This document shows, piece by piece, positions 1-51,477 of a stretch of 51,477 nt of DNA. The translations under genes were made by a program, and so were the position numbers. The stretch comes from Bacteroidota bacterium (lineage in GTDB: Bacteria; Bacteroidota; Bacteroidia; Bacteroidales; VadinHA17): assembly GCA_011049175.1 (NCBI GenBank), contig DSCJ01000130.1, forward strand, positions 1 through 51,477. The letters are read 5' to 3'. The stretch's first letter is position 1, and each line of letters starts with the position of its first letter. The notes under the pieces were generated by a model, which was not told the origin of the DNA, made no database searches, and was given only the letters and a program-made list of their open reading frames with translations.

Positions 1-191
1 AGGAAAAAGCCTGTTGTCGTTGCAGTGGGGTGTTTTTCAACTTCCCGGGGTCAATCCGGAAGGCTGGATTACGCAAAGCGTGATCCATTATAGGAGAGCT
101 TACCAGGAAAAAGCCTGTTGTCGCTACGCTCCAACTGGTCTTTTCCCTTTCAGTCCCTTATGGAAGCAAGCTTCCAACGGTCCTGAAAGGG
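1..191. repeat. Nested inverted and direct repeats beside tRNA-fMet
   Basis: No gene is visible here. A 19-nt direct repeat (AGGAAAAAGCCTGTTGTCG) occurs at 1-19 and 105-123. A 14-nt perfect inverted repeat (CTTTTCCCTTTCAG) lies at 140-153 and 183-196. It encloses a second hairpin, TGGAAGC-AA-GCTTCCA, at 161-176. The motif CCAGGAAAAAGCCTG near 104-118 is the reverse complement of sequence at 218-232, next to the tRNA terminator. The arms overlap the terminator, so alternative pairings are possible. The first repeat begins at base 1, so the array may continue outside the window. Confidence 0.7.
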
Positions 192-229
192 AAAAGCCCG
201 ATACGCCTTTCGGCGTATCAGGCTTTTTC
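192..229 (-). terminator. Rho-independent terminator of tRNA-fMet
   Basis: On the minus strand, directly after the tRNA CCA, lies a long hairpin. The arm GCCTGATACGCC pairs with GGCGTATCGGGC (one G-U pair) around a GAAA tetraloop. It is flanked by A-runs upstream and TTTT downstream. Confidence 0.85.
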
Positions 230-230
230 C

Positions 231-305
<75 letters not shown>

Positions 306-317
306 ATGTTCAGGGTG

Positions 318-348
318 CAAATTTAATATTGTTTTTGCTGGATGCAAA
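318..348 (-). promoter_or_regulatory. Promoter of tRNA-fMet
   Basis: On the minus strand TTTG (345-348), a 19-nt spacer and TAAATTTG (318-325) match the Bacteroidota -33/-7 consensus exactly. The tRNA 5' end at 305 lies 13 nt beyond the -7 box. Confidence 0.8.
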
Positions 349-616
349 ATATATTATGTAAAAATTATCATTACTATACTCTTTTGTGTTCATTCGAAAA
401 ATATATGCCGTTGAATCCGGAAGTTTTTGTTCCGGTTGCTTAAAGCAGCGCTGGAAAAATATATTGTCTGCCCCTGAAAAAAAAATCGTACACCGTATTT
501 TGGATTTAAAAATTATTTAATATTGTGCTTTCAGACAGTAAATAGCGTTGTTTCTGCAATTATTTGTATAACAATAACATAGTACTTTTTTTGAGTGAGA
601 TGTTCTCAAAAAAAAC
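349..616. other. AT-rich intergenic region with kamA leader inverted repeat
   Basis: This stretch between the tRNA promoter and kamA holds no convincing ORF. The one clear structure is a perfect 10-bp inverted repeat (TTTTTTTGAG at 586-595, CTCAAAAAAA at 605-614, 9-nt loop) ending two bases before the kamA start codon. In RNA it would place the translation start against a hairpin. I found no full-consensus promoter. The nearest -7-like sequence is TACTTTTT at 583-590, with TTTG only 16 nt upstream. Confidence 0.5.
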
Positions 617-1894
617 ATGAAACCCCTGAATAAAATGATGCTGTCTCAGCGACCTGATGAGGACGTGGAGACAGAGCCTCCAGGTAAAGTGGTTTTGACC
701 CGCCCTCGTGTACGTAAAGCGGTCACCCTCCCAAGGATAAAAAACAACCTCCCTGTCAGTGACAGAAGCCTTGCCTTCATGGCCCGGCATTTTCCTGATG
801 CCTCCCTACAGGAATGGAACGACTGGCACTGGCAACTGAAGCATTCCTTTACCACCTTCGACCAGCTCTCCTCCGTGCTGGATCTGACGGAAGAGGAATT
901 GCTGTGTACACGCGAGAAACGCAAATTGCCCCTGCGCATTACGCCTTATTTTGCCGGTGTTCTTGAAACGGGGGATCCTACTTCCGCCCTACGACGCACC
1001 ATGGTCCCTGATATGCGGGAACTGCATGCGGCGCCCGAAGAGCAATCCGACCCTCTGGGCGAGGAGAACCAGAGTCCACTGCCCCAGTTGGTGCACCGTT
1101 ACCCCGACCGGGTTCTGTTCCTGACCACCGGCTTTTGCTCGGCCTATTGCCGTTACTGTACCCGGAGCCACCTGGTTTCAAAAAAGGATAAGGTGCATGC
1201 AGGCATTATCCAGTGGGACAAAGCCATTGAGTACATCCGTCGGCATCCGGAAGTGCGGGATGTGCTCCTTTCCGGGGGCGATCCTTTGACCCTGTCCGAT
1301 GCCCGACTTGAATACCTGCTGATGAAATTACATGCCATTCCACATGTGGAGATTATCAGAATAGGCTCGAAAGTACCTGTGGTAATGCCCCAGCGTATTA
1401 CCCCCGCTCTGGTCAGGATGATGAAGAAATATCATCCGCTGTATATGAGCATCCATTTCACACACCCCGACGAACTGACACCGGAAACCGCTCATGCCTG
1501 TAACATCCTGGCCGATGCAGGTATTCCCCTGGGAAGCCAGACCGTTTTGCTGAAGGGGATCAACGATGAGGTGGAGATTTTCAGGAAACTGATGCAGGGG
1601 CTGCTGAAAATACGGGTAAAACCCTACTACATTTACCAGTGTGATCCAATCCCGGGGTCCTCGCATTTTCGAACTCCGGTATCAAAAGGACTGGATATCA
1701 TCCGGGGACTCAGGGGATTTACTTCCGGTTATGCGGTGCCGCATTTTGTGGTAGACGCTCCCGGAGGCGGGGGAAAAATCCCCCTGCTTCCGGAATACGT
1801 GGTGGGCAGGAACGAAAAGGGTTACCTCCTGGTGAATTACCGGGGGAAAGTGTACCTGTATCCTGAACCCGCTACAGGGGAACACTCAACTTAA
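617..1894 (+). CDS. kamA: Lysine 2,3-aminomutase-type radical SAM enzyme
   Basis: The 425-residue protein belongs to the KamA family, which moves the alpha-amino group of an amino acid to the beta carbon using a [4Fe-4S] cluster, SAM and PLP. The cluster motif is C174-SAY-C178-RY-C181, followed by the SAM-binding GGDPL at 220-224. The PLP lysine is K387 in APGGGGK. D343 and D380 align by spacing with Asp293 and Asp330 of clostridial lysine 2,3-aminomutase, which bind the lysine epsilon-amino group. Glutamate 2,3-aminomutases lack both, so (S)-beta-lysine is the inferred product. It is the first gene of a five-gene operon; the next starts 33 nt downstream and the rest overlap. EF-P beta-lysylation by an EpmB-like enzyme is less likely: no epmA is nearby, and the ligases here are of another class. 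Confidence 0.88.
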   Translation: MKPLNKMMLSQRPDEDVETEPPGKVVLTRPRVRKAVTLPRIKNNLPVSDRSLAFMARHFPDASLQEWNDWHWQLKHSFTTFDQLSSVLDLTEEELLCTREKRKLPLRITPYFAGVLETGDPTSALRRTMVPDMRELHAAPEEQSDPLGEENQSPLPQLVHRYPDRVLFLTTGFCSAYCRYCTRSHLVSKKDKVHAGIIQWDKAIEYIRRHPEVRDVLLSGGDPLTLSDARLEYLLMKLHAIPHVEIIRIGSKVPVVMPQRITPALVRMMKKYHPLYMSIHFTHPDELTPETAHACNILADAGIPLGSQTVLLKGINDEVEIFRKLMQGLLKIRVKPYYIYQCDPIPGSSHFRTPVSKGLDIIRGLRGFTSGYAVPHFVVDAPGGGGKIPLLPEYVVGRNEKGYLLVNYRGKVYLYPEPATGEHST

Positions 1895-1927
1895 GCTGTT
1901 CCTGATAATAATCCTGACCTCTACACT

Positions 1928-3667
1928 ATGTTCGTGATCAGAAGGATCGGCGATGATATCATGCCGGCCGACAGAGATGCTGTTCTGCAGGTGCTGGATA
2001 TTCTCAGGAGTCATTTCCCCGATGTGGACGAGAAAAAAATCCTGGAAATTCCCGAGCAGCTCAAAAACCCGCTCAAATACCGGTTCCGTACCACCCTGCT
2101 GGTGGCTGAAAACCGTTCGGGCAGAGTACTGGGATTTGCCCTGCTCATGTATGCTTCCGACCTGAAATTCTGTTATCTCGATTATATTGCCACACGGAAA
2201 GATGTGATTGCAGGAGGAATAGGCAGTTCCCTTTACGAACGGGCAAGGAATGAAGCCCTTGACCTGGGGGCTACGGGATTGTTTTTTGAATGCCTCCCCG
2301 ATGACCCGGCCCTGTGCACCGACCCACAGGGTCTGGAACAGAACAGGGCCCGCCTTCGCTTTTATGAACGTTTCGGAGCATTCCCCCTGTTGAATACCCG
2401 GTATGAAACCCCGGTCAATCCGTCCGATTCATGCGCTCCATATCTTGTATGTGATTTTCTGGGAAAAGAAGGGACCATGAGCAGTGACCGTGCCTGCAGG
2501 ATCATCCGGGCCCTGCTGGAACGCAAATACCCCGATTACTGCCCGGAGGAATATATCCGCGAGGTGGTCAATTCCGTGACCGATGACCCTGTGGTGCTGA
2601 GGCCTCCCCGATATATAAGGAAAAAAGAACCCATCCCTTCCGTCCCCGGGGCACCCGTCATAAGAATGATTGTGAACGACCGGCATGCCATACATCATGT
2701 GCACGAGAGAGGATATGTCGAATCACCGGTGAGGATAGCTTCTATCTACCGGGAACTGATGGCATCGGGTTGTTTCAGGGAAGTGCCTGCGGAAAGATTT
2801 TCTGAAAGACACATCCTCGAGGTGCATGATGCGGGGTATGTGAAGTACTTCAAAAGGATCTGCGAACAACTGCCGGCCGGGAAATCGGTCTATCCCTATG
2901 TTTTTCCCATCCGGAATGCTGCCAGGCCCCCTGCCGACGATTCGGTGCGGGCTGGTTATTACTGCATGGATACATTTACGCCCCTGAATAAAAATGCTTA
3001 CCTGGCTGCCCGCAGGGCGGTAGACTGCGCCCTAACCGGAGCCGTGCACATTCTGGGAGGAGAAAAAGCCGTGTATGCCCTGGTCAGACCCCCCGGTCAT
3101 CATGCCGAACGGAAAGTGTTCGGAGGATTCTGCTATTTCAATTCCGGAGCCGTGGCCGCTCATTATCTCAGCCGGTACGGCCGGGTGGCCATGCTCGATA
3201 TAGATTACCACCACGGGAATGGACAACAGGATATTTTTTATGCCCGTCCCGATGTGCTGACCGTTTCCATACACGGTCATCCGTCCTTTGCCTATCCTTA
3301 TTTCAGCGGGTATGCCGACGAAAGGGGGGAAGGTTCTGCCGTGGGAACCAACATAAATTTCCCCCTGAAAGAAACAACCGGCGGCGAAGAATACCGGAAC
3401 ATCCTGGCAAAGGCTTTGCGCAGGATCAGGTTGTTCAAACCCTCTTTTCTTGTAGTGCTTCTCGGTCTCGATACGGCACAGGGGGATCCCACCGGAACCT
3501 GGAGCCTGCGCGCCGGTGATTTTCAAAAGAACGGCGAGATGATCGGAAGCATGCGTATTCCCCTGCTGCTGGTGCAGGAAGGGGGATACAAAAACCGGAT
3601 CCTGGGACAGAACGCCAGGGCTTTTTTTAACGGATTGATGAACACTTTATATCAGAAAGAAAAATGA
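1928..3667 (+). CDS. GNAT acetyltransferase-HDAC-family deacetylase fusion
   Basis: This 579-residue protein has two opposing activities. Residues about 1-170 form a GNAT fold, with an acetyl-CoA loop around AGGIGSSLY (95-103). Residues about 240-575 form a class II HDAC/acetylpolyamine amidohydrolase domain. The HDAC site looks intact. The catalytic histidines are H391-H392 (PPGHHA). The zinc ligands are D426 and H428 (DIDYHHGNG) and D515 (GLDTAQGDP). The transition-state Tyr is Y554 (EGGY). Acetylpolyamine amidohydrolases remove acetyl from aminoalkyl chains such as polyamines. Placed after a lysine aminomutase, a plausible role is adding and later removing an N-acetyl group on beta-lysine or a product of it. 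That role is inference. The stop codon overlaps the next start (ATGA). Confidence 0.85.
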   Translation: MFVIRRIGDDIMPADRDAVLQVLDILRSHFPDVDEKKILEIPEQLKNPLKYRFRTTLLVAENRSGRVLGFALLMYASDLKFCYLDYIATRKDVIAGGIGSSLYERARNEALDLGATGLFFECLPDDPALCTDPQGLEQNRARLRFYERFGAFPLLNTRYETPVNPSDSCAPYLVCDFLGKEGTMSSDRACRIIRALLERKYPDYCPEEYIREVVNSVTDDPVVLRPPRYIRKKEPIPSVPGAPVIRMIVNDRHAIHHVHERGYVESPVRIASIYRELMASGCFREVPAERFSERHILEVHDAGYVKYFKRICEQLPAGKSVYPYVFPIRNAARPPADDSVRAGYYCMDTFTPLNKNAYLAARRAVDCALTGAVHILGGEKAVYALVRPPGHHAERKVFGGFCYFNSGAVAAHYLSRYGRVAMLDIDYHHGNGQQDIFYARPDVLTVSIHGHPSFAYPYFSGYADERGEGSAVGTNINFPLKETTGGEEYRNILAKALRRIRLFKPSFLVVLLGLDTAQGDPTGTWSLRAGDFQKNGEMIGSMRIPLLLVQEGGYKNRILGQNARAFFNGLMNTLYQKEK

Positions 3668-4674
3668 AGATCGGAATGACCTATGATCTGAGGGAAGAAT
3701 ACCTGGCCATGGGATATACCCGGGAAGAAACGGCCGAGTTCGACGGAATAGAAACCATCGAAGCCATTGACGGTGCGCTCCGCAGAATGGGCTTTGAAAC
3801 AGACCGGATCGGCCACGCCCGGAACCTGGTAAACCGCCTGGCCGCCGGCCATCGGTGGGACCTGGTATTCAATATTGCTGAAGGATTGTACGGGAGCGGC
3901 CGGGAAGCCCTGGTTCCGGCCCTGCTCGATCATTACCTGATCCCGTATGTGTTCTCGGGCCCCCTGGTGATGGCCCTTACCCTCGACAAAGCCCTGGCCA
4001 AACTGGTGGTTCGGGAGGCAGGTGTGGCCACCCCCGATCATTTTATTGTTCGCAAGCCTGAGGATATCGCCCTGATTTCCCTGCCTTATCCCCTGTTTGC
4101 GAAACCCCTGGCAGAAGGTACCGGCAAGGGCATCAGCGGAAGCTCGGTGATCAGGTCTCCCCGGCAGCTGAAACAGGTATGTACCGGATTGCTTGAACGG
4201 TTCCGACAGCCCGTGCTGGTGGAAACCTATCTCGAGGGAAGGGAATTTACCGCCGGAATAGTAGGGACAGGCGTTGATGCCCGGTGCATCGGGGTGATGG
4301 AGATCGTGCTGAACAGGCATGCGGAAAAAGGGGTGTATTCCTATGCCAACAAGGAAGAATGGGAAAAAAGGGTGAGATACACCCTGCCTGATCCGGAAGA
4401 GGAAAAAATCGTGAAGGAGGTGGTACTGAAAGTATGGCTGGCGATTGGAGGGGAAGATGGGGGAAGGGTAGATATCCGTTTCGATCGGCAGGGGATCCCT
4501 CACTTCCTGGAAGTGAACCCGCTGGCGGGGATACATCCTACCCATTCCGACCTGCCTATTCTGGCCCGGCTGAACGGAATTGATTACCACACCCTGATGA
4601 CCATGATCATGGAATCGGCCCTGAAAAAAGTCAAAACAACTGCCTGTGAAAAAAGTGCTGATTCTGGTCAATGA
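3664..4674 (+). CDS. ATP-grasp ligase, D-Ala-D-Ala ligase family (first copy)
   Basis: The 336-residue protein resembles D-alanine-D-alanine ligases, which activate a carboxylate as acyl phosphate and join it to an amine. The N-terminal domain (about 1-95) carries DLVFNIAEG, typical of the family. The central part has the ATP-grasp lysine region (PLFAKPLAEGTGKGIS) and a glutamate-rich strand (VLVETYLEGREFT). The C-terminal metal site is RVDIRFD followed by FLEVNPLAGIHP. It is not a housekeeping Ddl by context: it sits between a GNAT-HDAC fusion and a second ATP-grasp gene. It overlaps the upstream gene by 4 nt and the downstream gene by 29 nt. The substrate is unknown; an amino acid or beta-amino acid ligase is inferred. 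Confidence 0.82.
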   Translation: MKIGMTYDLREEYLAMGYTREETAEFDGIETIEAIDGALRRMGFETDRIGHARNLVNRLAAGHRWDLVFNIAEGLYGSGREALVPALLDHYLIPYVFSGPLVMALTLDKALAKLVVREAGVATPDHFIVRKPEDIALISLPYPLFAKPLAEGTGKGISGSSVIRSPRQLKQVCTGLLERFRQPVLVETYLEGREFTAGIVGTGVDARCIGVMEIVLNRHAEKGVYSYANKEEWEKRVRYTLPDPEEEKIVKEVVLKVWLAIGGEDGGRVDIRFDRQGIPHFLEVNPLAGIHPTHSDLPILARLNGIDYHTLMTMIMESALKKVKTTACEKSADSGQ

Positions 4675-5611
4675 CCCCGGTAAGGAAGCTTCCCCCGATG
4701 TGCAGGATGTACTGATGCAGGCTGGTGCGGTGGAAAATGTACTGCGTGAAATGGATGCGGAGGTAAAACGGTTTTCTGTGTCACTGAATCTGGAAGCACT
4801 GGATTCCCTGCTGCAGAAAGATCCTCCCGATCTGGTTTTCAACCTGGTGGAATCACTGGCCGGCAGGGGAGCTCTGTTACATCTGGTGCCGGCCCTGCTG
4901 GAGGTCCGGTACATCCCCTTTACGGGAAGCGGTTCCTACGGGTTGTACCTTACCACCCATAAAGTGCGGGCGAAGAGGATCATGCGGCAGCACGGGATAC
5001 ATACTCCCGACTGGATAAGCCTTCCGGCGGATACCTTTCCCGAAAAGGGGAAAAGGTATATCATGAAGCCGGTTTCAGAGGATGGATCGGCCGGTATCCA
5101 CGATGCTTCCCTGGTACAGGCTGGGGAACTAACCCGGGAAATCCTGAGCGGGTCGACAACTCCAGCTTATTTCCTGGAAGAGTATCTTCCGGGAAGGGAA
5201 TTCAACCTCTCGGTGATAGCGGGTCCGGAAGGACCGCAGGTATTGCCAGCGGCAGAAATGCAGTATCTGGATTATCCGGCTGACAAGCCCCGCATTCTGG
5301 GCTATGCAGCCAAATGGGAGGAAAACAGTTTTGAATACCGCCATACGGTTCGCCGTTTTGAAATGGCAGAAACCGACAGGGTGCTGGTCCGGGAAATGGA
5401 AAGAATCAGCCTGCAATGCTGGCATTTGTTTGAAGCCAGGGGATACATCCGGGTGGATTTCAGAACCGATGCGGAGGGCAATCCCTGCGTGATAGAGGTC
5501 AATGCTAATCCATGTATATCCCCTGATGCGGGATTCCCGGCTGCCTGCCTGCATGCCGGCATTGGGTACAGAGAAATGATCCTGAGAATTCTAAACGATC
5601 TTACTGTATGA
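4646..5611 (+). CDS. ATP-grasp ligase, D-Ala-D-Ala ligase family (second copy)
   Basis: A 321-residue second ATP-grasp protein, clearly diverged from its neighbour. The start is GTG at 4646 (protein begins MKKVLILVNDPG), inside the end of the previous gene. Family marks are DLVFNLVESLAG in the N-terminal domain, the nucleotide lysine in YIMKPVSEDGSAGI, the acidic strand YFLEEYLPGREFNLSV, and the metal-binding YIRVDFRTD plus VIEVNANPCISP. Two successive ligases suggest either two sequential amide bonds or a heteromeric enzyme. The first gene is about equally long, so neither is a fragment. The stop overlaps the next start (ATGA), which implies translational coupling. The substrate is unknown. 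Confidence 0.82.
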   Translation: MKKVLILVNDPGKEASPDVQDVLMQAGAVENVLREMDAEVKRFSVSLNLEALDSLLQKDPPDLVFNLVESLAGRGALLHLVPALLEVRYIPFTGSGSYGLYLTTHKVRAKRIMRQHGIHTPDWISLPADTFPEKGKRYIMKPVSEDGSAGIHDASLVQAGELTREILSGSTTPAYFLEEYLPGREFNLSVIAGPEGPQVLPAAEMQYLDYPADKPRILGYAAKWEENSFEYRHTVRRFEMAETDRVLVREMERISLQCWHLFEARGYIRVDFRTDAEGNPCVIEVNANPCISPDAGFPAACLHAGIGYREMILRILNDLTV

Positions 5612-6096
5612 ACACAAACGATCTGGTATTCCGTACAGACCCGGTGGCCGGTGATCCGGAGCGGGTGGAAGAAATGGTAAAGGCTACCGGATTTTTCCGG
5701 GAAGATGAAACGGCGGTCGCCGTGGAACTGGTCAGGGAAAGACTTGAAAAAGGCAGAAAAAGCGGGTATGAATTTATTTTTGTCGGGAAAGACGGTGAAA
5801 CGGTGGCATACTGTTGCTATGGCCTTATTCCCTGTACGCTTCACAGCTACGATCTGTACTGGATCGTGACCCATCCTGCGCATATGAAGCAGGGGATTGG
5901 CAGCATCCTGCTGGTGAAAACCGAACAAGCCGTGAGCCAGGCCGGAGGCAGGGGTATATATGCGGAAACCTCGTCAAGAGTACAATACCTTCCTACCCGT
6001 TTGTTTTATGAGAAAAACGGGTATCGCATAAAAGCCCGTTTTGAAGACTTTTATGCTCCGGGGGATGACAAGGTGGTATATGTAAAATACCTGTAA
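5608..6096 (+). CDS. GNAT family N-acetyltransferase
   Basis: The 162-residue single-domain GNAT has the acetyl-CoA motif in HMKQGIGSILLVKTE (about 92-106) and the C-terminal FYEKNGY signature. It closes the kamA operon, overlapping the previous ORF by 4 nt and followed by a hairpin terminator. One precedent is AblB, which acetylates beta-lysine in archaea; the kamA partner makes such a role possible, but it is not shown. It could equally act on the ligase product. Confidence 0.78.
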   Translation: MNTNDLVFRTDPVAGDPERVEEMVKATGFFREDETAVAVELVRERLEKGRKSGYEFIFVGKDGETVAYCCYGLIPCTLHSYDLYWIVTHPAHMKQGIGSILLVKTEQAVSQAGGRGIYAETSSRVQYLPTRLFYEKNGYRIKARFEDFYAPGDDKVVYVKYL

Positions 6097-6099
6097 CAA

Positions 6100-6130
6100 A
6101 AAGAGGCTGTATTTGCTGCCTCTCTTTTCT
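6100..6130. terminator. Bidirectional terminator between kamA operon and YIP1 gene
   Basis: AGAGGC (6102-6107) and GCCTCT (6118-6123) pair around a 10-nt loop. A T-rich run follows on the plus strand, and TTTTTG follows on the minus strand. It lies between two converging genes. Confidence 0.7.
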
Positions 6131-6134
6131 CCTC

Positions 6135-6815
6135 CTAATCGTTGCCAGAATCTTCCAATTCCTCCAGGGATTGTTTAAGGTCCTTCTCTAGGGATTCGAT
6201 ATCGGTTCCCCAGCGGTCCATGTACCGATCGGCAGCTCTTCTGGCTGTCAGGCCGATGATCAGCATGATGGCGGCAATAACCACCAGTACGATGCCTATT
6301 ACTTTGGTGGTGCTTTCCTTGGCCTTCAATGATTGAACCAGGGCATGGTACAGCATCCAGATCCCGTACAGGTTGATGATCAATGTGATCACCGCACCCA
6401 GTACCGAACTGATTCCCGAGGCAAATCCAAAGAAAGCGCTGATAGGCATCAGGACCATCAACGAAGCCGTTACCCGCATGCTGGGCTCAAAATCGGTTTT
6501 TCCTCCGCAAATGGCCGAAAGTACCAGTACAATGATGGCGCCGATGAACAAACCGATAATAGCGCCGATAATGGCCCAGATAAAGGCCATCACTCCCACA
6601 GCACTGCCGAACAGGCCTCCGGTAACCGCTCCTACCTTCAGGAGGCCCCACAGCAGGGCAAAAATACCGGCAATAACCCCGTAAACCAGCGCTTTGAGAA
6701 TAGGTTCTCCCAGGCCACCCTCTGTTTTCATGGAGGCAAAATAGGCTTTGGGGTTAAACAATGAATCCTTCGATTCCTTGATCAGATTGTTGAAATTGAA
6801 GCTACCGTTGCTCAT
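6135..6815 (-). CDS. YIP1-family integral membrane protein
   Basis: The 226-residue protein has a soluble N-terminus (FNFNNLIKESKDSLFNPKAY), then about five hydrophobic helices between residues 40 and 190, many rich in Gly/Ala/Ile, and an acidic C-terminal tail. The NP-x-A-Y-F-x-S-M-K region before the first helix is typical of bacterial YIP1 (DUF1282-like) proteins. No enzymatic motif is seen and the function is unknown. The gene appears monocistronic, ending at the shared terminator next to the kamA operon. Confidence 0.7.
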   Translation of the reverse strand: MSNGSFNFNNLIKESKDSLFNPKAYFASMKTEGGLGEPILKALVYGVIAGIFALLWGLLKVGAVTGGLFGSAVGVMAFIWAIIGAIIGLFIGAIIVLVLSAICGGKTDFEPSMRVTASLMVLMPISAFFGFASGISSVLGAVITLIINLYGIWMLYHALVQSLKAKESTTKVIGIVLVVIAAIMLIIGLTARRAADRYMDRWGTDIESLEKDLKQSLEELEDSGND

Positions 6816-6950
6816 AGTGGTTAGATGTTATAGTTGGAGAATGCAAGATAAAAAATTTTACAGGGATATAAAATTTTCTGATGGCTTTCAGGTGGATAAT
6901 ATTACCGGTTCATTGAAAAGGGAACGCTCCGGGGGCCGGATTGCCCTCTG

Positions 6951-7373
6951 CTAATGACCGTCCATTTTTTGTTGTTCATGCACCAGATCTTCCAGTGAGG
7001 TGGTTGAAAAATGATCGATGACCAGGTGGTTGAGGCTTTCCCAGAAACCCTGTGCCGCGCAATGCCCGTTTTTGTTACAGTGCACATGCTCCGACAGGCA
7101 ATCAATTACATGGATACCCGGATCAAAGGCCAGGTGGATATCGAGCATACTGATCTCTGAAGGGGGGCGGGTAAGGATATAACCGCTTTTCCTGCCCCTG
7201 ACCGGGGTGATGAGTCCGGCTACTTTCAGGGCATGGATAATGTGGTCGAGGTACTTGACAGAAAGATTCTGCTTTTCGGCAATGTCCTTCTGGTATATGC
7301 CCTCATGGCCGGTGTGGCGGGCAATTTCCATCATGGTACGTATACCGTACCTGGTTTTGGTTGAGAATTTCAA
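6951..7373 (-). CDS. Rrf2-family regulator with probable Fe-S cluster
   Basis: The longest ORF starts at 7481, but its first 36 residues do not resemble the family. Homology-like sequence begins KFSTKTRYGIRTM, directly after a TTG at 7373-7371, which I take as the start (140 residues, normal for Rrf2). An N-terminal winged helix (about 1-65) is followed by the dimer helix. C92, C99 and C105 (spacing C-x6-C-x5-C) sit where IscR and NsrR hold their cluster (C-x5-C-x5-C). An Fe-S-dependent sensor of iron, redox state or nitric oxide is therefore likely. No isc/suf or NO-reductase genes are nearby. The next unit on the same strand (yceI-porin) has a palindrome at its promoter and is a possible target. 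Confidence 0.82.
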   Translation of the reverse strand: MKFSTKTRYGIRTMMEIARHTGHEGIYQKDIAEKQNLSVKYLDHIIHALKVAGLITPVRGRKSGYILTRPPSEISMLDIHLAFDPGIHVIDCLSEHVHCNKNGHCAAQGFWESLNHLVIDHFSTTSLEDLVHEQQKMDGH

Positions 7374-7467
7374 AACAGACGATTTGGTTTTACGTGAACG
7401 AAAATTACAAAGAATTCGATAGACTTTTCCTGCCGGAGGACACAATCGAAGGAGAAAACGTGGAATA

Positions 7468-7508
7468 AAGCGGCCGGACACTGCGTTTCGCTGGTCCGGC
7501 CGGCTTTT
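7468..7508 (-). terminator. Terminator after porin gene
   Basis: CGGCCGGAC (7471-7479) and GTCCGGCCG (7494-7502) form a 9-bp GC-rich stem with a partly self-complementary loop. It lies 25 nt past the porin stop codon. On the minus strand it is followed by CTTTATT. Confidence 0.7.
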
Positions 7509-7526
7509 TATGTGAATGAAACCGCT

Positions 7527-8762
7527 TCAGAAAGAAATGCCTGCCTCGAACATCAGTCCCCGGAATCCGGCATCGGCCATCCGGTAGGTGACAAAGTCGC
7601 GGTACTGCTGGTTAACATATTCCAGCCGGGTGATGATGTTTTCTGTCAGTTTCCATCCGGCAACAGCCTGAAACCTGGTTACTTTTTCATCGTTCAGATT
7701 GGCTGCCGTATTGTAGCGTACCCCGCCGTAAAACTGTTTTTCCTTTCCGAAATAATACAGTCCTTCTGCTGCCCATTGCGTAAATCCGTAATCGGCAGCT
7801 CCGAAAGCGGTGGTTCCCCGCGTGTTTTCCCATGTGGCGAATACTTTCAGTCCGCCCGCTTTTACGAACAGATTGGCCATCAGTGAATGGTTCTTATCGG
7901 TAAATCCCGGCCCCCAGTTACCTGTCATGTGGCTGCTGGCGGGGTCCACATCGGAAGCATTGCCGGTTTGCGGTTTCATCACCAGGTAATATCTGGATCC
8001 GGTACGGTCGCCGTTGTAAAGGGAACCGAAGTGGTGACGGGCATTATGAAATCCCGACAGGGTGGCACGGAGTCTCCATGTGTTCCCGAATTCGCCGTCG
8101 TAACCCGCTTTCCAGTGAAAAGCCAGTTCTTCGTGCAGGTTGTATGCGGTATAGGTGCCCGATCCGGCATGGTAACCTGAAAGGGCCGGTTTCAGTGATC
8201 CGCTGTTCAGTCCGGCCATCAGCAGGATACCACTGCGGCGGAAAAGGATCTCTGCTGCCGGGGCCGTGGTGAAGGATTCCATGATGTAGTTTCCGACAAA
8301 CGGATTGTTTATGATCCGTCCGTTATCCGACCGGCGGAAATGAGCATCGCCGAAATTCAGCTCCATCACGCCCACTTTGACGGTGGTGGATTCCATAATC
8401 CGGTCCAGAAAATCCGAATGCAGGAAAGGCAGGGCATCGATCAGCAGGTAGCCGCCCTTTACCCAGGCCTCCACATGATGCCTGGAAGACAGATAAGTGG
8501 TAAGGTTTACCCGGATTCCCGGCGCCAGGTCGGCTTTTACCACCAGGTTGGCTGTTGGCAGGTTGATCCCTTTTCCCAGGGGGATCAGCTCCAGGGAATC
8601 GGAATAATGCTCCAGCGACTGGTACTGGAGGGCGAAATCGGCCCCGATCTGTACGCGTACTTTTTCAAAATCATCTCCGGTGATCTTATCCGTTTCAAAT
8701 GTCTGGGCAGGCAAATTCAGGGCCATGCCCGAGATTGCCAGAAGGGTAAGCAGTTTTTTCAT
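7527..8762 (-). CDS. Outer-membrane porin-like beta-barrel protein
   Basis: The 411-residue protein has an N-terminal signal peptide (LLTLLAISGMALNLPAQ) and no lipobox. Alternating hydrophobic/aromatic strands follow (for example VRVQIGADFALQYQS and LFVKAGGLKVFATWEN). It ends in a C-terminal phenylalanine (FEAGISF), the outer-membrane assembly signal. The length and strand pattern resemble phosphate-selective-porin/alginate-export-type barrels, but the substrate cannot be inferred. It starts 39 nt after yceI on the same strand, so the two are probably co-transcribed. Confidence 0.72.
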   Translation of the reverse strand: MKKLLTLLAISGMALNLPAQTFETDKITGDDFEKVRVQIGADFALQYQSLEHYSDSLELIPLGKGINLPTANLVVKADLAPGIRVNLTTYLSSRHHVEAWVKGGYLLIDALPFLHSDFLDRIMESTTVKVGVMELNFGDAHFRRSDNGRIINNPFVGNYIMESFTTAPAAEILFRRSGILLMAGLNSGSLKPALSGYHAGSGTYTAYNLHEELAFHWKAGYDGEFGNTWRLRATLSGFHNARHHFGSLYNGDRTGSRYYLVMKPQTGNASDVDPASSHMTGNWGPGFTDKNHSLMANLFVKAGGLKVFATWENTRGTTAFGAADYGFTQWAAEGLYYFGKEKQFYGGVRYNTAANLNDEKVTRFQAVAGWKLTENIITRLEYVNQQYRDFVTYRMADAGFRGLMFEAGISF

Positions 8763-8801
8763 AGTATGAGAATAGCAGGTTTGTTTGAAATGTTTAACAG
8801 G

Positions 8802-9434
8802 TTATTCTTTGGAAGCGGAGATTTCCTGATTTCCCCTTTCGAAAAAGAAAGTGAATTCCACCCGCACGGTATCGCCGGTTTTCAGGGTTCCCATCAGGGC
8901 GGTTGGAGGATCCACTCCAAAATCGGTCATATTCAGTGATACTTCTCCTTCCACTCGGATCTGTCCGTTCTCCAGGAAGCTTCCCTGAAATGGGACCGAT
9001 ACATTCCGGGTATTTCCGGCCAGGGTGAGCTGGCCGATGACAGTTCCCTTGAAACTGTTGCCGTTGGGGGAAAATTCGGCCTGTGAAAGATAGCTGAACA
9101 CGATCTCGGAATGTTCATCGGTACGGAGGGCTTCATGGGCTTTCTTATCCATCAGTTTGCGGTCGCTGGCCAGGCTGGCGGCATTTCCGGTAAAACGGAT
9201 CGATTCGATGCCGGTGATCCGGTTGCCTTCCTCCTCGAAGGAGAGGGTACAGAGCATAGACTCCAGCTGCATTTCCCAGTCGTGCAATGAGGAGGTCCCG
9301 TGCAGGATGACCCGGCTGTTGCTCTTCACCATGTTATAGGTTTCTCCTGCCAGGCCTGGACCGGTAGCCAGCAGAAGGGTCAGCAGGGCCGTTCCGGCCA
9401 ACCGGGACCATATTTTTATTTTTTGAGTGATCAT
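8802..9434 (-). CDS. YceI-family periplasmic protein
   Basis: The 210-residue protein has a signal peptide (LLTLLLATGPGLAGE) and a YceI lipocalin-like barrel. Family features are VKSNSRVILHGTSSLHDWE near the mature N-terminus, ASDRKLMDKKAHEAL in the middle, GQLTLAGNTRNVSVPF, and VSLNMTDFGVDPP near the end. YceI proteins bind isoprenoid or amide lipids in the periplasm; some are induced by acid or base stress. It is the first gene of a yceI-porin operon behind a good promoter with an overlapping palindrome. Confidence 0.88.
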   Translation of the reverse strand: MITQKIKIWSRLAGTALLTLLLATGPGLAGETYNMVKSNSRVILHGTSSLHDWEMQLESMLCTLSFEEEGNRITGIESIRFTGNAASLASDRKLMDKKAHEALRTDEHSEIVFSYLSQAEFSPNGNSFKGTVIGQLTLAGNTRNVSVPFQGSFLENGQIRVEGEVSLNMTDFGVDPPTALMGTLKTGDTVRVEFTFFFERGNQEISASKE

Positions 9435-9477
9435 GAATGTTTTGTGTTTGGTTTATTCATTATTATATACTATATAT

Positions 9478-9527
9478 CCTATAAAATTAATAGGACAAAA
9501 ATAATAAACATATTCCTTATGCGGAAA
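9478..9527 (-). promoter_or_regulatory. yceI promoter with overlapping palindrome
   Basis: On the minus strand the -7 box is TATTTTTG (9496-9503), a full TAnnTTTG match. A -33 TTTC (9524-9527) lies 20 nt upstream. At the expected transcription start sits CCTAT-7nt-ATAGG (9478-9494), which could be an operator. Confidence 0.6.
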
Positions 9528-9670
9528 TAATATTTTACATGTTGTGGAGCAGAAAGGTTGATCAAAGGGAATGAACCGGGCACTGTCCGGAAAAAATCCG
9601 AACAGAGATAAATCATAATATAATCATACTACATTTCACAACAATCAGTTAAATAAATGAATAATGACAA

Positions 9671-9730
9671 TAAACTACGTAGACAACTACGTAGAAAACT
9701 ACGTAGCTTGAGTTCAAGATTGAATTCAAG
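9671..9730. repeat. Five 12-bp periodic units with central palindromes
   Basis: Three units end in the palindrome CTACGTAG (9675-9682, 9687-9694, 9699-9706), spaced exactly 12 bp. In the same 12-bp phase follow CTTGAGTTCAAG (9707-9718) and ATTGAATTCAAG (9719-9730), the latter containing the perfect palindrome TTGAATTCAA. The layout resembles an iterated protein-binding site. Confidence 0.8.
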
Positions 9731-9822
9731 AATTTAGTGCAACATATCGTAAGTTGCACTATGAAAAAGGATATCTTTTCTCCGGACTACCTAAAAAGCA
9801 TTAGCAGACAAAGGGTTTTTTG

Positions 9823-9873
9823 CATTCTTTTTTGCCCTCAAAAAAGAATGTCGCTTCGTTTAGGGAACGGAGC
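9823..9873. repeat. Tandem hairpins in yceI-acyl-CoA synthetase spacer
   Basis: A perfect 12-bp stem with CCCT loop (CATTCTTTTTTG at 9823-9834, CAAAAAAGAATG at 9839-9850) is followed by a second hairpin (GCTTCGT/ACGGAGC, one G-U pair, about 9853-9873). This could be a transcribed structured RNA or a dispersed palindromic element. Confidence 0.6.
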
Positions 9874-10213
9874 GATAAAATGGCCGGTGGGATGTAACTA
9901 TCAAAAAGTAAGAGGCAATAGCGAATTTTTATTTCACCTGACAGGTGATGGCTTTCTTTCTGTAATTGAATGAATAGCTGTATTAAATTAAATCTTTTGA
10001 TAAAGACTTGTGAATGTGAGGACGTAGCGCCCGTTTCCACATACAGAAATATTTTCCGGATGCCATTTCATCTGCCGGCGGTCGGACAAGGATTTTTTGT
10101 AATCGGGATTATTTTTGGGACAGCCCCATGCGGCATCCTGGCAAGATGGCCATATCAGCCATTCTGCACAATGCCTGATTCATCTGAAGGATGACAGGAA
10201 CCAATGGCAGTCC

Positions 10214-11881
10214 TTAGGGTGTTCGGGAGTACAGGTACCTCTTGATCTTATGGGTGGCGGTTTTTTCAAAGGGCTGGGGATGGTACACCACCATTTGAAG
10301 ACGGGCAAACTTACTCACCCGGGCATTGACGTACTCCTGCAGCTCTTTCATGTGATGATCAATGTATTCTTCTACCGATCTGCAGGCTTCTTTTCCGCTT
10401 TGTCTGGCATCGGACATCAGGTCCTGTACCCGTTTTTCTATCTCATCCCGGTTCAGGTGCACCAGGGCAACCAGTTTGCCTTTCTGTTTGATAACCAGTG
10501 ATTCCAGCACATTTTTGTACGAATTGATCACCGATTCAATGTCTTCGGGCATGATATTCTTTCCGTTGGCGCCCAGGATCATGTTTTTGATCCGGCCGTT
10601 GATGTGAAGATTCCCTTTCCGGTCGAACGATCCCAGATCACCGGTACGGAACCACCCGTCGGATGTCATGACCTGTTCGGTAAGGTCGGGACGCCTGTAA
10701 TAGCCTTTCATCACGTTGTCGCCTCTGACCAGAATTTCTCCCTGCCCGCTTCCGGGTCGGGATTCCTCCAGTTTGACTTCCACGTCGCGTATAACGGGGC
10801 CGGTAGATTGCCAGGCTATCTTCCGCCCGATACCTCCGGCCACCAGGGGGGCGGTTTCCGTAAGACCGTATCCGATGGCATAAGGAAAGCGGGCCTCCCG
10901 CAGGAAACGTTCCACGGTTCCGTCCAGCTTCGAACCCCCGATGCCGAAAAATACCAGCTTTCCTCCAAAGGTTTTGTACAGCTTTTTGCCGGCCAGGTAA
11001 TGGAGTATCTTCCGGAAAAAGGCGGTTTGATACAGGGTTCGCATCACACCGTTTTTTGTGAGCGAGGGTACCACACTGTTCCGGTAGATTTTTTCAATGA
11101 CCAGGGGCACGCTGAGCATGCAGGTAGGCCTTACAGCTTTCATGGCAGGAACCAGCACGCTGGCGGTGGGGGGCTTGTCAAGATAATATACTCTGGCTCC
11201 TCCCAGGATGGGAAGGATCAGGCCCAGTGTATTTTCATAGGTATGGGCCAGGGGCAGGATGGACAAAAACCTGTCATCCGTACTCACCGGCTGGATATCA
11301 TAACCCCGGATGGCATCGAAAACAATGTTCCGGTGGGTCAGCATAACCCCCTTTGAATTACCCGTTGTGCCCGAGGTATAGATGATGGCAGCCAGGTCGT
11401 CTTCCTCCACTTCGGCCGGCAGCAAAGCCTGGCCTTCCGGTTCTTTTTTCCCTTCCCTGACGGGGGTGGTATCCACTTCCTCCAGCAGCAAGCGGTGTTC
11501 CGGAAGGGAAAGTTCATTTGCAATCAGGCGGTCCAGCTGCTTCTGGCTGGCAATCAGTACATTCGACTCCGAATGATCCAGTACCTGGGCGATTTCACCC
11601 GGAGTAAACTCGGGCATGATGGGAACCACCACCGCGCCCATGGAAACAACCGCCAGGTAAACCACGGCCCACCGGGGCATATTCGGTCCCAGCAGGGCCA
11701 CACGGTCACCCTTATGTACGCCCATTCTCCGGAAATCTTCCTGCAAATGGCGGATTACAGGAATCATCCCCGAATAGGAAACGGGTTCTTCTCCGATAAA
11801 GGAAACAAAGGGATGGGATCCGAACTGTCCGGCACTTTCCACCACCAGTTCCCGCAGGGTAAATTTGTTGATTTTAAGCAT
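10214..11881 (-). CDS. AMP-binding long-chain acyl-CoA synthetase
   Basis: The enzyme would activate fatty acids to acyl-CoA through an acyl-adenylate. Motifs of the ANL family are intact: P-loop IIYTSGTTGNSKGVML, YGLTETAPLVAGG (A5), GWFRTGDLGSFD (A7/A8), and the hinge and C-terminal lysine region KNIMPEDIES. An upstream ATG exists at 11902, but it overlaps a perfect -7 promoter box, so the start at 11881 (MLKINKFTLREL, 555 residues) is chosen. It appears monocistronic. Bacteroidota often carry several FadD paralogues; the chain-length preference is not readable from sequence. Confidence 0.88.
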   Translation of the reverse strand: MLKINKFTLRELVVESAGQFGSHPFVSFIGEEPVSYSGMIPVIRHLQEDFRRMGVHKGDRVALLGPNMPRWAVVYLAVVSMGAVVVPIMPEFTPGEIAQVLDHSESNVLIASQKQLDRLIANELSLPEHRLLLEEVDTTPVREGKKEPEGQALLPAEVEEDDLAAIIYTSGTTGNSKGVMLTHRNIVFDAIRGYDIQPVSTDDRFLSILPLAHTYENTLGLILPILGGARVYYLDKPPTASVLVPAMKAVRPTCMLSVPLVIEKIYRNSVVPSLTKNGVMRTLYQTAFFRKILHYLAGKKLYKTFGGKLVFFGIGGSKLDGTVERFLREARFPYAIGYGLTETAPLVAGGIGRKIAWQSTGPVIRDVEVKLEESRPGSGQGEILVRGDNVMKGYYRRPDLTEQVMTSDGWFRTGDLGSFDRKGNLHINGRIKNMILGANGKNIMPEDIESVINSYKNVLESLVIKQKGKLVALVHLNRDEIEKRVQDLMSDARQSGKEACRSVEEYIDHHMKELQEYVNARVSKFARLQMVVYHPQPFEKTATHKIKRYLYSRTP

Positions 11882-11901
11882 GATTGTTATATAACATACC
11901 A

Positions 11902-11909
11902 CAAAGGTA
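11902..11909 (-). promoter_or_regulatory. -7 box of acyl-CoA synthetase promoter
   Basis: TACCTTTG on the minus strand matches TAnnTTTG exactly; a weak -33 (TTTA) lies 19 nt upstream. It would start transcription near 11895, downstream of the ATG at 11902 and just before the ATG at 11881. Confidence 0.6.
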
Positions 11910-12001
11910 CGGCTTTTCTTTTCAATTATAAATTATTGTAACCTAAAATTATACACTGTTATGGAACTCCGGTGAACAGGCTTTTTTCCTTTGGGGAAGT
12001 A

Positions 12002-12033
12002 TTTGCGTATCATGCTGAACAGGTGTAATTTTG
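12002..12033 (+). promoter_or_regulatory. Promoter of FtsX-type permease gene
   Basis: TTTG (12002-12005), a 20-nt spacer and TAATTTTG (12026-12033) match the Bacteroidota consensus in full, giving a leader of about 100 nt. Confidence 0.75.
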
Positions 12034-12141
12034 CCAGCGGAGACAGTATTGACCCTGTTCCGTAAAGGAATACATGGCTATCTGAAGTTTTGTAACAAAT
12101 GAGGTATTTATCCCGTCTTACCGTATAAATGGTTTGAGGAT

Positions 12142-14562
12142 ATGATCGAGAAATTCTTCCGGCTCGGAGTCCGGCACATGATCAGGCAGAAAGCCTATGT
12201 TTTCATTAATATTCTTGGACTGGCTGTTGGTATTACCAGTTTTATCCTGATCGGTCTTTTTGTATTGCATGAACTGAGCTATGACAGGTTTCACGAGAAA
12301 GGCGACAGGATCTACAACCTGGTGCTGGATGGCAAGATTGGTGAGCAGGAAGTGATGGGTTCGTTTACATCGGCTCCCATGGCCCCCACTTTTCGCGAGG
12401 AGATACCTGAGATTGTGGATGCCGTTCGGATGGATCACTGGAGTGTGGTGCTCAGGATTGACGATCGCAGCTATGTGGAAGAAGATTTTCTTCTGGCCGA
12501 CAGCACGTTCTTTCACATATTTTCTATCCCTTTGCTGCGGGGTAACATTGACGATGTGCTGGATGCTCCCCGCAAACTGGTGTTAACACAGAGCGGAGCC
12601 CGTAAATATTTCGGGGAGGAGGATCCAGTGGGAAGACTGATCTACGTGGGCACAGATACCATTCCTTATGAAGTAACTGGTCTCTGTGAGGATGTTCCTG
12701 AAAACAGCCATTTTACTTTCAATGCCCTGGCGTCATTTGTCACCAGCAGCCGGGCCAACAATACCGACTGGTTCAGCAACAGCTTTCCCGCCTATGTGCT
12801 GCTGGCGGAAGGGGCTTCTGCCGAAGTGGTGCAGGAAAAGATCAGTGAGGTGATGGTTCGCCATATGGGTCCGCAGATCGAACAGGTCATGGGAATTACC
12901 CTTGATGATTTTCTTGCTTCGGGAGGCAGGTACGGAATCAGGCTGCAGCCTCTGAAGGATATCCACCTGAATCCGGATATCCTTACAGGATTCAAGCCCT
13001 CCAATGACCGGAAATACATTTACATATTCTCCCTGGTGGCCATTCTCATCATTGCCATTGCGATCATCAACTACATGAACCTGGCCACTGCCCGTTCGGC
13101 CGGGAGAGCCCATGAGGTGGGCATACGCAAGGTGCTGGGTTCCTCACGCCGCCTGCTGGTGTGGCAGTTCCTTACCGAATCGGTGCTGATGAGCCTGCTG
13201 GCCATGGGGGTGGCTCTGGTGCTGGTTGAATTGCTGATTCCTTTTTTCAATCAGCTGATGCAGATTGATCTGACACTGCCCTATCTGGGAAACCCGTATA
13301 CCATTCCCGGCCTGGTGCTGCTGGCCTTGCTGGTGGGACTGTTGTCAGGGTATTATCCGGCATTCTACCTTTCTTCTTTCCGTCCCCTGGCCGTTTTGTC
13401 AGGTAACCTGAAAAGGGGAGCAAAAAGCGGCAGGTTACGCGGTTTGCTGGTAATATCACAGATGGTGATTTCACTGGCCATTATCCTATGTACCCTGGTT
13501 ATTTCCCGTCAGCTGCATTATATGCTGAACAAGGATCTGGGTTTTGACCGGGAACACCTGATCGTGGTGCAGAATATGAATGCCCTGGAACGGAGGATTC
13601 CCGTTTTCAGGGAACAGGTAAGCAGAATTCCCGGGGTTGTGGCCTGCAGCCATTCGACCGCAGTTCCGGGACATCCGAACAACAACAACGGGTACACGAT
13701 CGTTGGCCGGCCCAGTGAGGAAATGATACTGATGACCACCGCCTGGGTAGATCCGTATCATTTCGAAACATACGGATTTGAGCTGGCGGAGGGCAGGTTT
13801 TTCTCAGAAGAAATGCCATCCGACAGTTTTGCCTGTGTGATCAATGAAAGTGCCGTGAGGCAATTCGGGCTGGAGGAACCTTTGCAGACCCGTTTTCAGC
13901 AACCATACGACCTCGAGGGAAGAAAAATCAGTCAGGTGATCGGGGTGGTGAAAGATTTTCATTTCGCCTCCCTGCATGAACCCATCCAGCCCCATGTTTT
14001 TCGTTTTGCGGGCCCGGATTCATATTGGGGATACCTCACTGTGCGCGTGAAAGCGGAAGATTACCAGCGGGTGGTTCGGGATCTGGAAACTATCTGGAAA
14101 GAATTTTCCCACAATATGCCCCTGCAGTATTTCTTTATGGATGACGATTTTAACCGGTTGTACCGGGAAGAACAGCGTACCCGGAATCTGGCCCTGGCCT
14201 TTGCCATCCTGGCTATATTCATTGCCAGCCTGGGATTGTTCGGGTTGTCGGCCTTTACCGCAGAGCAGCGTACCCGAGAGATCGGGATCAGAAAATCGCT
14301 CGGTGCTTCGCCCACCGTAATCATGGTCATGCTTATCCGGGAGGTGGCCGTACTGATCGGACTGGCAACCCTTATTGCCTGGCCGGTGGGTTATTACTTC
14401 CTCAGAAACTGGCTGAATAATTTTTCTTACCGCATATCGCTCAGTGTGTTTGATTTTCTGATCTCACTGCTGGTGGTGCTGATCGTAAGCTGGATCACTA
14501 TCAGTTACCGTTCGTGGCAGGCTTCCCGCACCAATCCTGCTATGGCGTTGAGGCACCAGTAA
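12142..14562 (+). CDS. FtsX/MacB-type ABC transporter permease
   Basis: The 806-residue protein has the duplicated layout of Bacteroidota FtsX-like permeases. An N-terminal helix (about 20-42, FINILGLAVGITSFILIGLF) precedes a periplasmic MacB_PCD domain. Next comes a helix bundle (about 290-420) with ARSAGRAHEVGIRKVLGSSR, the ATPase coupling loop. A second helix, second periplasmic domain and final bundle (about 680-800) carry EQRTREIGIRKSLGASP. Such proteins move lipids, lipoproteins or peptides, or act mechanically, without themselves crossing the substrate through a pore. No ATP-binding subunit or membrane-fusion protein is adjacent, so the partner must be encoded elsewhere. A full-consensus promoter precedes it. 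Confidence 0.88.
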   Translation: MIEKFFRLGVRHMIRQKAYVFINILGLAVGITSFILIGLFVLHELSYDRFHEKGDRIYNLVLDGKIGEQEVMGSFTSAPMAPTFREEIPEIVDAVRMDHWSVVLRIDDRSYVEEDFLLADSTFFHIFSIPLLRGNIDDVLDAPRKLVLTQSGARKYFGEEDPVGRLIYVGTDTIPYEVTGLCEDVPENSHFTFNALASFVTSSRANNTDWFSNSFPAYVLLAEGASAEVVQEKISEVMVRHMGPQIEQVMGITLDDFLASGGRYGIRLQPLKDIHLNPDILTGFKPSNDRKYIYIFSLVAILIIAIAIINYMNLATARSAGRAHEVGIRKVLGSSRRLLVWQFLTESVLMSLLAMGVALVLVELLIPFFNQLMQIDLTLPYLGNPYTIPGLVLLALLVGLLSGYYPAFYLSSFRPLAVLSGNLKRGAKSGRLRGLLVISQMVISLAIILCTLVISRQLHYMLNKDLGFDREHLIVVQNMNALERRIPVFREQVSRIPGVVACSHSTAVPGHPNNNNGYTIVGRPSEEMILMTTAWVDPYHFETYGFELAEGRFFSEEMPSDSFACVINESAVRQFGLEEPLQTRFQQPYDLEGRKISQVIGVVKDFHFASLHEPIQPHVFRFAGPDSYWGYLTVRVKAEDYQRVVRDLETIWKEFSHNMPLQYFFMDDDFNRLYREEQRTRNLALAFAILAIFIASLGLFGLSAFTAEQRTREIGIRKSLGASPTVIMVMLIREVAVLIGLATLIAWPVGYYFLRNWLNNFSYRISLSVFDFLISLLVVLIVSWITISYRSWQASRTNPAMALRHQ

Positions 14563-14600
14563 CCTGAACGGCTGCTGAAAAGAATCCCTGTCCTTTTGGG

Positions 14601-14638
14601 TTTCCACCGAAAAATTCATTTATTTCATACGGTGGAAA
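14601..14638 (+). promoter_or_regulatory. Inverted repeat before the M20 gene
   Basis: TTTCCACCG (14601-14609) and CGGTGGAAA (14630-14638) form a perfect 9-bp inverted repeat with a 20-nt AT-rich loop, 10 nt before the M20 start codon. It may terminate the permease transcript (A/T-rich flank) or act as an operator or leader hairpin. Confidence 0.45.
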
Positions 14639-14648
14639 AAACCATGAA

Positions 14649-15815
14649 ATGGGAAAAGAAAGCAGCCTGATAAACAAAGCCCTTCTTGAAGAACTGATGG
14701 AACTCAGGCATTTTCTGCATGCCCATCCTGAAGTTTCAGGGAATGAAAAACGTACGGCCGCGGCCCTGATCGATTTTATCAGGCCGGTATCCGGGGCCGA
14801 AATGGTTTCGCGGGTGGGAGGTTACGGATTCCTGGTGGTTTTCGACAGCGGAATCCCGGGTCCGTTCCTGGCTTTCCGGGCCGACATGGATGCCCTGGAT
14901 ATTCAGGAAACCGTTGACAGGCCATACCGGTCTGTTCACACGGGTATTTCCCATGCCTGCGGGCACGATGGGCACTCGGCCATTCTGGCGGGAGTGGCCC
15001 GCCGGATGGACGATCATCCCCTGAAGAAAGGCAAGGTGGCGCTGGTTTTTCAGCCATCGGAAGAAAACGGGGAAGGGGCTCAGCGTATGCTGGAAGATAA
15101 AAAGATGAGGGAGTTTTCCCCTGATTTCTGTTATGCCCTGCATAACCTTCCGGGCTTTCCCCTGCACCGGGTGGTAATCAGAAAGGACGTTTTTACCGCT
15201 TATGCGAAGAGCCTGCTGGTTTTCCTGAAGGGGAAAACATCACACGCTGCAGAACCTGAGTATGGAGTGAATCCTGCCGCCACCATGGCCCTGTTGCTGC
15301 ATGCCGCCGGTAAATTTACCAGAAACCGTCCGGCCGATCCCGATTTTACCGTGATTACACCCGTGTACGCCAGGCTGGGTGAAAAGGCTTACGGGGTTTC
15401 GGCAGGATATGGTGAGGTGCATTATACCCTTCGTACGTGGACCGAGGAGCGGATGGATGAAACGGCCAGGTTATTTCAGCACCTGGTGAAGAAACAGGCG
15501 GAGGAGGAAGGATTGACCGCAGAAACCGCATGGAAATACACTTTTTTCCCTACCCTGAACCATCCAGACGCGGTGGAACACATTGCACGGGCTGCCCGTT
15601 CGGCAGGACTGGCTGTTACCGAACCGGACGAACCTTTCAAATGGGGGGAGGATTTCGGCATGTTTACCCGCCGGTTCAGAGGGGCCATGTTCGGGCTGGG
15701 ATCAGGGGAGAATACGCCTGCCCTGCATAATCCCGATTATGATTTTCCCGATGCCCTGCTGACCACGGGGATAAGTATTTTTACTGAACTTTTGAAAAAC
15801 CATGGATTGATCTGA
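14649..15815 (+). CDS. M20-family amidohydrolase (N-acyl amino acid hydrolase type)
   Basis: The 388-residue metallopeptidase-fold enzyme is close to hippurate/N-acetyl-amino-acid amidohydrolases. Metal-site motifs are ADMDAL (D of the bridging pair region), HACGHDGHSA, and QPSEENGEGAQ with catalytic Glu. The dimerisation domain is inserted from about residue 180 (KGKTSHAAEPEYGVNP). The C-terminal metal histidine lies in ALHNPDYDF. There is no signal peptide, so it is cytoplasmic. Its stop overlaps the start of alanine racemase (TGATG), so the two are translationally coupled. An N-acyl- or peptide-linked alanine substrate is a reasonable guess but not shown. Confidence 0.86.
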   Translation: MGKESSLINKALLEELMELRHFLHAHPEVSGNEKRTAAALIDFIRPVSGAEMVSRVGGYGFLVVFDSGIPGPFLAFRADMDALDIQETVDRPYRSVHTGISHACGHDGHSAILAGVARRMDDHPLKKGKVALVFQPSEENGEGAQRMLEDKKMREFSPDFCYALHNLPGFPLHRVVIRKDVFTAYAKSLLVFLKGKTSHAAEPEYGVNPAATMALLLHAAGKFTRNRPADPDFTVITPVYARLGEKAYGVSAGYGEVHYTLRTWTEERMDETARLFQHLVKKQAEEEGLTAETAWKYTFFPTLNHPDAVEHIARAARSAGLAVTEPDEPFKWGEDFGMFTRRFRGAMFGLGSGENTPALHNPDYDFPDALLTTGISIFTELLKNHGLI

Positions 15816-16966
15816 TGTTTAATACTTCTGTTATCGAACTGAACCGGACTGCTTTACGGAATAATGTGGAATTCATCAGAAATTACCTCCGGGAAGGCTG
15901 CCGTTTTTCCTCGGTAATAAAGGGAAATGCATACGGGCATGGTATCCCGGTATATGTTCCCCTGGCAGAGGAATGTGGGGTGGAACATTTTTCCGTGTTC
16001 AGTGCAGGAGAAGCCTGGCAGGCACAGAAAGTGGCGAAAAAGGGCCATTCTTTCATGATCATGGGGGCGACTGACCGGCAGGAGATGGAATGGGCGGTAC
16101 AGCAGAGAATCGATTTCTTCGTGTCAGACCCAGGCGCCCTGCAGGATGCCATCGAATCGGCCGGCAGGGTGGGGAAAAAGGCCCGGATACATCTGGAACT
16201 GGAAACCGGCATGAACCGTACCGGATTCGAGCCCAGGGAACTGAGAAAGTCCATTCCCCTCATAAAAAAAGCCAGTCACCAACTGACACTTGCCGGGATA
16301 TGCACCCATTTCGCCGGTGCGGAAAGTATTGCCAATTACCACCGCATTCAGAATCAGAAGAAAGCCTTTCGCCGGATGGTCAGGTTGATGGCCCGGGAGG
16401 GTCTGGAGTCGGAAAACTATCATACGGCCTGTTCGGCAGCGGCCCTTCGCTATCCTGAAACCCAGATGGATATGGTGCGGATCGGGATTCTGCAGTACGG
16501 TTTCTTTCCCACAAGGGAGATCCTGATCGATTACATGGTGAAGAAAAAAACCAACGAGAATCCGGTGCACCGGATCCTGACCTGGAAAAGCCGGGTAATG
16601 GGGGTAAAAAGGATCAGCAAAGGTTCGTTTGTTGGTTACGGGACCTCCTTTCTGGCTACCAATGACATGATGGTGGCGGCCATTCCGGTGGGGTATGCCC
16701 AGGGCTTCAGCCGCTCGATGAGCAACCGGGGCCATGTTCTGATCCGGGGTGAAAGGGCTGCCGTGGTTGGAATGGTGAATATGAACATGATGCTGGTGGA
16801 TGTGACGCATATCGGGGGGACAGAAAAGGGAGATGAGGTGATCCTCATTGGCAGGCAGGGAGAAAGGGAGATTACCGTGGCTTCTTTCGGGGAGATCAGT
16901 GAACAGGTGAACTATGAATTGCTTACCCGCTTGCCGGAATGTATTCCCCGCATCGTGACCGACTGA
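15815..16966 (+). CDS. alr: Alanine racemase
   Basis: This PLP enzyme interconverts L- and D-alanine, supplying D-Ala for peptidoglycan. The PLP lysine is K36 in SVIKGNAYGHG, the pyridine-contacting arginine region is DMVRIGILQYG (R222), and the opposing catalytic tyrosine is Y275 in VGYGTSF. The 383-residue length is normal, with the fold-III barrel first and a C-terminal beta domain (about 245-383) ending in LTRLPECIPRIV. It is coupled to the upstream M20 amidohydrolase. Many Bacteroidota also carry a MurF-Alr fusion, so this stand-alone copy may be catabolic or specialised. Confidence 0.9.
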   Translation: MFNTSVIELNRTALRNNVEFIRNYLREGCRFSSVIKGNAYGHGIPVYVPLAEECGVEHFSVFSAGEAWQAQKVAKKGHSFMIMGATDRQEMEWAVQQRIDFFVSDPGALQDAIESAGRVGKKARIHLELETGMNRTGFEPRELRKSIPLIKKASHQLTLAGICTHFAGAESIANYHRIQNQKKAFRRMVRLMAREGLESENYHTACSAAALRYPETQMDMVRIGILQYGFFPTREILIDYMVKKKTNENPVHRILTWKSRVMGVKRISKGSFVGYGTSFLATNDMMVAAIPVGYAQGFSRSMSNRGHVLIRGERAAVVGMVNMNMMLVDVTHIGGTEKGDEVILIGRQGEREITVASFGEISEQVNYELLTRLPECIPRIVTD

Positions 16967-17005
16967 TGTGCGTGAAACCGGTTATGGAGGCAGGGATCAG
17001 CCCGG

Positions 17006-17758
17006 TCAGGGAAGGGTGTCTGCAGACCATTTTTCAGCCCAGGGGGCTTTTTCCCCTTTCAGCAGGGCGACAAAGGTTTCCAGTGATTTGCGTGCTTCCC
17101 CGATTGGGTAGTAAAAGGCATCCCAGTGTTCACTGTCTTCCCCGTCGTGGTTGCAGATCACGTAATCAAAATGATGGGCTTCCCTTAATTCACGGTAGGT
17201 GCTCTCCGCCCGTTTTTCAATATTTTCCAGGTCACGCAGCGAAAGTTCGCCCTTCTGTTTCCGGGTGCGCCGCAGCAGTTTACGCCGCATGATGTCGGTG
17301 AGTAACACCGGCAGGAAAACATTGGTTTCAGGATCGGAGAAATACCGGATTTCTTCGGCCGAAAGGGGCGACATGAATATGCTGAGCTTATTTACGTCCT
17401 GCAGTTTGTGGTGGGTCAGGAGAATCTTTCCCGTAAAGGGGTTCCCTTCGAAAAATACATCCCCTTTTTTCAGGAAGTTTTCCATCTCTATCAGATCAAG
17501 GGCCTGGAGATCCCCTCTTACATCCATTACCACATAACGGTCATCTCCTGCCATGTTCTGGATTGACTCGCGTGAAGCAAAATAATAATCCACACCGTCC
17601 TGTTCCCCCGGCCTGGGTTCGCGACTGTTGTAAAGGATCAGGGGCTGAAGCTTTTCCCTGATACCGGGATATATTCTTTTCAGGGCTTTGTCAAGGGGAC
17701 TCTTTCCGACACAGGATGGTCCCGACAGAATGATCAGTCTGTGTGATACATTTCCCAT
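17006..17758 (-). CDS. Guanylate-kinase-like P-loop protein (divergent)
   Basis: The 250-residue protein has a P-loop GPSCVGKSP and the GMP-binding-like segment SREPRPGEQDGVDYYF that marks guanylate kinases. It is about 50 residues longer than typical Gmk (about 190-210). Its middle diverges (MDVRGDLQALDLIEMENFL in place of the usual lid region), and a C-terminal extension (FDYVICNHDGEDSEHW) retains the Gmk-like YVICN strand. The usual G-V-G-K-S/T P-loop is altered to C-V-G-K-S-P. It is probably a paralogue rather than the essential Gmk, so nucleotide specificity is uncertain. It follows an SDR gene by 52 nt on the same strand. Confidence 0.72.
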   Translation of the reverse strand: MGNVSHRLIILSGPSCVGKSPLDKALKRIYPGIREKLQPLILYNSREPRPGEQDGVDYYFASRESIQNMAGDDRYVVMDVRGDLQALDLIEMENFLKKGDVFFEGNPFTGKILLTHHKLQDVNKLSIFMSPLSAEEIRYFSDPETNVFLPVLLTDIMRRKLLRRTRKQKGELSLRDLENIEKRAESTYRELREAHHFDYVICNHDGEDSEHWDAFYYPIGEARKSLETFVALLKGEKAPWAEKWSADTLP

Positions 17759-17810
17759 GGGTTATATAATTTTTTATAAACGGAGAAATTCCGTTCAAAA
17801 ACATTAATAT

Positions 17811-18656
17811 TCAGGCAACCTTTATTTTATTTACATATTTCCTTTTATCGTCAAGCTCCCGTCTCAGAGTTCTCGACGCAATGAATATTCTCAGTCCCAC
17901 CGGCAGGCTTTTCATCATCCATTTATACAGCTTGTTAAAAAACCCGGGAGTAATGACAGTATGCCCTTTGAACGTACGGGTCAGGGCAATATGGGCCACC
18001 CGTTCTGCCGGCAGCATGAGGAGCCTGGCCAGCATCCCCTGGCGGTGAATTCTTTCGATAACCTCGGGGTTGGTCATGACCGGCCCGGGGTGGATCACCG
18101 ACACTTTCACCGGTGTTCCCCGAAGCTCTTCGCGGAGGCCTCTTGAGAAGGAATAAATGAACGATTTGGAAGCCGGGTATACGGTTTTGAAAGGGACCGG
18201 ACTGAATGCGGCAATGCTGGAAATGTTCAGAATGTAGCTTCGGGAATGGTTTTTCAGTTCCCCGATCAGTAATTTGGTGAGCAGGGCCACAGCCCGGATG
18301 TTGAGCATGATGATGGTGTCAATGTAATCGATACTGCATTCGTCGTATTTTCTGCTTCCGCCCAGGCCTGCGTTATTAATCAGCATATTCACCCGGTACC
18401 TGGGGACGGCCCAGTGGTACACCCGGGACGGTCCGTCGGGTTTGGTAAGGTCGGTTTCCATGCATTGTACATCCACCCCGAATTCCCGGTTTATATTACG
18501 GCAGAGTTCCGGCAGGCCTTCTCCGGGCAGCGATACCAGCAGCAGGTTCATTTTCCGCATGGCACATTCCCTGGCGAAGGCTTTTCCCAGACCCTGGCTG
18601 GCACCTGTGATGAGGGTATACACCGGTTCAGCGGATGCCGCATCCTTGTGATACAT
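17811..18656 (-). CDS. Short-chain dehydrogenase/reductase
   Basis: The 281-residue classical SDR has the cofactor motif TGASQGLG near the N-terminus, the NNAG motif (NNAGLGG), the catalytic Ser in NISSIAAFSP and the YxxxK motif in VYPASKSF. The C-terminal region with basic, hydrophobic helices (KWMMKSLPVGLRIFIA) resembles DltE/YqjQ-like SDRs associated with lipid substrates. Aspartate is absent from the end of beta-2, so NADP may be preferred. The substrate is unknown. It is divergent from the class C hydrolase gene across a 122-nt gap. Confidence 0.82.
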   Translation of the reverse strand: MYHKDAASAEPVYTLITGASQGLGKAFARECAMRKMNLLLVSLPGEGLPELCRNINREFGVDVQCMETDLTKPDGPSRVYHWAVPRYRVNMLINNAGLGGSRKYDECSIDYIDTIIMLNIRAVALLTKLLIGELKNHSRSYILNISSIAAFSPVPFKTVYPASKSFIYSFSRGLREELRGTPVKVSVIHPGPVMTNPEVIERIHRQGMLARLLMLPAERVAHIALTRTFKGHTVITPGFFNKLYKWMMKSLPVGLRIFIASRTLRRELDDKRKYVNKIKVA

Positions 18657-18778
18657 GATTGCCGGATTGGTGGTTATGAATATTTACGGGCAGAAAGATA
18701 CAAAAGGTTTTCGAAGGAAAAAATGTGTTTGATTTCAAAAAGGAAAACAGTACATTCACCTGTTAAATCCATAAGCCT

Positions 18779-20134
18779 ATGAAAATAAGGATCAAAAGCC
18801 TGCTTTTCTGGTTGCTTGCTATTATCCTGGCAGTCGGAATATGGTATGCCTGGCCTCGCCTGCCCATTATAACGGGATATGCTGCCAAGAATATGTGTTC
18901 GGGAATATTTCTTTCTGAAAGAACCCAGGAACAGATTGAGCAACAGGAACTGAATTTTTTCCCCATTAACCTGGCCCGGAATGTGGTGGATATGGAAAAC
19001 CGGTCGGTAACCAGTTCGCTGCTGGGGCTGGTAAAAAGAACCGCCGTGTACCGGGAGGGACTGGGAAGTGTTCTGGTGATAGGGTGCGATGAGGAAACCC
19101 TGAAAAACCAGACGCTGACAAACAAGACATTCCTTCCGGAGAATCCGGATACTATTCCCTGGCCGTTGGGAGACCGGATCGCGGATACGGTGCCGGCCGG
19201 ACTGGATCGTGAAAAACTGGCGGAGGTGGTTAACGGTATTTTCGACCGGCCGGGAGAGGATCTGAAAAAAACCTTTTCGGCTATTGTGGTATACAAAGGG
19301 CAGCTTGTTGCGGAACAATATACTGAGGGAGTTACCGAAGCCACCCGGCTGGTGAGCTGGTCCATGGCCAAAAGCGTGACCAATGCACTGGTGGGAATAC
19401 TGGTGAAGGAAGGCAAAATTAAACCGGATGCCCCTTGCGGTATTCCGGAATGGGAAAACGACGAAAGATCGTCTGTTACCCTCGACCATCTGATGCGGAT
19501 GAATTCGGGGCTGGAGTGGGACGAGGATTATTTTGACCTTTCACACGTAACAAAGTTGCTTTACATGGAGCCTGATATGTATGCGTTTGCCGTTGAAAGC
19601 CCGCTGGCGCATGAACCTGGGACCCACTGGTATTATTCCTCAGGATCCACCAATATTATTTGCGGCCTGATCAGGAGAACATTTGATAACGACAGTGATT
19701 ATCACCATTTTCCCCGCAGGGCCCTGTTCAATCCCACCGGTATGCGCAGCGCCGTATTTGAGACCGATCCTTCGGGTACCTTTGTGGGCTCTTCCTATAT
19801 TTATGCCACCACCCGCGACTGGGCCCGGTTTGGCCTGCTTTACCTGAACAACGGAGTGTTTGCGGGTGACACCCTGCTGCCCGAAGGCTGGGTGGAGTAT
19901 ACCTGCCGGTCGACAGAAGGTTCCGGTGGACAGTACGGGGCACTGTTCTGGCTGAACCGTTCGGGAGAATTTACCGATGTGCCTGAAGACATGCTCTTTG
20001 CAGACGGTTTTAAGGGGCAGCGAATCTTTATCCTTCCCTCGCACGACCTGGTGGTAGTCCGCATGGGATATTCCTCTGAAACGGTCGATTTCAACCGGTT
20101 CCTTGCCGACATACTTGCTTTGTTGCCTGATTAA
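18779..20134 (+). CDS. Membrane-anchored serine hydrolase, beta-lactamase class C fold
   Basis: The 451-residue protein starts with one transmembrane helix (LLFWLLAIILAVGIWYAW, no lipobox at its end), then a periplasmic serine beta-lactamase/DD-peptidase-like domain. The SxxK nucleophile motif is S195-MA-K198 in VSWSMAKSV. The second motif is YSS in WYYSSGSTN, where lactamases usually have YxN. The third motif, usually KTG or HxG, is not obvious but lies near ADGFKGQRIFI. It resembles esterase or EstB/6-aminohexanoate-dimer-hydrolase-like members rather than true AmpC. The substrate is unknown. Confidence 0.82.
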   Translation: MKIRIKSLLFWLLAIILAVGIWYAWPRLPIITGYAAKNMCSGIFLSERTQEQIEQQELNFFPINLARNVVDMENRSVTSSLLGLVKRTAVYREGLGSVLVIGCDEETLKNQTLTNKTFLPENPDTIPWPLGDRIADTVPAGLDREKLAEVVNGIFDRPGEDLKKTFSAIVVYKGQLVAEQYTEGVTEATRLVSWSMAKSVTNALVGILVKEGKIKPDAPCGIPEWENDERSSVTLDHLMRMNSGLEWDEDYFDLSHVTKLLYMEPDMYAFAVESPLAHEPGTHWYYSSGSTNIICGLIRRTFDNDSDYHHFPRRALFNPTGMRSAVFETDPSGTFVGSSYIYATTRDWARFGLLYLNNGVFAGDTLLPEGWVEYTCRSTEGSGGQYGALFWLNRSGEFTDVPEDMLFADGFKGQRIFILPSHDLVVVRMGYSSETVDFNRFLADILALLPD

Positions 20135-20147
20135 TTCCTTACTGCCC

Positions 20148-20579
20148 ATGAAAAAAGTAGCTTGCTGGCTCCTGCTTATCCTTTTTACCGTTTCCTGCTC
20201 CAAAATCTTTGATGTGGAGGATCCTTTCAGGAAAGGTTTGGTTTCATTCGGGGAAAGGCCTTATTATCAGAATAACCACATTGTGTTCTCAGGCAGGATA
20301 CAATACGGTATTACCGGGAAGCCGGCCGATATCGAATACGAGGTGAAGGAAGGTTCCCGGGTGATTGCTTCCGGGAAGGTCAGGGCCGACAATGACCAGA
20401 CCGGGCTGAAAATTATTTTCGAATCGGATCTCGAAGATGTATATGTGCCTCAGGACACATACGGGGGGAAGAAAATAGTGGTGTTTCTCGATCCGGATCT
20501 CAAGCTGGTGGCAGAGGAATATCTGGACGGATCGGAGGTGTATCAAACAGATACCCTGCTGATCCCGTATATGTGGTAG
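20148..20579 (+). CDS. Small hypothetical lipoprotein
   Basis: I do not recognise the family. The start at 20148 (MKKVACWLLLILFTVSCSK) gives a textbook lipoprotein signal with Cys at about residue 17; the ORF could be extended to 20103, but that overlaps the previous gene and spoils the signal. The 143-residue mature part is mostly beta-like, with the segment KPADIEYEVKEGSRVIASG suggesting an Ig-like or FN3-like sandwich. It lies 13 nt after the serine hydrolase and 86 nt before the PorE-like gene, so it may be co-transcribed with either. Confidence 0.72.
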   Translation: MKKVACWLLLILFTVSCSKIFDVEDPFRKGLVSFGERPYYQNNHIVFSGRIQYGITGKPADIEYEVKEGSRVIASGKVRADNDQTGLKIIFESDLEDVYVPQDTYGGKKIVVFLDPDLKLVAEEYLDGSEVYQTDTLLIPYMW

Positions 20580-20665
20580 TCATCGTGCCAGTGACCGGTT
20601 TGCCGGGTCAGCCCCCGACAGGAACAAATGGGATATATTTATTATTTTTGGGAAAACCGTCCGGC

Positions 20666-23248
20666 ATGAAATTCATTCGGGGAATTGTACTGTTTTTGTT
20701 TCTTGCCTTTCTGCCCTTTTTTTTGCTTCAGGGACAGGATAAACGGGTTTTCCGTCAAATGTTCAGAGAAGCTGAATCGGTTCTTTTATACCTGAATGAG
20801 GAGCATGAGGCCCTGAAGCTATTTCTGGAACTTGACCGGATGGACCCGGGGAATGCCCATATTCAGTATAAAACGGGTTTATGTTACCTGCATCTGCCGG
20901 GCGAAAAGGATAAGGCCATACCCTGGCTGGAAAAAGCCGTTCGGCACATCTCCAGAGAATATGAACCGGTATACGATGAAAGAAATGCTCCGCCCGATGC
21001 CTGGTTTTACCTGGCCCTGGCCTATCATGTGAACAACCGGTTTGATGAAGCCGTTGAGGCCTATAATACATTTATTGAAACGGCCGATATTTCGGGTTAT
21101 TACGATGTGGAGTATGTACGTGAACAGATCAACGGCTGCCTCAACGCCAGGGAGATGGTGAACAATCCTGTACCCTGCCGGGAAACAAAACTCGACAGAA
21201 GAATCAATGCCCATCAGGTCATACTCAATCCTGCCGTATCGGGTGACGGCCGGTCGATGGCCTTTACGGTACGTGAAGCGGATGGATTCAGAATATATTA
21301 CACAGTGAGAAAAAATGAACGGTGGAATGCTCCGGAAGATATTACAGGTCAGCTGAGAACACGCGGGGATGGTATTACCAGTTCCCTGTCGGCCGACGGA
21401 AAGATCCTGATCGTATACCGGGATGCGGGAGGTGCCGGGGATCTTTATATGAGTTACCTGCAAAACGGAAACTGGTCTGCCCTGGAGAAACTCAGCCGGA
21501 ATATCAATACAAAATACTGGGAGGCCAACGGCTGCCTTTCTCCTGATGGGAATACGCTGTATTTTTCCAGCAACCGGAAGGGAGGTTATGGTAAGCTGGA
21601 TCTGTACCGATCGGAGAGAATGCCAGACGGGGACTGGGGGCCGGCCATAAACCTGGGCCCGGTGATCAATTCTCCGCTGATGGAGGATGCTCCTTATATG
21701 TCAGCTACAGGAGATATTTTGTTTTTCTCTTCCCAGGGTCACGGCAGCATGGGAGGATATGATCATTTTTACAGCGAGAAAACAGCCGCCGGTACATGGA
21801 GCCTTCCGGTGAACCTGGGCTATCCGGTCAGCACGGCCGACGATGACCCTTACCTGGCCCCGGCAGGAAGAGGCGACACTGCCTATTATGCCCGTCTGGA
21901 CGAAGAAACGGGGCGGCAGGTTGTTTCGAGGGTCATCCTGGGCGGTGAGGAGCCGGCTGCGGTAGAAACGGCAAAGGAAATACAGCAGGGAGAGGCTGAG
22001 GAGGAAATAAAAGTCCTTTCTGAAATTACCCTGAAGGGCAGGGTCAGGCTGCAGGATAATAAACTGACATCCGGCAGTGCGATACGGGTGAGTGTGGTGG
22101 ATACGGTTAGCGGTAAGATTTTACAGACCGTACGGCCCGATCCGGAAACCGGAGAATATTCGGTTAGCCTGCCTTCGGGTACATACCGGCTGATCTATGA
22201 AGCGGAAGGCTATGAAATACAGCAGCACCACCTGGCCGTAGCTGAGCATGTCGGAAGCCGGGAGGTGAGGGTGTCGACCCGGCTGGCGCCGGTGGGCGTG
22301 TCGGGTGGGGAATACCTTCTTATCGATAACATTTATTTCGGGTTCGATTCGTGGGAGCTGGACCGGGAAGCCAGGATGAGCCTGGAAAAGCTGGCCGGTA
22401 TCATGCATGAGTATCCTGCCCTGGAGTTCGAGTTGATTGGTCATACAGACACGGTGGGCAGTCAGGCCTACAACCTGGTGCTTTCAAAGCGCAGGGCCAC
22501 TGCGGTGGCACTGTATCTTTTCGATAAAGGAATTGACAGGAGCCGGTTGCTAACCAAAGGGATTGGTGAGATCATAGCGGTAAGGAAAGACGAAAAACCG
22601 ATGCCGGTGGCCGACGACCCCCGTTATTTCCGTCGTGTGGAAGTAAAACTGAAGGGTGATACCCTTGAGGAAATCAGACAGGAAATGGGGCTGCCTGAAT
22701 ATCTCCGTCCGCCGCTTGACCTGAATTATACCGTCATTGTTTTGAAAGTGAAGGAGAGACTACCCGACGATTATTTTGACGGCTATGAAATGGAGGAACT
22801 GAAATACATCCGGGAACAACAGGTTTCCGACGGGTACATTTACACTCTGGGCAGTTTTCCACAGAAGCAAAAAGCCGTTCAATTACTAGGAAAGTTGCGG
22901 CAGGAAGGATTTGATGAAGCCACTGTGGTGGATCAGCATGAACTGTCGGAACTGGCAGTGGGGGAAGATCCGGATACAGGTTTTTTTGGGAAACCTGAGA
23001 AAATCCATGAGATACCCTGGTATACCATTCAGATCTTTGCCCTGAAGGAAGCCCCACATCCCGCTGCTTTACGGGGCAGGAAGGATATTATGAGTTTTCC
23101 CTGCCGGGATGGTTTTGTGAGATATACCATTGGGAAATACCATGGTTTTTCCAGTGCGTTGAAGGCTCTGCCGGGGATCAGGAAGGAATGGTATCCGGAT
23201 GCCTTTATCCAGGAACTGGAAAAACTGGAAAAAGGGATAGCCGAATAA
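20666..23248 (+). CDS. PorE-like TPR/propeller/OmpA protein with C-terminal SPOR-like domains
   Basis: The start at 20666 (MKFIRGIVLFLFLAFLPFFL) gives a signal peptide ending near LLQGQD; the upstream extension to 20573 has none. The 860 residues read in order: TPR repeats (about 25-160), PD40/WD40-like propeller blades (about 190-430, for example LSPDGNTLYFSSNRKGG), and a carboxypeptidase-regulatory-like fold (about 450-515). An OmpA peptidoglycan-binding domain follows (about 550-665, GHTDTVGSQAYNLVLSKRRA). Two SPOR-like modules close it (about 720-770, YTLGSFPQKQKAVQLL, and about 784-855, WYTIQIFALKEA). The first four modules match PorE of the type IX secretion system. PorE is a lipoprotein without SPOR domains, so this is a relative with another job, probably envelope or septal anchoring. 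Confidence 0.82.
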   Translation: MKFIRGIVLFLFLAFLPFFLLQGQDKRVFRQMFREAESVLLYLNEEHEALKLFLELDRMDPGNAHIQYKTGLCYLHLPGEKDKAIPWLEKAVRHISREYEPVYDERNAPPDAWFYLALAYHVNNRFDEAVEAYNTFIETADISGYYDVEYVREQINGCLNAREMVNNPVPCRETKLDRRINAHQVILNPAVSGDGRSMAFTVREADGFRIYYTVRKNERWNAPEDITGQLRTRGDGITSSLSADGKILIVYRDAGGAGDLYMSYLQNGNWSALEKLSRNINTKYWEANGCLSPDGNTLYFSSNRKGGYGKLDLYRSERMPDGDWGPAINLGPVINSPLMEDAPYMSATGDILFFSSQGHGSMGGYDHFYSEKTAAGTWSLPVNLGYPVSTADDDPYLAPAGRGDTAYYARLDEETGRQVVSRVILGGEEPAAVETAKEIQQGEAEEEIKVLSEITLKGRVRLQDNKLTSGSAIRVSVVDTVSGKILQTVRPDPETGEYSVSLPSGTYRLIYEAEGYEIQQHHLAVAEHVGSREVRVSTRLAPVGVSGGEYLLIDNIYFGFDSWELDREARMSLEKLAGIMHEYPALEFELIGHTDTVGSQAYNLVLSKRRATAVALYLFDKGIDRSRLLTKGIGEIIAVRKDEKPMPVADDPRYFRRVEVKLKGDTLEEIRQEMGLPEYLRPPLDLNYTVIVLKVKERLPDDYFDGYEMEELKYIREQQVSDGYIYTLGSFPQKQKAVQLLGKLRQEGFDEATVVDQHELSELAVGEDPDTGFFGKPEKIHEIPWYTIQIFALKEAPHPAALRGRKDIMSFPCRDGFVRYTIGKYHGFSSALKALPGIRKEWYPDAFIQELEKLEKGIAE

Positions 23249-23352
23249 ATTATTGCCCGAACCTGTTTGATATTCTCCATGCCAGGCCGCTGTCTCCAAA
23301 ACAGTCAGCTACTGGCACATTTTTTTCACCAAATGACACCATTATTATAATA

Positions 23353-23387
23353 GGGAATACCCGGGGATCGCCGGGTTAATTCCTTTC
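23353..23387 (+). terminator. Possible terminator after PorE-like gene
   Basis: GGAATACCCGG and CCGGGTTAATTCC pair (two-base bulge) around GGATCG and are followed by a T-rich stretch. It lies about 105 nt after the stop codon. Confidence 0.45.
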
Positions 23388-23528
23388 ATTCTCTTACGGT
23401 ATCTTTGGTATTCAGCAGGTTGGGTTTGTTGTTACGGAGCCTTTTTGTGCACACCCAGTACTTTTTTTCTGCCATGACCGCATCCGGGAATGAAATCCCG
23501 GCGTGATTTTTCAAATAGAAAATTTTTA

Positions 23529-23540
23529 GCAATCGGTTGT
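23529..23540. promoter_or_regulatory. Distal LacI-type operator upstream of susC
   Basis: GCAATCGGTTGT differs only at its last base from the core of the promoter-proximal site, centred 160 bp downstream. It may serve as an auxiliary operator. Confidence 0.55.
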
Positions 23541-23687
23541 ATTCATTTAGCCACCCTGCAGGCGCGAATTTTCTTCCTTATGGAAATCTTTCATACTGTC
23601 AATAAAATCAAGTCATAAACAAAGAATAACCGGGCGAATTATCCTTCCTGACAAACCGGCTTGATTTTTCCGGTAAAAAATAAATAC

Positions 23688-23701
23688 TGCAATCGGTTGC
23701 A
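23688..23701. promoter_or_regulatory. LacI-type operator overlapping susC promoter
   Basis: TGCAATCGGTTGCA is a near-perfect palindrome with a central CG, the shape of LacI-family operators. The same 14-mer in reverse orientation lies at 42269-42282 before the symporter operon, beside the lacI gene. It overlaps the -33 element, so binding would block RNA polymerase. Confidence 0.8.
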
Positions 23702-23727
23702 TAATAAAAATATATTTCGTACTTTTA
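23697..23727 (+). promoter_or_regulatory. susC operon promoter
   Basis: TTG (23697-23699, inside the operator), 20 nt, then TACTTTTA (23720-23727), a 7/8 match to TAnnTTTG. Transcription would begin near 23734, leaving a leader of about 190 nt. The leader includes a seven-codon ORF (23829-23852, MKEKDFP) behind AAAAGG that might be a leader peptide. Confidence 0.65.
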
Positions 23728-23927
23728 ACTGAGTGTTTCTGTCATATCCTTTAGATGGGTGATCTATGTTTCGTTATCGAACGATTTTTCCTTTTTGCAA
23801 ATTTCGAATAGCATAAAATCAAAAGGCTATGAAAGAAAAAGACTTTCCATGACTCAGAGAGACTGACGGTCATTTTTCTGTTTTTCGCGTTAATTAACCT
23901 AACCTTTAACTTTAACCTTATCCCTCA

Positions 23928-26900
23928 ATGATGAAAGAAACTACAGAACGTATTTTCCGTCTGAAATACGTTAAAAAATCAGTGTCATGCTTCCTTTCAT
24001 GCGCTGTTTTGCTGTTTATAACGGCATTTCCTCTTTATTCATCGGGGAATGACCTGTTTCATAACGGCGTAGAAACGGAAGGAGAAGCTGCATCAGCCAT
24101 TCAGCAACAGCTAACAGTTACAGGTGAGGTAACCGACGAGGAAGGGAACCCGATGCCGGGTGTTAATATCGTTGAAAAGGGTACCATGAACGGGACCATC
24201 AGCGATACGAATGGCCGGTATACCCTTACTGTTACCTCACCCGATGCAGTTCTGGTGTTTTCATTTGTCGGTTATGATTCCCAGGAAATTACGGTGGGAA
24301 GCCGGAGGATGATTGATGTTATCCTTGTGGAAGCTGTATCAGGTATTGAAGAAGTGGTGGTAGTAGGGTACGGTACGCAGAGAAAAAGCGATATTACCGG
24401 ATCCATTACCTCGGTGGATGCCGACCGTTTGCGCGATGCCCCGGCTTCAAGCATAACCAAAGCCCTGCAGGGTAAAACGGCGGGGGTGGAAATTGTGAAC
24501 CTCAGCCGCAGGCCGGGGGGAGATACGCAGATCCGCATCCGTGGTAACAGGTCTCTTTCGGCTTCCAACGATCCGCTCATTGTGGTGGATGGAATACCTT
24601 TCGGAGGAAGGCTCAGTGACATTGCCACCGATGACATTGCTTCCATTGAAATATTAAAGGATGCCTCTGCCACGGTGATTTACGGGTCACGTGGTTCGAA
24701 CGGGGTGATCCTGATCACAACCAGGCGCGGGCAGCCCGGCACATTCAAGGTGGCCTACAACGGGTATGTGGGTGTGAACCAGGTTGCCAGAAAATATGAG
24801 GTGTATGATGCCGAAGGATTTGTCAAACTCCGCAGTGTGGCAAATAACAACAGCTATACCACGGATGAAATCTTTTCCTTGCTGAACGGCCGGGAAACTG
24901 ACTGGCAGGAACTGCTGTACAGGGACGGAATGGTTCAGAACCATGAACTCAATCTTTCCGGTGGGACCGAGCGCACCCGTTATTCATTTACTGGTGGCTA
25001 TTATCAGGAAGAAGGCATTTTGTCGGAAATGGGATTCAACCGGACCAATATGCGCCTGGCCATCGACCAGAAAATCGGTGAACATGTCATGATCGGGTTC
25101 AGCACGATGAATGCTTATGCAGTAACTGACGGTCAGTCGGCCAACCCGATGTTCCAGATCCTGGCCATGTCGCCCCTCAGCATGCCCTATAACCTGGACG
25201 GCACGGTAAAAGAACAGCCCATGTATCCCATGGAAGATTATTACAATCCGCTGACCCTCAGGGATACCGAACGCTGGGGGGAAAGGAACAGAAGGGCTAC
25301 TTCTTTCAACACCCTGTATGCCGAAGTGGATCTTTTCGAAGGATTCAAATACAGGCTGAATGCGGGATTTAATTTCAGCTCGAACAAATATGCCAATTAC
25401 TATGGCAGTAATACCGTATTCCGGGGGGGAGCCCTGAATCAGGCCCGGGTGGACAACTCGGATAACCTGGGGTATACGATTGAGAACCTGCTGATTTACG
25501 AAAAAACCTTTGCGGAAAAACACCGGATCAATTTTACCGGGATGCAGAGTATTCAGCAGGATATTACCACCAGTTCCAGGGTGGATGCTACCGATGTGGC
25601 CGCCGATTACATAAAATACCATAACCTTGCGCTGGCAGAAACGGTAGAGGCTCCGAGCGCCAACAACTATTACTCTGACTGGAGGCTGGTTTCCTTTATG
25701 GGGCGTATCAATTATGCTTTCAGTGACAAATACCTTCTGACCATTACCGCCAGGGCTGACGGTTCTTCGAGGCTGGCTCCCGGCAACAAATGGCATTATT
25801 ACCCTGCCGTGGCCGCCGGCTGGAATATCAGGAACGAATCATTCATGGAAAATGTGGATTTCCTGTCTGCCCTGAAGCTGCGTCTGGGTTATGGACAGAC
25901 ATCGAATACTTCCATTAATCCATACAGCACCCTGGGAGGCCTGTCGGGCGCTGTTTATAATTTTGGCGACCGGGGCGTCAAGGGTTATTTTGTATCGAAC
26001 CTCCCGAATGAAAACCTCAGCTGGGAATACACAAAAACTTCCAATATCGGACTGGATTTCGGATTCCTCAGGGGACGCATCACCGGATCGGTGGATGCTT
26101 ACCTGCAGCAAACCTATGACCTGCTGCTGGGAAAATCACTCCCCCCTTCCCAGGGAGTGCCGGGCCAGTTTCTTGAAAATGTGGGAGAAACCGAAAACCG
26201 CGGGATAGAAATCGCCCTCGACGGTATCATTATCAGCCCCTCTTTCACCGGGGGTTTCCGGTGGGATTTTTCCACCAACCTTTTCCTGAACAGGGAAAAA
26301 ATTGTGGCATTGCAGGATCCATCGATTGAAAAGGATGTTGGCAATGGCTGGTTTGTGGGATATCCCTCCAGCGCCATCTACGATTATGTGAAAATCGGTA
26401 TCTGGCAGCTGGGTGAAGAAGCTGAGGCAGCATCGTACGGGAGAGAACCTGGTGATATCAAATTGCTCGACTTTGCAGGAGGCGGTCCCGATGGGGATGA
26501 GCCCGACGGCAGGATAACCGATGCCGACAGGAGAGTGCTTGGATCATCCCAGCCCGATTTCATCGGAGGATTTACTTCCTCCTGGGAATACAGAGGGTTT
26601 GATCTGAGCGTGGTAGGATATTACCGTGTGGGAGGAATGATTGCCAGTACCCTGCACATGCCCAATAATTACCTGAACCGGCTTGACGGCAGGAGAAACC
26701 AGATTGTAGTGGACTACTGGACTCCCGACAATCCCACCAACGACATGCCCAAGCCTGAAGAAGCCTTCGATGCTTCCAGGTCGGATGTACTGGGTTATTT
26801 TGACGGCTCTTTTCTTAAGATCAGGAGCATAAACCTGGGGTATACCTTCAGCAAGGAATTCACCCGTTTCCTCGGACCTTCCGGTTCCCTGAGGGCTTAT

Positions 26901-27086
26901 GCTACCGTGGCCGATCCTTTCATCCTGTTTTCACCCTACCTGAAAAAGGGAGGGGTGGATCCGGAACCCACCAACAGGGCCCAGGATGACATTGCCGCTC
27001 TGGGATTGCCCGGCAGAACCCTTGTGGTTGGATACAATACACCTCCTACCCGAAGGATCCTGTTCGGCCTGAATGTTTCATTTTAA
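23928..27086 (+). CDS. susC: SusC/RagA-family TonB-linked outer-membrane transporter
   Basis: The 1052-residue protein is the outer-membrane channel of the xylan locus; with SusD it imports oligosaccharides using TonB energy. A signal peptide (CFLSCAVLLFITAFPLYS) is followed by a carboxypeptidase-regulatory-like domain (about 62-135, GNPMPGVNIVEKGT). The TonB-box region (EEVVVVGYGTQRKSDITGS) leads into the plug domain (about 150-265) with the SusC signature ASATVIYGSRGSNGVILITT. The rest is a 22-strand barrel ending RRILFGLNVSF. ATG codons at 23928 and 23931 are equivalent starts. It begins the susCD operon 11 nt before susD. Substrate (glucuronoxylan oligomers) is inferred from linked glycosidases. 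Confidence 0.95.
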   Translation: MMKETTERIFRLKYVKKSVSCFLSCAVLLFITAFPLYSSGNDLFHNGVETEGEAASAIQQQLTVTGEVTDEEGNPMPGVNIVEKGTMNGTISDTNGRYTLTVTSPDAVLVFSFVGYDSQEITVGSRRMIDVILVEAVSGIEEVVVVGYGTQRKSDITGSITSVDADRLRDAPASSITKALQGKTAGVEIVNLSRRPGGDTQIRIRGNRSLSASNDPLIVVDGIPFGGRLSDIATDDIASIEILKDASATVIYGSRGSNGVILITTRRGQPGTFKVAYNGYVGVNQVARKYEVYDAEGFVKLRSVANNNSYTTDEIFSLLNGRETDWQELLYRDGMVQNHELNLSGGTERTRYSFTGGYYQEEGILSEMGFNRTNMRLAIDQKIGEHVMIGFSTMNAYAVTDGQSANPMFQILAMSPLSMPYNLDGTVKEQPMYPMEDYYNPLTLRDTERWGERNRRATSFNTLYAEVDLFEGFKYRLNAGFNFSSNKYANYYGSNTVFRGGALNQARVDNSDNLGYTIENLLIYEKTFAEKHRINFTGMQSIQQDITTSSRVDATDVAADYIKYHNLALAETVEAPSANNYYSDWRLVSFMGRINYAFSDKYLLTITARADGSSRLAPGNKWHYYPAVAAGWNIRNESFMENVDFLSALKLRLGYGQTSNTSINPYSTLGGLSGAVYNFGDRGVKGYFVSNLPNENLSWEYTKTSNIGLDFGFLRGRITGSVDAYLQQTYDLLLGKSLPPSQGVPGQFLENVGETENRGIEIALDGIIISPSFTGGFRWDFSTNLFLNREKIVALQDPSIEKDVGNGWFVGYPSSAIYDYVKIGIWQLGEEAEAASYGREPGDIKLLDFAGGGPDGDEPDGRITDADRRVLGSSQPDFIGGFTSSWEYRGFDLSVVGYYRVGGMIASTLHMPNNYLNRLDGRRNQIVVDYWTPDNPTNDMPKPEEAFDASRSDVLGYFDGSFLKIRSINLGYTFSKEFTRFLGPSGSLRAYATVADPFILFSPYLKKGGVDPEPTNRAQDDIAALGLPGRTLVVGYNTPPTRRILFGLNVSF

Positions 27087-27097
27087 TTCGAAGTACC

Positions 27098-28825
27098 ATG
27101 AAAACAATTAGATACATAGTTCTTCTGTTAATTCTTACTCTGGCATTTTCATGTGAAAAATATCTGGAGGAAGAACCGAAATCCCTTCTTACCGCCAAAT
27201 ACCTGGAAACAGAGAACGGAGTGTGGGCTGCCCTTTATTCGGCCTATTCCGACCTGAGGTACTTCTATGGAGGAGAAGGGGCATTGAGCATTACCTGTGC
27301 CGGTACGGATGAATGGCAGAAAGGTCCTGACGGAAATGCCAATATCAACCTGTACCTGGAAGGTATGTCTACCGAAGGGTTGCTTGGAAACACCTGGAAC
27401 TGGGGATATACATCCATCAATACCACCAATGCCGTGGTGAAGTTTGCCCCCGGCTCGGGAATGACGGAAGCCGAAGCAGCCCAGGTAATGGCGGAAGCCA
27501 GATACATCCGGGCTACCTGGTATTTTATAATTGTTCAGTCGTACGGCGACTGTCCACTGAACCTGGATTTTATCTCCGAACCTTCCACCGAGGCATACAG
27601 AGCCCCTGCTGCCGATGTGTATGAAACCATTATTGAGGATCTGGAATATGCCAAATCGGTACTGCCCCCGATAGCCGAGGAGCCGGGAAGGGCTGATGCC
27701 GCAGCAGCCACGCATCTTCTGGCCAAAGTGTACCTGGCCAGGGCCACCCATGAAACGGCCGGGCAGGCTACCGATTACCAGAGCGCCTACGATAACGCCA
27801 TGGAGCTTATCAACAACAAAGGCAAATATGGTCTTGAATTGTTGCAGGACTTTGCCGATATACATAAACCCCGGAATGAACATAACAGCGAGGTAATTTT
27901 TACGGTTGAACGGAATACAGACCCGCTCTATAATGATGCGGCAGAGGAGAACAACAAAAACAACCGGAGCAGTTTCTTTTTCAGGCCCCATTATCAGGTG
28001 TGCACAACCTACGGAGGACTGGCCCGTACCATTGAATACGGCCGTCCCTGGATCAGGGTAAGACCTACCAACTACCTGCTCGATGTGGTGTTCGCTGAAA
28101 GGGATGATGACACCCGTTACCATACTTCATTCCAGACGGTGTGGCTGGTGAACGATGAGGAATCGCTCACCGATCCTTCCTTCTCGCTTGGCGATACGGC
28201 CATATGGCTGCCCGGCACTTTTGATTACGGACCTGTGGGGAAAGTGATGAATATTTACACTCCGGATATGTATTATGACAACACACTTCCCGATGGTTCC
28301 AAATCAACCGTGAAGATTTATCCTTCACTGACCAAGTACGACGATATCGACCGGCCGGCTGTCAATGATCCGTCTGTTCGTCCGTTTATTGTCCATAAAT
28401 TTTCGGAAACCTATCTGATTGCAGCCGAAGCAGCCATGTATCTGGAAAAGCCGGGTGAGGCCCGGACCTATCTGAATGTGATCCGTGCCCGGGCAGCATA
28501 CGATCCCGACCGGTCAAGCGCCGATAATGCCAATGCCGTTCAGCGGATCACCAATGCCACACCTGCCATGACAGATATCGATGAAGGCATCAGCTTCATT
28601 CTGGATGAAAGAAGCCGTGAACTGGCCGGTGAATACATGCGCTGGTGGGATCTTGTCAGAACCCGCACCGCCGACGGACAGGTGCAGCTGCTTTACAGGA
28701 TTCGTAATCTGGAACCTGAAATTCCTGCAAAAAATACCATCCAGGATTTTCATGTTCTTTACCCGATTCCTCAAAGCCAGATTGACCTGACATCGAACGA
28801 ATTTCCGCAGAATGAGGGCTATTAG
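27098..28825 (+). CDS. susD: SusD/RagB-family surface glycan-binding lipoprotein
   Basis: The 575-residue lipoprotein is the lid of the SusCD complex. The lipobox is LTLAFSC with Cys19, followed by EKYLEEEPKS, an acidic stretch typical of surface-exported Bacteroidota lipoproteins. Family marks are the helical TPR-like region with AEARYIRATWYFIIVQSYGD and the C-terminal EAAMYLEKPGEARTYLNVIR, DERSRELAGEYMRWWDLVR and YPIPQSQIDLTSN. It lies 11 nt downstream of susC and 40 nt before the first glycan-binding protein. Confidence 0.95.
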   Translation: MKTIRYIVLLLILTLAFSCEKYLEEEPKSLLTAKYLETENGVWAALYSAYSDLRYFYGGEGALSITCAGTDEWQKGPDGNANINLYLEGMSTEGLLGNTWNWGYTSINTTNAVVKFAPGSGMTEAEAAQVMAEARYIRATWYFIIVQSYGDCPLNLDFISEPSTEAYRAPAADVYETIIEDLEYAKSVLPPIAEEPGRADAAAATHLLAKVYLARATHETAGQATDYQSAYDNAMELINNKGKYGLELLQDFADIHKPRNEHNSEVIFTVERNTDPLYNDAAEENNKNNRSSFFFRPHYQVCTTYGGLARTIEYGRPWIRVRPTNYLLDVVFAERDDDTRYHTSFQTVWLVNDEESLTDPSFSLGDTAIWLPGTFDYGPVGKVMNIYTPDMYYDNTLPDGSKSTVKIYPSLTKYDDIDRPAVNDPSVRPFIVHKFSETYLIAAEAAMYLEKPGEARTYLNVIRARAAYDPDRSSADNANAVQRITNATPAMTDIDEGISFILDERSRELAGEYMRWWDLVRTRTADGQVQLLYRIRNLEPEIPAKNTIQDFHVLYPIPQSQIDLTSNEFPQNEGY

Positions 28826-28865
28826 GCAAATTCATGTTCTTACCTTGGGAAATACAAACAAATCT

Positions 28866-29981
28866 ATGAAAATGATACGGATGAAAAATAAAATAGGATT
28901 CATGCTGATTTCTTGGCTGGCTGTATCCTTCCTCGTTGGTTGTGAGGAAGAATACGACCCGATGGAATTCGGCATTGTCGACATGAATCACAAAATTACC
29001 TCTGTCGACAAGGAAGTGACCGAGCCGGGGGATATTGTCACCTTTACGGGCACCGACCTGGATAAGGTATACAAAATCATGCTGAATGAGGAAACGGTTC
29101 CTGTTGTTTTCGAGGCTACAGCCACCGAACTGAAAATGACTGTACCCTCCATGGCACCCCTGGGCGATGTGGTGACCATCAGCCTGTTTTTTTCAGGTAA
29201 TGGACTGGCTCAAAGAACCATCAGGATCATATCTCCCCCAGTAATCTTTATGTTATCACCATCTGCCGCACAGCCCGGCGAAACCGTCAGGGTTCTGGGC
29301 CGCGAATTGTATCTGGCAGAACAGGTAAAAATCGGTGGGGTTGATGTAACCGCTACTTTTACCCTGATTGATGACAAGCAGTTTACAGTGGTTGTCCCTG
29401 AAGGATTTACCGGAGGAGATGTGGAGATCATTACCGCTACCGGTAAAGTATCCACCAGTCCGAGCCCGCTGATCCTGGGGACCGAAATCCTGATCAATGA
29501 TTTCGACGGGAATGAAAACTATTTCAATGGGATCAGCAGTAACGGGAATATGGACGGCGACAAGCTGGAAAGCGAGCCTTTCCCAAGGCTGAACTACTGG
29601 ACCTTTACCATTACCGACAACGGCACTGGCTGGGGCGGTAATGTAGACTTCTATATTTCCGGCCTGCCTTCTGGTTATGACAATGACAAGATCACCCTGT
29701 ATCTTGATCTGAAGCTCAGCAGCGCCATGAATGTGAATGTTATGGTTCAGGGCAATGCCAATGTGTACGGCCTGACCAGAGGTTATCAAGCCGGCTGGCA
29801 AACCGTGGAAATGCACTTCAGTGATATGGGAACCGGTTATGGAGGAGGCGAACCGTATGGAGAGGTGGAACCTTTTGAGGCCCTGACAGCCGTCAAGGTT
29901 CAGCCACCTGCCCAGGCAGGCGACGGGAATTTCGGAGAAACGGTTTCCGTTGATAATATCAGGTTTATCATTGCAAATTAA
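28866..29981 (+). CDS. Surface glycan-binding protein with IPT/TIG domains (SGBP-1)
   Basis: A longer frame opens at 28812 inside susD, but the lipoprotein signal begins at 28866 (MKMIRMKNKIGFMLISW), with lipobox FLVGC followed by EEEYD, a surface-export-type acidic motif. About 371 residues contain two IPT/TIG Ig-like domains (about 30-110 and 115-200, PSAAQPGETVRVLGREL). A C-terminal beta-sandwich (about 205-371) with aromatic-rich loops (RLNYWTFTI, GTGWGGNVDFYI) resembles the SGBP-B xyloglucan-binding type and would bind xylan. It is in the SusE/F position of the locus. Confidence 0.85.
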   Translation: MKMIRMKNKIGFMLISWLAVSFLVGCEEEYDPMEFGIVDMNHKITSVDKEVTEPGDIVTFTGTDLDKVYKIMLNEETVPVVFEATATELKMTVPSMAPLGDVVTISLFFSGNGLAQRTIRIISPPVIFMLSPSAAQPGETVRVLGRELYLAEQVKIGGVDVTATFTLIDDKQFTVVVPEGFTGGDVEIITATGKVSTSPSPLILGTEILINDFDGNENYFNGISSNGNMDGDKLESEPFPRLNYWTFTITDNGTGWGGNVDFYISGLPSGYDNDKITLYLDLKLSSAMNVNVMVQGNANVYGLTRGYQAGWQTVEMHFSDMGTGYGGGEPYGEVEPFEALTAVKVQPPAQAGDGNFGETVSVDNIRFIIAN

Positions 29982-29993
29982 AAATGTAAGAAG

Positions 29994-31691
29994 ATGAAAC
30001 GATCATATCATGCAATACGAACCTTCTTTCTGATCCTGCTACTGTTATGGGCTGCAGTCGGCTGCGAGGAGAGTGCGCCCCTGCAGATTGACCCCATTGA
30101 AATGGAGGATCCGTTTACCTTCACGCCCACGCATGGTTATCCCGGTACTACCGTGAAAATCGAAGGAGAGGTTACATCGAATGTTGAGGTGGCATCGGTC
30201 GGCAGTATTGCTGCCGAGATTGCCTCGTCAGGATCCGGATACATTCATATCGTGGTCCCTGTGGGCGCTACCACCGGAAAGATCAAGCTGGTGAAAGGAA
30301 ATCAGGTGATTACATCCAATGCACAGTTTGTGGTTGATGAGTCACCAATACCCACCATTATTGAATTTACACCGGCCATTGCTGGCAGCGGTGAGATCGT
30401 GACCATTACCGGCAGTATGCTGGATATGGTTGATTCCGTTTACATTGGCAATCTGAAGGCGGAAATTCAGACAGGAGCTACTGCTGCCAGTATGGATATT
30501 CTGACTCCCGTGGGAATGCAAACCGGAAAGATCAGGCTTTTCTACACCTACATGACCTCTTATGGGGTGGAGAAAGTGGCTGAGTCAACCAGTGATGCTG
30601 ATCTGGTGCTTGCCCTGCCAACCATTACTTCGATTGAACCCAATATTCTTGCACTGAATATAGGCGATGTGGTTACCATTACAGGCACCATGCTCGATGA
30701 GGTTACGGAGGTGAAGTTCGCCGATCTGGTGGCCGATTTTGATATTGTCAGTGCTACGGAACTGACGGCCACTGTTCCTGTAGGGGCTACCACCGGAGAG
30801 TTGACTCTGACAGTTCCGGACGGCATGGTGTCAGCAGGGACATTCAGGGTTAATCTGCCTGTCATTGACAGTTTCAGCCCCGACAAAGGAGAGGAAGATG
30901 GCGGGATTATCCGGGCCTTCTCCATTTCGGGTACCAAACTCGATCTGGTGGATAATGTTCTGATTGGTACCACACCGGCAGATATTCAAACACAAACGGC
31001 CACACTGCTGATTGTGACCGTTCCGGGGGATGTAGCCGGCTTTATTACCCTCGAAACCGCCAATGGCAACGTAAAGACCAGTGTGCCTTTCTTCTTTACC
31101 GGAGAATTCTGGGTGAATGACTGGGAAACCATCTTTGCTGTCGACAGATACGATCACATTTCAAACAATAACTTCGGCAGCTTTACCCTGGATGAAACAG
31201 GCGATTATGCGCATTTCATACTGGGCGATGGGGGCGGTGTGAACAACAGAAGCTTTTATCTGTGGGCTCCCGGATCCACAGACGATAAGTTTTCCCTGTT
31301 TACCCCCGATCCCGACGGGGTGTATCTTGAATTTGACCTGAACGTGATGGAAATTCCCGATTCCTGCAAACTGGAAGACGGAACTGTGAAGATCAAGGTA
31401 TTTGCCATGGATTCAAAAGGATGGGGCGCCAGCGGCGAATATTCCTACGGGTACAATGGGCCCACCGTTAATCTGATGGCCGATGGAGATTGGCACCACT
31501 TTTCATTTCATCTGAAAGATTTCGTGGCATCGAATAATAGCGGTCTGTATACGGTTGATCAGGTGAGTCCCCAGGCAGGAGCATTCTGTCATCCCAACAG
31601 CCTGCGTATCCTTGCTTTTGTGTTCGGTACTGCCACAGAAAACGGGCATATGGTGCTTGGGTTAGATAATGTCAAGTTCGTGATTAACTGA
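29994..31691 (+). CDS. Surface glycan-binding protein with several IPT/TIG domains (SGBP-2)
   Basis: The 565-residue lipoprotein has lipobox WAAVGC followed by EESAPLQID. Four Ig-like IPT/TIG repeats occupy about residues 35-365, recognisable by recurrent FTPAIAGSGEIVTITGS, IEPNILALNIGDVVTITG and FSPDKGEEDGG openings. A C-terminal glycan-binding sandwich (about 370-565) shares GYNGPTVNLMADGDWHHF-type aromatic loops and the NVKFVIN ending with SGBP-1 (DNIRFIIAN), so the two probably arose by duplication. The repeats act as a stalk presenting the binding domain. It is the last gene before a strong terminator. Confidence 0.85.
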   Translation: MKRSYHAIRTFFLILLLLWAAVGCEESAPLQIDPIEMEDPFTFTPTHGYPGTTVKIEGEVTSNVEVASVGSIAAEIASSGSGYIHIVVPVGATTGKIKLVKGNQVITSNAQFVVDESPIPTIIEFTPAIAGSGEIVTITGSMLDMVDSVYIGNLKAEIQTGATAASMDILTPVGMQTGKIRLFYTYMTSYGVEKVAESTSDADLVLALPTITSIEPNILALNIGDVVTITGTMLDEVTEVKFADLVADFDIVSATELTATVPVGATTGELTLTVPDGMVSAGTFRVNLPVIDSFSPDKGEEDGGIIRAFSISGTKLDLVDNVLIGTTPADIQTQTATLLIVTVPGDVAGFITLETANGNVKTSVPFFFTGEFWVNDWETIFAVDRYDHISNNNFGSFTLDETGDYAHFILGDGGGVNNRSFYLWAPGSTDDKFSLFTPDPDGVYLEFDLNVMEIPDSCKLEDGTVKIKVFAMDSKGWGASGEYSYGYNGPTVNLMADGDWHHFSFHLKDFVASNNSGLYTVDQVSPQAGAFCHPNSLRILAFVFGTATENGHMVLGLDNVKFVIN

Positions 31692-31709
31692 CATGTTTTT
31701 AGGTTTAGG

Positions 31710-31745
31710 AAGTGTCCGCAGATTGGTTCTGCGGACACTTTTTTA
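31710..31745 (+). terminator. Strong terminator after SGBP-2
   Basis: AGTGTCCGCAGA and TCTGCGGACACT form a 12-bp stem with a short TTGGT-type loop, followed by a T6 run. It separates the surface-binding genes from the GH10 gene. Confidence 0.9.
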
Positions 31746-31777
31746 TCTTTATACGGTAAATATCATGGTTTCGCTTT

Positions 31778-32881
31778 ATGAAACGTGAAATCATTATCAT
31801 ATGGATGCTTCTGGCCGGCAATATTTCATGCCACAAGGAAAATCCTCTCCCTGAAGAAAAGGATTCACGTCCGAAAAACCTGGAAGAGTATTATCAGGTG
31901 ACAGAAGGACTGAAGGATTATTACACCCCGGACGAATATTTTTTAATGGGCGCTGCCATTGAACCCGTTTCGACGGATGATCCTGATGATATCACTCTGA
32001 TGCAGCGTCACTACAATAGCCTGACGGCTGAGAATGTCATGAAATGGTCCAGCCTTCAGCCTGTGGAAGGGAACTTCCATTTTGACCCTGCCGACAGGAT
32101 CGTTGATTTTGCGCAGGCAAACGGAATGAAAGTACGGGGACATACTCTTTGCTGGCATAATCAGTTGCCCGAATGGGTTTTTAAAGACGGGGAAGGTGTC
32201 GCCTCCAAAGAGCTGGTATTGCAGCGTTTGCGTAATCATATCACTACGGTTGTAAACCATTTTAAGGGCAAGGTTTATGCCTGGGATGTGGTGAATGAAG
32301 CCATTGCCGACGGCTCTGAAATCTACCGGAACTCTCAGTGGTACGGGATATGCGGAACCGACTATATTTTTGAAGCGTTCAGGGCGGCGCGGGATGCCGA
32401 CCCAGATGCCAGACTGTACTACAACGACTATGCTGCAACCAACCCTGCAAAAACAGACAAAATATACCATTTGTTATCGCAGCTTCAGGATGAGAACCTG
32501 GTAGACGGTGTGGGCTTACAGGGTCACTGGAATATAGAGGCTCCGTCGAACGATGTGATCATATCGGCCCTGGAAAAATACCTCTCGCTGGGTGTGGAAA
32601 TACAGATCACAGAGATGGATGTATCGGTTTATCCATCCAACAATGATCCGGAAACTGAATATACCGAGGCTGTGGCTTTGTCACAGGCAGTGGCTTACGG
32701 AAGGTTTTTCGGGTTGTTCAGATCGTACAGGGAACATATTACCGGCGTAACCTTCTGGGGACTTGCTGACAATAAAACCTGGCTGGATAATTTTCCCGTC
32801 CCCGGAAGAAAAAACTATCCTTTCCTTTTCGATGAGGAATATAAGCCCAAGCGGGCTTATTTTACGGTCATTGATTTTTAG
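31778..32881 (+). CDS. GH10 endo-1,4-beta-xylanase, lipoprotein (first copy)
   Basis: The 367-residue enzyme hydrolyses internal beta-1,4-xylosidic bonds with retention. Lipobox AGNISC (Cys18) predicts a membrane-anchored protein. The GH10 barrel fills about 45-365. The acid/base Glu is E174 (WDVVNEA), the nucleophile E279 (ITEMDV). Substrate-site motifs are TAENVMKWSSLQP, GHTLCWHNQLPEW and the terminal FWGLADNKTW. It follows the SGBP-2 terminator with no obvious separate promoter, so it may be expressed by read-through at lower level. Its 3' end overlaps that of the opposite-strand GH115 gene by 14 nt. Confidence 0.95.
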   Translation: MKREIIIIWMLLAGNISCHKENPLPEEKDSRPKNLEEYYQVTEGLKDYYTPDEYFLMGAAIEPVSTDDPDDITLMQRHYNSLTAENVMKWSSLQPVEGNFHFDPADRIVDFAQANGMKVRGHTLCWHNQLPEWVFKDGEGVASKELVLQRLRNHITTVVNHFKGKVYAWDVVNEAIADGSEIYRNSQWYGICGTDYIFEAFRAARDADPDARLYYNDYAATNPAKTDKIYHLLSQLQDENLVDGVGLQGHWNIEAPSNDVIISALEKYLSLGVEIQITEMDVSVYPSNNDPETEYTEAVALSQAVAYGRFFGLFRSYREHITGVTFWGLADNKTWLDNFPVPGRKNYPFLFDEEYKPKRAYFTVIDF

Positions 32882-35861
32882 TATCCGGCACCTTGCGGTA
32901 AAAACTTTCCGGAGGACCCAGGTAACTGGGCTTCAACCCACCTGTGTTTACCACGATCTTTTGTATAACGACACCGGGATCAACCATCCAGATCTTCAGG
33001 GTATGATATCCTGGCTCTTCTATCGTGTGGTTTGTGGTACTGAAACGGGCATTATCCATCACAGTATTTTCCCAGTCCCTGTTTCCGTTTCTGGCGTCAA
33101 AATCTGCCGGCACCAGGGTAATTATCCTGGGTGACTTTTGATCGAATGAAACGGCGTACCGCAAGGGCCGGCTGGGAAGAAAATTCAGGGTAGGAGAAAA
33201 AATACCCGTCACCTCTATCTCTCCGGTGGTGAAGAGATACATTCTGTATTCAAGGCAGGCTGCATTAACTCCGGGGTCAAAAGGAGGAGCGTCAACCGGC
33301 GCTGCCGCCCTCATCGCCGAAAGGGTATGGCCGTAGTCTTCGATACGGGTCCAATGGCTGTTTTCCTTATGGGTTTTGTTTGTGTAGTGTTCTGCTTCCA
33401 TGGAGACATATCCCCGGGCCTCCACAAAACCGTCGAGTTTTTCCGGCGATATTTCTGCCGGTTTGAAAGCCCTGGCTTTGACCTGTACCTCTTCACCGGC
33501 TCCGGTGATCCTGATCAGACCGGATGAATGTTCGTGTTCTATCCTTTCCCAATCTGCCTCTATCCAGATGCGTCGATCTGTCTCCACAGTTCCCTCTGTT
33601 GGTCTGATAGTTATCCATGGAGTATCTGATGAGGCGGAAAAAGTGTAAGGTGTTTTCCCACGATTAAAAATATCAATGAAATATTTCTGCCGGTTAAAAA
33701 TATCGAAAACGGGAAGAATGGCTTCTTCTCTGGCACCGGGCCAGACTAATTCCGAACCCTCTATGGCTACCCCCATGCTGGCCGGATCGGGGATATCGAT
33801 CGTTTTCAGATCGATATGACGAAGGCTGTTGACAGGCGGATCCGCCCAGCCGGTATATCCCAGGTGGGCCTGATCCATAAAATGGTTCCATTTTCCTTCG
33901 GCCAGTTCGCGGTTGAAATGTCCCATCAGAGCGGTATCGGCACGGAAAAGTTCCCGGGTTTTTTCAGCCATCAGGTTGGTGCTGCTTCTTTTTTGCTTTG
34001 CGTAAAGATTGTTTTTCCCGGCCGTTACATACAATTCGTTCACCAGGGCACAGGCTTTAACCGGGAACCATACCAGCTGAAAGAAAGCATCACGATAACC
34101 GAACGGCAGTTGATGGTAGATTTCTTCCGCGCTTTCTGCAAGTTGGTTGTATTCTGATACGATACGTTCCGCCTCATGGTAATGAAGCAGGCTGTATGTG
34201 TGCGGTGCAAGTAGTTCGGGTTTCCGTCTGCCGTTGAAGCGGGTGTATTCGGCTATAATACGGGCAATTTCCCGGGCATAATCGTTGCCAAACTGCCTGG
34301 CAGCCCATTGTTCGGTATATTCCCTGATATTGTCATTCCTGAAGTGATCTGTATTCCATGCCATTCTCAGGAAAAATTCAACAGGGAATTCATACCCTTT
34401 GAAATGTCCGGCATTGACAATCCATATCCTGTCGGCTTCGTATTGTTTGGCCAGGTTCATCTGGTCCCAGATCTTCGGAATGGGATTGGTATTGATCCAC
34501 TGGTAACTGCGTGGTCCTCCGTGATAATCGAAGTGGTAGTATATTCCGGCCCCTCCGCTTCTTTTCCTTTCCCCGGCCGTAGGCAATCTTCGCAGGTTTC
34601 CCCAGTTGTCGTCTGACCACAGCAGGGTTACGTTGTCGGGTACCCGCATGCCCAGGTGATAATATTCCTGTACTTCTTTGTAAAGACACCAGAGCTGAGG
34701 CACCTGCGTTACATCGGGATGGATCTCTTCGGCAATGATATTCCTTTGTTTTTCAATAATTTTTTCCAGAAATGGAATGTTTACTTCTGGTCCTCCCGGC
34801 ATCATTTCTGTGTCGTCGGCTCCGCGCAAACCGATGGTTATGATGCTTTCGTAATCCTTATTGCGTCTGATTCCTCCTCTCCAGAATTCTTCGAGCACTT
34901 CCGGGTGTGCAACATAATCCCATCTGCCCAGTGTGCGCAGGTAACGGCGGTCCCATTCTTTCTGGGCTCTCAGCATCGGTTCCTGATGTGAAGTGCCCAT
35001 AACAATGCCGTACTCATCTGCCAGCCGGGGGTTTTCCGGATCGTCTTCATTGAACGCGTTGTTCCACATGGCCGGCCACAGGTAGTTTGCTTTCAGGCGA
35101 AGGAGCAGCTCAAAGATCCGGCTGTAAAATTCGGTGTTGTAAGCGGCAACTCCCGGGGGGATGGGAGGATCCTCCTGCGGGGTGACCATTCCGTATTTTT
35201 CAGCCACCCAGTTGGTGAGGGCAGGAGCTTCATCGTTGAGAAAAATTCCCCGGTATTTCACTGATGGCTCTCCCTCTGTATACCTTACAGGTTTGATATA
35301 CAATCCGGTTTGTTTTTTTACAGGAACGTCTGCCCACCAGTACCAGGGTGAGACGCCTATTTGTTCCGAAATTTCATAAATTCCGTAAATGGTTCCCCGC
35401 TTGTCGCTTCCGGCAACAACCAGGGCCTTATCCACTCCTTCAAAAGGATGCTCAACAACCTGAATGAGAAAGCATTCCCATTTTCCGGCGATATCTTCCG
35501 TCGTGATCTTCCCGGCTTCAATCATCCGGTCAATCAGAGGACTTTTCCCAATGGTTCCGGCTACGATTATTTCCCCGTTTTGTGGAACCGTATCGATGGT
35601 CAGCTCTGGAATATTTCCGCATACACGCAGAATATCTGCCTGCAGGTCTCTGAATGCCCTGATCACTCCCGGCCAGTCTTTTGAGCTGATGCACAGGGGA
35701 GCCGGTTTACCGGAATCGAAAAGAGTGAAAGCCCCTTTTTCTTTCCGGGGTGACACAATTTGGGTTGGTTCGGAAACAGTTTGGGAACATGAATGAAGAA
35801 CAATAAGCAGGGTCAGTAAACAAACTGCACCCTTGTTTCTGCAATATCTTCCGGCTGTCAT
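32868..35861 (-). CDS. GH115 xylan alpha-1,2-glucuronidase, lipoprotein
   Basis: GH115 enzymes remove (4-O-methyl)-glucuronic acid from internal as well as terminal xylose units of xylan. The 997-residue protein has lipobox VLHSC (Cys25). An N-terminal GH115 domain has ICGxx-like ILRVCGNIPELTID. The catalytic barrel contains YRGIFLNDEAPALTNW, PAMWNNAFNEDDPENP and GLRGADDTEMMPGG. A C-terminal Gal80-like/beta-sandwich region (about 800-990, YVSMEAEHYTNKTH) is typical of the family. It is the last gene of the symporter-GH10-GH3-GH30-GH115 operon, starting 11 nt after GH30. Its end overlaps the convergent GH10 gene. Confidence 0.93.
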   Translation of the reverse strand: MTAGRYCRNKGAVCLLTLLIVLHSCSQTVSEPTQIVSPRKEKGAFTLFDSGKPAPLCISSKDWPGVIRAFRDLQADILRVCGNIPELTIDTVPQNGEIIVAGTIGKSPLIDRMIEAGKITTEDIAGKWECFLIQVVEHPFEGVDKALVVAGSDKRGTIYGIYEISEQIGVSPWYWWADVPVKKQTGLYIKPVRYTEGEPSVKYRGIFLNDEAPALTNWVAEKYGMVTPQEDPPIPPGVAAYNTEFYSRIFELLLRLKANYLWPAMWNNAFNEDDPENPRLADEYGIVMGTSHQEPMLRAQKEWDRRYLRTLGRWDYVAHPEVLEEFWRGGIRRNKDYESIITIGLRGADDTEMMPGGPEVNIPFLEKIIEKQRNIIAEEIHPDVTQVPQLWCLYKEVQEYYHLGMRVPDNVTLLWSDDNWGNLRRLPTAGERKRSGGAGIYYHFDYHGGPRSYQWINTNPIPKIWDQMNLAKQYEADRIWIVNAGHFKGYEFPVEFFLRMAWNTDHFRNDNIREYTEQWAARQFGNDYAREIARIIAEYTRFNGRRKPELLAPHTYSLLHYHEAERIVSEYNQLAESAEEIYHQLPFGYRDAFFQLVWFPVKACALVNELYVTAGKNNLYAKQKRSSTNLMAEKTRELFRADTALMGHFNRELAEGKWNHFMDQAHLGYTGWADPPVNSLRHIDLKTIDIPDPASMGVAIEGSELVWPGAREEAILPVFDIFNRQKYFIDIFNRGKTPYTFSASSDTPWITIRPTEGTVETDRRIWIEADWERIEHEHSSGLIRITGAGEEVQVKARAFKPAEISPEKLDGFVEARGYVSMEAEHYTNKTHKENSHWTRIEDYGHTLSAMRAAAPVDAPPFDPGVNAACLEYRMYLFTTGEIEVTGIFSPTLNFLPSRPLRYAVSFDQKSPRIITLVPADFDARNGNRDWENTVMDNARFSTTNHTIEEPGYHTLKIWMVDPGVVIQKIVVNTGGLKPSYLGPPESFYRKVPDTKNQ

Positions 35862-35872
35862 AATTGAGTTTT

Positions 35873-37255
35873 TTATTCCACATCAAGAATAACCGTGGTT
35901 ACTGATTCGGGTTTCAGTACCACATGGCTGCCGGGTGCAAGATCCGGCAGTTCCCGGTAGAAATTATCTTCTTCACTCTGTATGGCCTTTACCGCCGTAA
36001 TGGATTTATCGTTCACGCTGAAGTTTACCCTGACGTCCGTCGTCAGGGGATTGACCATGACCAGGGTGATGCTATGACCGCCTGGATCGAGGAAGGCAGT
36101 GTGGTATACGGAAGTTATTTCCATGGAAGCATCTACCCTTACATACTCATGGTCGATATTCCCGGCAAAGTGCTTCATGACATGGAAAAAGGGTGTGATC
36201 GTGTAATTTCCCGCCTGGTCAATCTGTATCATGGCCTTGCTGTTGGTTTCTGCCCATACCATTTCCCAGTAAATGTATCCCGAGGCATGGGCTTCATTGA
36301 TTACCTGGATCATATACTGGGCGGTTTTCATCCAGGGGAAGGCAGAAAACTCTGTCATCACTGACGGCTTGTTCCCGTATTCATCACGGATCATGTTGAG
36401 CAGGGGTTTGGTTTCCGCAAGCGGAGTTTCGGCCGAGAAATTATAGGTATGAAACCCGTACATATTCAGATAGGGTTTGTCTTTCAGAACATTACAGAAT
36501 ACACCGAATGTGTTTCCTCCGAAAGCACTGGTACCGATGTTTGCCGATTCCGGACCGATGAGCCCGGGGGGATCGGTTCTTTTGCTGATCCTGTCATAAA
36601 CCAGGTCGAAAGCCGTTTCATACGACGGAAAACCGTCCATCTCGACAGGCCTCCAGGCACAGGTTTCCCATGAATCGGTTACCCAGGTGGGTTCATTCTG
36701 GATGCTGAGGTATTCAGGATTGAAGGGAATGTGGTCGAGAACATCAACCCAGTAATCGGCAAACGCCTCGTACATAAATACGCCGTCCTGTTTTTTAAGG
36801 GTCCCGTTATTGAGGTTGTTATTGCTTTTCAAGGCTGAAGGGGGCGACCAGGAACTCAACAGGGTCAGAATATTCGGATTATAATGCATGGCCAGTTGAT
36901 GTAACTGATTGGTTGTGCCGAACAGGGTTTTTATTCCGCTGCTTTCCATTACGTCAGGGGATTTTTCAACGGGATACCCGGCGGGATAATACCAGTTTTT
37001 CAGCCTGATGATATCGGTCCCCAGATCTTCAAATAGCAGCTGGCATATCTGGTTTTTGTACGGACTGGTTATGATCCTGTCGGAATACCATGTCAGGGAT
37101 CCCCCGAATCCCACCATTTTCTGAAAGGTTACGGCAGGGTCGATATGTACCGTGTATATTTTCGGACCGTCGTGATTTTCATTATCGTTCTTTTTACATG
37201 AGGAGCAAAGAGATATCAGGATGAGAGTGAATGCGGAAAGAAGGATTGTTTTCAT
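35873..37255 (-). CDS. GH30-family glycosidase (probable xylanase), lipoprotein
   Basis: The 460-residue protein has lipobox SLCSSC (Cys20) and a GH30 (beta/alpha)8 barrel with attached beta-sandwich. The acid/base is E188 (YLSIQNEPTWV) and the nucleophile E302 (VMTEFSAF). The side beta domain covers about 380-460. GH30 covers several activities; next to GH10, GH67 and GH115 genes a glucuronoxylanase (GH30_8-like) or a xylobiohydrolase is the best reading, but the arginine that contacts glucuronate in GH30_8 was not verified. The start overlaps the GH3 stop by 4 nt (ATGA). Confidence 0.85.
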   Translation of the reverse strand: MKTILLSAFTLILISLCSSCKKNDNENHDGPKIYTVHIDPAVTFQKMVGFGGSLTWYSDRIITSPYKNQICQLLFEDLGTDIIRLKNWYYPAGYPVEKSPDVMESSGIKTLFGTTNQLHQLAMHYNPNILTLLSSWSPPSALKSNNNLNNGTLKKQDGVFMYEAFADYWVDVLDHIPFNPEYLSIQNEPTWVTDSWETCAWRPVEMDGFPSYETAFDLVYDRISKRTDPPGLIGPESANIGTSAFGGNTFGVFCNVLKDKPYLNMYGFHTYNFSAETPLAETKPLLNMIRDEYGNKPSVMTEFSAFPWMKTAQYMIQVINEAHASGYIYWEMVWAETNSKAMIQIDQAGNYTITPFFHVMKHFAGNIDHEYVRVDASMEITSVYHTAFLDPGGHSITLVMVNPLTTDVRVNFSVNDKSITAVKAIQSEEDNFYRELPDLAPGSHVVLKPESVTTVILDVE

Positions 37256-39543
37256 GTTACTGTGAGTAATGTTTTTTTCAGGTCCGAATCCCTGGAGGAA
37301 GGTCCGGTCATGATCTCGAATTCGCCCGGCTCAACCACAAATTTCAGATCGATATTGTGAAATGCCAGATGTTCCGGAGTGATATCCAGTGTTACGGTTT
37401 TGGTTTCACCGGGTTCCAGCCTGATTTTGAGGAATCCTTTCAGCTCTTTGACCGGGCGGGTTACCGAGCTTACCCTGTCGCGTATATACATCTGGACAAT
37501 TTCATCTCCGGCTACCTTTCCTGTATTGGTAACATCAATGTAAACCTGCGTGGATTCCTCTTTTCCGATCGTATCTCTTTCAAGTCTGGGCTCACCGTAT
37601 TCAAAAGTGGTATAACTTAATCCGAAACCGAAAGGAAAGAGGGGTTGAATGTCCTGTGAGATGTAATCCATGAACTGGGCACTCGGTTTATGGTTGTAAA
37701 ACATGGGTAATTGTCCGGCCGATTTCGGGAAGGTTATGGTCAATTTTCCCGACGGATTCACATCGCCGAAAATAACATCGGTTGCAGCCAGGCCGGTTTC
37801 CTGCCCCATGTACCATCCTTCGAGTATAGCGGGTACTTTTTCAGCCAGTTTGTTGATAGAAAGAGGGCGGCCGTTCATCAGGTACAAAACAACAGGTTTC
37901 CCGGTGGAGATAATGGCTTCAGCCAGTTCTTCCTGCTCACCGAACAGGTCCAGTGTCATGTTGTCGCCAATATGGGTTTTTGCCCAGGCTTCCCGGCACA
38001 AATGTTCGTTTTCCCCCAGGGCCAGTATTACGATATCGGCTTTTTTTGCAACTTTTACCGCCTTCCTGATCAGCCGAAGATTTTCTTCCCTGGAGGCAAA
38101 AATGATTTCATCGTATTTCCAGTTAAAATAGCTGGTTGACAGATTGGTGGTAAGCCTGCATCCTTCGGCATACAGCACTTCGGTTTTTTTACTCACCCTG
38201 CTTTTGATCCCCTCGAGCAGGCTTGTTTTTTCATAAGGTTCTCCAGAATATCCTCCGAAGAATACATTTCCAGCACAGGGGCCTATCACAGCCACTTTCC
38301 TGTATCCGTCTTTTGCCAGAGGCAGGAGATTTTTATTTTTCAGAAGAACGATGGATTCCCTGGCAGCCTGCAGGGCGAGTTCTTTGTGTTGGGGTGATCT
38401 GCTTACTTCCACGGCATATTCTTCCGACACATACGGATTTTCAAACAATCCGAGCTCGAATTTCAGCCGGAGGGTCTGTTCCACGGCCTGATTGATATCC
38501 ACCTGACTGATTTTTCCTTCTTTCAGCAGTTCGGGCAGGTATTTGTACAGATTGGCCTGGGGCAACTCATACTGGATTCCAGTATTGAAACCTGTCATGG
38601 CGGCTTCTTTTTCATTGTGCACCACGAAATGTTTTGAAAGCAGTTGCTCTACCCCGTAGTAATCGGAAACCACCAGGCCCTCGAATCCCATTTCCTTTCT
38701 CAGCAGTTCTTTGATCAGCCAGGGGTTAGCGTGGGAAGGAACTCCGTCCACTTCATTATAGGAAGGCATCACTGCCACAGGCTTTGCCCTTTCGATGCAC
38801 ATTTTGAAAGGAGGGAGGTGGTAATCGCGCAAAACACGTATGGAGTAGTTGGCGGGTCCCTGATTCTGACCGCCTTCAGGTTGCCCGTGCCCCCACAGGT
38901 GTTTGAGGGTGGAGGCCACGTGGTTTTCGGCCACTTCTCCTGTATCCGTACCCTGAAGGCCTTTTACCGCAGCACAGGAAAGCACCCCGTTCAGGTAGGG
39001 ATCTTCCCCATATGTTTCTTCGGTTCTTCCCCAGCGGGGGTCGCGGCATACATCGATTACAGGGGTGAGGGCAAGATGGGTTCCTCTGGAACGCATTTCA
39101 CGGGCTATGGCAGCATATACCTTCTCAAAAAGAACCGGATTCCATGAACAGGCCAGGCCGATAGCCTGGGGGAAAACGGTGGATTCGGGCCGCATCAGGC
39201 CGTGCTGCCCTTCATCAACGAACAGGGCGGGGATACCCAGCCGGGTTTCTTCCAGGAGGTATTTCTGTATCCTGTTTCTAAGTTTCACGGTGTCTTTTAT
39301 TCCGAAAGGAGCCGGATGGATGGAATGGCATCCCTTGCCGAAAATTTCTTTCATTTTCTCCGGGTCACTGAAAATATCCTCGTTGAAATCTTCCACTCCT
39401 CCGTTCCACAAGCCCATGAGCTGGGCTACTTTTTCTTCCAGGGTCATATGTTGCAGCAGGTCCTTGACTCTTTCATCCACCGGCAACCGGGGATTCTTAT
39501 AGGCTGCTTTCTGTAATTCATCTTTTTTTAACCTGTCTTCCAT
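37252..39543 (-). CDS. GH3 beta-xylosidase/beta-glucosidase (no signal peptide)
   Basis: The 763-residue three-domain GH3 enzyme releases terminal beta-linked sugars. Domain 1 (barrel) has the nucleophile D294 in VVSDYYGVEQL. Domain 2 (alpha/beta sandwich, about 390-620) has KVAVIGPCAGNVFFGGY. An FN3-like domain ends the protein (VTNTGKVAGDEIVQMYI). The N-terminus MEDRLKKDELQKAAYKNP has no hydrophobic stretch, so the enzyme is probably cytoplasmic, consistent with its place in an operon headed by an inner-membrane sugar symporter. Xylosidase activity is inferred from context. Confidence 0.92.
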   Translation of the reverse strand: MEDRLKKDELQKAAYKNPRLPVDERVKDLLQHMTLEEKVAQLMGLWNGGVEDFNEDIFSDPEKMKEIFGKGCHSIHPAPFGIKDTVKLRNRIQKYLLEETRLGIPALFVDEGQHGLMRPESTVFPQAIGLACSWNPVLFEKVYAAIAREMRSRGTHLALTPVIDVCRDPRWGRTEETYGEDPYLNGVLSCAAVKGLQGTDTGEVAENHVASTLKHLWGHGQPEGGQNQGPANYSIRVLRDYHLPPFKMCIERAKPVAVMPSYNEVDGVPSHANPWLIKELLRKEMGFEGLVVSDYYGVEQLLSKHFVVHNEKEAAMTGFNTGIQYELPQANLYKYLPELLKEGKISQVDINQAVEQTLRLKFELGLFENPYVSEEYAVEVSRSPQHKELALQAARESIVLLKNKNLLPLAKDGYRKVAVIGPCAGNVFFGGYSGEPYEKTSLLEGIKSRVSKKTEVLYAEGCRLTTNLSTSYFNWKYDEIIFASREENLRLIRKAVKVAKKADIVILALGENEHLCREAWAKTHIGDNMTLDLFGEQEELAEAIISTGKPVVLYLMNGRPLSINKLAEKVPAILEGWYMGQETGLAATDVIFGDVNPSGKLTITFPKSAGQLPMFYNHKPSAQFMDYISQDIQPLFPFGFGLSYTTFEYGEPRLERDTIGKEESTQVYIDVTNTGKVAGDEIVQMYIRDRVSSVTRPVKELKGFLKIRLEPGETKTVTLDITPEHLAFHNIDLKFVVEPGEFEIMTGPSSRDSDLKKTLLTVT

Positions 39544-39577
39544 AATGGGAATGATTTATCCGTTCGTATTCGAATGT

Positions 39578-40711
39578 TTAATTGACGGCTGTTTCCATCA
39601 CAGCGTCGTATGCCGGCTTTGGCTGGTAATTCCGGTCAAAGAGCAGAGGATAGTTCGTTCTGCCCCTTACAGGCCAGTTGTTTTTCCATGAATACCCGTC
39701 GTGAAGGCCCCAGAATGTAACCCGGTCAAGCACGGCATGGTGTTTCAGGAAAATGTTGAAAATGTCGGCATAGCGTTGTGCCAGCGCCTGTTGCATGGAA
39801 TCGGGCAATGATTCGGGCCAGGGATTCATAGCCTGCATGAATTCAGCCGTATGGCTGATATCGGCCCCCATGCCCTCATAGGGGGAAGGAAGTACATCGA
39901 TATCCAGTTCGGTGATATGCACTTTCAGTCCCAGTGAGGAAAAAATGGTCAAACTGCTGTCAATAACTTCCAGCGAAGGGCTGTTCAGGTGCCAGTGTCC
40001 CTGAATGCCAACCCCGTCTATTTTTACACCGTTTTTTATCAGACTTTGAAGAAGTTTTACAGCGCCTTCCCGTTTTCCGGGCTGTTCGATGTTATAATCG
40101 TTGTAATACAGTTCGGCCCTGGGGTCTGCTTCGCGGGCAAATTCGAAAGCTTTTTGTACATAGTCTTCTCCTATGATCTCATACCATTTTGTCCGGCGCA
40201 TCTGTCCGTCTTCGTCCACTGCTTCGTTTACCACATCCCATCCGTGAACTTTTCCTTTGTAACGATCCATTACGGTGAAAATGTGATTTTTCAATACCTC
40301 CAGCAGGGCTTCCCTGTCAAGCGGATTTCCCAGGGAATCTTCAAAAACCCAATCGGGGGTTTGCTGATGCCATAGCAGGCAATGTCCCACGATAAACATT
40401 CCGTTGCGTTCGCCAAATGCGACCAAACTGTCGGGAACCGTGAAGTTATATTCTCCGGGCCGGGGATGAATACGTTCCCATTTCATGGCGTTTTCGGCTG
40501 TAATGGAGTTAAAATGCCTGATAACAAAGGGAAGAGCAGCAGAGTCTATTGCCATAATCTGATTGGTGTTCAGGGCTGCACCGATCAGAAAATGATCGGT
40601 AAATTTGTCCTTCAGCCCGGGTTCAGGCCTGCTGCAGGAATTCAACAGGAGCATGAAGGCAATGAATCCGGCAATGGGTTTTACTAGGTTGTTGATCAGT
40701 TGGATTTTCAT
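39578..40711 (-). CDS. GH10 endo-1,4-beta-xylanase, lipoprotein (second copy)
   Basis: An in-frame ATG exists 24 nt earlier (40735), but the start at 40711 (MKIQLINNLVKPIAGF) gives a normal signal with lipobox LLLNSC. In the 377-residue protein the acid/base is E163 (WDVVNEAVDED) and the nucleophile E268 (HITELDIDV). SITAENAMKWERI and FWGLHDGYSWKNN complete the family pattern. It shares layout but little exact sequence with the GH10 at 31778, so the two are paralogues with probably different location or chain length preference. Here the residues after Cys (SRPEPG) lack the acidic export motif, favouring a periplasmic site. Confidence 0.94.
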   Translation of the reverse strand: MKIQLINNLVKPIAGFIAFMLLLNSCSRPEPGLKDKFTDHFLIGAALNTNQIMAIDSAALPFVIRHFNSITAENAMKWERIHPRPGEYNFTVPDSLVAFGERNGMFIVGHCLLWHQQTPDWVFEDSLGNPLDREALLEVLKNHIFTVMDRYKGKVHGWDVVNEAVDEDGQMRRTKWYEIIGEDYVQKAFEFAREADPRAELYYNDYNIEQPGKREGAVKLLQSLIKNGVKIDGVGIQGHWHLNSPSLEVIDSSLTIFSSLGLKVHITELDIDVLPSPYEGMGADISHTAEFMQAMNPWPESLPDSMQQALAQRYADIFNIFLKHHAVLDRVTFWGLHDGYSWKNNWPVRGRTNYPLLFDRNYQPKPAYDAVMETAVN

Positions 40712-40752
40712 GGTTAACGGGATTAAATGATTCAATACTTCAGGGTATGGAC

Positions 40753-42207
40753 TTATTCAGTTTCATATGATTTGCGACGTGCTTCCAGTTCATTTTGCAT
40801 CTGGTATTCGGTTTCCCGGTTGATCTCATAAAAGAACAGGGCAATGATGCAACCCAGCAGGGCAAGGGAAGGATATACGCTCAAGCCCAGACGGATACCC
40901 AGTATGGAGGTTGCTGTTTGCTCCACATTGGCTATATATCCGTATTTTGACAGGATCAGGCCTGCCAGTGAACCGCCCAGGGCCAGCCCTACTTTCAGGC
41001 CCACAGTGATTCCTGCAAATACAATTCCCGTAGCTCTCCGGTTGTTTTTCCAGTCGGCAAAATCGGCTACATCGGCTGCCATGGCCCAGGGGAGAGGCAT
41101 GGTCACTCCCCAAGCAAAGTTGAAAAGCACCGAGAGAATAAAAGCGTAGATTACCCCGTTTGCCGGAATCAACATGAACAGAGCGGCCAGTATCATGCTT
41201 ATGATAATCCAGGTGTGGAAAGTGTTCCGTTTTCCAAATCTGGCTGCCAGCGGGTTTGATACGGCAATTCCCACTATGGCGGCAAGCTGGCTGACAATAT
41301 TGACCACACTGAAAGTATTTCCGGCTATATCGGCTGCCTCACTGGTAAAGCCCACAAAAGCGAGCAAACCGAAAAGGTATTTGTCAAGCCCCACCAAAAA
41401 CGCTTTCTGTATTTCTATATTAAGATAATATTTGAAATAGTATACCAGAATGCTGTTTCTGATTCCCAGAAAGGTGAACATCAACACAAATACAATGAAC
41501 ATGATGAGCCAGGGACGGTTCTTCAGCAGGTCGGAAAGATCCTGCTTCAGGCTGGTGCTTTGCTGGGGGCGTGGTTTGATCCTTTCCCTGGTGGTGGTGA
41601 AAGTAATCAGAAAAAACACCAGGGCAATGGCGCTGAATATACCCATGGTGATCTGGAATCCTTTCGCCAGATTTCCCTGCCCGAAATGATTGACCATGGG
41701 CAGGGCGAGTCCCTGAATGGCCAGGGTTGCAATGACCACCATTACGAAACGGTAGGAGGAAAGACTGGTCCTTTCCACCATATCGCCGGTAATCACTCCG
41801 CTCAGGGCGGAATAGGGGACATTGTTGGCCGAGTAGACCGTCATCAGCAGGATATATGTTACATAGGCATACACAATTTTCCCGGTCTGCCCCCAGTCGG
41901 GCGTGGTGAATGCCAGGAATCCGATAATGCCGAACGGGACGGCTGTCCAAAGGATCCAGGGACGGAATTTTCCCCAGCGGGTTCGGGTACGGTCGGCCAA
42001 AAAACCGAAAAACGGATCGCAAACGGCTCCCCATAAACGGGCGGCCAGGAATAACCATGCTGCGGTAGCAGCATGTAGCCCGAATGCATCGGTGTAAAAG
42101 CTCAACTGCAGGAGCATCAGGGTCTGGAAAATAAAGTTGGCTGCACCGTCTCCCAGGCTGAAGCCAAATTTTTCCCTGAAACTGAGTTTTTTAATCTGGG
42201 TTTGCAT
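40753..42207 (-). CDS. GPH-type MFS sugar symporter
   Basis: The 484-residue, 12-helix inner-membrane protein belongs to the glycoside-pentoside-hexuronide:cation symporters (MelB/XynB-like). The N-terminal signature region is FGFSLGDGAANFIFQTLML, with FLADRTRTRWGKFRPWILW between helices 2 and 3, and FNFAWGVTMPLPWAMAADVADFADWKN in the second half (positions about 365-390). The Asp residues of helix 2 that bind the cation in MelB appear present. It is the first gene of the minus-strand enzyme operon and probably imports xylo-oligosaccharides or aldouronic acids for cytoplasmic GH3. Confidence 0.9.
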   Translation of the reverse strand: MQTQIKKLSFREKFGFSLGDGAANFIFQTLMLLQLSFYTDAFGLHAATAAWLFLAARLWGAVCDPFFGFLADRTRTRWGKFRPWILWTAVPFGIIGFLAFTTPDWGQTGKIVYAYVTYILLMTVYSANNVPYSALSGVITGDMVERTSLSSYRFVMVVIATLAIQGLALPMVNHFGQGNLAKGFQITMGIFSAIALVFFLITFTTTRERIKPRPQQSTSLKQDLSDLLKNRPWLIMFIVFVLMFTFLGIRNSILVYYFKYYLNIEIQKAFLVGLDKYLFGLLAFVGFTSEAADIAGNTFSVVNIVSQLAAIVGIAVSNPLAARFGKRNTFHTWIIISMILAALFMLIPANGVIYAFILSVLFNFAWGVTMPLPWAMAADVADFADWKNNRRATGIVFAGITVGLKVGLALGGSLAGLILSKYGYIANVEQTATSILGIRLGLSVYPSLALLGCIIALFFYEINRETEYQMQNELEARRKSYETE

Positions 42208-42242
42208 ATATCATTTTAATGTAAGTGGGTTAATGAAAGAAT

Positions 42243-42273
42243 TAAAAATAAATATTTTTAAAATTATATGCAA
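42243..42273 (-). promoter_or_regulatory. Promoter of symporter-GH10-GH3-GH30-GH115 operon
   Basis: On the minus strand: TTG (42271-42273, inside the operator), 20 nt, TATTTTTA (42243-42250), 7/8 match to TAnnTTTG. The geometry is identical to the susC promoter. Confidence 0.65.
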
Positions 42274-42282
42274 CCGATTGCA
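42269..42282. promoter_or_regulatory. LacI-type operator in symporter/lacI intergenic region
   Basis: TGCAACCGATTGCA is the exact reverse complement of the susC site, with matching flanks (TTATATGCAA versus TTATTATGCAA). It overlaps the -33 of the symporter promoter and lies about 66 nt before lacI, so it may also give autoregulation. Confidence 0.8.
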
Positions 42283-42347
42283 GTTTATTGGTAAAATAAT
42301 TTCATTAAAAAGAAATTTATGCTTAATTTGTACTATAGAATTGAATT

Positions 42348-43382
42348 ATGAAAAGCGGAAAGGACGTTACGATTTATGATATTGCCAGGGAACTGAATAT
42401 TTCTGCTTCAACTGTCAGCCGGGGATTGAAGAATCATCCTCACGTGAGAAAGGAGGTGAAGAAAAAAATTCTTTCCACTGCACGGAGGTTGGGTTATCAG
42501 AAAAACAAATTTGCCAGCGACCTGAGGCAAAAACGAACCCATACTATCGGAGTGATCGTGCCCCGTCTTGACAGTTATTTTGTGTCGACTGTCATTTCCG
42601 GTATGGAAAAGGTGGCTAATAAGGCAGGTTATAACTTAATTATAAGCCAGTCGCAGGAATCGGCCCAGAAGGAAAGTTCCATTGTAACCACCATGTTTAA
42701 CAGCCAGGTTGACGGATTGATGATTTCCCTGTCGTACAATACCAGGAATCTGGATCACCTGAATATTTTATTCAGAAAGAAAATTCCCATTGTTTTTTTC
42801 GATCGTGTATGCGATCATCCCAAGTGCAAAAGTGTGGTGATCAATAATTACAGGGCAGGTTATGAAGTAACTGAGCACCTGATCAAACAGGGATGTAAAA
42901 GGATCGTGCACCTGGGAGGAAGCCTGATCCGGAATGTGTATAATGATCGTTATCAGGGATACCGGCAGGCTCTGGCCGATCACAACATTCCTCATGACGA
43001 TAAACTGGTGATCATCAGCGATTTAAGTAATCAATCGGGAAGGGATGCTGCCCGCAGGATCATGGGCTGGAAAAACCTGCCCGACGGAATTTTCGCCGCC
43101 AATGATAATTCGGCTGTTTCTGCCATTTGTGAACTGAAACGGTCGGGAATCAAAATACCTGAAGATATTGCCATTGCGGGATTTAACAATGATCCGGTAT
43201 CCCGGGTGGTGGAACCGAACCTGACCACCGTGCATTACCCGGGAAGGGAAATGGGAGAAATATCGGCAGATACTTTGATCAACGCACTGAATCAAAGTCA
43301 GTCGGAGATTCTCAACAGCATTGTGCTGAGCCATTCACTGATCATTCGCGAATCTTCCAGAAGAAAGTCAAATCATGTTTGA
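42348..43382 (+). CDS. LacI-family transcriptional regulator of the xylan locus
   Basis: The 344-residue protein has an N-terminal LacI helix-turn-helix (about 6-30, TIYDIARELNISASTVSRGL) and hinge helix (LGYQKNKFASDLRQKR). A periplasmic-binding-like sugar sensor occupies about 62-340 (HTIGVIVPRLDSYFVSTV, GIFAANDNSA, VAIAGFNNDPVSR). It is divergent from the symporter operon and followed by GH67, SDR and ManD on its own strand. Its likely targets are the TGCAAYCGRTTGCA sites here and at susC. The inducer is probably a xylo- or aldouronic oligosaccharide. A possible promoter is TTTC-19 nt-TTAATTTG ending at 42330. Confidence 0.92.
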   Translation: MKSGKDVTIYDIARELNISASTVSRGLKNHPHVRKEVKKKILSTARRLGYQKNKFASDLRQKRTHTIGVIVPRLDSYFVSTVISGMEKVANKAGYNLIISQSQESAQKESSIVTTMFNSQVDGLMISLSYNTRNLDHLNILFRKKIPIVFFDRVCDHPKCKSVVINNYRAGYEVTEHLIKQGCKRIVHLGGSLIRNVYNDRYQGYRQALADHNIPHDDKLVIISDLSNQSGRDAARRIMGWKNLPDGIFAANDNSAVSAICELKRSGIKIPEDIAIAGFNNDPVSRVVEPNLTTVHYPGREMGEISADTLINALNQSQSEILNSIVLSHSLIIRESSRRKSNHV

Positions 43383-43402
43383 ATCCGGTTTAACGTTTTT
43401 TC

Positions 43403-45556
43403 ATGAGACCTTTTTCCCTGTTTTTGTGCATTTTGTTTCTATTCATTCCCCGGATATCGCTGGGAGAAAACAATGACCTCCTGTGGCTCGGATATCACCG
43501 GATTTCAGATGAACGTACCCTGGAACAGTACAGGAATACAGTCAGTGCCTGGATGATCGAAGGCGATTCGGAAACACTTCGGGTGGCCGGAGAAGAATTG
43601 CAGAGGGGACTGGACGGATTGCTCGGCACTTCTGTTCCCCGGGTAAACCGGATCACTCGCAACGGAACGGTTGTTGCCGGCACTCCCGGACATTCGGAAC
43701 GGATCGCTTCCATGGGCCTGAAGAAAAGGCTTGAAACCCTGGGAGAAGAAGGGTACCTGATTGTGAGCGACAGCATTGACAACAAAAAGGTGCTGGTAAT
43801 CGCTGCCAACCGGGATATCGGGGTTCTGTACGGAGTGTTTCACCTCCTGCGAATGATGCAAACCTGCCGGGATATCGGAAGGATAGAGCTCGAAAATTCA
43901 CCGGAAACAGATATCCGGGTACTGAACCACTGGGATAATCTGGACAGGACAGTAGAACGGGGATATGCTGGATTCTCGCTCTGGGACTGGCACAGGCTGC
44001 CCGGATACATTTCTCCGGTTTACCGTGAATATGCCCGGATGAATGCATCGGTAGGTATCAACGGAACCGTTCTGAACAATGTCAACGCCAATGCCCTGAT
44101 CCTTACCCCCCGCTATCTGAAAAAAGTGGCTGCCCTGGCCGATGTTTTCAGGCCTTATGGGATCAGGGTATATCTGTCCGCCCGCTTCAGCGCCCCGGTA
44201 GAAACAGGGAATTTGAAAACAGCCGACCCGCTTGATGAAGAGGTGAGGGCCTGGTGGAATGACAAAGCAGGCGAAATTTACCGGTATATCCCCGATTTCG
44301 GAGGGTTCCTGGTAAAAGCCAATTCAGAAGGACAGCCCGGACCCCAGGATTATGGCCGTACCCATGCTGATGGTGCCAACATGCTGGCCGATGCCCTGGA
44401 CCCCCACGGGGGAATTGTGATGTGGCGTGCCTTTGTGTATGATAACCGGGTGCCCGAAGACAGGGCCAAACAGGCCTACAATGAATTTGTTCCCCTCGAC
44501 GGCCATTTCAGGGACAATGTGCTGGTCCAGGTAAAAAACGGTCCCATCGATTTTCAACCCAGAGAACCTTTTCATCCCCTGTTCGGCGCCATGCCCCAAA
44601 CACCCCTGATGATGGAATTCCAGATCACCCAGGAATACCTTGGTTTTGCCACGCACCTGGTATATCTGGGCACTTTGTTCAAGGAGTGTCTCGATGCCGA
44701 TACCTATGCCAGAGGGAAAGGTTCCACGGTGGCCAGGGTGATTGACGGTTCCCTGGAAAATAAAAAAATATCCGGTATGGCCGGCGTAGCCAACACGGGA
44801 AACGACAGGAACTGGACAGGACATCCGTTCGGACAGGCCAACTGGTTCTGTTTCGGCCGTCTGGCATGGGACCCCTATCTTGATGCCGGCGATATCGCTG
44901 AAGAATGGATCCGAATGACATTCGGTAACCGCAACGATATGGTGTACATCATCAAAAACATGATGATGGCCTCCCGGGAGATCGCCGTTCATTATATGAC
45001 CCCCCTGGGGCTGCATCATATTATGGCCGAGGGCCATCATTACGGACCCGGACCCTGGGTCAGCTCCGGCCGGCCCGACTGGACATCGGTATATTATCAT
45101 CAGGCTGATTCTGAAGGGATTGGTTTTGACAGGACCCGCAGCGGCAGCAATGCTCTGGAACAATACCATCCACCGGTGAGAGATCTGTATGAAAATCCTG
45201 AAACCTGCCCCGAAGAATACCTGCTGTGGTTCCATCATCTGCCATGGGATTTCACGATGAGTTCCGGCAAAACCCTGTGGGAGGAATTGTGCTACCGGTA
45301 TTACCGGGGCGCCGAAAATGTGGTATGGCTAAGGAATGAATGGGAAAAAACGAAGGAATGGGTTGACAGGGAACGGTTTGAACAGGTGCGGATGCTTTTG
45401 AAGATACAGGAAAAAGAGGCTGACTGGTGGAGAAATGCCTGTGTGCTTTATTTTCAGTCTGTTTCGGGGAAACCCATACCGGAAGGGCTGGAACCTCCCG
45501 AACATGATCTTTCCTATTATGAAAATCTCAGGTTCCACTATGTGCCGGGGCATTGA
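43403..45556 (+). CDS. GH67 alpha-glucuronidase
   Basis: GH67 enzymes cleave (4-O-methyl)-glucuronic acid from the non-reducing terminal xylose of short xylo-oligosaccharides. The 717-residue protein has a signal peptide without lipobox (FLCILFLFIPRISLGEN), so it is periplasmic. An N-terminal domain (about 25-150, GVLYGVFHLLRMMQ) precedes the barrel with LNHWDNLDRTVERGYAG and GGFLVKANSEGQPGPQ, which carries a catalytic acidic residue region. The C-terminal domain includes NRNWTGHPFGQANW-like and HHLPWDFTMSSGKTLWEELC. It starts 20 nt after lacI and is probably co-transcribed with it. Confidence 0.95.
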   Translation: MRPFSLFLCILFLFIPRISLGENNDLLWLGYHRISDERTLEQYRNTVSAWMIEGDSETLRVAGEELQRGLDGLLGTSVPRVNRITRNGTVVAGTPGHSERIASMGLKKRLETLGEEGYLIVSDSIDNKKVLVIAANRDIGVLYGVFHLLRMMQTCRDIGRIELENSPETDIRVLNHWDNLDRTVERGYAGFSLWDWHRLPGYISPVYREYARMNASVGINGTVLNNVNANALILTPRYLKKVAALADVFRPYGIRVYLSARFSAPVETGNLKTADPLDEEVRAWWNDKAGEIYRYIPDFGGFLVKANSEGQPGPQDYGRTHADGANMLADALDPHGGIVMWRAFVYDNRVPEDRAKQAYNEFVPLDGHFRDNVLVQVKNGPIDFQPREPFHPLFGAMPQTPLMMEFQITQEYLGFATHLVYLGTLFKECLDADTYARGKGSTVARVIDGSLENKKISGMAGVANTGNDRNWTGHPFGQANWFCFGRLAWDPYLDAGDIAEEWIRMTFGNRNDMVYIIKNMMMASREIAVHYMTPLGLHHIMAEGHHYGPGPWVSSGRPDWTSVYYHQADSEGIGFDRTRSGSNALEQYHPPVRDLYENPETCPEEYLLWFHHLPWDFTMSSGKTLWEELCYRYYRGAENVVWLRNEWEKTKEWVDRERFEQVRMLLKIQEKEADWWRNACVLYFQSVSGKPIPEGLEPPEHDLSYYENLRFHYVPGH

Positions 45557-45585
45557 AGTGCAGAATTGATAAACTTTAATAAATT

Positions 45586-46335
45586 ATGAGTAAACAAGAA
45601 AATAAAATTGCCATCATTACCGGGGGATCGTCGGGCCTTGGCCTGGCAACGGCCAGAAAATTCGTCAGTGAAGGGATCAGGGTGGTAGTGATTGGCCGCG
45701 ATTCCCGGAAGCTGCAGCATGCATCGAAAATACTCGGAGAAAAGGCAATGTGCCTGGTTTTTGATCTGAATGAACTGGAGAATATTCCGGGACTGGTGAA
45801 GAAAATATTCGGTGAATTTGGGACGATCGATATCCTGGTAAACAATGCCGGGATACACCTGAAGAAAGATTTTTTCGAAACCACCGACGAGGAGTACAGC
45901 CGGATCATTCATGTCAATCAGATGGCCGTGTTTGCCCTTACCCGCGAAGTGGCAGGTGTAATGAAAAAAACAGGCGGAGGTGTGGTACTTAATATCAGTT
46001 CCATGGCTTCACAGTACGGTCTTCCCAAAGTCATTGCCTATTCTGCAGCCAAGGCGGCAGTGGAAGGAATGACCCGGGCCATGACAGTCGACCTGTCGCC
46101 CCTGGGCATCCGGGTGAACTGTATTGCCCCCGGATTTATTATGACCAGCATGTCGGAAAATGCTTTTGACAATGATCCGGAAAGAAAGGCAAGGGTTCTG
46201 GCGCGGACTCCCCTCGGCAGGCTGGGAACTCCCGAGGAAGTGGCTGAGGCAGCCTATTTCCTGGTGTCCGATGCGTCTTCTTTTATTTCCGGTGTTGTGT
46301 TACCGGTTGACGGCGGAAACTCCGTCGGATTTTAA
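45586..46335 (+). CDS. SDR oxidoreductase, probable D-fructuronate reductase
   Basis: The 249-residue classical SDR has TGGSSGLG (cofactor), NNAG (NNAGIHLKK), catalytic Ser in LNISSMASQYG and YSAAK, and the usual terminus GVVLPVDGGNS. Its position between GH67 (glucuronate release) and mannonate dehydratase suggests it reduces fructuronate to D-mannonate, as SDR-type UxuB proteins do in Bacillus. Generic SDR sequence alone does not prove this; a different sugar acid or a gluconate-type reductase is possible. Confidence 0.75.
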   Translation: MSKQENKIAIITGGSSGLGLATARKFVSEGIRVVVIGRDSRKLQHASKILGEKAMCLVFDLNELENIPGLVKKIFGEFGTIDILVNNAGIHLKKDFFETTDEEYSRIIHVNQMAVFALTREVAGVMKKTGGGVVLNISSMASQYGLPKVIAYSAAKAAVEGMTRAMTVDLSPLGIRVNCIAPGFIMTSMSENAFDNDPERKARVLARTPLGRLGTPEEVAEAAYFLVSDASSFISGVVLPVDGGNSVGF

Positions 46336-46411
46336 ATATATTTCCCGTTCTTTTTGAAGATATGCGGGGAACCCACATGATAAGCACACTTCAGTTCAAT
46401 GTTGACGGCAT

Positions 46412-47620
46412 ATGAAAATAACGGATGCAAAAGTCATTGTCACCTGCCCAGGGAGGAATTTTGTTACCCTGAAGGTTTACACCAATGAGGGAATATACGG
46501 CCTGGGGGATGCTACCCTCAACGGCAGGGAGAAGTCGGTGGTTTCATACCTGGAAGATCATTGTATTCCTGCCCTGATAGGGAAAGATCCCGATAATATT
46601 GAAGACATCTGGCATTACTTTTACAAAGGAGCCTACTGGAAGCGAGGGCCGGTTACCATGACGGCGGTGTCGGCCATCGATATGGCCCTGTGGGATATCA
46701 AGGCGAAAAAGCTGAATACCCCCCTTTTTAACCTTCTGGGAGGAAAAAGCCGTGACCGGGTACTGGTGTATGCCCATGCCTCGGGAAAAGAAATGAACGA
46801 GACCGTTGAAAGAACGGGAAAGCTGATCGATGAGGGATATCAGGCTGTCAGGGTGCAATCGGGTATTCCGGGAGTGTCTCATGCCTACGGTGTAACAAGG
46901 GAAGAGAAACGGTATGAGCCGGCCGGGAAGGGTATCCCGTTTGAAGAGCAATGGAACACGTCAAGGTACTTACAGTATATCCCCGAACTTTTTGAGAAAC
47001 TGAGGGCAACTTTCGGAAATGAGATACACCTGTTGCACGATGTGCATCACCGGTGCAGCCCCATGGAAGCTGCCCGGCTGGCAAAGGAACTGGAGCCCAG
47101 CCACCTTTTCTGGCTGGAAGACCCGGTCAGCGCCGAACTGCAGGAAAGCCTCCGGCTGATAAGAATGCATTCCACTACTCCCATTGCGATTGGAGAGGTA
47201 TTCAACACGGTATACGATTTTACCACCCTGGTTACGGAACAGCTTATCGATTACATCCGCATGCCCCTGGTGCACGGCGGCGGAATTACGCATTTGCTTA
47301 AAGCGGCCGCCTTTGCTTCCTTTTACCATGTACGGACAGGTTTTCACGGCGCTACCGATCTGTCACCAGTGAATATGGCGGCTGCCCTGCATTTTGATCT
47401 GGCTGTAAACAATTTCGGTATACAGGAATACATGGTACACGAGAACGTGGTGAACGAGGTTTTCCGGATCAATTACCATTTTGAGAAGGGCTATCTGTAC
47501 ATTGACAACACTCCGGGAATCGGTGTGGATATTGACGAGGGGAAAGCCGCGAAATATCCGTATTCTATGGCTTCGCTGCCTGTAAGCAGGAAAGAAGACG
47601 GTACGATGTTTTACTGGTAA
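46412..47620 (+). CDS. manD: D-mannonate dehydratase, enolase superfamily (ManD/RspA)
   Basis: The 402-residue enzyme dehydrates D-mannonate to 2-keto-3-deoxygluconate. The start MKITDAKVIVTCPGRNFV is the family N-terminus. Metal ligands D210, E236 and E262 (LHDVHHR, WLEDPV, GEVFN) and the catalytic residues R147, Y159 and H212 sit at the same positions as those reported for the characterised Novosphingobium enzyme, so high activity is plausible. It differs from the non-homologous UxuA. It closes the lacI-GH67-SDR-manD unit, before a hairpin terminator. Uronate isomerase (UxaC) and KDG kinase are not in the window. Confidence 0.93.
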   Translation: MKITDAKVIVTCPGRNFVTLKVYTNEGIYGLGDATLNGREKSVVSYLEDHCIPALIGKDPDNIEDIWHYFYKGAYWKRGPVTMTAVSAIDMALWDIKAKKLNTPLFNLLGGKSRDRVLVYAHASGKEMNETVERTGKLIDEGYQAVRVQSGIPGVSHAYGVTREEKRYEPAGKGIPFEEQWNTSRYLQYIPELFEKLRATFGNEIHLLHDVHHRCSPMEAARLAKELEPSHLFWLEDPVSAELQESLRLIRMHSTTPIAIGEVFNTVYDFTTLVTEQLIDYIRMPLVHGGGITHLLKAAAFASFYHVRTGFHGATDLSPVNMAAALHFDLAVNNFGIQEYMVHENVVNEVFRINYHFEKGYLYIDNTPGIGVDIDEGKAAKYPYSMASLPVSRKEDGTMFYW

Positions 47621-47695
47621 TGAATACCGGTTGATTACGCCCGCAGGCCATCTACATTGTTCTGGCGGCCGCTTCGGGTTGCTCATGCAATAACA

Positions 47696-47725
47696 AAAGC
47701 CCGGGATATTGGTTCCGGGCTTTTT
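47696..47725. terminator. Bidirectional terminator between manD and prx
   Basis: AAAGCCCGG (47696-47704) and CCGGGCTTT (47715-47723) form a 9-bp stem with T5 on the plus strand and an A/T flank on the other, between converging genes. Confidence 0.85.
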
Positions 47726-47748
47726 CTCTGATGGTTCAGAATATCCCT

Positions 47749-48465
47749 CTACTTCTTCAGCACGGTTTTCAGCACTTTCTCCTTGTCCAGAGGCTTGGTG
47801 CAGAAGAACCAGTCGTAGCACTTCATCTCGTCCTTGCTTTCCATTCTTTCCTTTGCGGTGCCACAGGATCCGGCTGTGGGAACGATCACATCATCGCCCG
47901 GACGCCAGTCGGCCGGCAGGGCCACCCCGAACTTATCGGCTGTCTGCAGGCCGATCAGCACCCGGTACAGTTCGTCGAAATTACGTCCCAGGCTCAGAGG
48001 ATAGTAAATGATGGTACGGATAATTCCCTGAGGGTCAATAAAGAATACGGCTCTTACCGCTTTGGTATTGGCTTCGCCGGGCATGATCATCCCGTATTTT
48101 TTTGCCACTTCCATGGTGATGTCCTCGATCAATGGGAATGTTACCTCCACATCCTTCATGCCTTTGTATTCGATCTTTTCTTTGATAGTACGAAGCCAGG
48201 CAATATGGCTGTACAATCCGTCAACGGAAAGACCAACCAGCTTGCAGTTGGCTTCTTCGAACTGTTTTTCCATGGTGGCAAAGGTCATGAATTCCGAGGT
48301 GCAAACCGGGGTAAAATCGGCCGGGTGACTGAACAGAATCACCCAGTTCCCTTTGTAATCTTCCGGGAAATTGATCTCTCCCTGTGTGGTCACGGCTTTG
48401 AAAGCCGGCGCCGGTTCCCCGATACGGGGCATAACATTCGTCTGTACTTCCTGTGTTGTTTCCAT
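47749..48465 (-). CDS. Peroxiredoxin, Prx6/archaeal-type
   Basis: The 238-residue thiol peroxidase reduces hydrogen peroxide and organic peroxides. The peroxidatic cysteine is C55 in PADFTPVCTSEF. The C-terminal arm contains C201, C216 and C222; the C216-x5-C222 pair matches in spacing the resolving cysteines C207/C213 of archaeal thioredoxin-dependent peroxidase, so this is probably a 2-Cys member of the Prx6 group. There is no signal peptide, so it is cytoplasmic. It lies 44 nt after a PerR-like regulator on the same strand. Confidence 0.9.
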   Translation of the reverse strand: METTQEVQTNVMPRIGEPAPAFKAVTTQGEINFPEDYKGNWVILFSHPADFTPVCTSEFMTFATMEKQFEEANCKLVGLSVDGLYSHIAWLRTIKEKIEYKGMKDVEVTFPLIEDITMEVAKKYGMIMPGEANTKAVRAVFFIDPQGIIRTIIYYPLSLGRNFDELYRVLIGLQTADKFGVALPADWRPGDDVIVPTAGSCGTAKERMESKDEMKCYDWFFCTKPLDKEKVLKTVLKK

Positions 48466-48509
48466 GTTGTTATGATTTTATTGGTTTATATAATGATGTT
48501 TTGTGTTGG

Positions 48510-48971
48510 CTATTTATGGTGGCGGGAATCATGTCCTTGCTCATCATCCGTTCCGGTGTCTGTAAAATTTCCTACCAGCTGGAGCCTGATCTCTTCCAGG
48601 TGAAACCCCGGAATTTGTTTCTTCCTGAAATAATCCTCCAGCATGCGGGTCAGTTCGTCATCAAAATAATCGGTGATCTGCCCCGATTGAGCGGTGTACA
48701 GATGATGATGCGGCTCTGTCCGGGCATCGAACCGCATAATGTCGCGGTCGGAAGTAACCCGCTTGATCATGCCTTTTTCAACAAAAGTTTCCAGGATTTT
48801 GTATACGGTTCCGGTGGCGATGTGCGGATATTTTTCCCTGATCACACCGGTAATGGTATCGGTAGAGGGGTGTGTGTTCATGCTTCTGAGGGTTTCCAGA
48901 ACCGCCAGCCGCTGCGGTGTAACCTTCAACCCGTGCTTGATAAGCGTATTTCTGGCATCCTCTTCGAACAT
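48510..48971 (-). CDS. PerR-like Fur-family regulator lacking structural zinc cysteines
   Basis: The 153-residue protein has the Fur winged helix (VTPQRLAVLETL, ATGTVYKILETFVEKGMI). The regulatory metal ligands of Bacillus PerR (H37, D85, H91, H93, D104) align at a constant offset of three as H34, D82, H88, H90 and D101. The Asp at the last position separates PerR from Fur. The two CxxC pairs of the structural zinc site are absent: the first is T93-AQ-S96, and the protein contains no cysteine at all. The histidine-rich tail (DSRHHK) is another oddity. Next to a peroxiredoxin gene, a peroxide-sensing role through histidine oxidation is likely. Confidence 0.87.
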   Translation of the reverse strand: MFEEDARNTLIKHGLKVTPQRLAVLETLRSMNTHPSTDTITGVIREKYPHIATGTVYKILETFVEKGMIKRVTSDRDIMRFDARTEPHHHLYTAQSGQITDYFDDELTRMLEDYFRKKQIPGFHLEEIRLQLVGNFTDTGTDDEQGHDSRHHK

Positions 48972-48995
48972 GATAATAAATATTAAATGATAATA

Positions 48996-49045
48996 ATTCT
49001 TAAATAAGAATGTGTAAATATAAGAATATTATTTATACCTGTCAA
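48996..49045 (-). promoter_or_regulatory. perR-prx promoter with Fur/PerR-type palindrome
   Basis: On the minus strand TTG (49043-49045), 20 nt, TATATTTA (49015-49022). The perfect palindrome ATTCTTAAATAAGAAT (48996-49011) sits at the transcription start, where a repressor would act. Further AT-rich GATAAT-type half sites lie at 48971-48995. Confidence 0.65.
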
Positions 49046-49126
49046 TACCCAGAGGAAAAAAATTTAGGGGAATACCTTTTTACAGGTCATTCCCCGTTTC
49101 AATTTCCATGGAGCCCCGGAACGGGT

Positions 49127-50701
49127 TCAGATTCCGGTCAGCTCATTGGCCCGCCAGCTGTCGATGGTATCCAGGGGATAAATAGGCCTCGGGATGTGTT
49201 CGTATTTCAGCCCGGACGGATCGATGTTGCTCAGTCCGGGTGTTTTGATGTTGAATGTTTTCCGGTTGTACAGCAGGTACCGGTAACGGAAGGGGAAAAG
49301 GTTTTTCACCACCACGATATCGGCTTTCCAGAGGGACAGTCCAAGGTCCCTGAATTCCGACGGATAACGCGAAGCCATGGGAAGTTCGGAAAGCACCAGG
49401 TGTATCCCGTCGTGTTTGATGATCAGGGTTTTCCCGAAAGAAGTTTCTTCTTTCCTGATGATTACTCCTGAATAGGGTATGGTTTTATTGTATGCTGTAT
49501 CAATCTTGCCTCCGACCATGAGGGTTACCTCATCACCCACCTCGTTTTTCCAGGCCTCCCTGGTGGCCTGTTCATCACGCAGGGTGATGTATGAGGTAAG
49601 GTCGCTGCCGTGTTCCAGCAGGGCTTTGAGTATCCAGGTGCTTTCCCCGGGGGTGCCGGTGCCAACGGCATCGGAAACATCGCAGAAAACGGTGGTGCCC
49701 AGCATACGGGCCAGCTTTTTTTTACGTGCCAGCCCGATGGCTTCTTCCGGGCTGTTGCCTTCGGGCTGGGGTACATCGCGTACCGCCCAGGCCATGGCGG
49801 CAATACTGTCGGCCATTTCCTGTGCCAGCTCCTGGTTCCCGTTCGTTATGGCGATGGTGGAATAGCCCAGTTCGGGCTCGTCGATCCAGATATGGACAGG
49901 GAAAAAAGAAACCGAAAGTACCTCATCTTTCCTTTCCATTTTTTTCATGGTGCGGAAGATCTTCCGGAAAGGAGGCAGGAAATCGATGTTCATTCCTCCC
50001 CCTTTGAGCAGGCGCATTTTGTTTACCGTCATCACCGGATCGATCTCATCCAGCACGGTACGGATCAGCAGGCTTCCGGTGCGGTATCCGGTGTCGAAAT
50101 GATCGCGGTGCGGATTGGTGTGGTAACCCACCAGAATATCGGCTGCCTGTTCCCGGCGGCGGGTGATGCTGGCGTGCAGGTCAAAACTGGCGGCAATGGG
50201 GATATCCTCTCCCACCAGGGCCCGCAGTTCCTGCAGCAGATCCCCTTCCGGGTCGAACATGCCTTCCACTCCCATGGCTCCGTGTAGGGAAAGGTAGATC
50301 CCATCCACCTTTTTCTGTTCTCTGACTCCCGAAAGAATGGTTTCCTTCATTGCCGAGTAGAAAGTACTGTCAATGGGCCCGCCCGACATGGATTTGGCCT
50401 GGACCAGGGGAATAGTGCGTATCCTTCCTTTTCCGTGCTTCTTTACGGCTTTCAGGAAACCTGCCAGTTGCTTTTTTTCTTCGGCGGCAGAAGTTACCAC
50501 CTCATCACCAAAGAACAGGTGGTCGGCTTTGAAATCGCGTTCGGTGGTCAGCACGGGCGAAAAGGAGTTCACCTCGTGCATGAATTCGGCATACAGAATA
50601 ATTTTGGTATCATCTGTATCAACCGGTTCCTGTTTCTGTGAGCAGGAAGGAAAAAACAGGATGGTGGAAAACAACAGGCCTGTTATGCAGGTTGATCTCA
50701 T
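49127..50701 (-). CDS. M81-family (MlrC-like) metallopeptidase, lipoprotein
   Basis: The 524-residue protein has lipobox FFPSC (Cys20) and two MlrC domains. The N-terminal domain (about 35-330) carries LYAEFMHEVNSFSP, IYLSLHGAMG and AASFDLHASITRR, which supply the zinc-site His/Asp/His region. The C-terminal domain (about 350-500) has VFCDVSDAVGTGTPGEST. MlrC completes microcystin degradation in sphingomonads, but M81 members are widespread and hydrolyse other small peptides; here the substrate is unknown. It is unusual in being a lipoprotein, so it would act in the periplasm or at the surface. It appears monocistronic. Confidence 0.85.
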   Translation of the reverse strand: MRSTCITGLLFSTILFFPSCSQKQEPVDTDDTKIILYAEFMHEVNSFSPVLTTERDFKADHLFFGDEVVTSAAEEKKQLAGFLKAVKKHGKGRIRTIPLVQAKSMSGGPIDSTFYSAMKETILSGVREQKKVDGIYLSLHGAMGVEGMFDPEGDLLQELRALVGEDIPIAASFDLHASITRRREQAADILVGYHTNPHRDHFDTGYRTGSLLIRTVLDEIDPVMTVNKMRLLKGGGMNIDFLPPFRKIFRTMKKMERKDEVLSVSFFPVHIWIDEPELGYSTIAITNGNQELAQEMADSIAAMAWAVRDVPQPEGNSPEEAIGLARKKKLARMLGTTVFCDVSDAVGTGTPGESTWILKALLEHGSDLTSYITLRDEQATREAWKNEVGDEVTLMVGGKIDTAYNKTIPYSGVIIRKEETSFGKTLIIKHDGIHLVLSELPMASRYPSEFRDLGLSLWKADIVVVKNLFPFRYRYLLYNRKTFNIKTPGLSNIDPSGLKYEHIPRPIYPLDTIDSWRANELTGI

Positions 50702-50972
50702 AGGAGAGTGGTTTTGATGGTTTGTTGCCGCAAGTTAATAAATCTGTGGTTTTTCTGGCAGGTACTACCGGTTGATACGACTGGTGTCAATACCCGGCAT
50801 GTTGGTAACGGGAGGAAAATCCACTGATGTCCAAACTGCAGTGGTGTTCAGACAGGCCCATGTGACAGGGTATTTTTCCTGTCCGGCCAAAAGTTGCTGT
50901 GGTGATGAAGGGGGAAGCGGAGATTTTGAAGGATTCAGGTAAAAAATTTCTGAGCTCGTTTTACGGTTCTGA
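50702..50972. other. Intergenic region without recognised features
   Basis: No ORF, strong hairpin or consensus promoter was identified between the M81 gene and the BACON/Ig-like gene. Confidence 0.5.
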
Positions 50973-51477
50973 TTAATTCATAACCACTATTTTTATTTCA
51001 CCGACGGCAGTTTTTCCTTCGGCAGTTACCGTACAACGGATGGTGAAATCATTTGCCGGTGCGGTTATCGGAAGGGTATCCGAAGGTTCGGTGAGGCCAT
51101 GGATTTCTTTTACCGTGCTGAAACCCGTTTCCCCGGAAAGTTTCCTTTCCCATAAAAAAGAATACGGAGCGGTCCCGTATTCCACTGTGGCAGTGATCGT
51201 AACGAAAGTCCCTTCGGTTATGGCAGCCGGTTCTACATGCAGGCTCAGTTCGGGCGGAAGAGGTTTCCCTTCCTGGCTTACAGGGATCAATAGTGTTGTT
51301 CCCCCGCCTGTGACCACGATATTCTCCGTACGGATCTGCTCAGACAGGTTTTCCTCCACAACAATGATCAATTGCTCGTTTGTACAATCCATTATGGTGA
51401 CCCAGTCAGCGGAAACCTGTGCGTCCAGGGGTTCGCATCCGGTATAGATTAGTGACACCCGGATCCCGTCGGCCGGA
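50973..51477 (-). CDS. BACON/Ig-like domain surface protein (5' end outside window)
   Basis: The reading frame is open through the right edge, so only the C-terminal part is seen (about 167 residues). A GTG at 51458 is unlikely to be the true start because coding sequence (PADGIRVSLIY) continues upstream of it. The N-proximal part resembles a BACON domain (VSADWVTIMD and NIVVTGGGTTLLIPVSQEG). A PKD- or Ig-like domain follows (about ELSLHVEPAAITEGTFVTI to the end). BACON domains occur in Bacteroidota surface proteins and bind glycans or act as spacers. Confidence 0.75.
   Translation of the reverse strand, partial: PADGIRVSLIYTGCEPLDAQVSADWVTIMDCTNEQLIIVVEENLSEQIRTENIVVTGGGTTLLIPVSQEGKPLPPELSLHVEPAAITEGTFVTITATVEYGTAPYSFLWERKLSGETGFSTVKEIHGLTEPSDTLPITAPANDFTIRCTVTAEGKTAVGEIKIVVMN

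Follow-up and report, generated by a model that had tools for sequence, protein, structure and literature searches.

The five genes encoded on the plus strand at positions 617-6096 of the window, namely the whole 51,477-nucleotide stretch of DNA analysed in this study, probably constitute a dedicated operon for an N-acetylated beta-lysine peptide or conjugate, in which gene A would furnish beta-lysine, genes C and D would form two amide bonds, gene E would acetylate, and gene B would serve as an optional addition.

The genome that contains the window as its contig 16 has a size of 3.24 Mb and a completeness of 98.1%. Its open reading frames A to E, the start and stop codons of which were checked, were assigned as follows. 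Gene A (617-1894, 425 aa) encodes a KamA-family radical SAM aminomutase, predicted to be an L-lysine 2,3-aminomutase; gene B (1928-3667, 579 aa) an N-terminal GNAT domain joined in one protein with an acetylpolyamine amidohydrolase (APAH)-type zinc deacetylase; genes C (3664-4674, 336 aa) and D (4646-5611, 321 aa, with a GTG start) the first and second ATP-grasp ligases of the D-alanine-D-alanine ligase (Ddl) fold; and gene E (5608-6096, 162 aa) a GNAT N-acetyltransferase. A gap of 33 nt separates A from B, and the subsequent genes overlap one another by 4 nt (B/C, ATGA), 29 nt (C/D), and 4 nt (D/E). Profile searches against Pfam and NCBIfam confirmed the families of all five products, and the originally predicted run with its last four genes overlapping was borne out by the positions of the reading frames and the Pfam assignments. 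Searching the window's first 20 kb, as well as seven homologous loci, for riboswitches with Rfam yielded nothing relevant.

The recurrence of the same families together in dozens of genomes, their conserved orders, and their fusions indicated that the run is more than a chance arrangement. Among 247 genomes sampled from the phylum to which the deltaproteobacterial locus L005 belongs, E was detected in 78 and C in 84, with both being present in 76 (two genomes had E only and eight C only; Fisher p 1.3e-51). When named genomes were scanned with D, five loci with adjacent A, C, and D emerged, which belonged to Bacteroidetes MAGs and one deltaproteobacterial MAG, in addition to the Chloroflexi locus L007 with a D-E pair alone; E adjoins A, C, and D at four of the five, and in the genome of L004 it is located on a separate contig. 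In the majority of the fetched loci, A, C, D, and E stand in a single run. The order A-C-D-E was observed at 23 loci, C-D-E-A at 15, and A-C-D-B-E at six, in addition to smaller classes, and since the loci were fetched via E or D, this tally is conditional on E or D while A was free to be missing. Furthermore, D and E form a single protein at six loci (L107, L116, L120, L123, L125, and L140), as do B and E at three (L108, L115, and L118). The pairwise divergences of A, C, D, and E correlated with r values of 0.72-0.87, as opposed to a maximum of 0.15 upon shuffling, although shared descent explains part of this correlation. The co-occurrence, gene order, and fusions thus supported the original prediction of a single pathway, and the search for conserved co-occurrence in other genomes, which could have spoken against it, did not. 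The idea of all five genes as one unit held in that the same families do recur together, but required modification in that the conserved unit, hereafter the core, comprises A, C, D, and E, with B being accessory.

Several loci deviated from this arrangement. C-D-E without A, or D-E alone, was found at L130, L139, and L007, and C and D may thus accept other building blocks. At L007 (6500-8195), which derives from a Chloroflexi MAG, a D-like ligase gene is followed by an E-like GNAT gene with neither A nor C, possibly representing a minimal form of the module. At L003, a gene for a 125-aa protein (6494-6871), which we take to be GxxExxY-like, is inserted between C and D, and the copy of E (8053-8448) is interrupted by an in-frame stop, whereas a different contig of the same genome carries another E-like gene that is intact (L064). 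A plasmid collection contained no copy of the core, and the ATP-grasp, HDAC, and GNAT relatives found in it were all remote. A plasmid of Bradyrhizobium barranii (NZ_CP088281.1; L059, 2204-6969) carries in a row genes annotated as lysine 2,3-aminomutase, gamma-glutamyltransferase, a 7TM-domain protein, and an ATP-grasp protein, perhaps a separate pathway combining an aminomutase with an ATP-grasp enzyme.

The product of gene A showed the Pfam domains Radical_SAM and LAM_C and scored 359 bits against the KamA subfamily model TIGR00238, above the cut-off of 199. Its sole match in the PDB was lysine 2,3-aminomutase 2A5H (E 1e-130). Residues C174/C178/C181, R183, D343, D380, and K387 were each at least 95% conserved among 55 loci, and in the alignment with 2A5H, R183, D343, D380, and K387 coincided with R134, D293, D330, and K337, of which the first three hold the substrate lysine and the last is the lysine that binds PLP. 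The CxxxCxxC motif, the PLP lysine, and the Arg and two Asp residues being all retained, the protein belongs to the KamA/lysine 2,3-aminomutase family. The pocket residues support, but fall short of proving, the use of lysine as the substrate. Its score of 458.2 bits against the AblA model TIGR03820 stayed below the curated cut-off of 525.4, so that A was not assigned as an AblA equivalog and its lysine specificity is inferred; likewise, EpmB, the enzyme for EF-P beta-lysylation (TIGR03821), was not indicated, with 251 bits against a cut-off of 369. The predicted conversion of L-lysine into beta-lysine, for which the original prediction had argued, was thus supported by the family and by the match of R183, D343, D380, and K387 to 2A5H. 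The genome of the window encodes two further KamA-like proteins, long and only remotely related, at 805-2784 of L149 (contig 57, 659 aa) and 511-2697 of L150 (contig 31, 728 aa).

Both ligases possess the Pfam domain Dala_Dala_lig_C. The AlphaFold2 models of C (pLDDT 82) and D (pLDDT 77), each built on six-row alignments, matched Ddl structures with Z scores of up to 29.6 and 27.7, respectively; the listed matches were all of the Ddl type, and other ligases may still fit. The ATP-grasp residues for Mg and ATP were conserved in both proteins (K109, K147, D270, E283, and N285 in C; K106, K141, D271, E284, and N286 in D), and the fold together with these lysines, the Asp, and the ExN motif placed C and D within the ATP-grasp enzymes of the Ddl fold. 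Such a fold would also be expected if C and D were ordinary or spare D-alanine-D-alanine ligases in a cluster for cell wall synthesis. In contrast to this explanation, however, their scores against the Ddl model TIGR01205 (111 bits for C and 80.7 bits for D) were far below the cut-off of 245.65, the GGxSxE-type substrate motif of Ddl was absent from both, so that neither was classified as a D-alanine-D-alanine ligase, the N-terminus of C has conserved residues specific to its own family, and a canonical Ddl with a score above the cut-off (265.8 bits) is separately encoded on contig 48 of the same genome. We consequently regard a cell wall role of this kind as very improbable. As judged from these sequence features, the two amide ligases that had been predicted would be distinct from the housekeeping Ddl, and we favor their assignment to the beta-lysine pathway, in which C and D would use ATP to activate carboxylate groups and create two amide linkages, so that a short beta-lysine-containing peptide or conjugate would result, as the fold and the gene context suggest.

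The product of gene E matched Acetyltransf_7 and Acetyltransf_1 in Pfam, and its nearest solved structure was 2R7H (E 3e-35), the name of which, 'putative D-alanine N-acetyltransferase', is an annotation rather than an assayed function. E would acetylate an amino group on either a building block or the product, and its membership in the core supported the acetylation step of the original prediction. AblB was not indicated: an E homologue matched TIGR03827 weakly, at best with 19 bits as against a cut-off of 205, and in none of 41 core genomes searched was the AblB cut-off exceeded, whereas three control genomes did exceed it. Any acetyl group would thus be expected to come from E or from the GNAT portion of B. 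Since KamA beside a GNAT is the arrangement of ablA-ablB, and beta-lysine derivatives are known solutes (PMC1224877; PMC9337991), the genes might alternatively direct the plain synthesis of the osmolyte N-epsilon-acetyl-beta-lysine by AblA and a substitute for AblB, with the ligases serving separately. This alternative is unlikely, given that both ligases co-occur with E, that one of them is fused to it, and that E is not AblB as described above.

In the case of gene B, Pfam searches identified Hist_deacetyl (248 bits) and a GNAT domain, the N-terminal GNAT half scoring weakly, and the PDB matches were acetylpolyamine amidohydrolases (E ~1e-64). Among 11 sequences, D426, H428, D515, H391, H392, and Y554 were conserved, which correspond to the zinc ligands, the His dyad, and the Tyr of the HDAC site, and these site residues place B among the putative acetylpolyamine amidohydrolases. 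The APAH-type C-terminal half with its intact site suggests that the substrate is probably a small acetylated amine and not a protein. Full-length B was present in 21 of the 247 genomes, or about a quarter of the core genomes, and all 21 carried the core (taken here as the presence of C or E; p ~4e-11); in G440 and G472, B is encoded elsewhere in the genome, away from the core. The B of the window shared 61% identity with that of L109 and 55% with that of L038. Meanwhile, B was sought in 41 genomes that carry the core (or, in the case of G400, its D-E part alone), and in 12 of them, seven of which are at least 98% complete, no stretch of B found a match at E<=1e-10; the core must thus complete the product there without a deacetylase of this family. 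B therefore belongs to this pathway, and the pathway does not require it.

These distributions bear on the role of the acetyl group, which the original prediction had regarded as a temporary protecting group. According to that scheme, the acetyl group would be added to shield an amine during ligation and then be stripped off by B, and the fusion of a GNAT with a deacetylase in B, the occurrence of B=E fusions, and the restriction of full-length B to core-bearing genomes are all in line with it. However, most core genomes lack B and 12 of 41 lack any relative of it at the above threshold, so that a general dependence on B is impossible, and temporary protection was not borne out as a general rule; dependence is possible in the B-carrying genomes, and we consider the scheme improbable as a whole. 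It is more likely that the acetyl group is a part of the product and that B adjusts or recycles it. As such an optional module, B would remove and perhaps restore the acetyl group on a small molecule, for turnover or tailoring rather than obligatory deprotection.

The neighborhoods of the core provided further hints. A LysA-like decarboxylase gene (295.4 bits against a cut-off of 297.9) adjoins the core in L005, and relatives of it do so in L101, L102, L103, and L106, which hinted at lysine supply. Recurrent neighbors that we named RecG, DnaG, GpsA, and PlsY by reading the sequences, not by family searches, were set aside as housekeeping synteny. At L121, a gene for a PuuR-related HTH-cupin regulator (5599-6135) lies directly upstream of A, with relatives at L126, L131, and L134. 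A small DMT_6 (DUF486) membrane protein, a possible exporter of the product, is encoded after D or between D and E at L004 (7962-8330), L103 (10066-10413), and L106 (9236-9709). At L110, genes for an ATP-grasp-like protein, a PLP decarboxylase, and citrate synthase (10-3868) are situated just upstream of the core, and the core of L108 is adjoined by genes for a citrate synthase and for a similar decarboxylase, which is a distant relative of FslC from rhizoferrin synthesis. Both the membrane protein and the genes around L110 and L108 would suit an exported secondary metabolite, such as a siderophore-like compound or a signaling peptide. Across most of the fetched loci, though, no regulator, transporter, receptor, or NRPS gene was found to recur, and the core extends through large portions of lineages and in one group shows synteny linked to recG, unlike the sporadic distribution of secondary metabolism; export of this kind therefore appeared quite unlikely. 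An intracellular metabolite fits better than an antibiotic with the spread over whole lineages and with the lack of NRPS genes or a general transporter nearby, and by analogy we weakly prefer, as a guess, a compatible solute within the cell. A crude proxy for salinity, the ratio of acidic to basic residues of proteins, did not differ between 30 core-positive and 15 core-negative genomes (p 0.84) in what was a weak test; neither the riboswitch scan nor this acidity proxy thus spoke for the solute role.

In a concatenated tree, the window grouped with L002, L003, L004, and L006 (support 1.0), and this group was nested in a larger set of mostly deltaproteobacterial loci (0.99). In the sample of its own phylum, genomes outside its class have C-D-E-A adjoining a recG-like gene, and nearly all the listed genomes of its own class and order gave no match. 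This placement, combined with the absence from near relatives, suggests lateral transfer of the operon.

More broadly, we tentatively propose, as a possibility somewhat short of an even chance, that the core represents a widespread and ancient bacterial pathway to a class of N-acetylated beta-lysine peptide not described so far, which would be a novel compatible solute or a metabolite resembling a cofactor, with its acetylation state being set in some lineages by a dedicated bifunctional acetyltransferase/deacetylase. No published description of this gene set was found in the literature covered, which did not include the 2009 amidoligase survey by Iyer et al. (Mol BioSyst), a work that may list it. 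If the proposal is true, approximately one third of the sampled genomes of the deltaproteobacterial group, as well as several other bacterial lineages, would make a metabolite missing from current pathway maps, which ATP-grasp ligases would build out of a beta-amino acid. Acetylated small-molecule metabolites would then have one more biosynthetic route in addition to those of N-acetylglutaminylglutamine amide (NAGGN) and acetyl-beta-lysine, or beta-lysine would have a use not seen before, and many proteins wrongly annotated as 'D-alanine-D-alanine ligases' would have to be renamed. Owing to the compact, separable, and frequently fused genes, the product is open to a direct search by expression and mass spectrometry.

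Among known systems, non-ribosomal peptide synthesis by ATP-grasp ligases has precedent (PMC2922099). C and D resemble Ddl/VanA-type enzymes in the fold and the ATP-grasp catalytic residues, but differ from them in the missing GGxSxE motif and in the loop following ExN (EVNPLAG and EVNANPC, versus EVNTIPG in Ddl). B resembles the acetylpolyamine amidohydrolases of the bacterial HDAC class in its APAH-type sequence and in the residues for zinc binding and catalysis, but is distinguished from them by the fused N-terminal GNAT and the linkage to the KamA/ligase core. The ablA-ablB system for the solute N-epsilon-acetyl-beta-lysine likewise combines a lysine 2,3-aminomutase with a GNAT, whereas in the present operon E is not AblB, the KamA protein is below the AblA cut-off, and two extra ligases are present. 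In the synthesis of NAGGN, Ngg acetylates one glutamine and joins a second glutamine to it (PMC8070244). The Ngg model TIGR03103 did not appear among the listed matches of the window's D and E or among the best 25 of 34 matches for C, and a D=E fusion scored 19 bits against its cut-off of 569. The operon also differs from the Ngg/AsnO system in having two Ddl-type ligases and a KamA protein and no asparagine synthase. What the two have in common is the coupling of an acetyltransferase with a ligase, which in NAGGN synthesis gives an N-acetylated dipeptide non-ribosomally and here appears as the frequent fusion of E to the ATP-grasp ligase D; these D=E fusions repeat the design of Ngg, making NAGGN the nearest working analogy for the pathway proposed herein.
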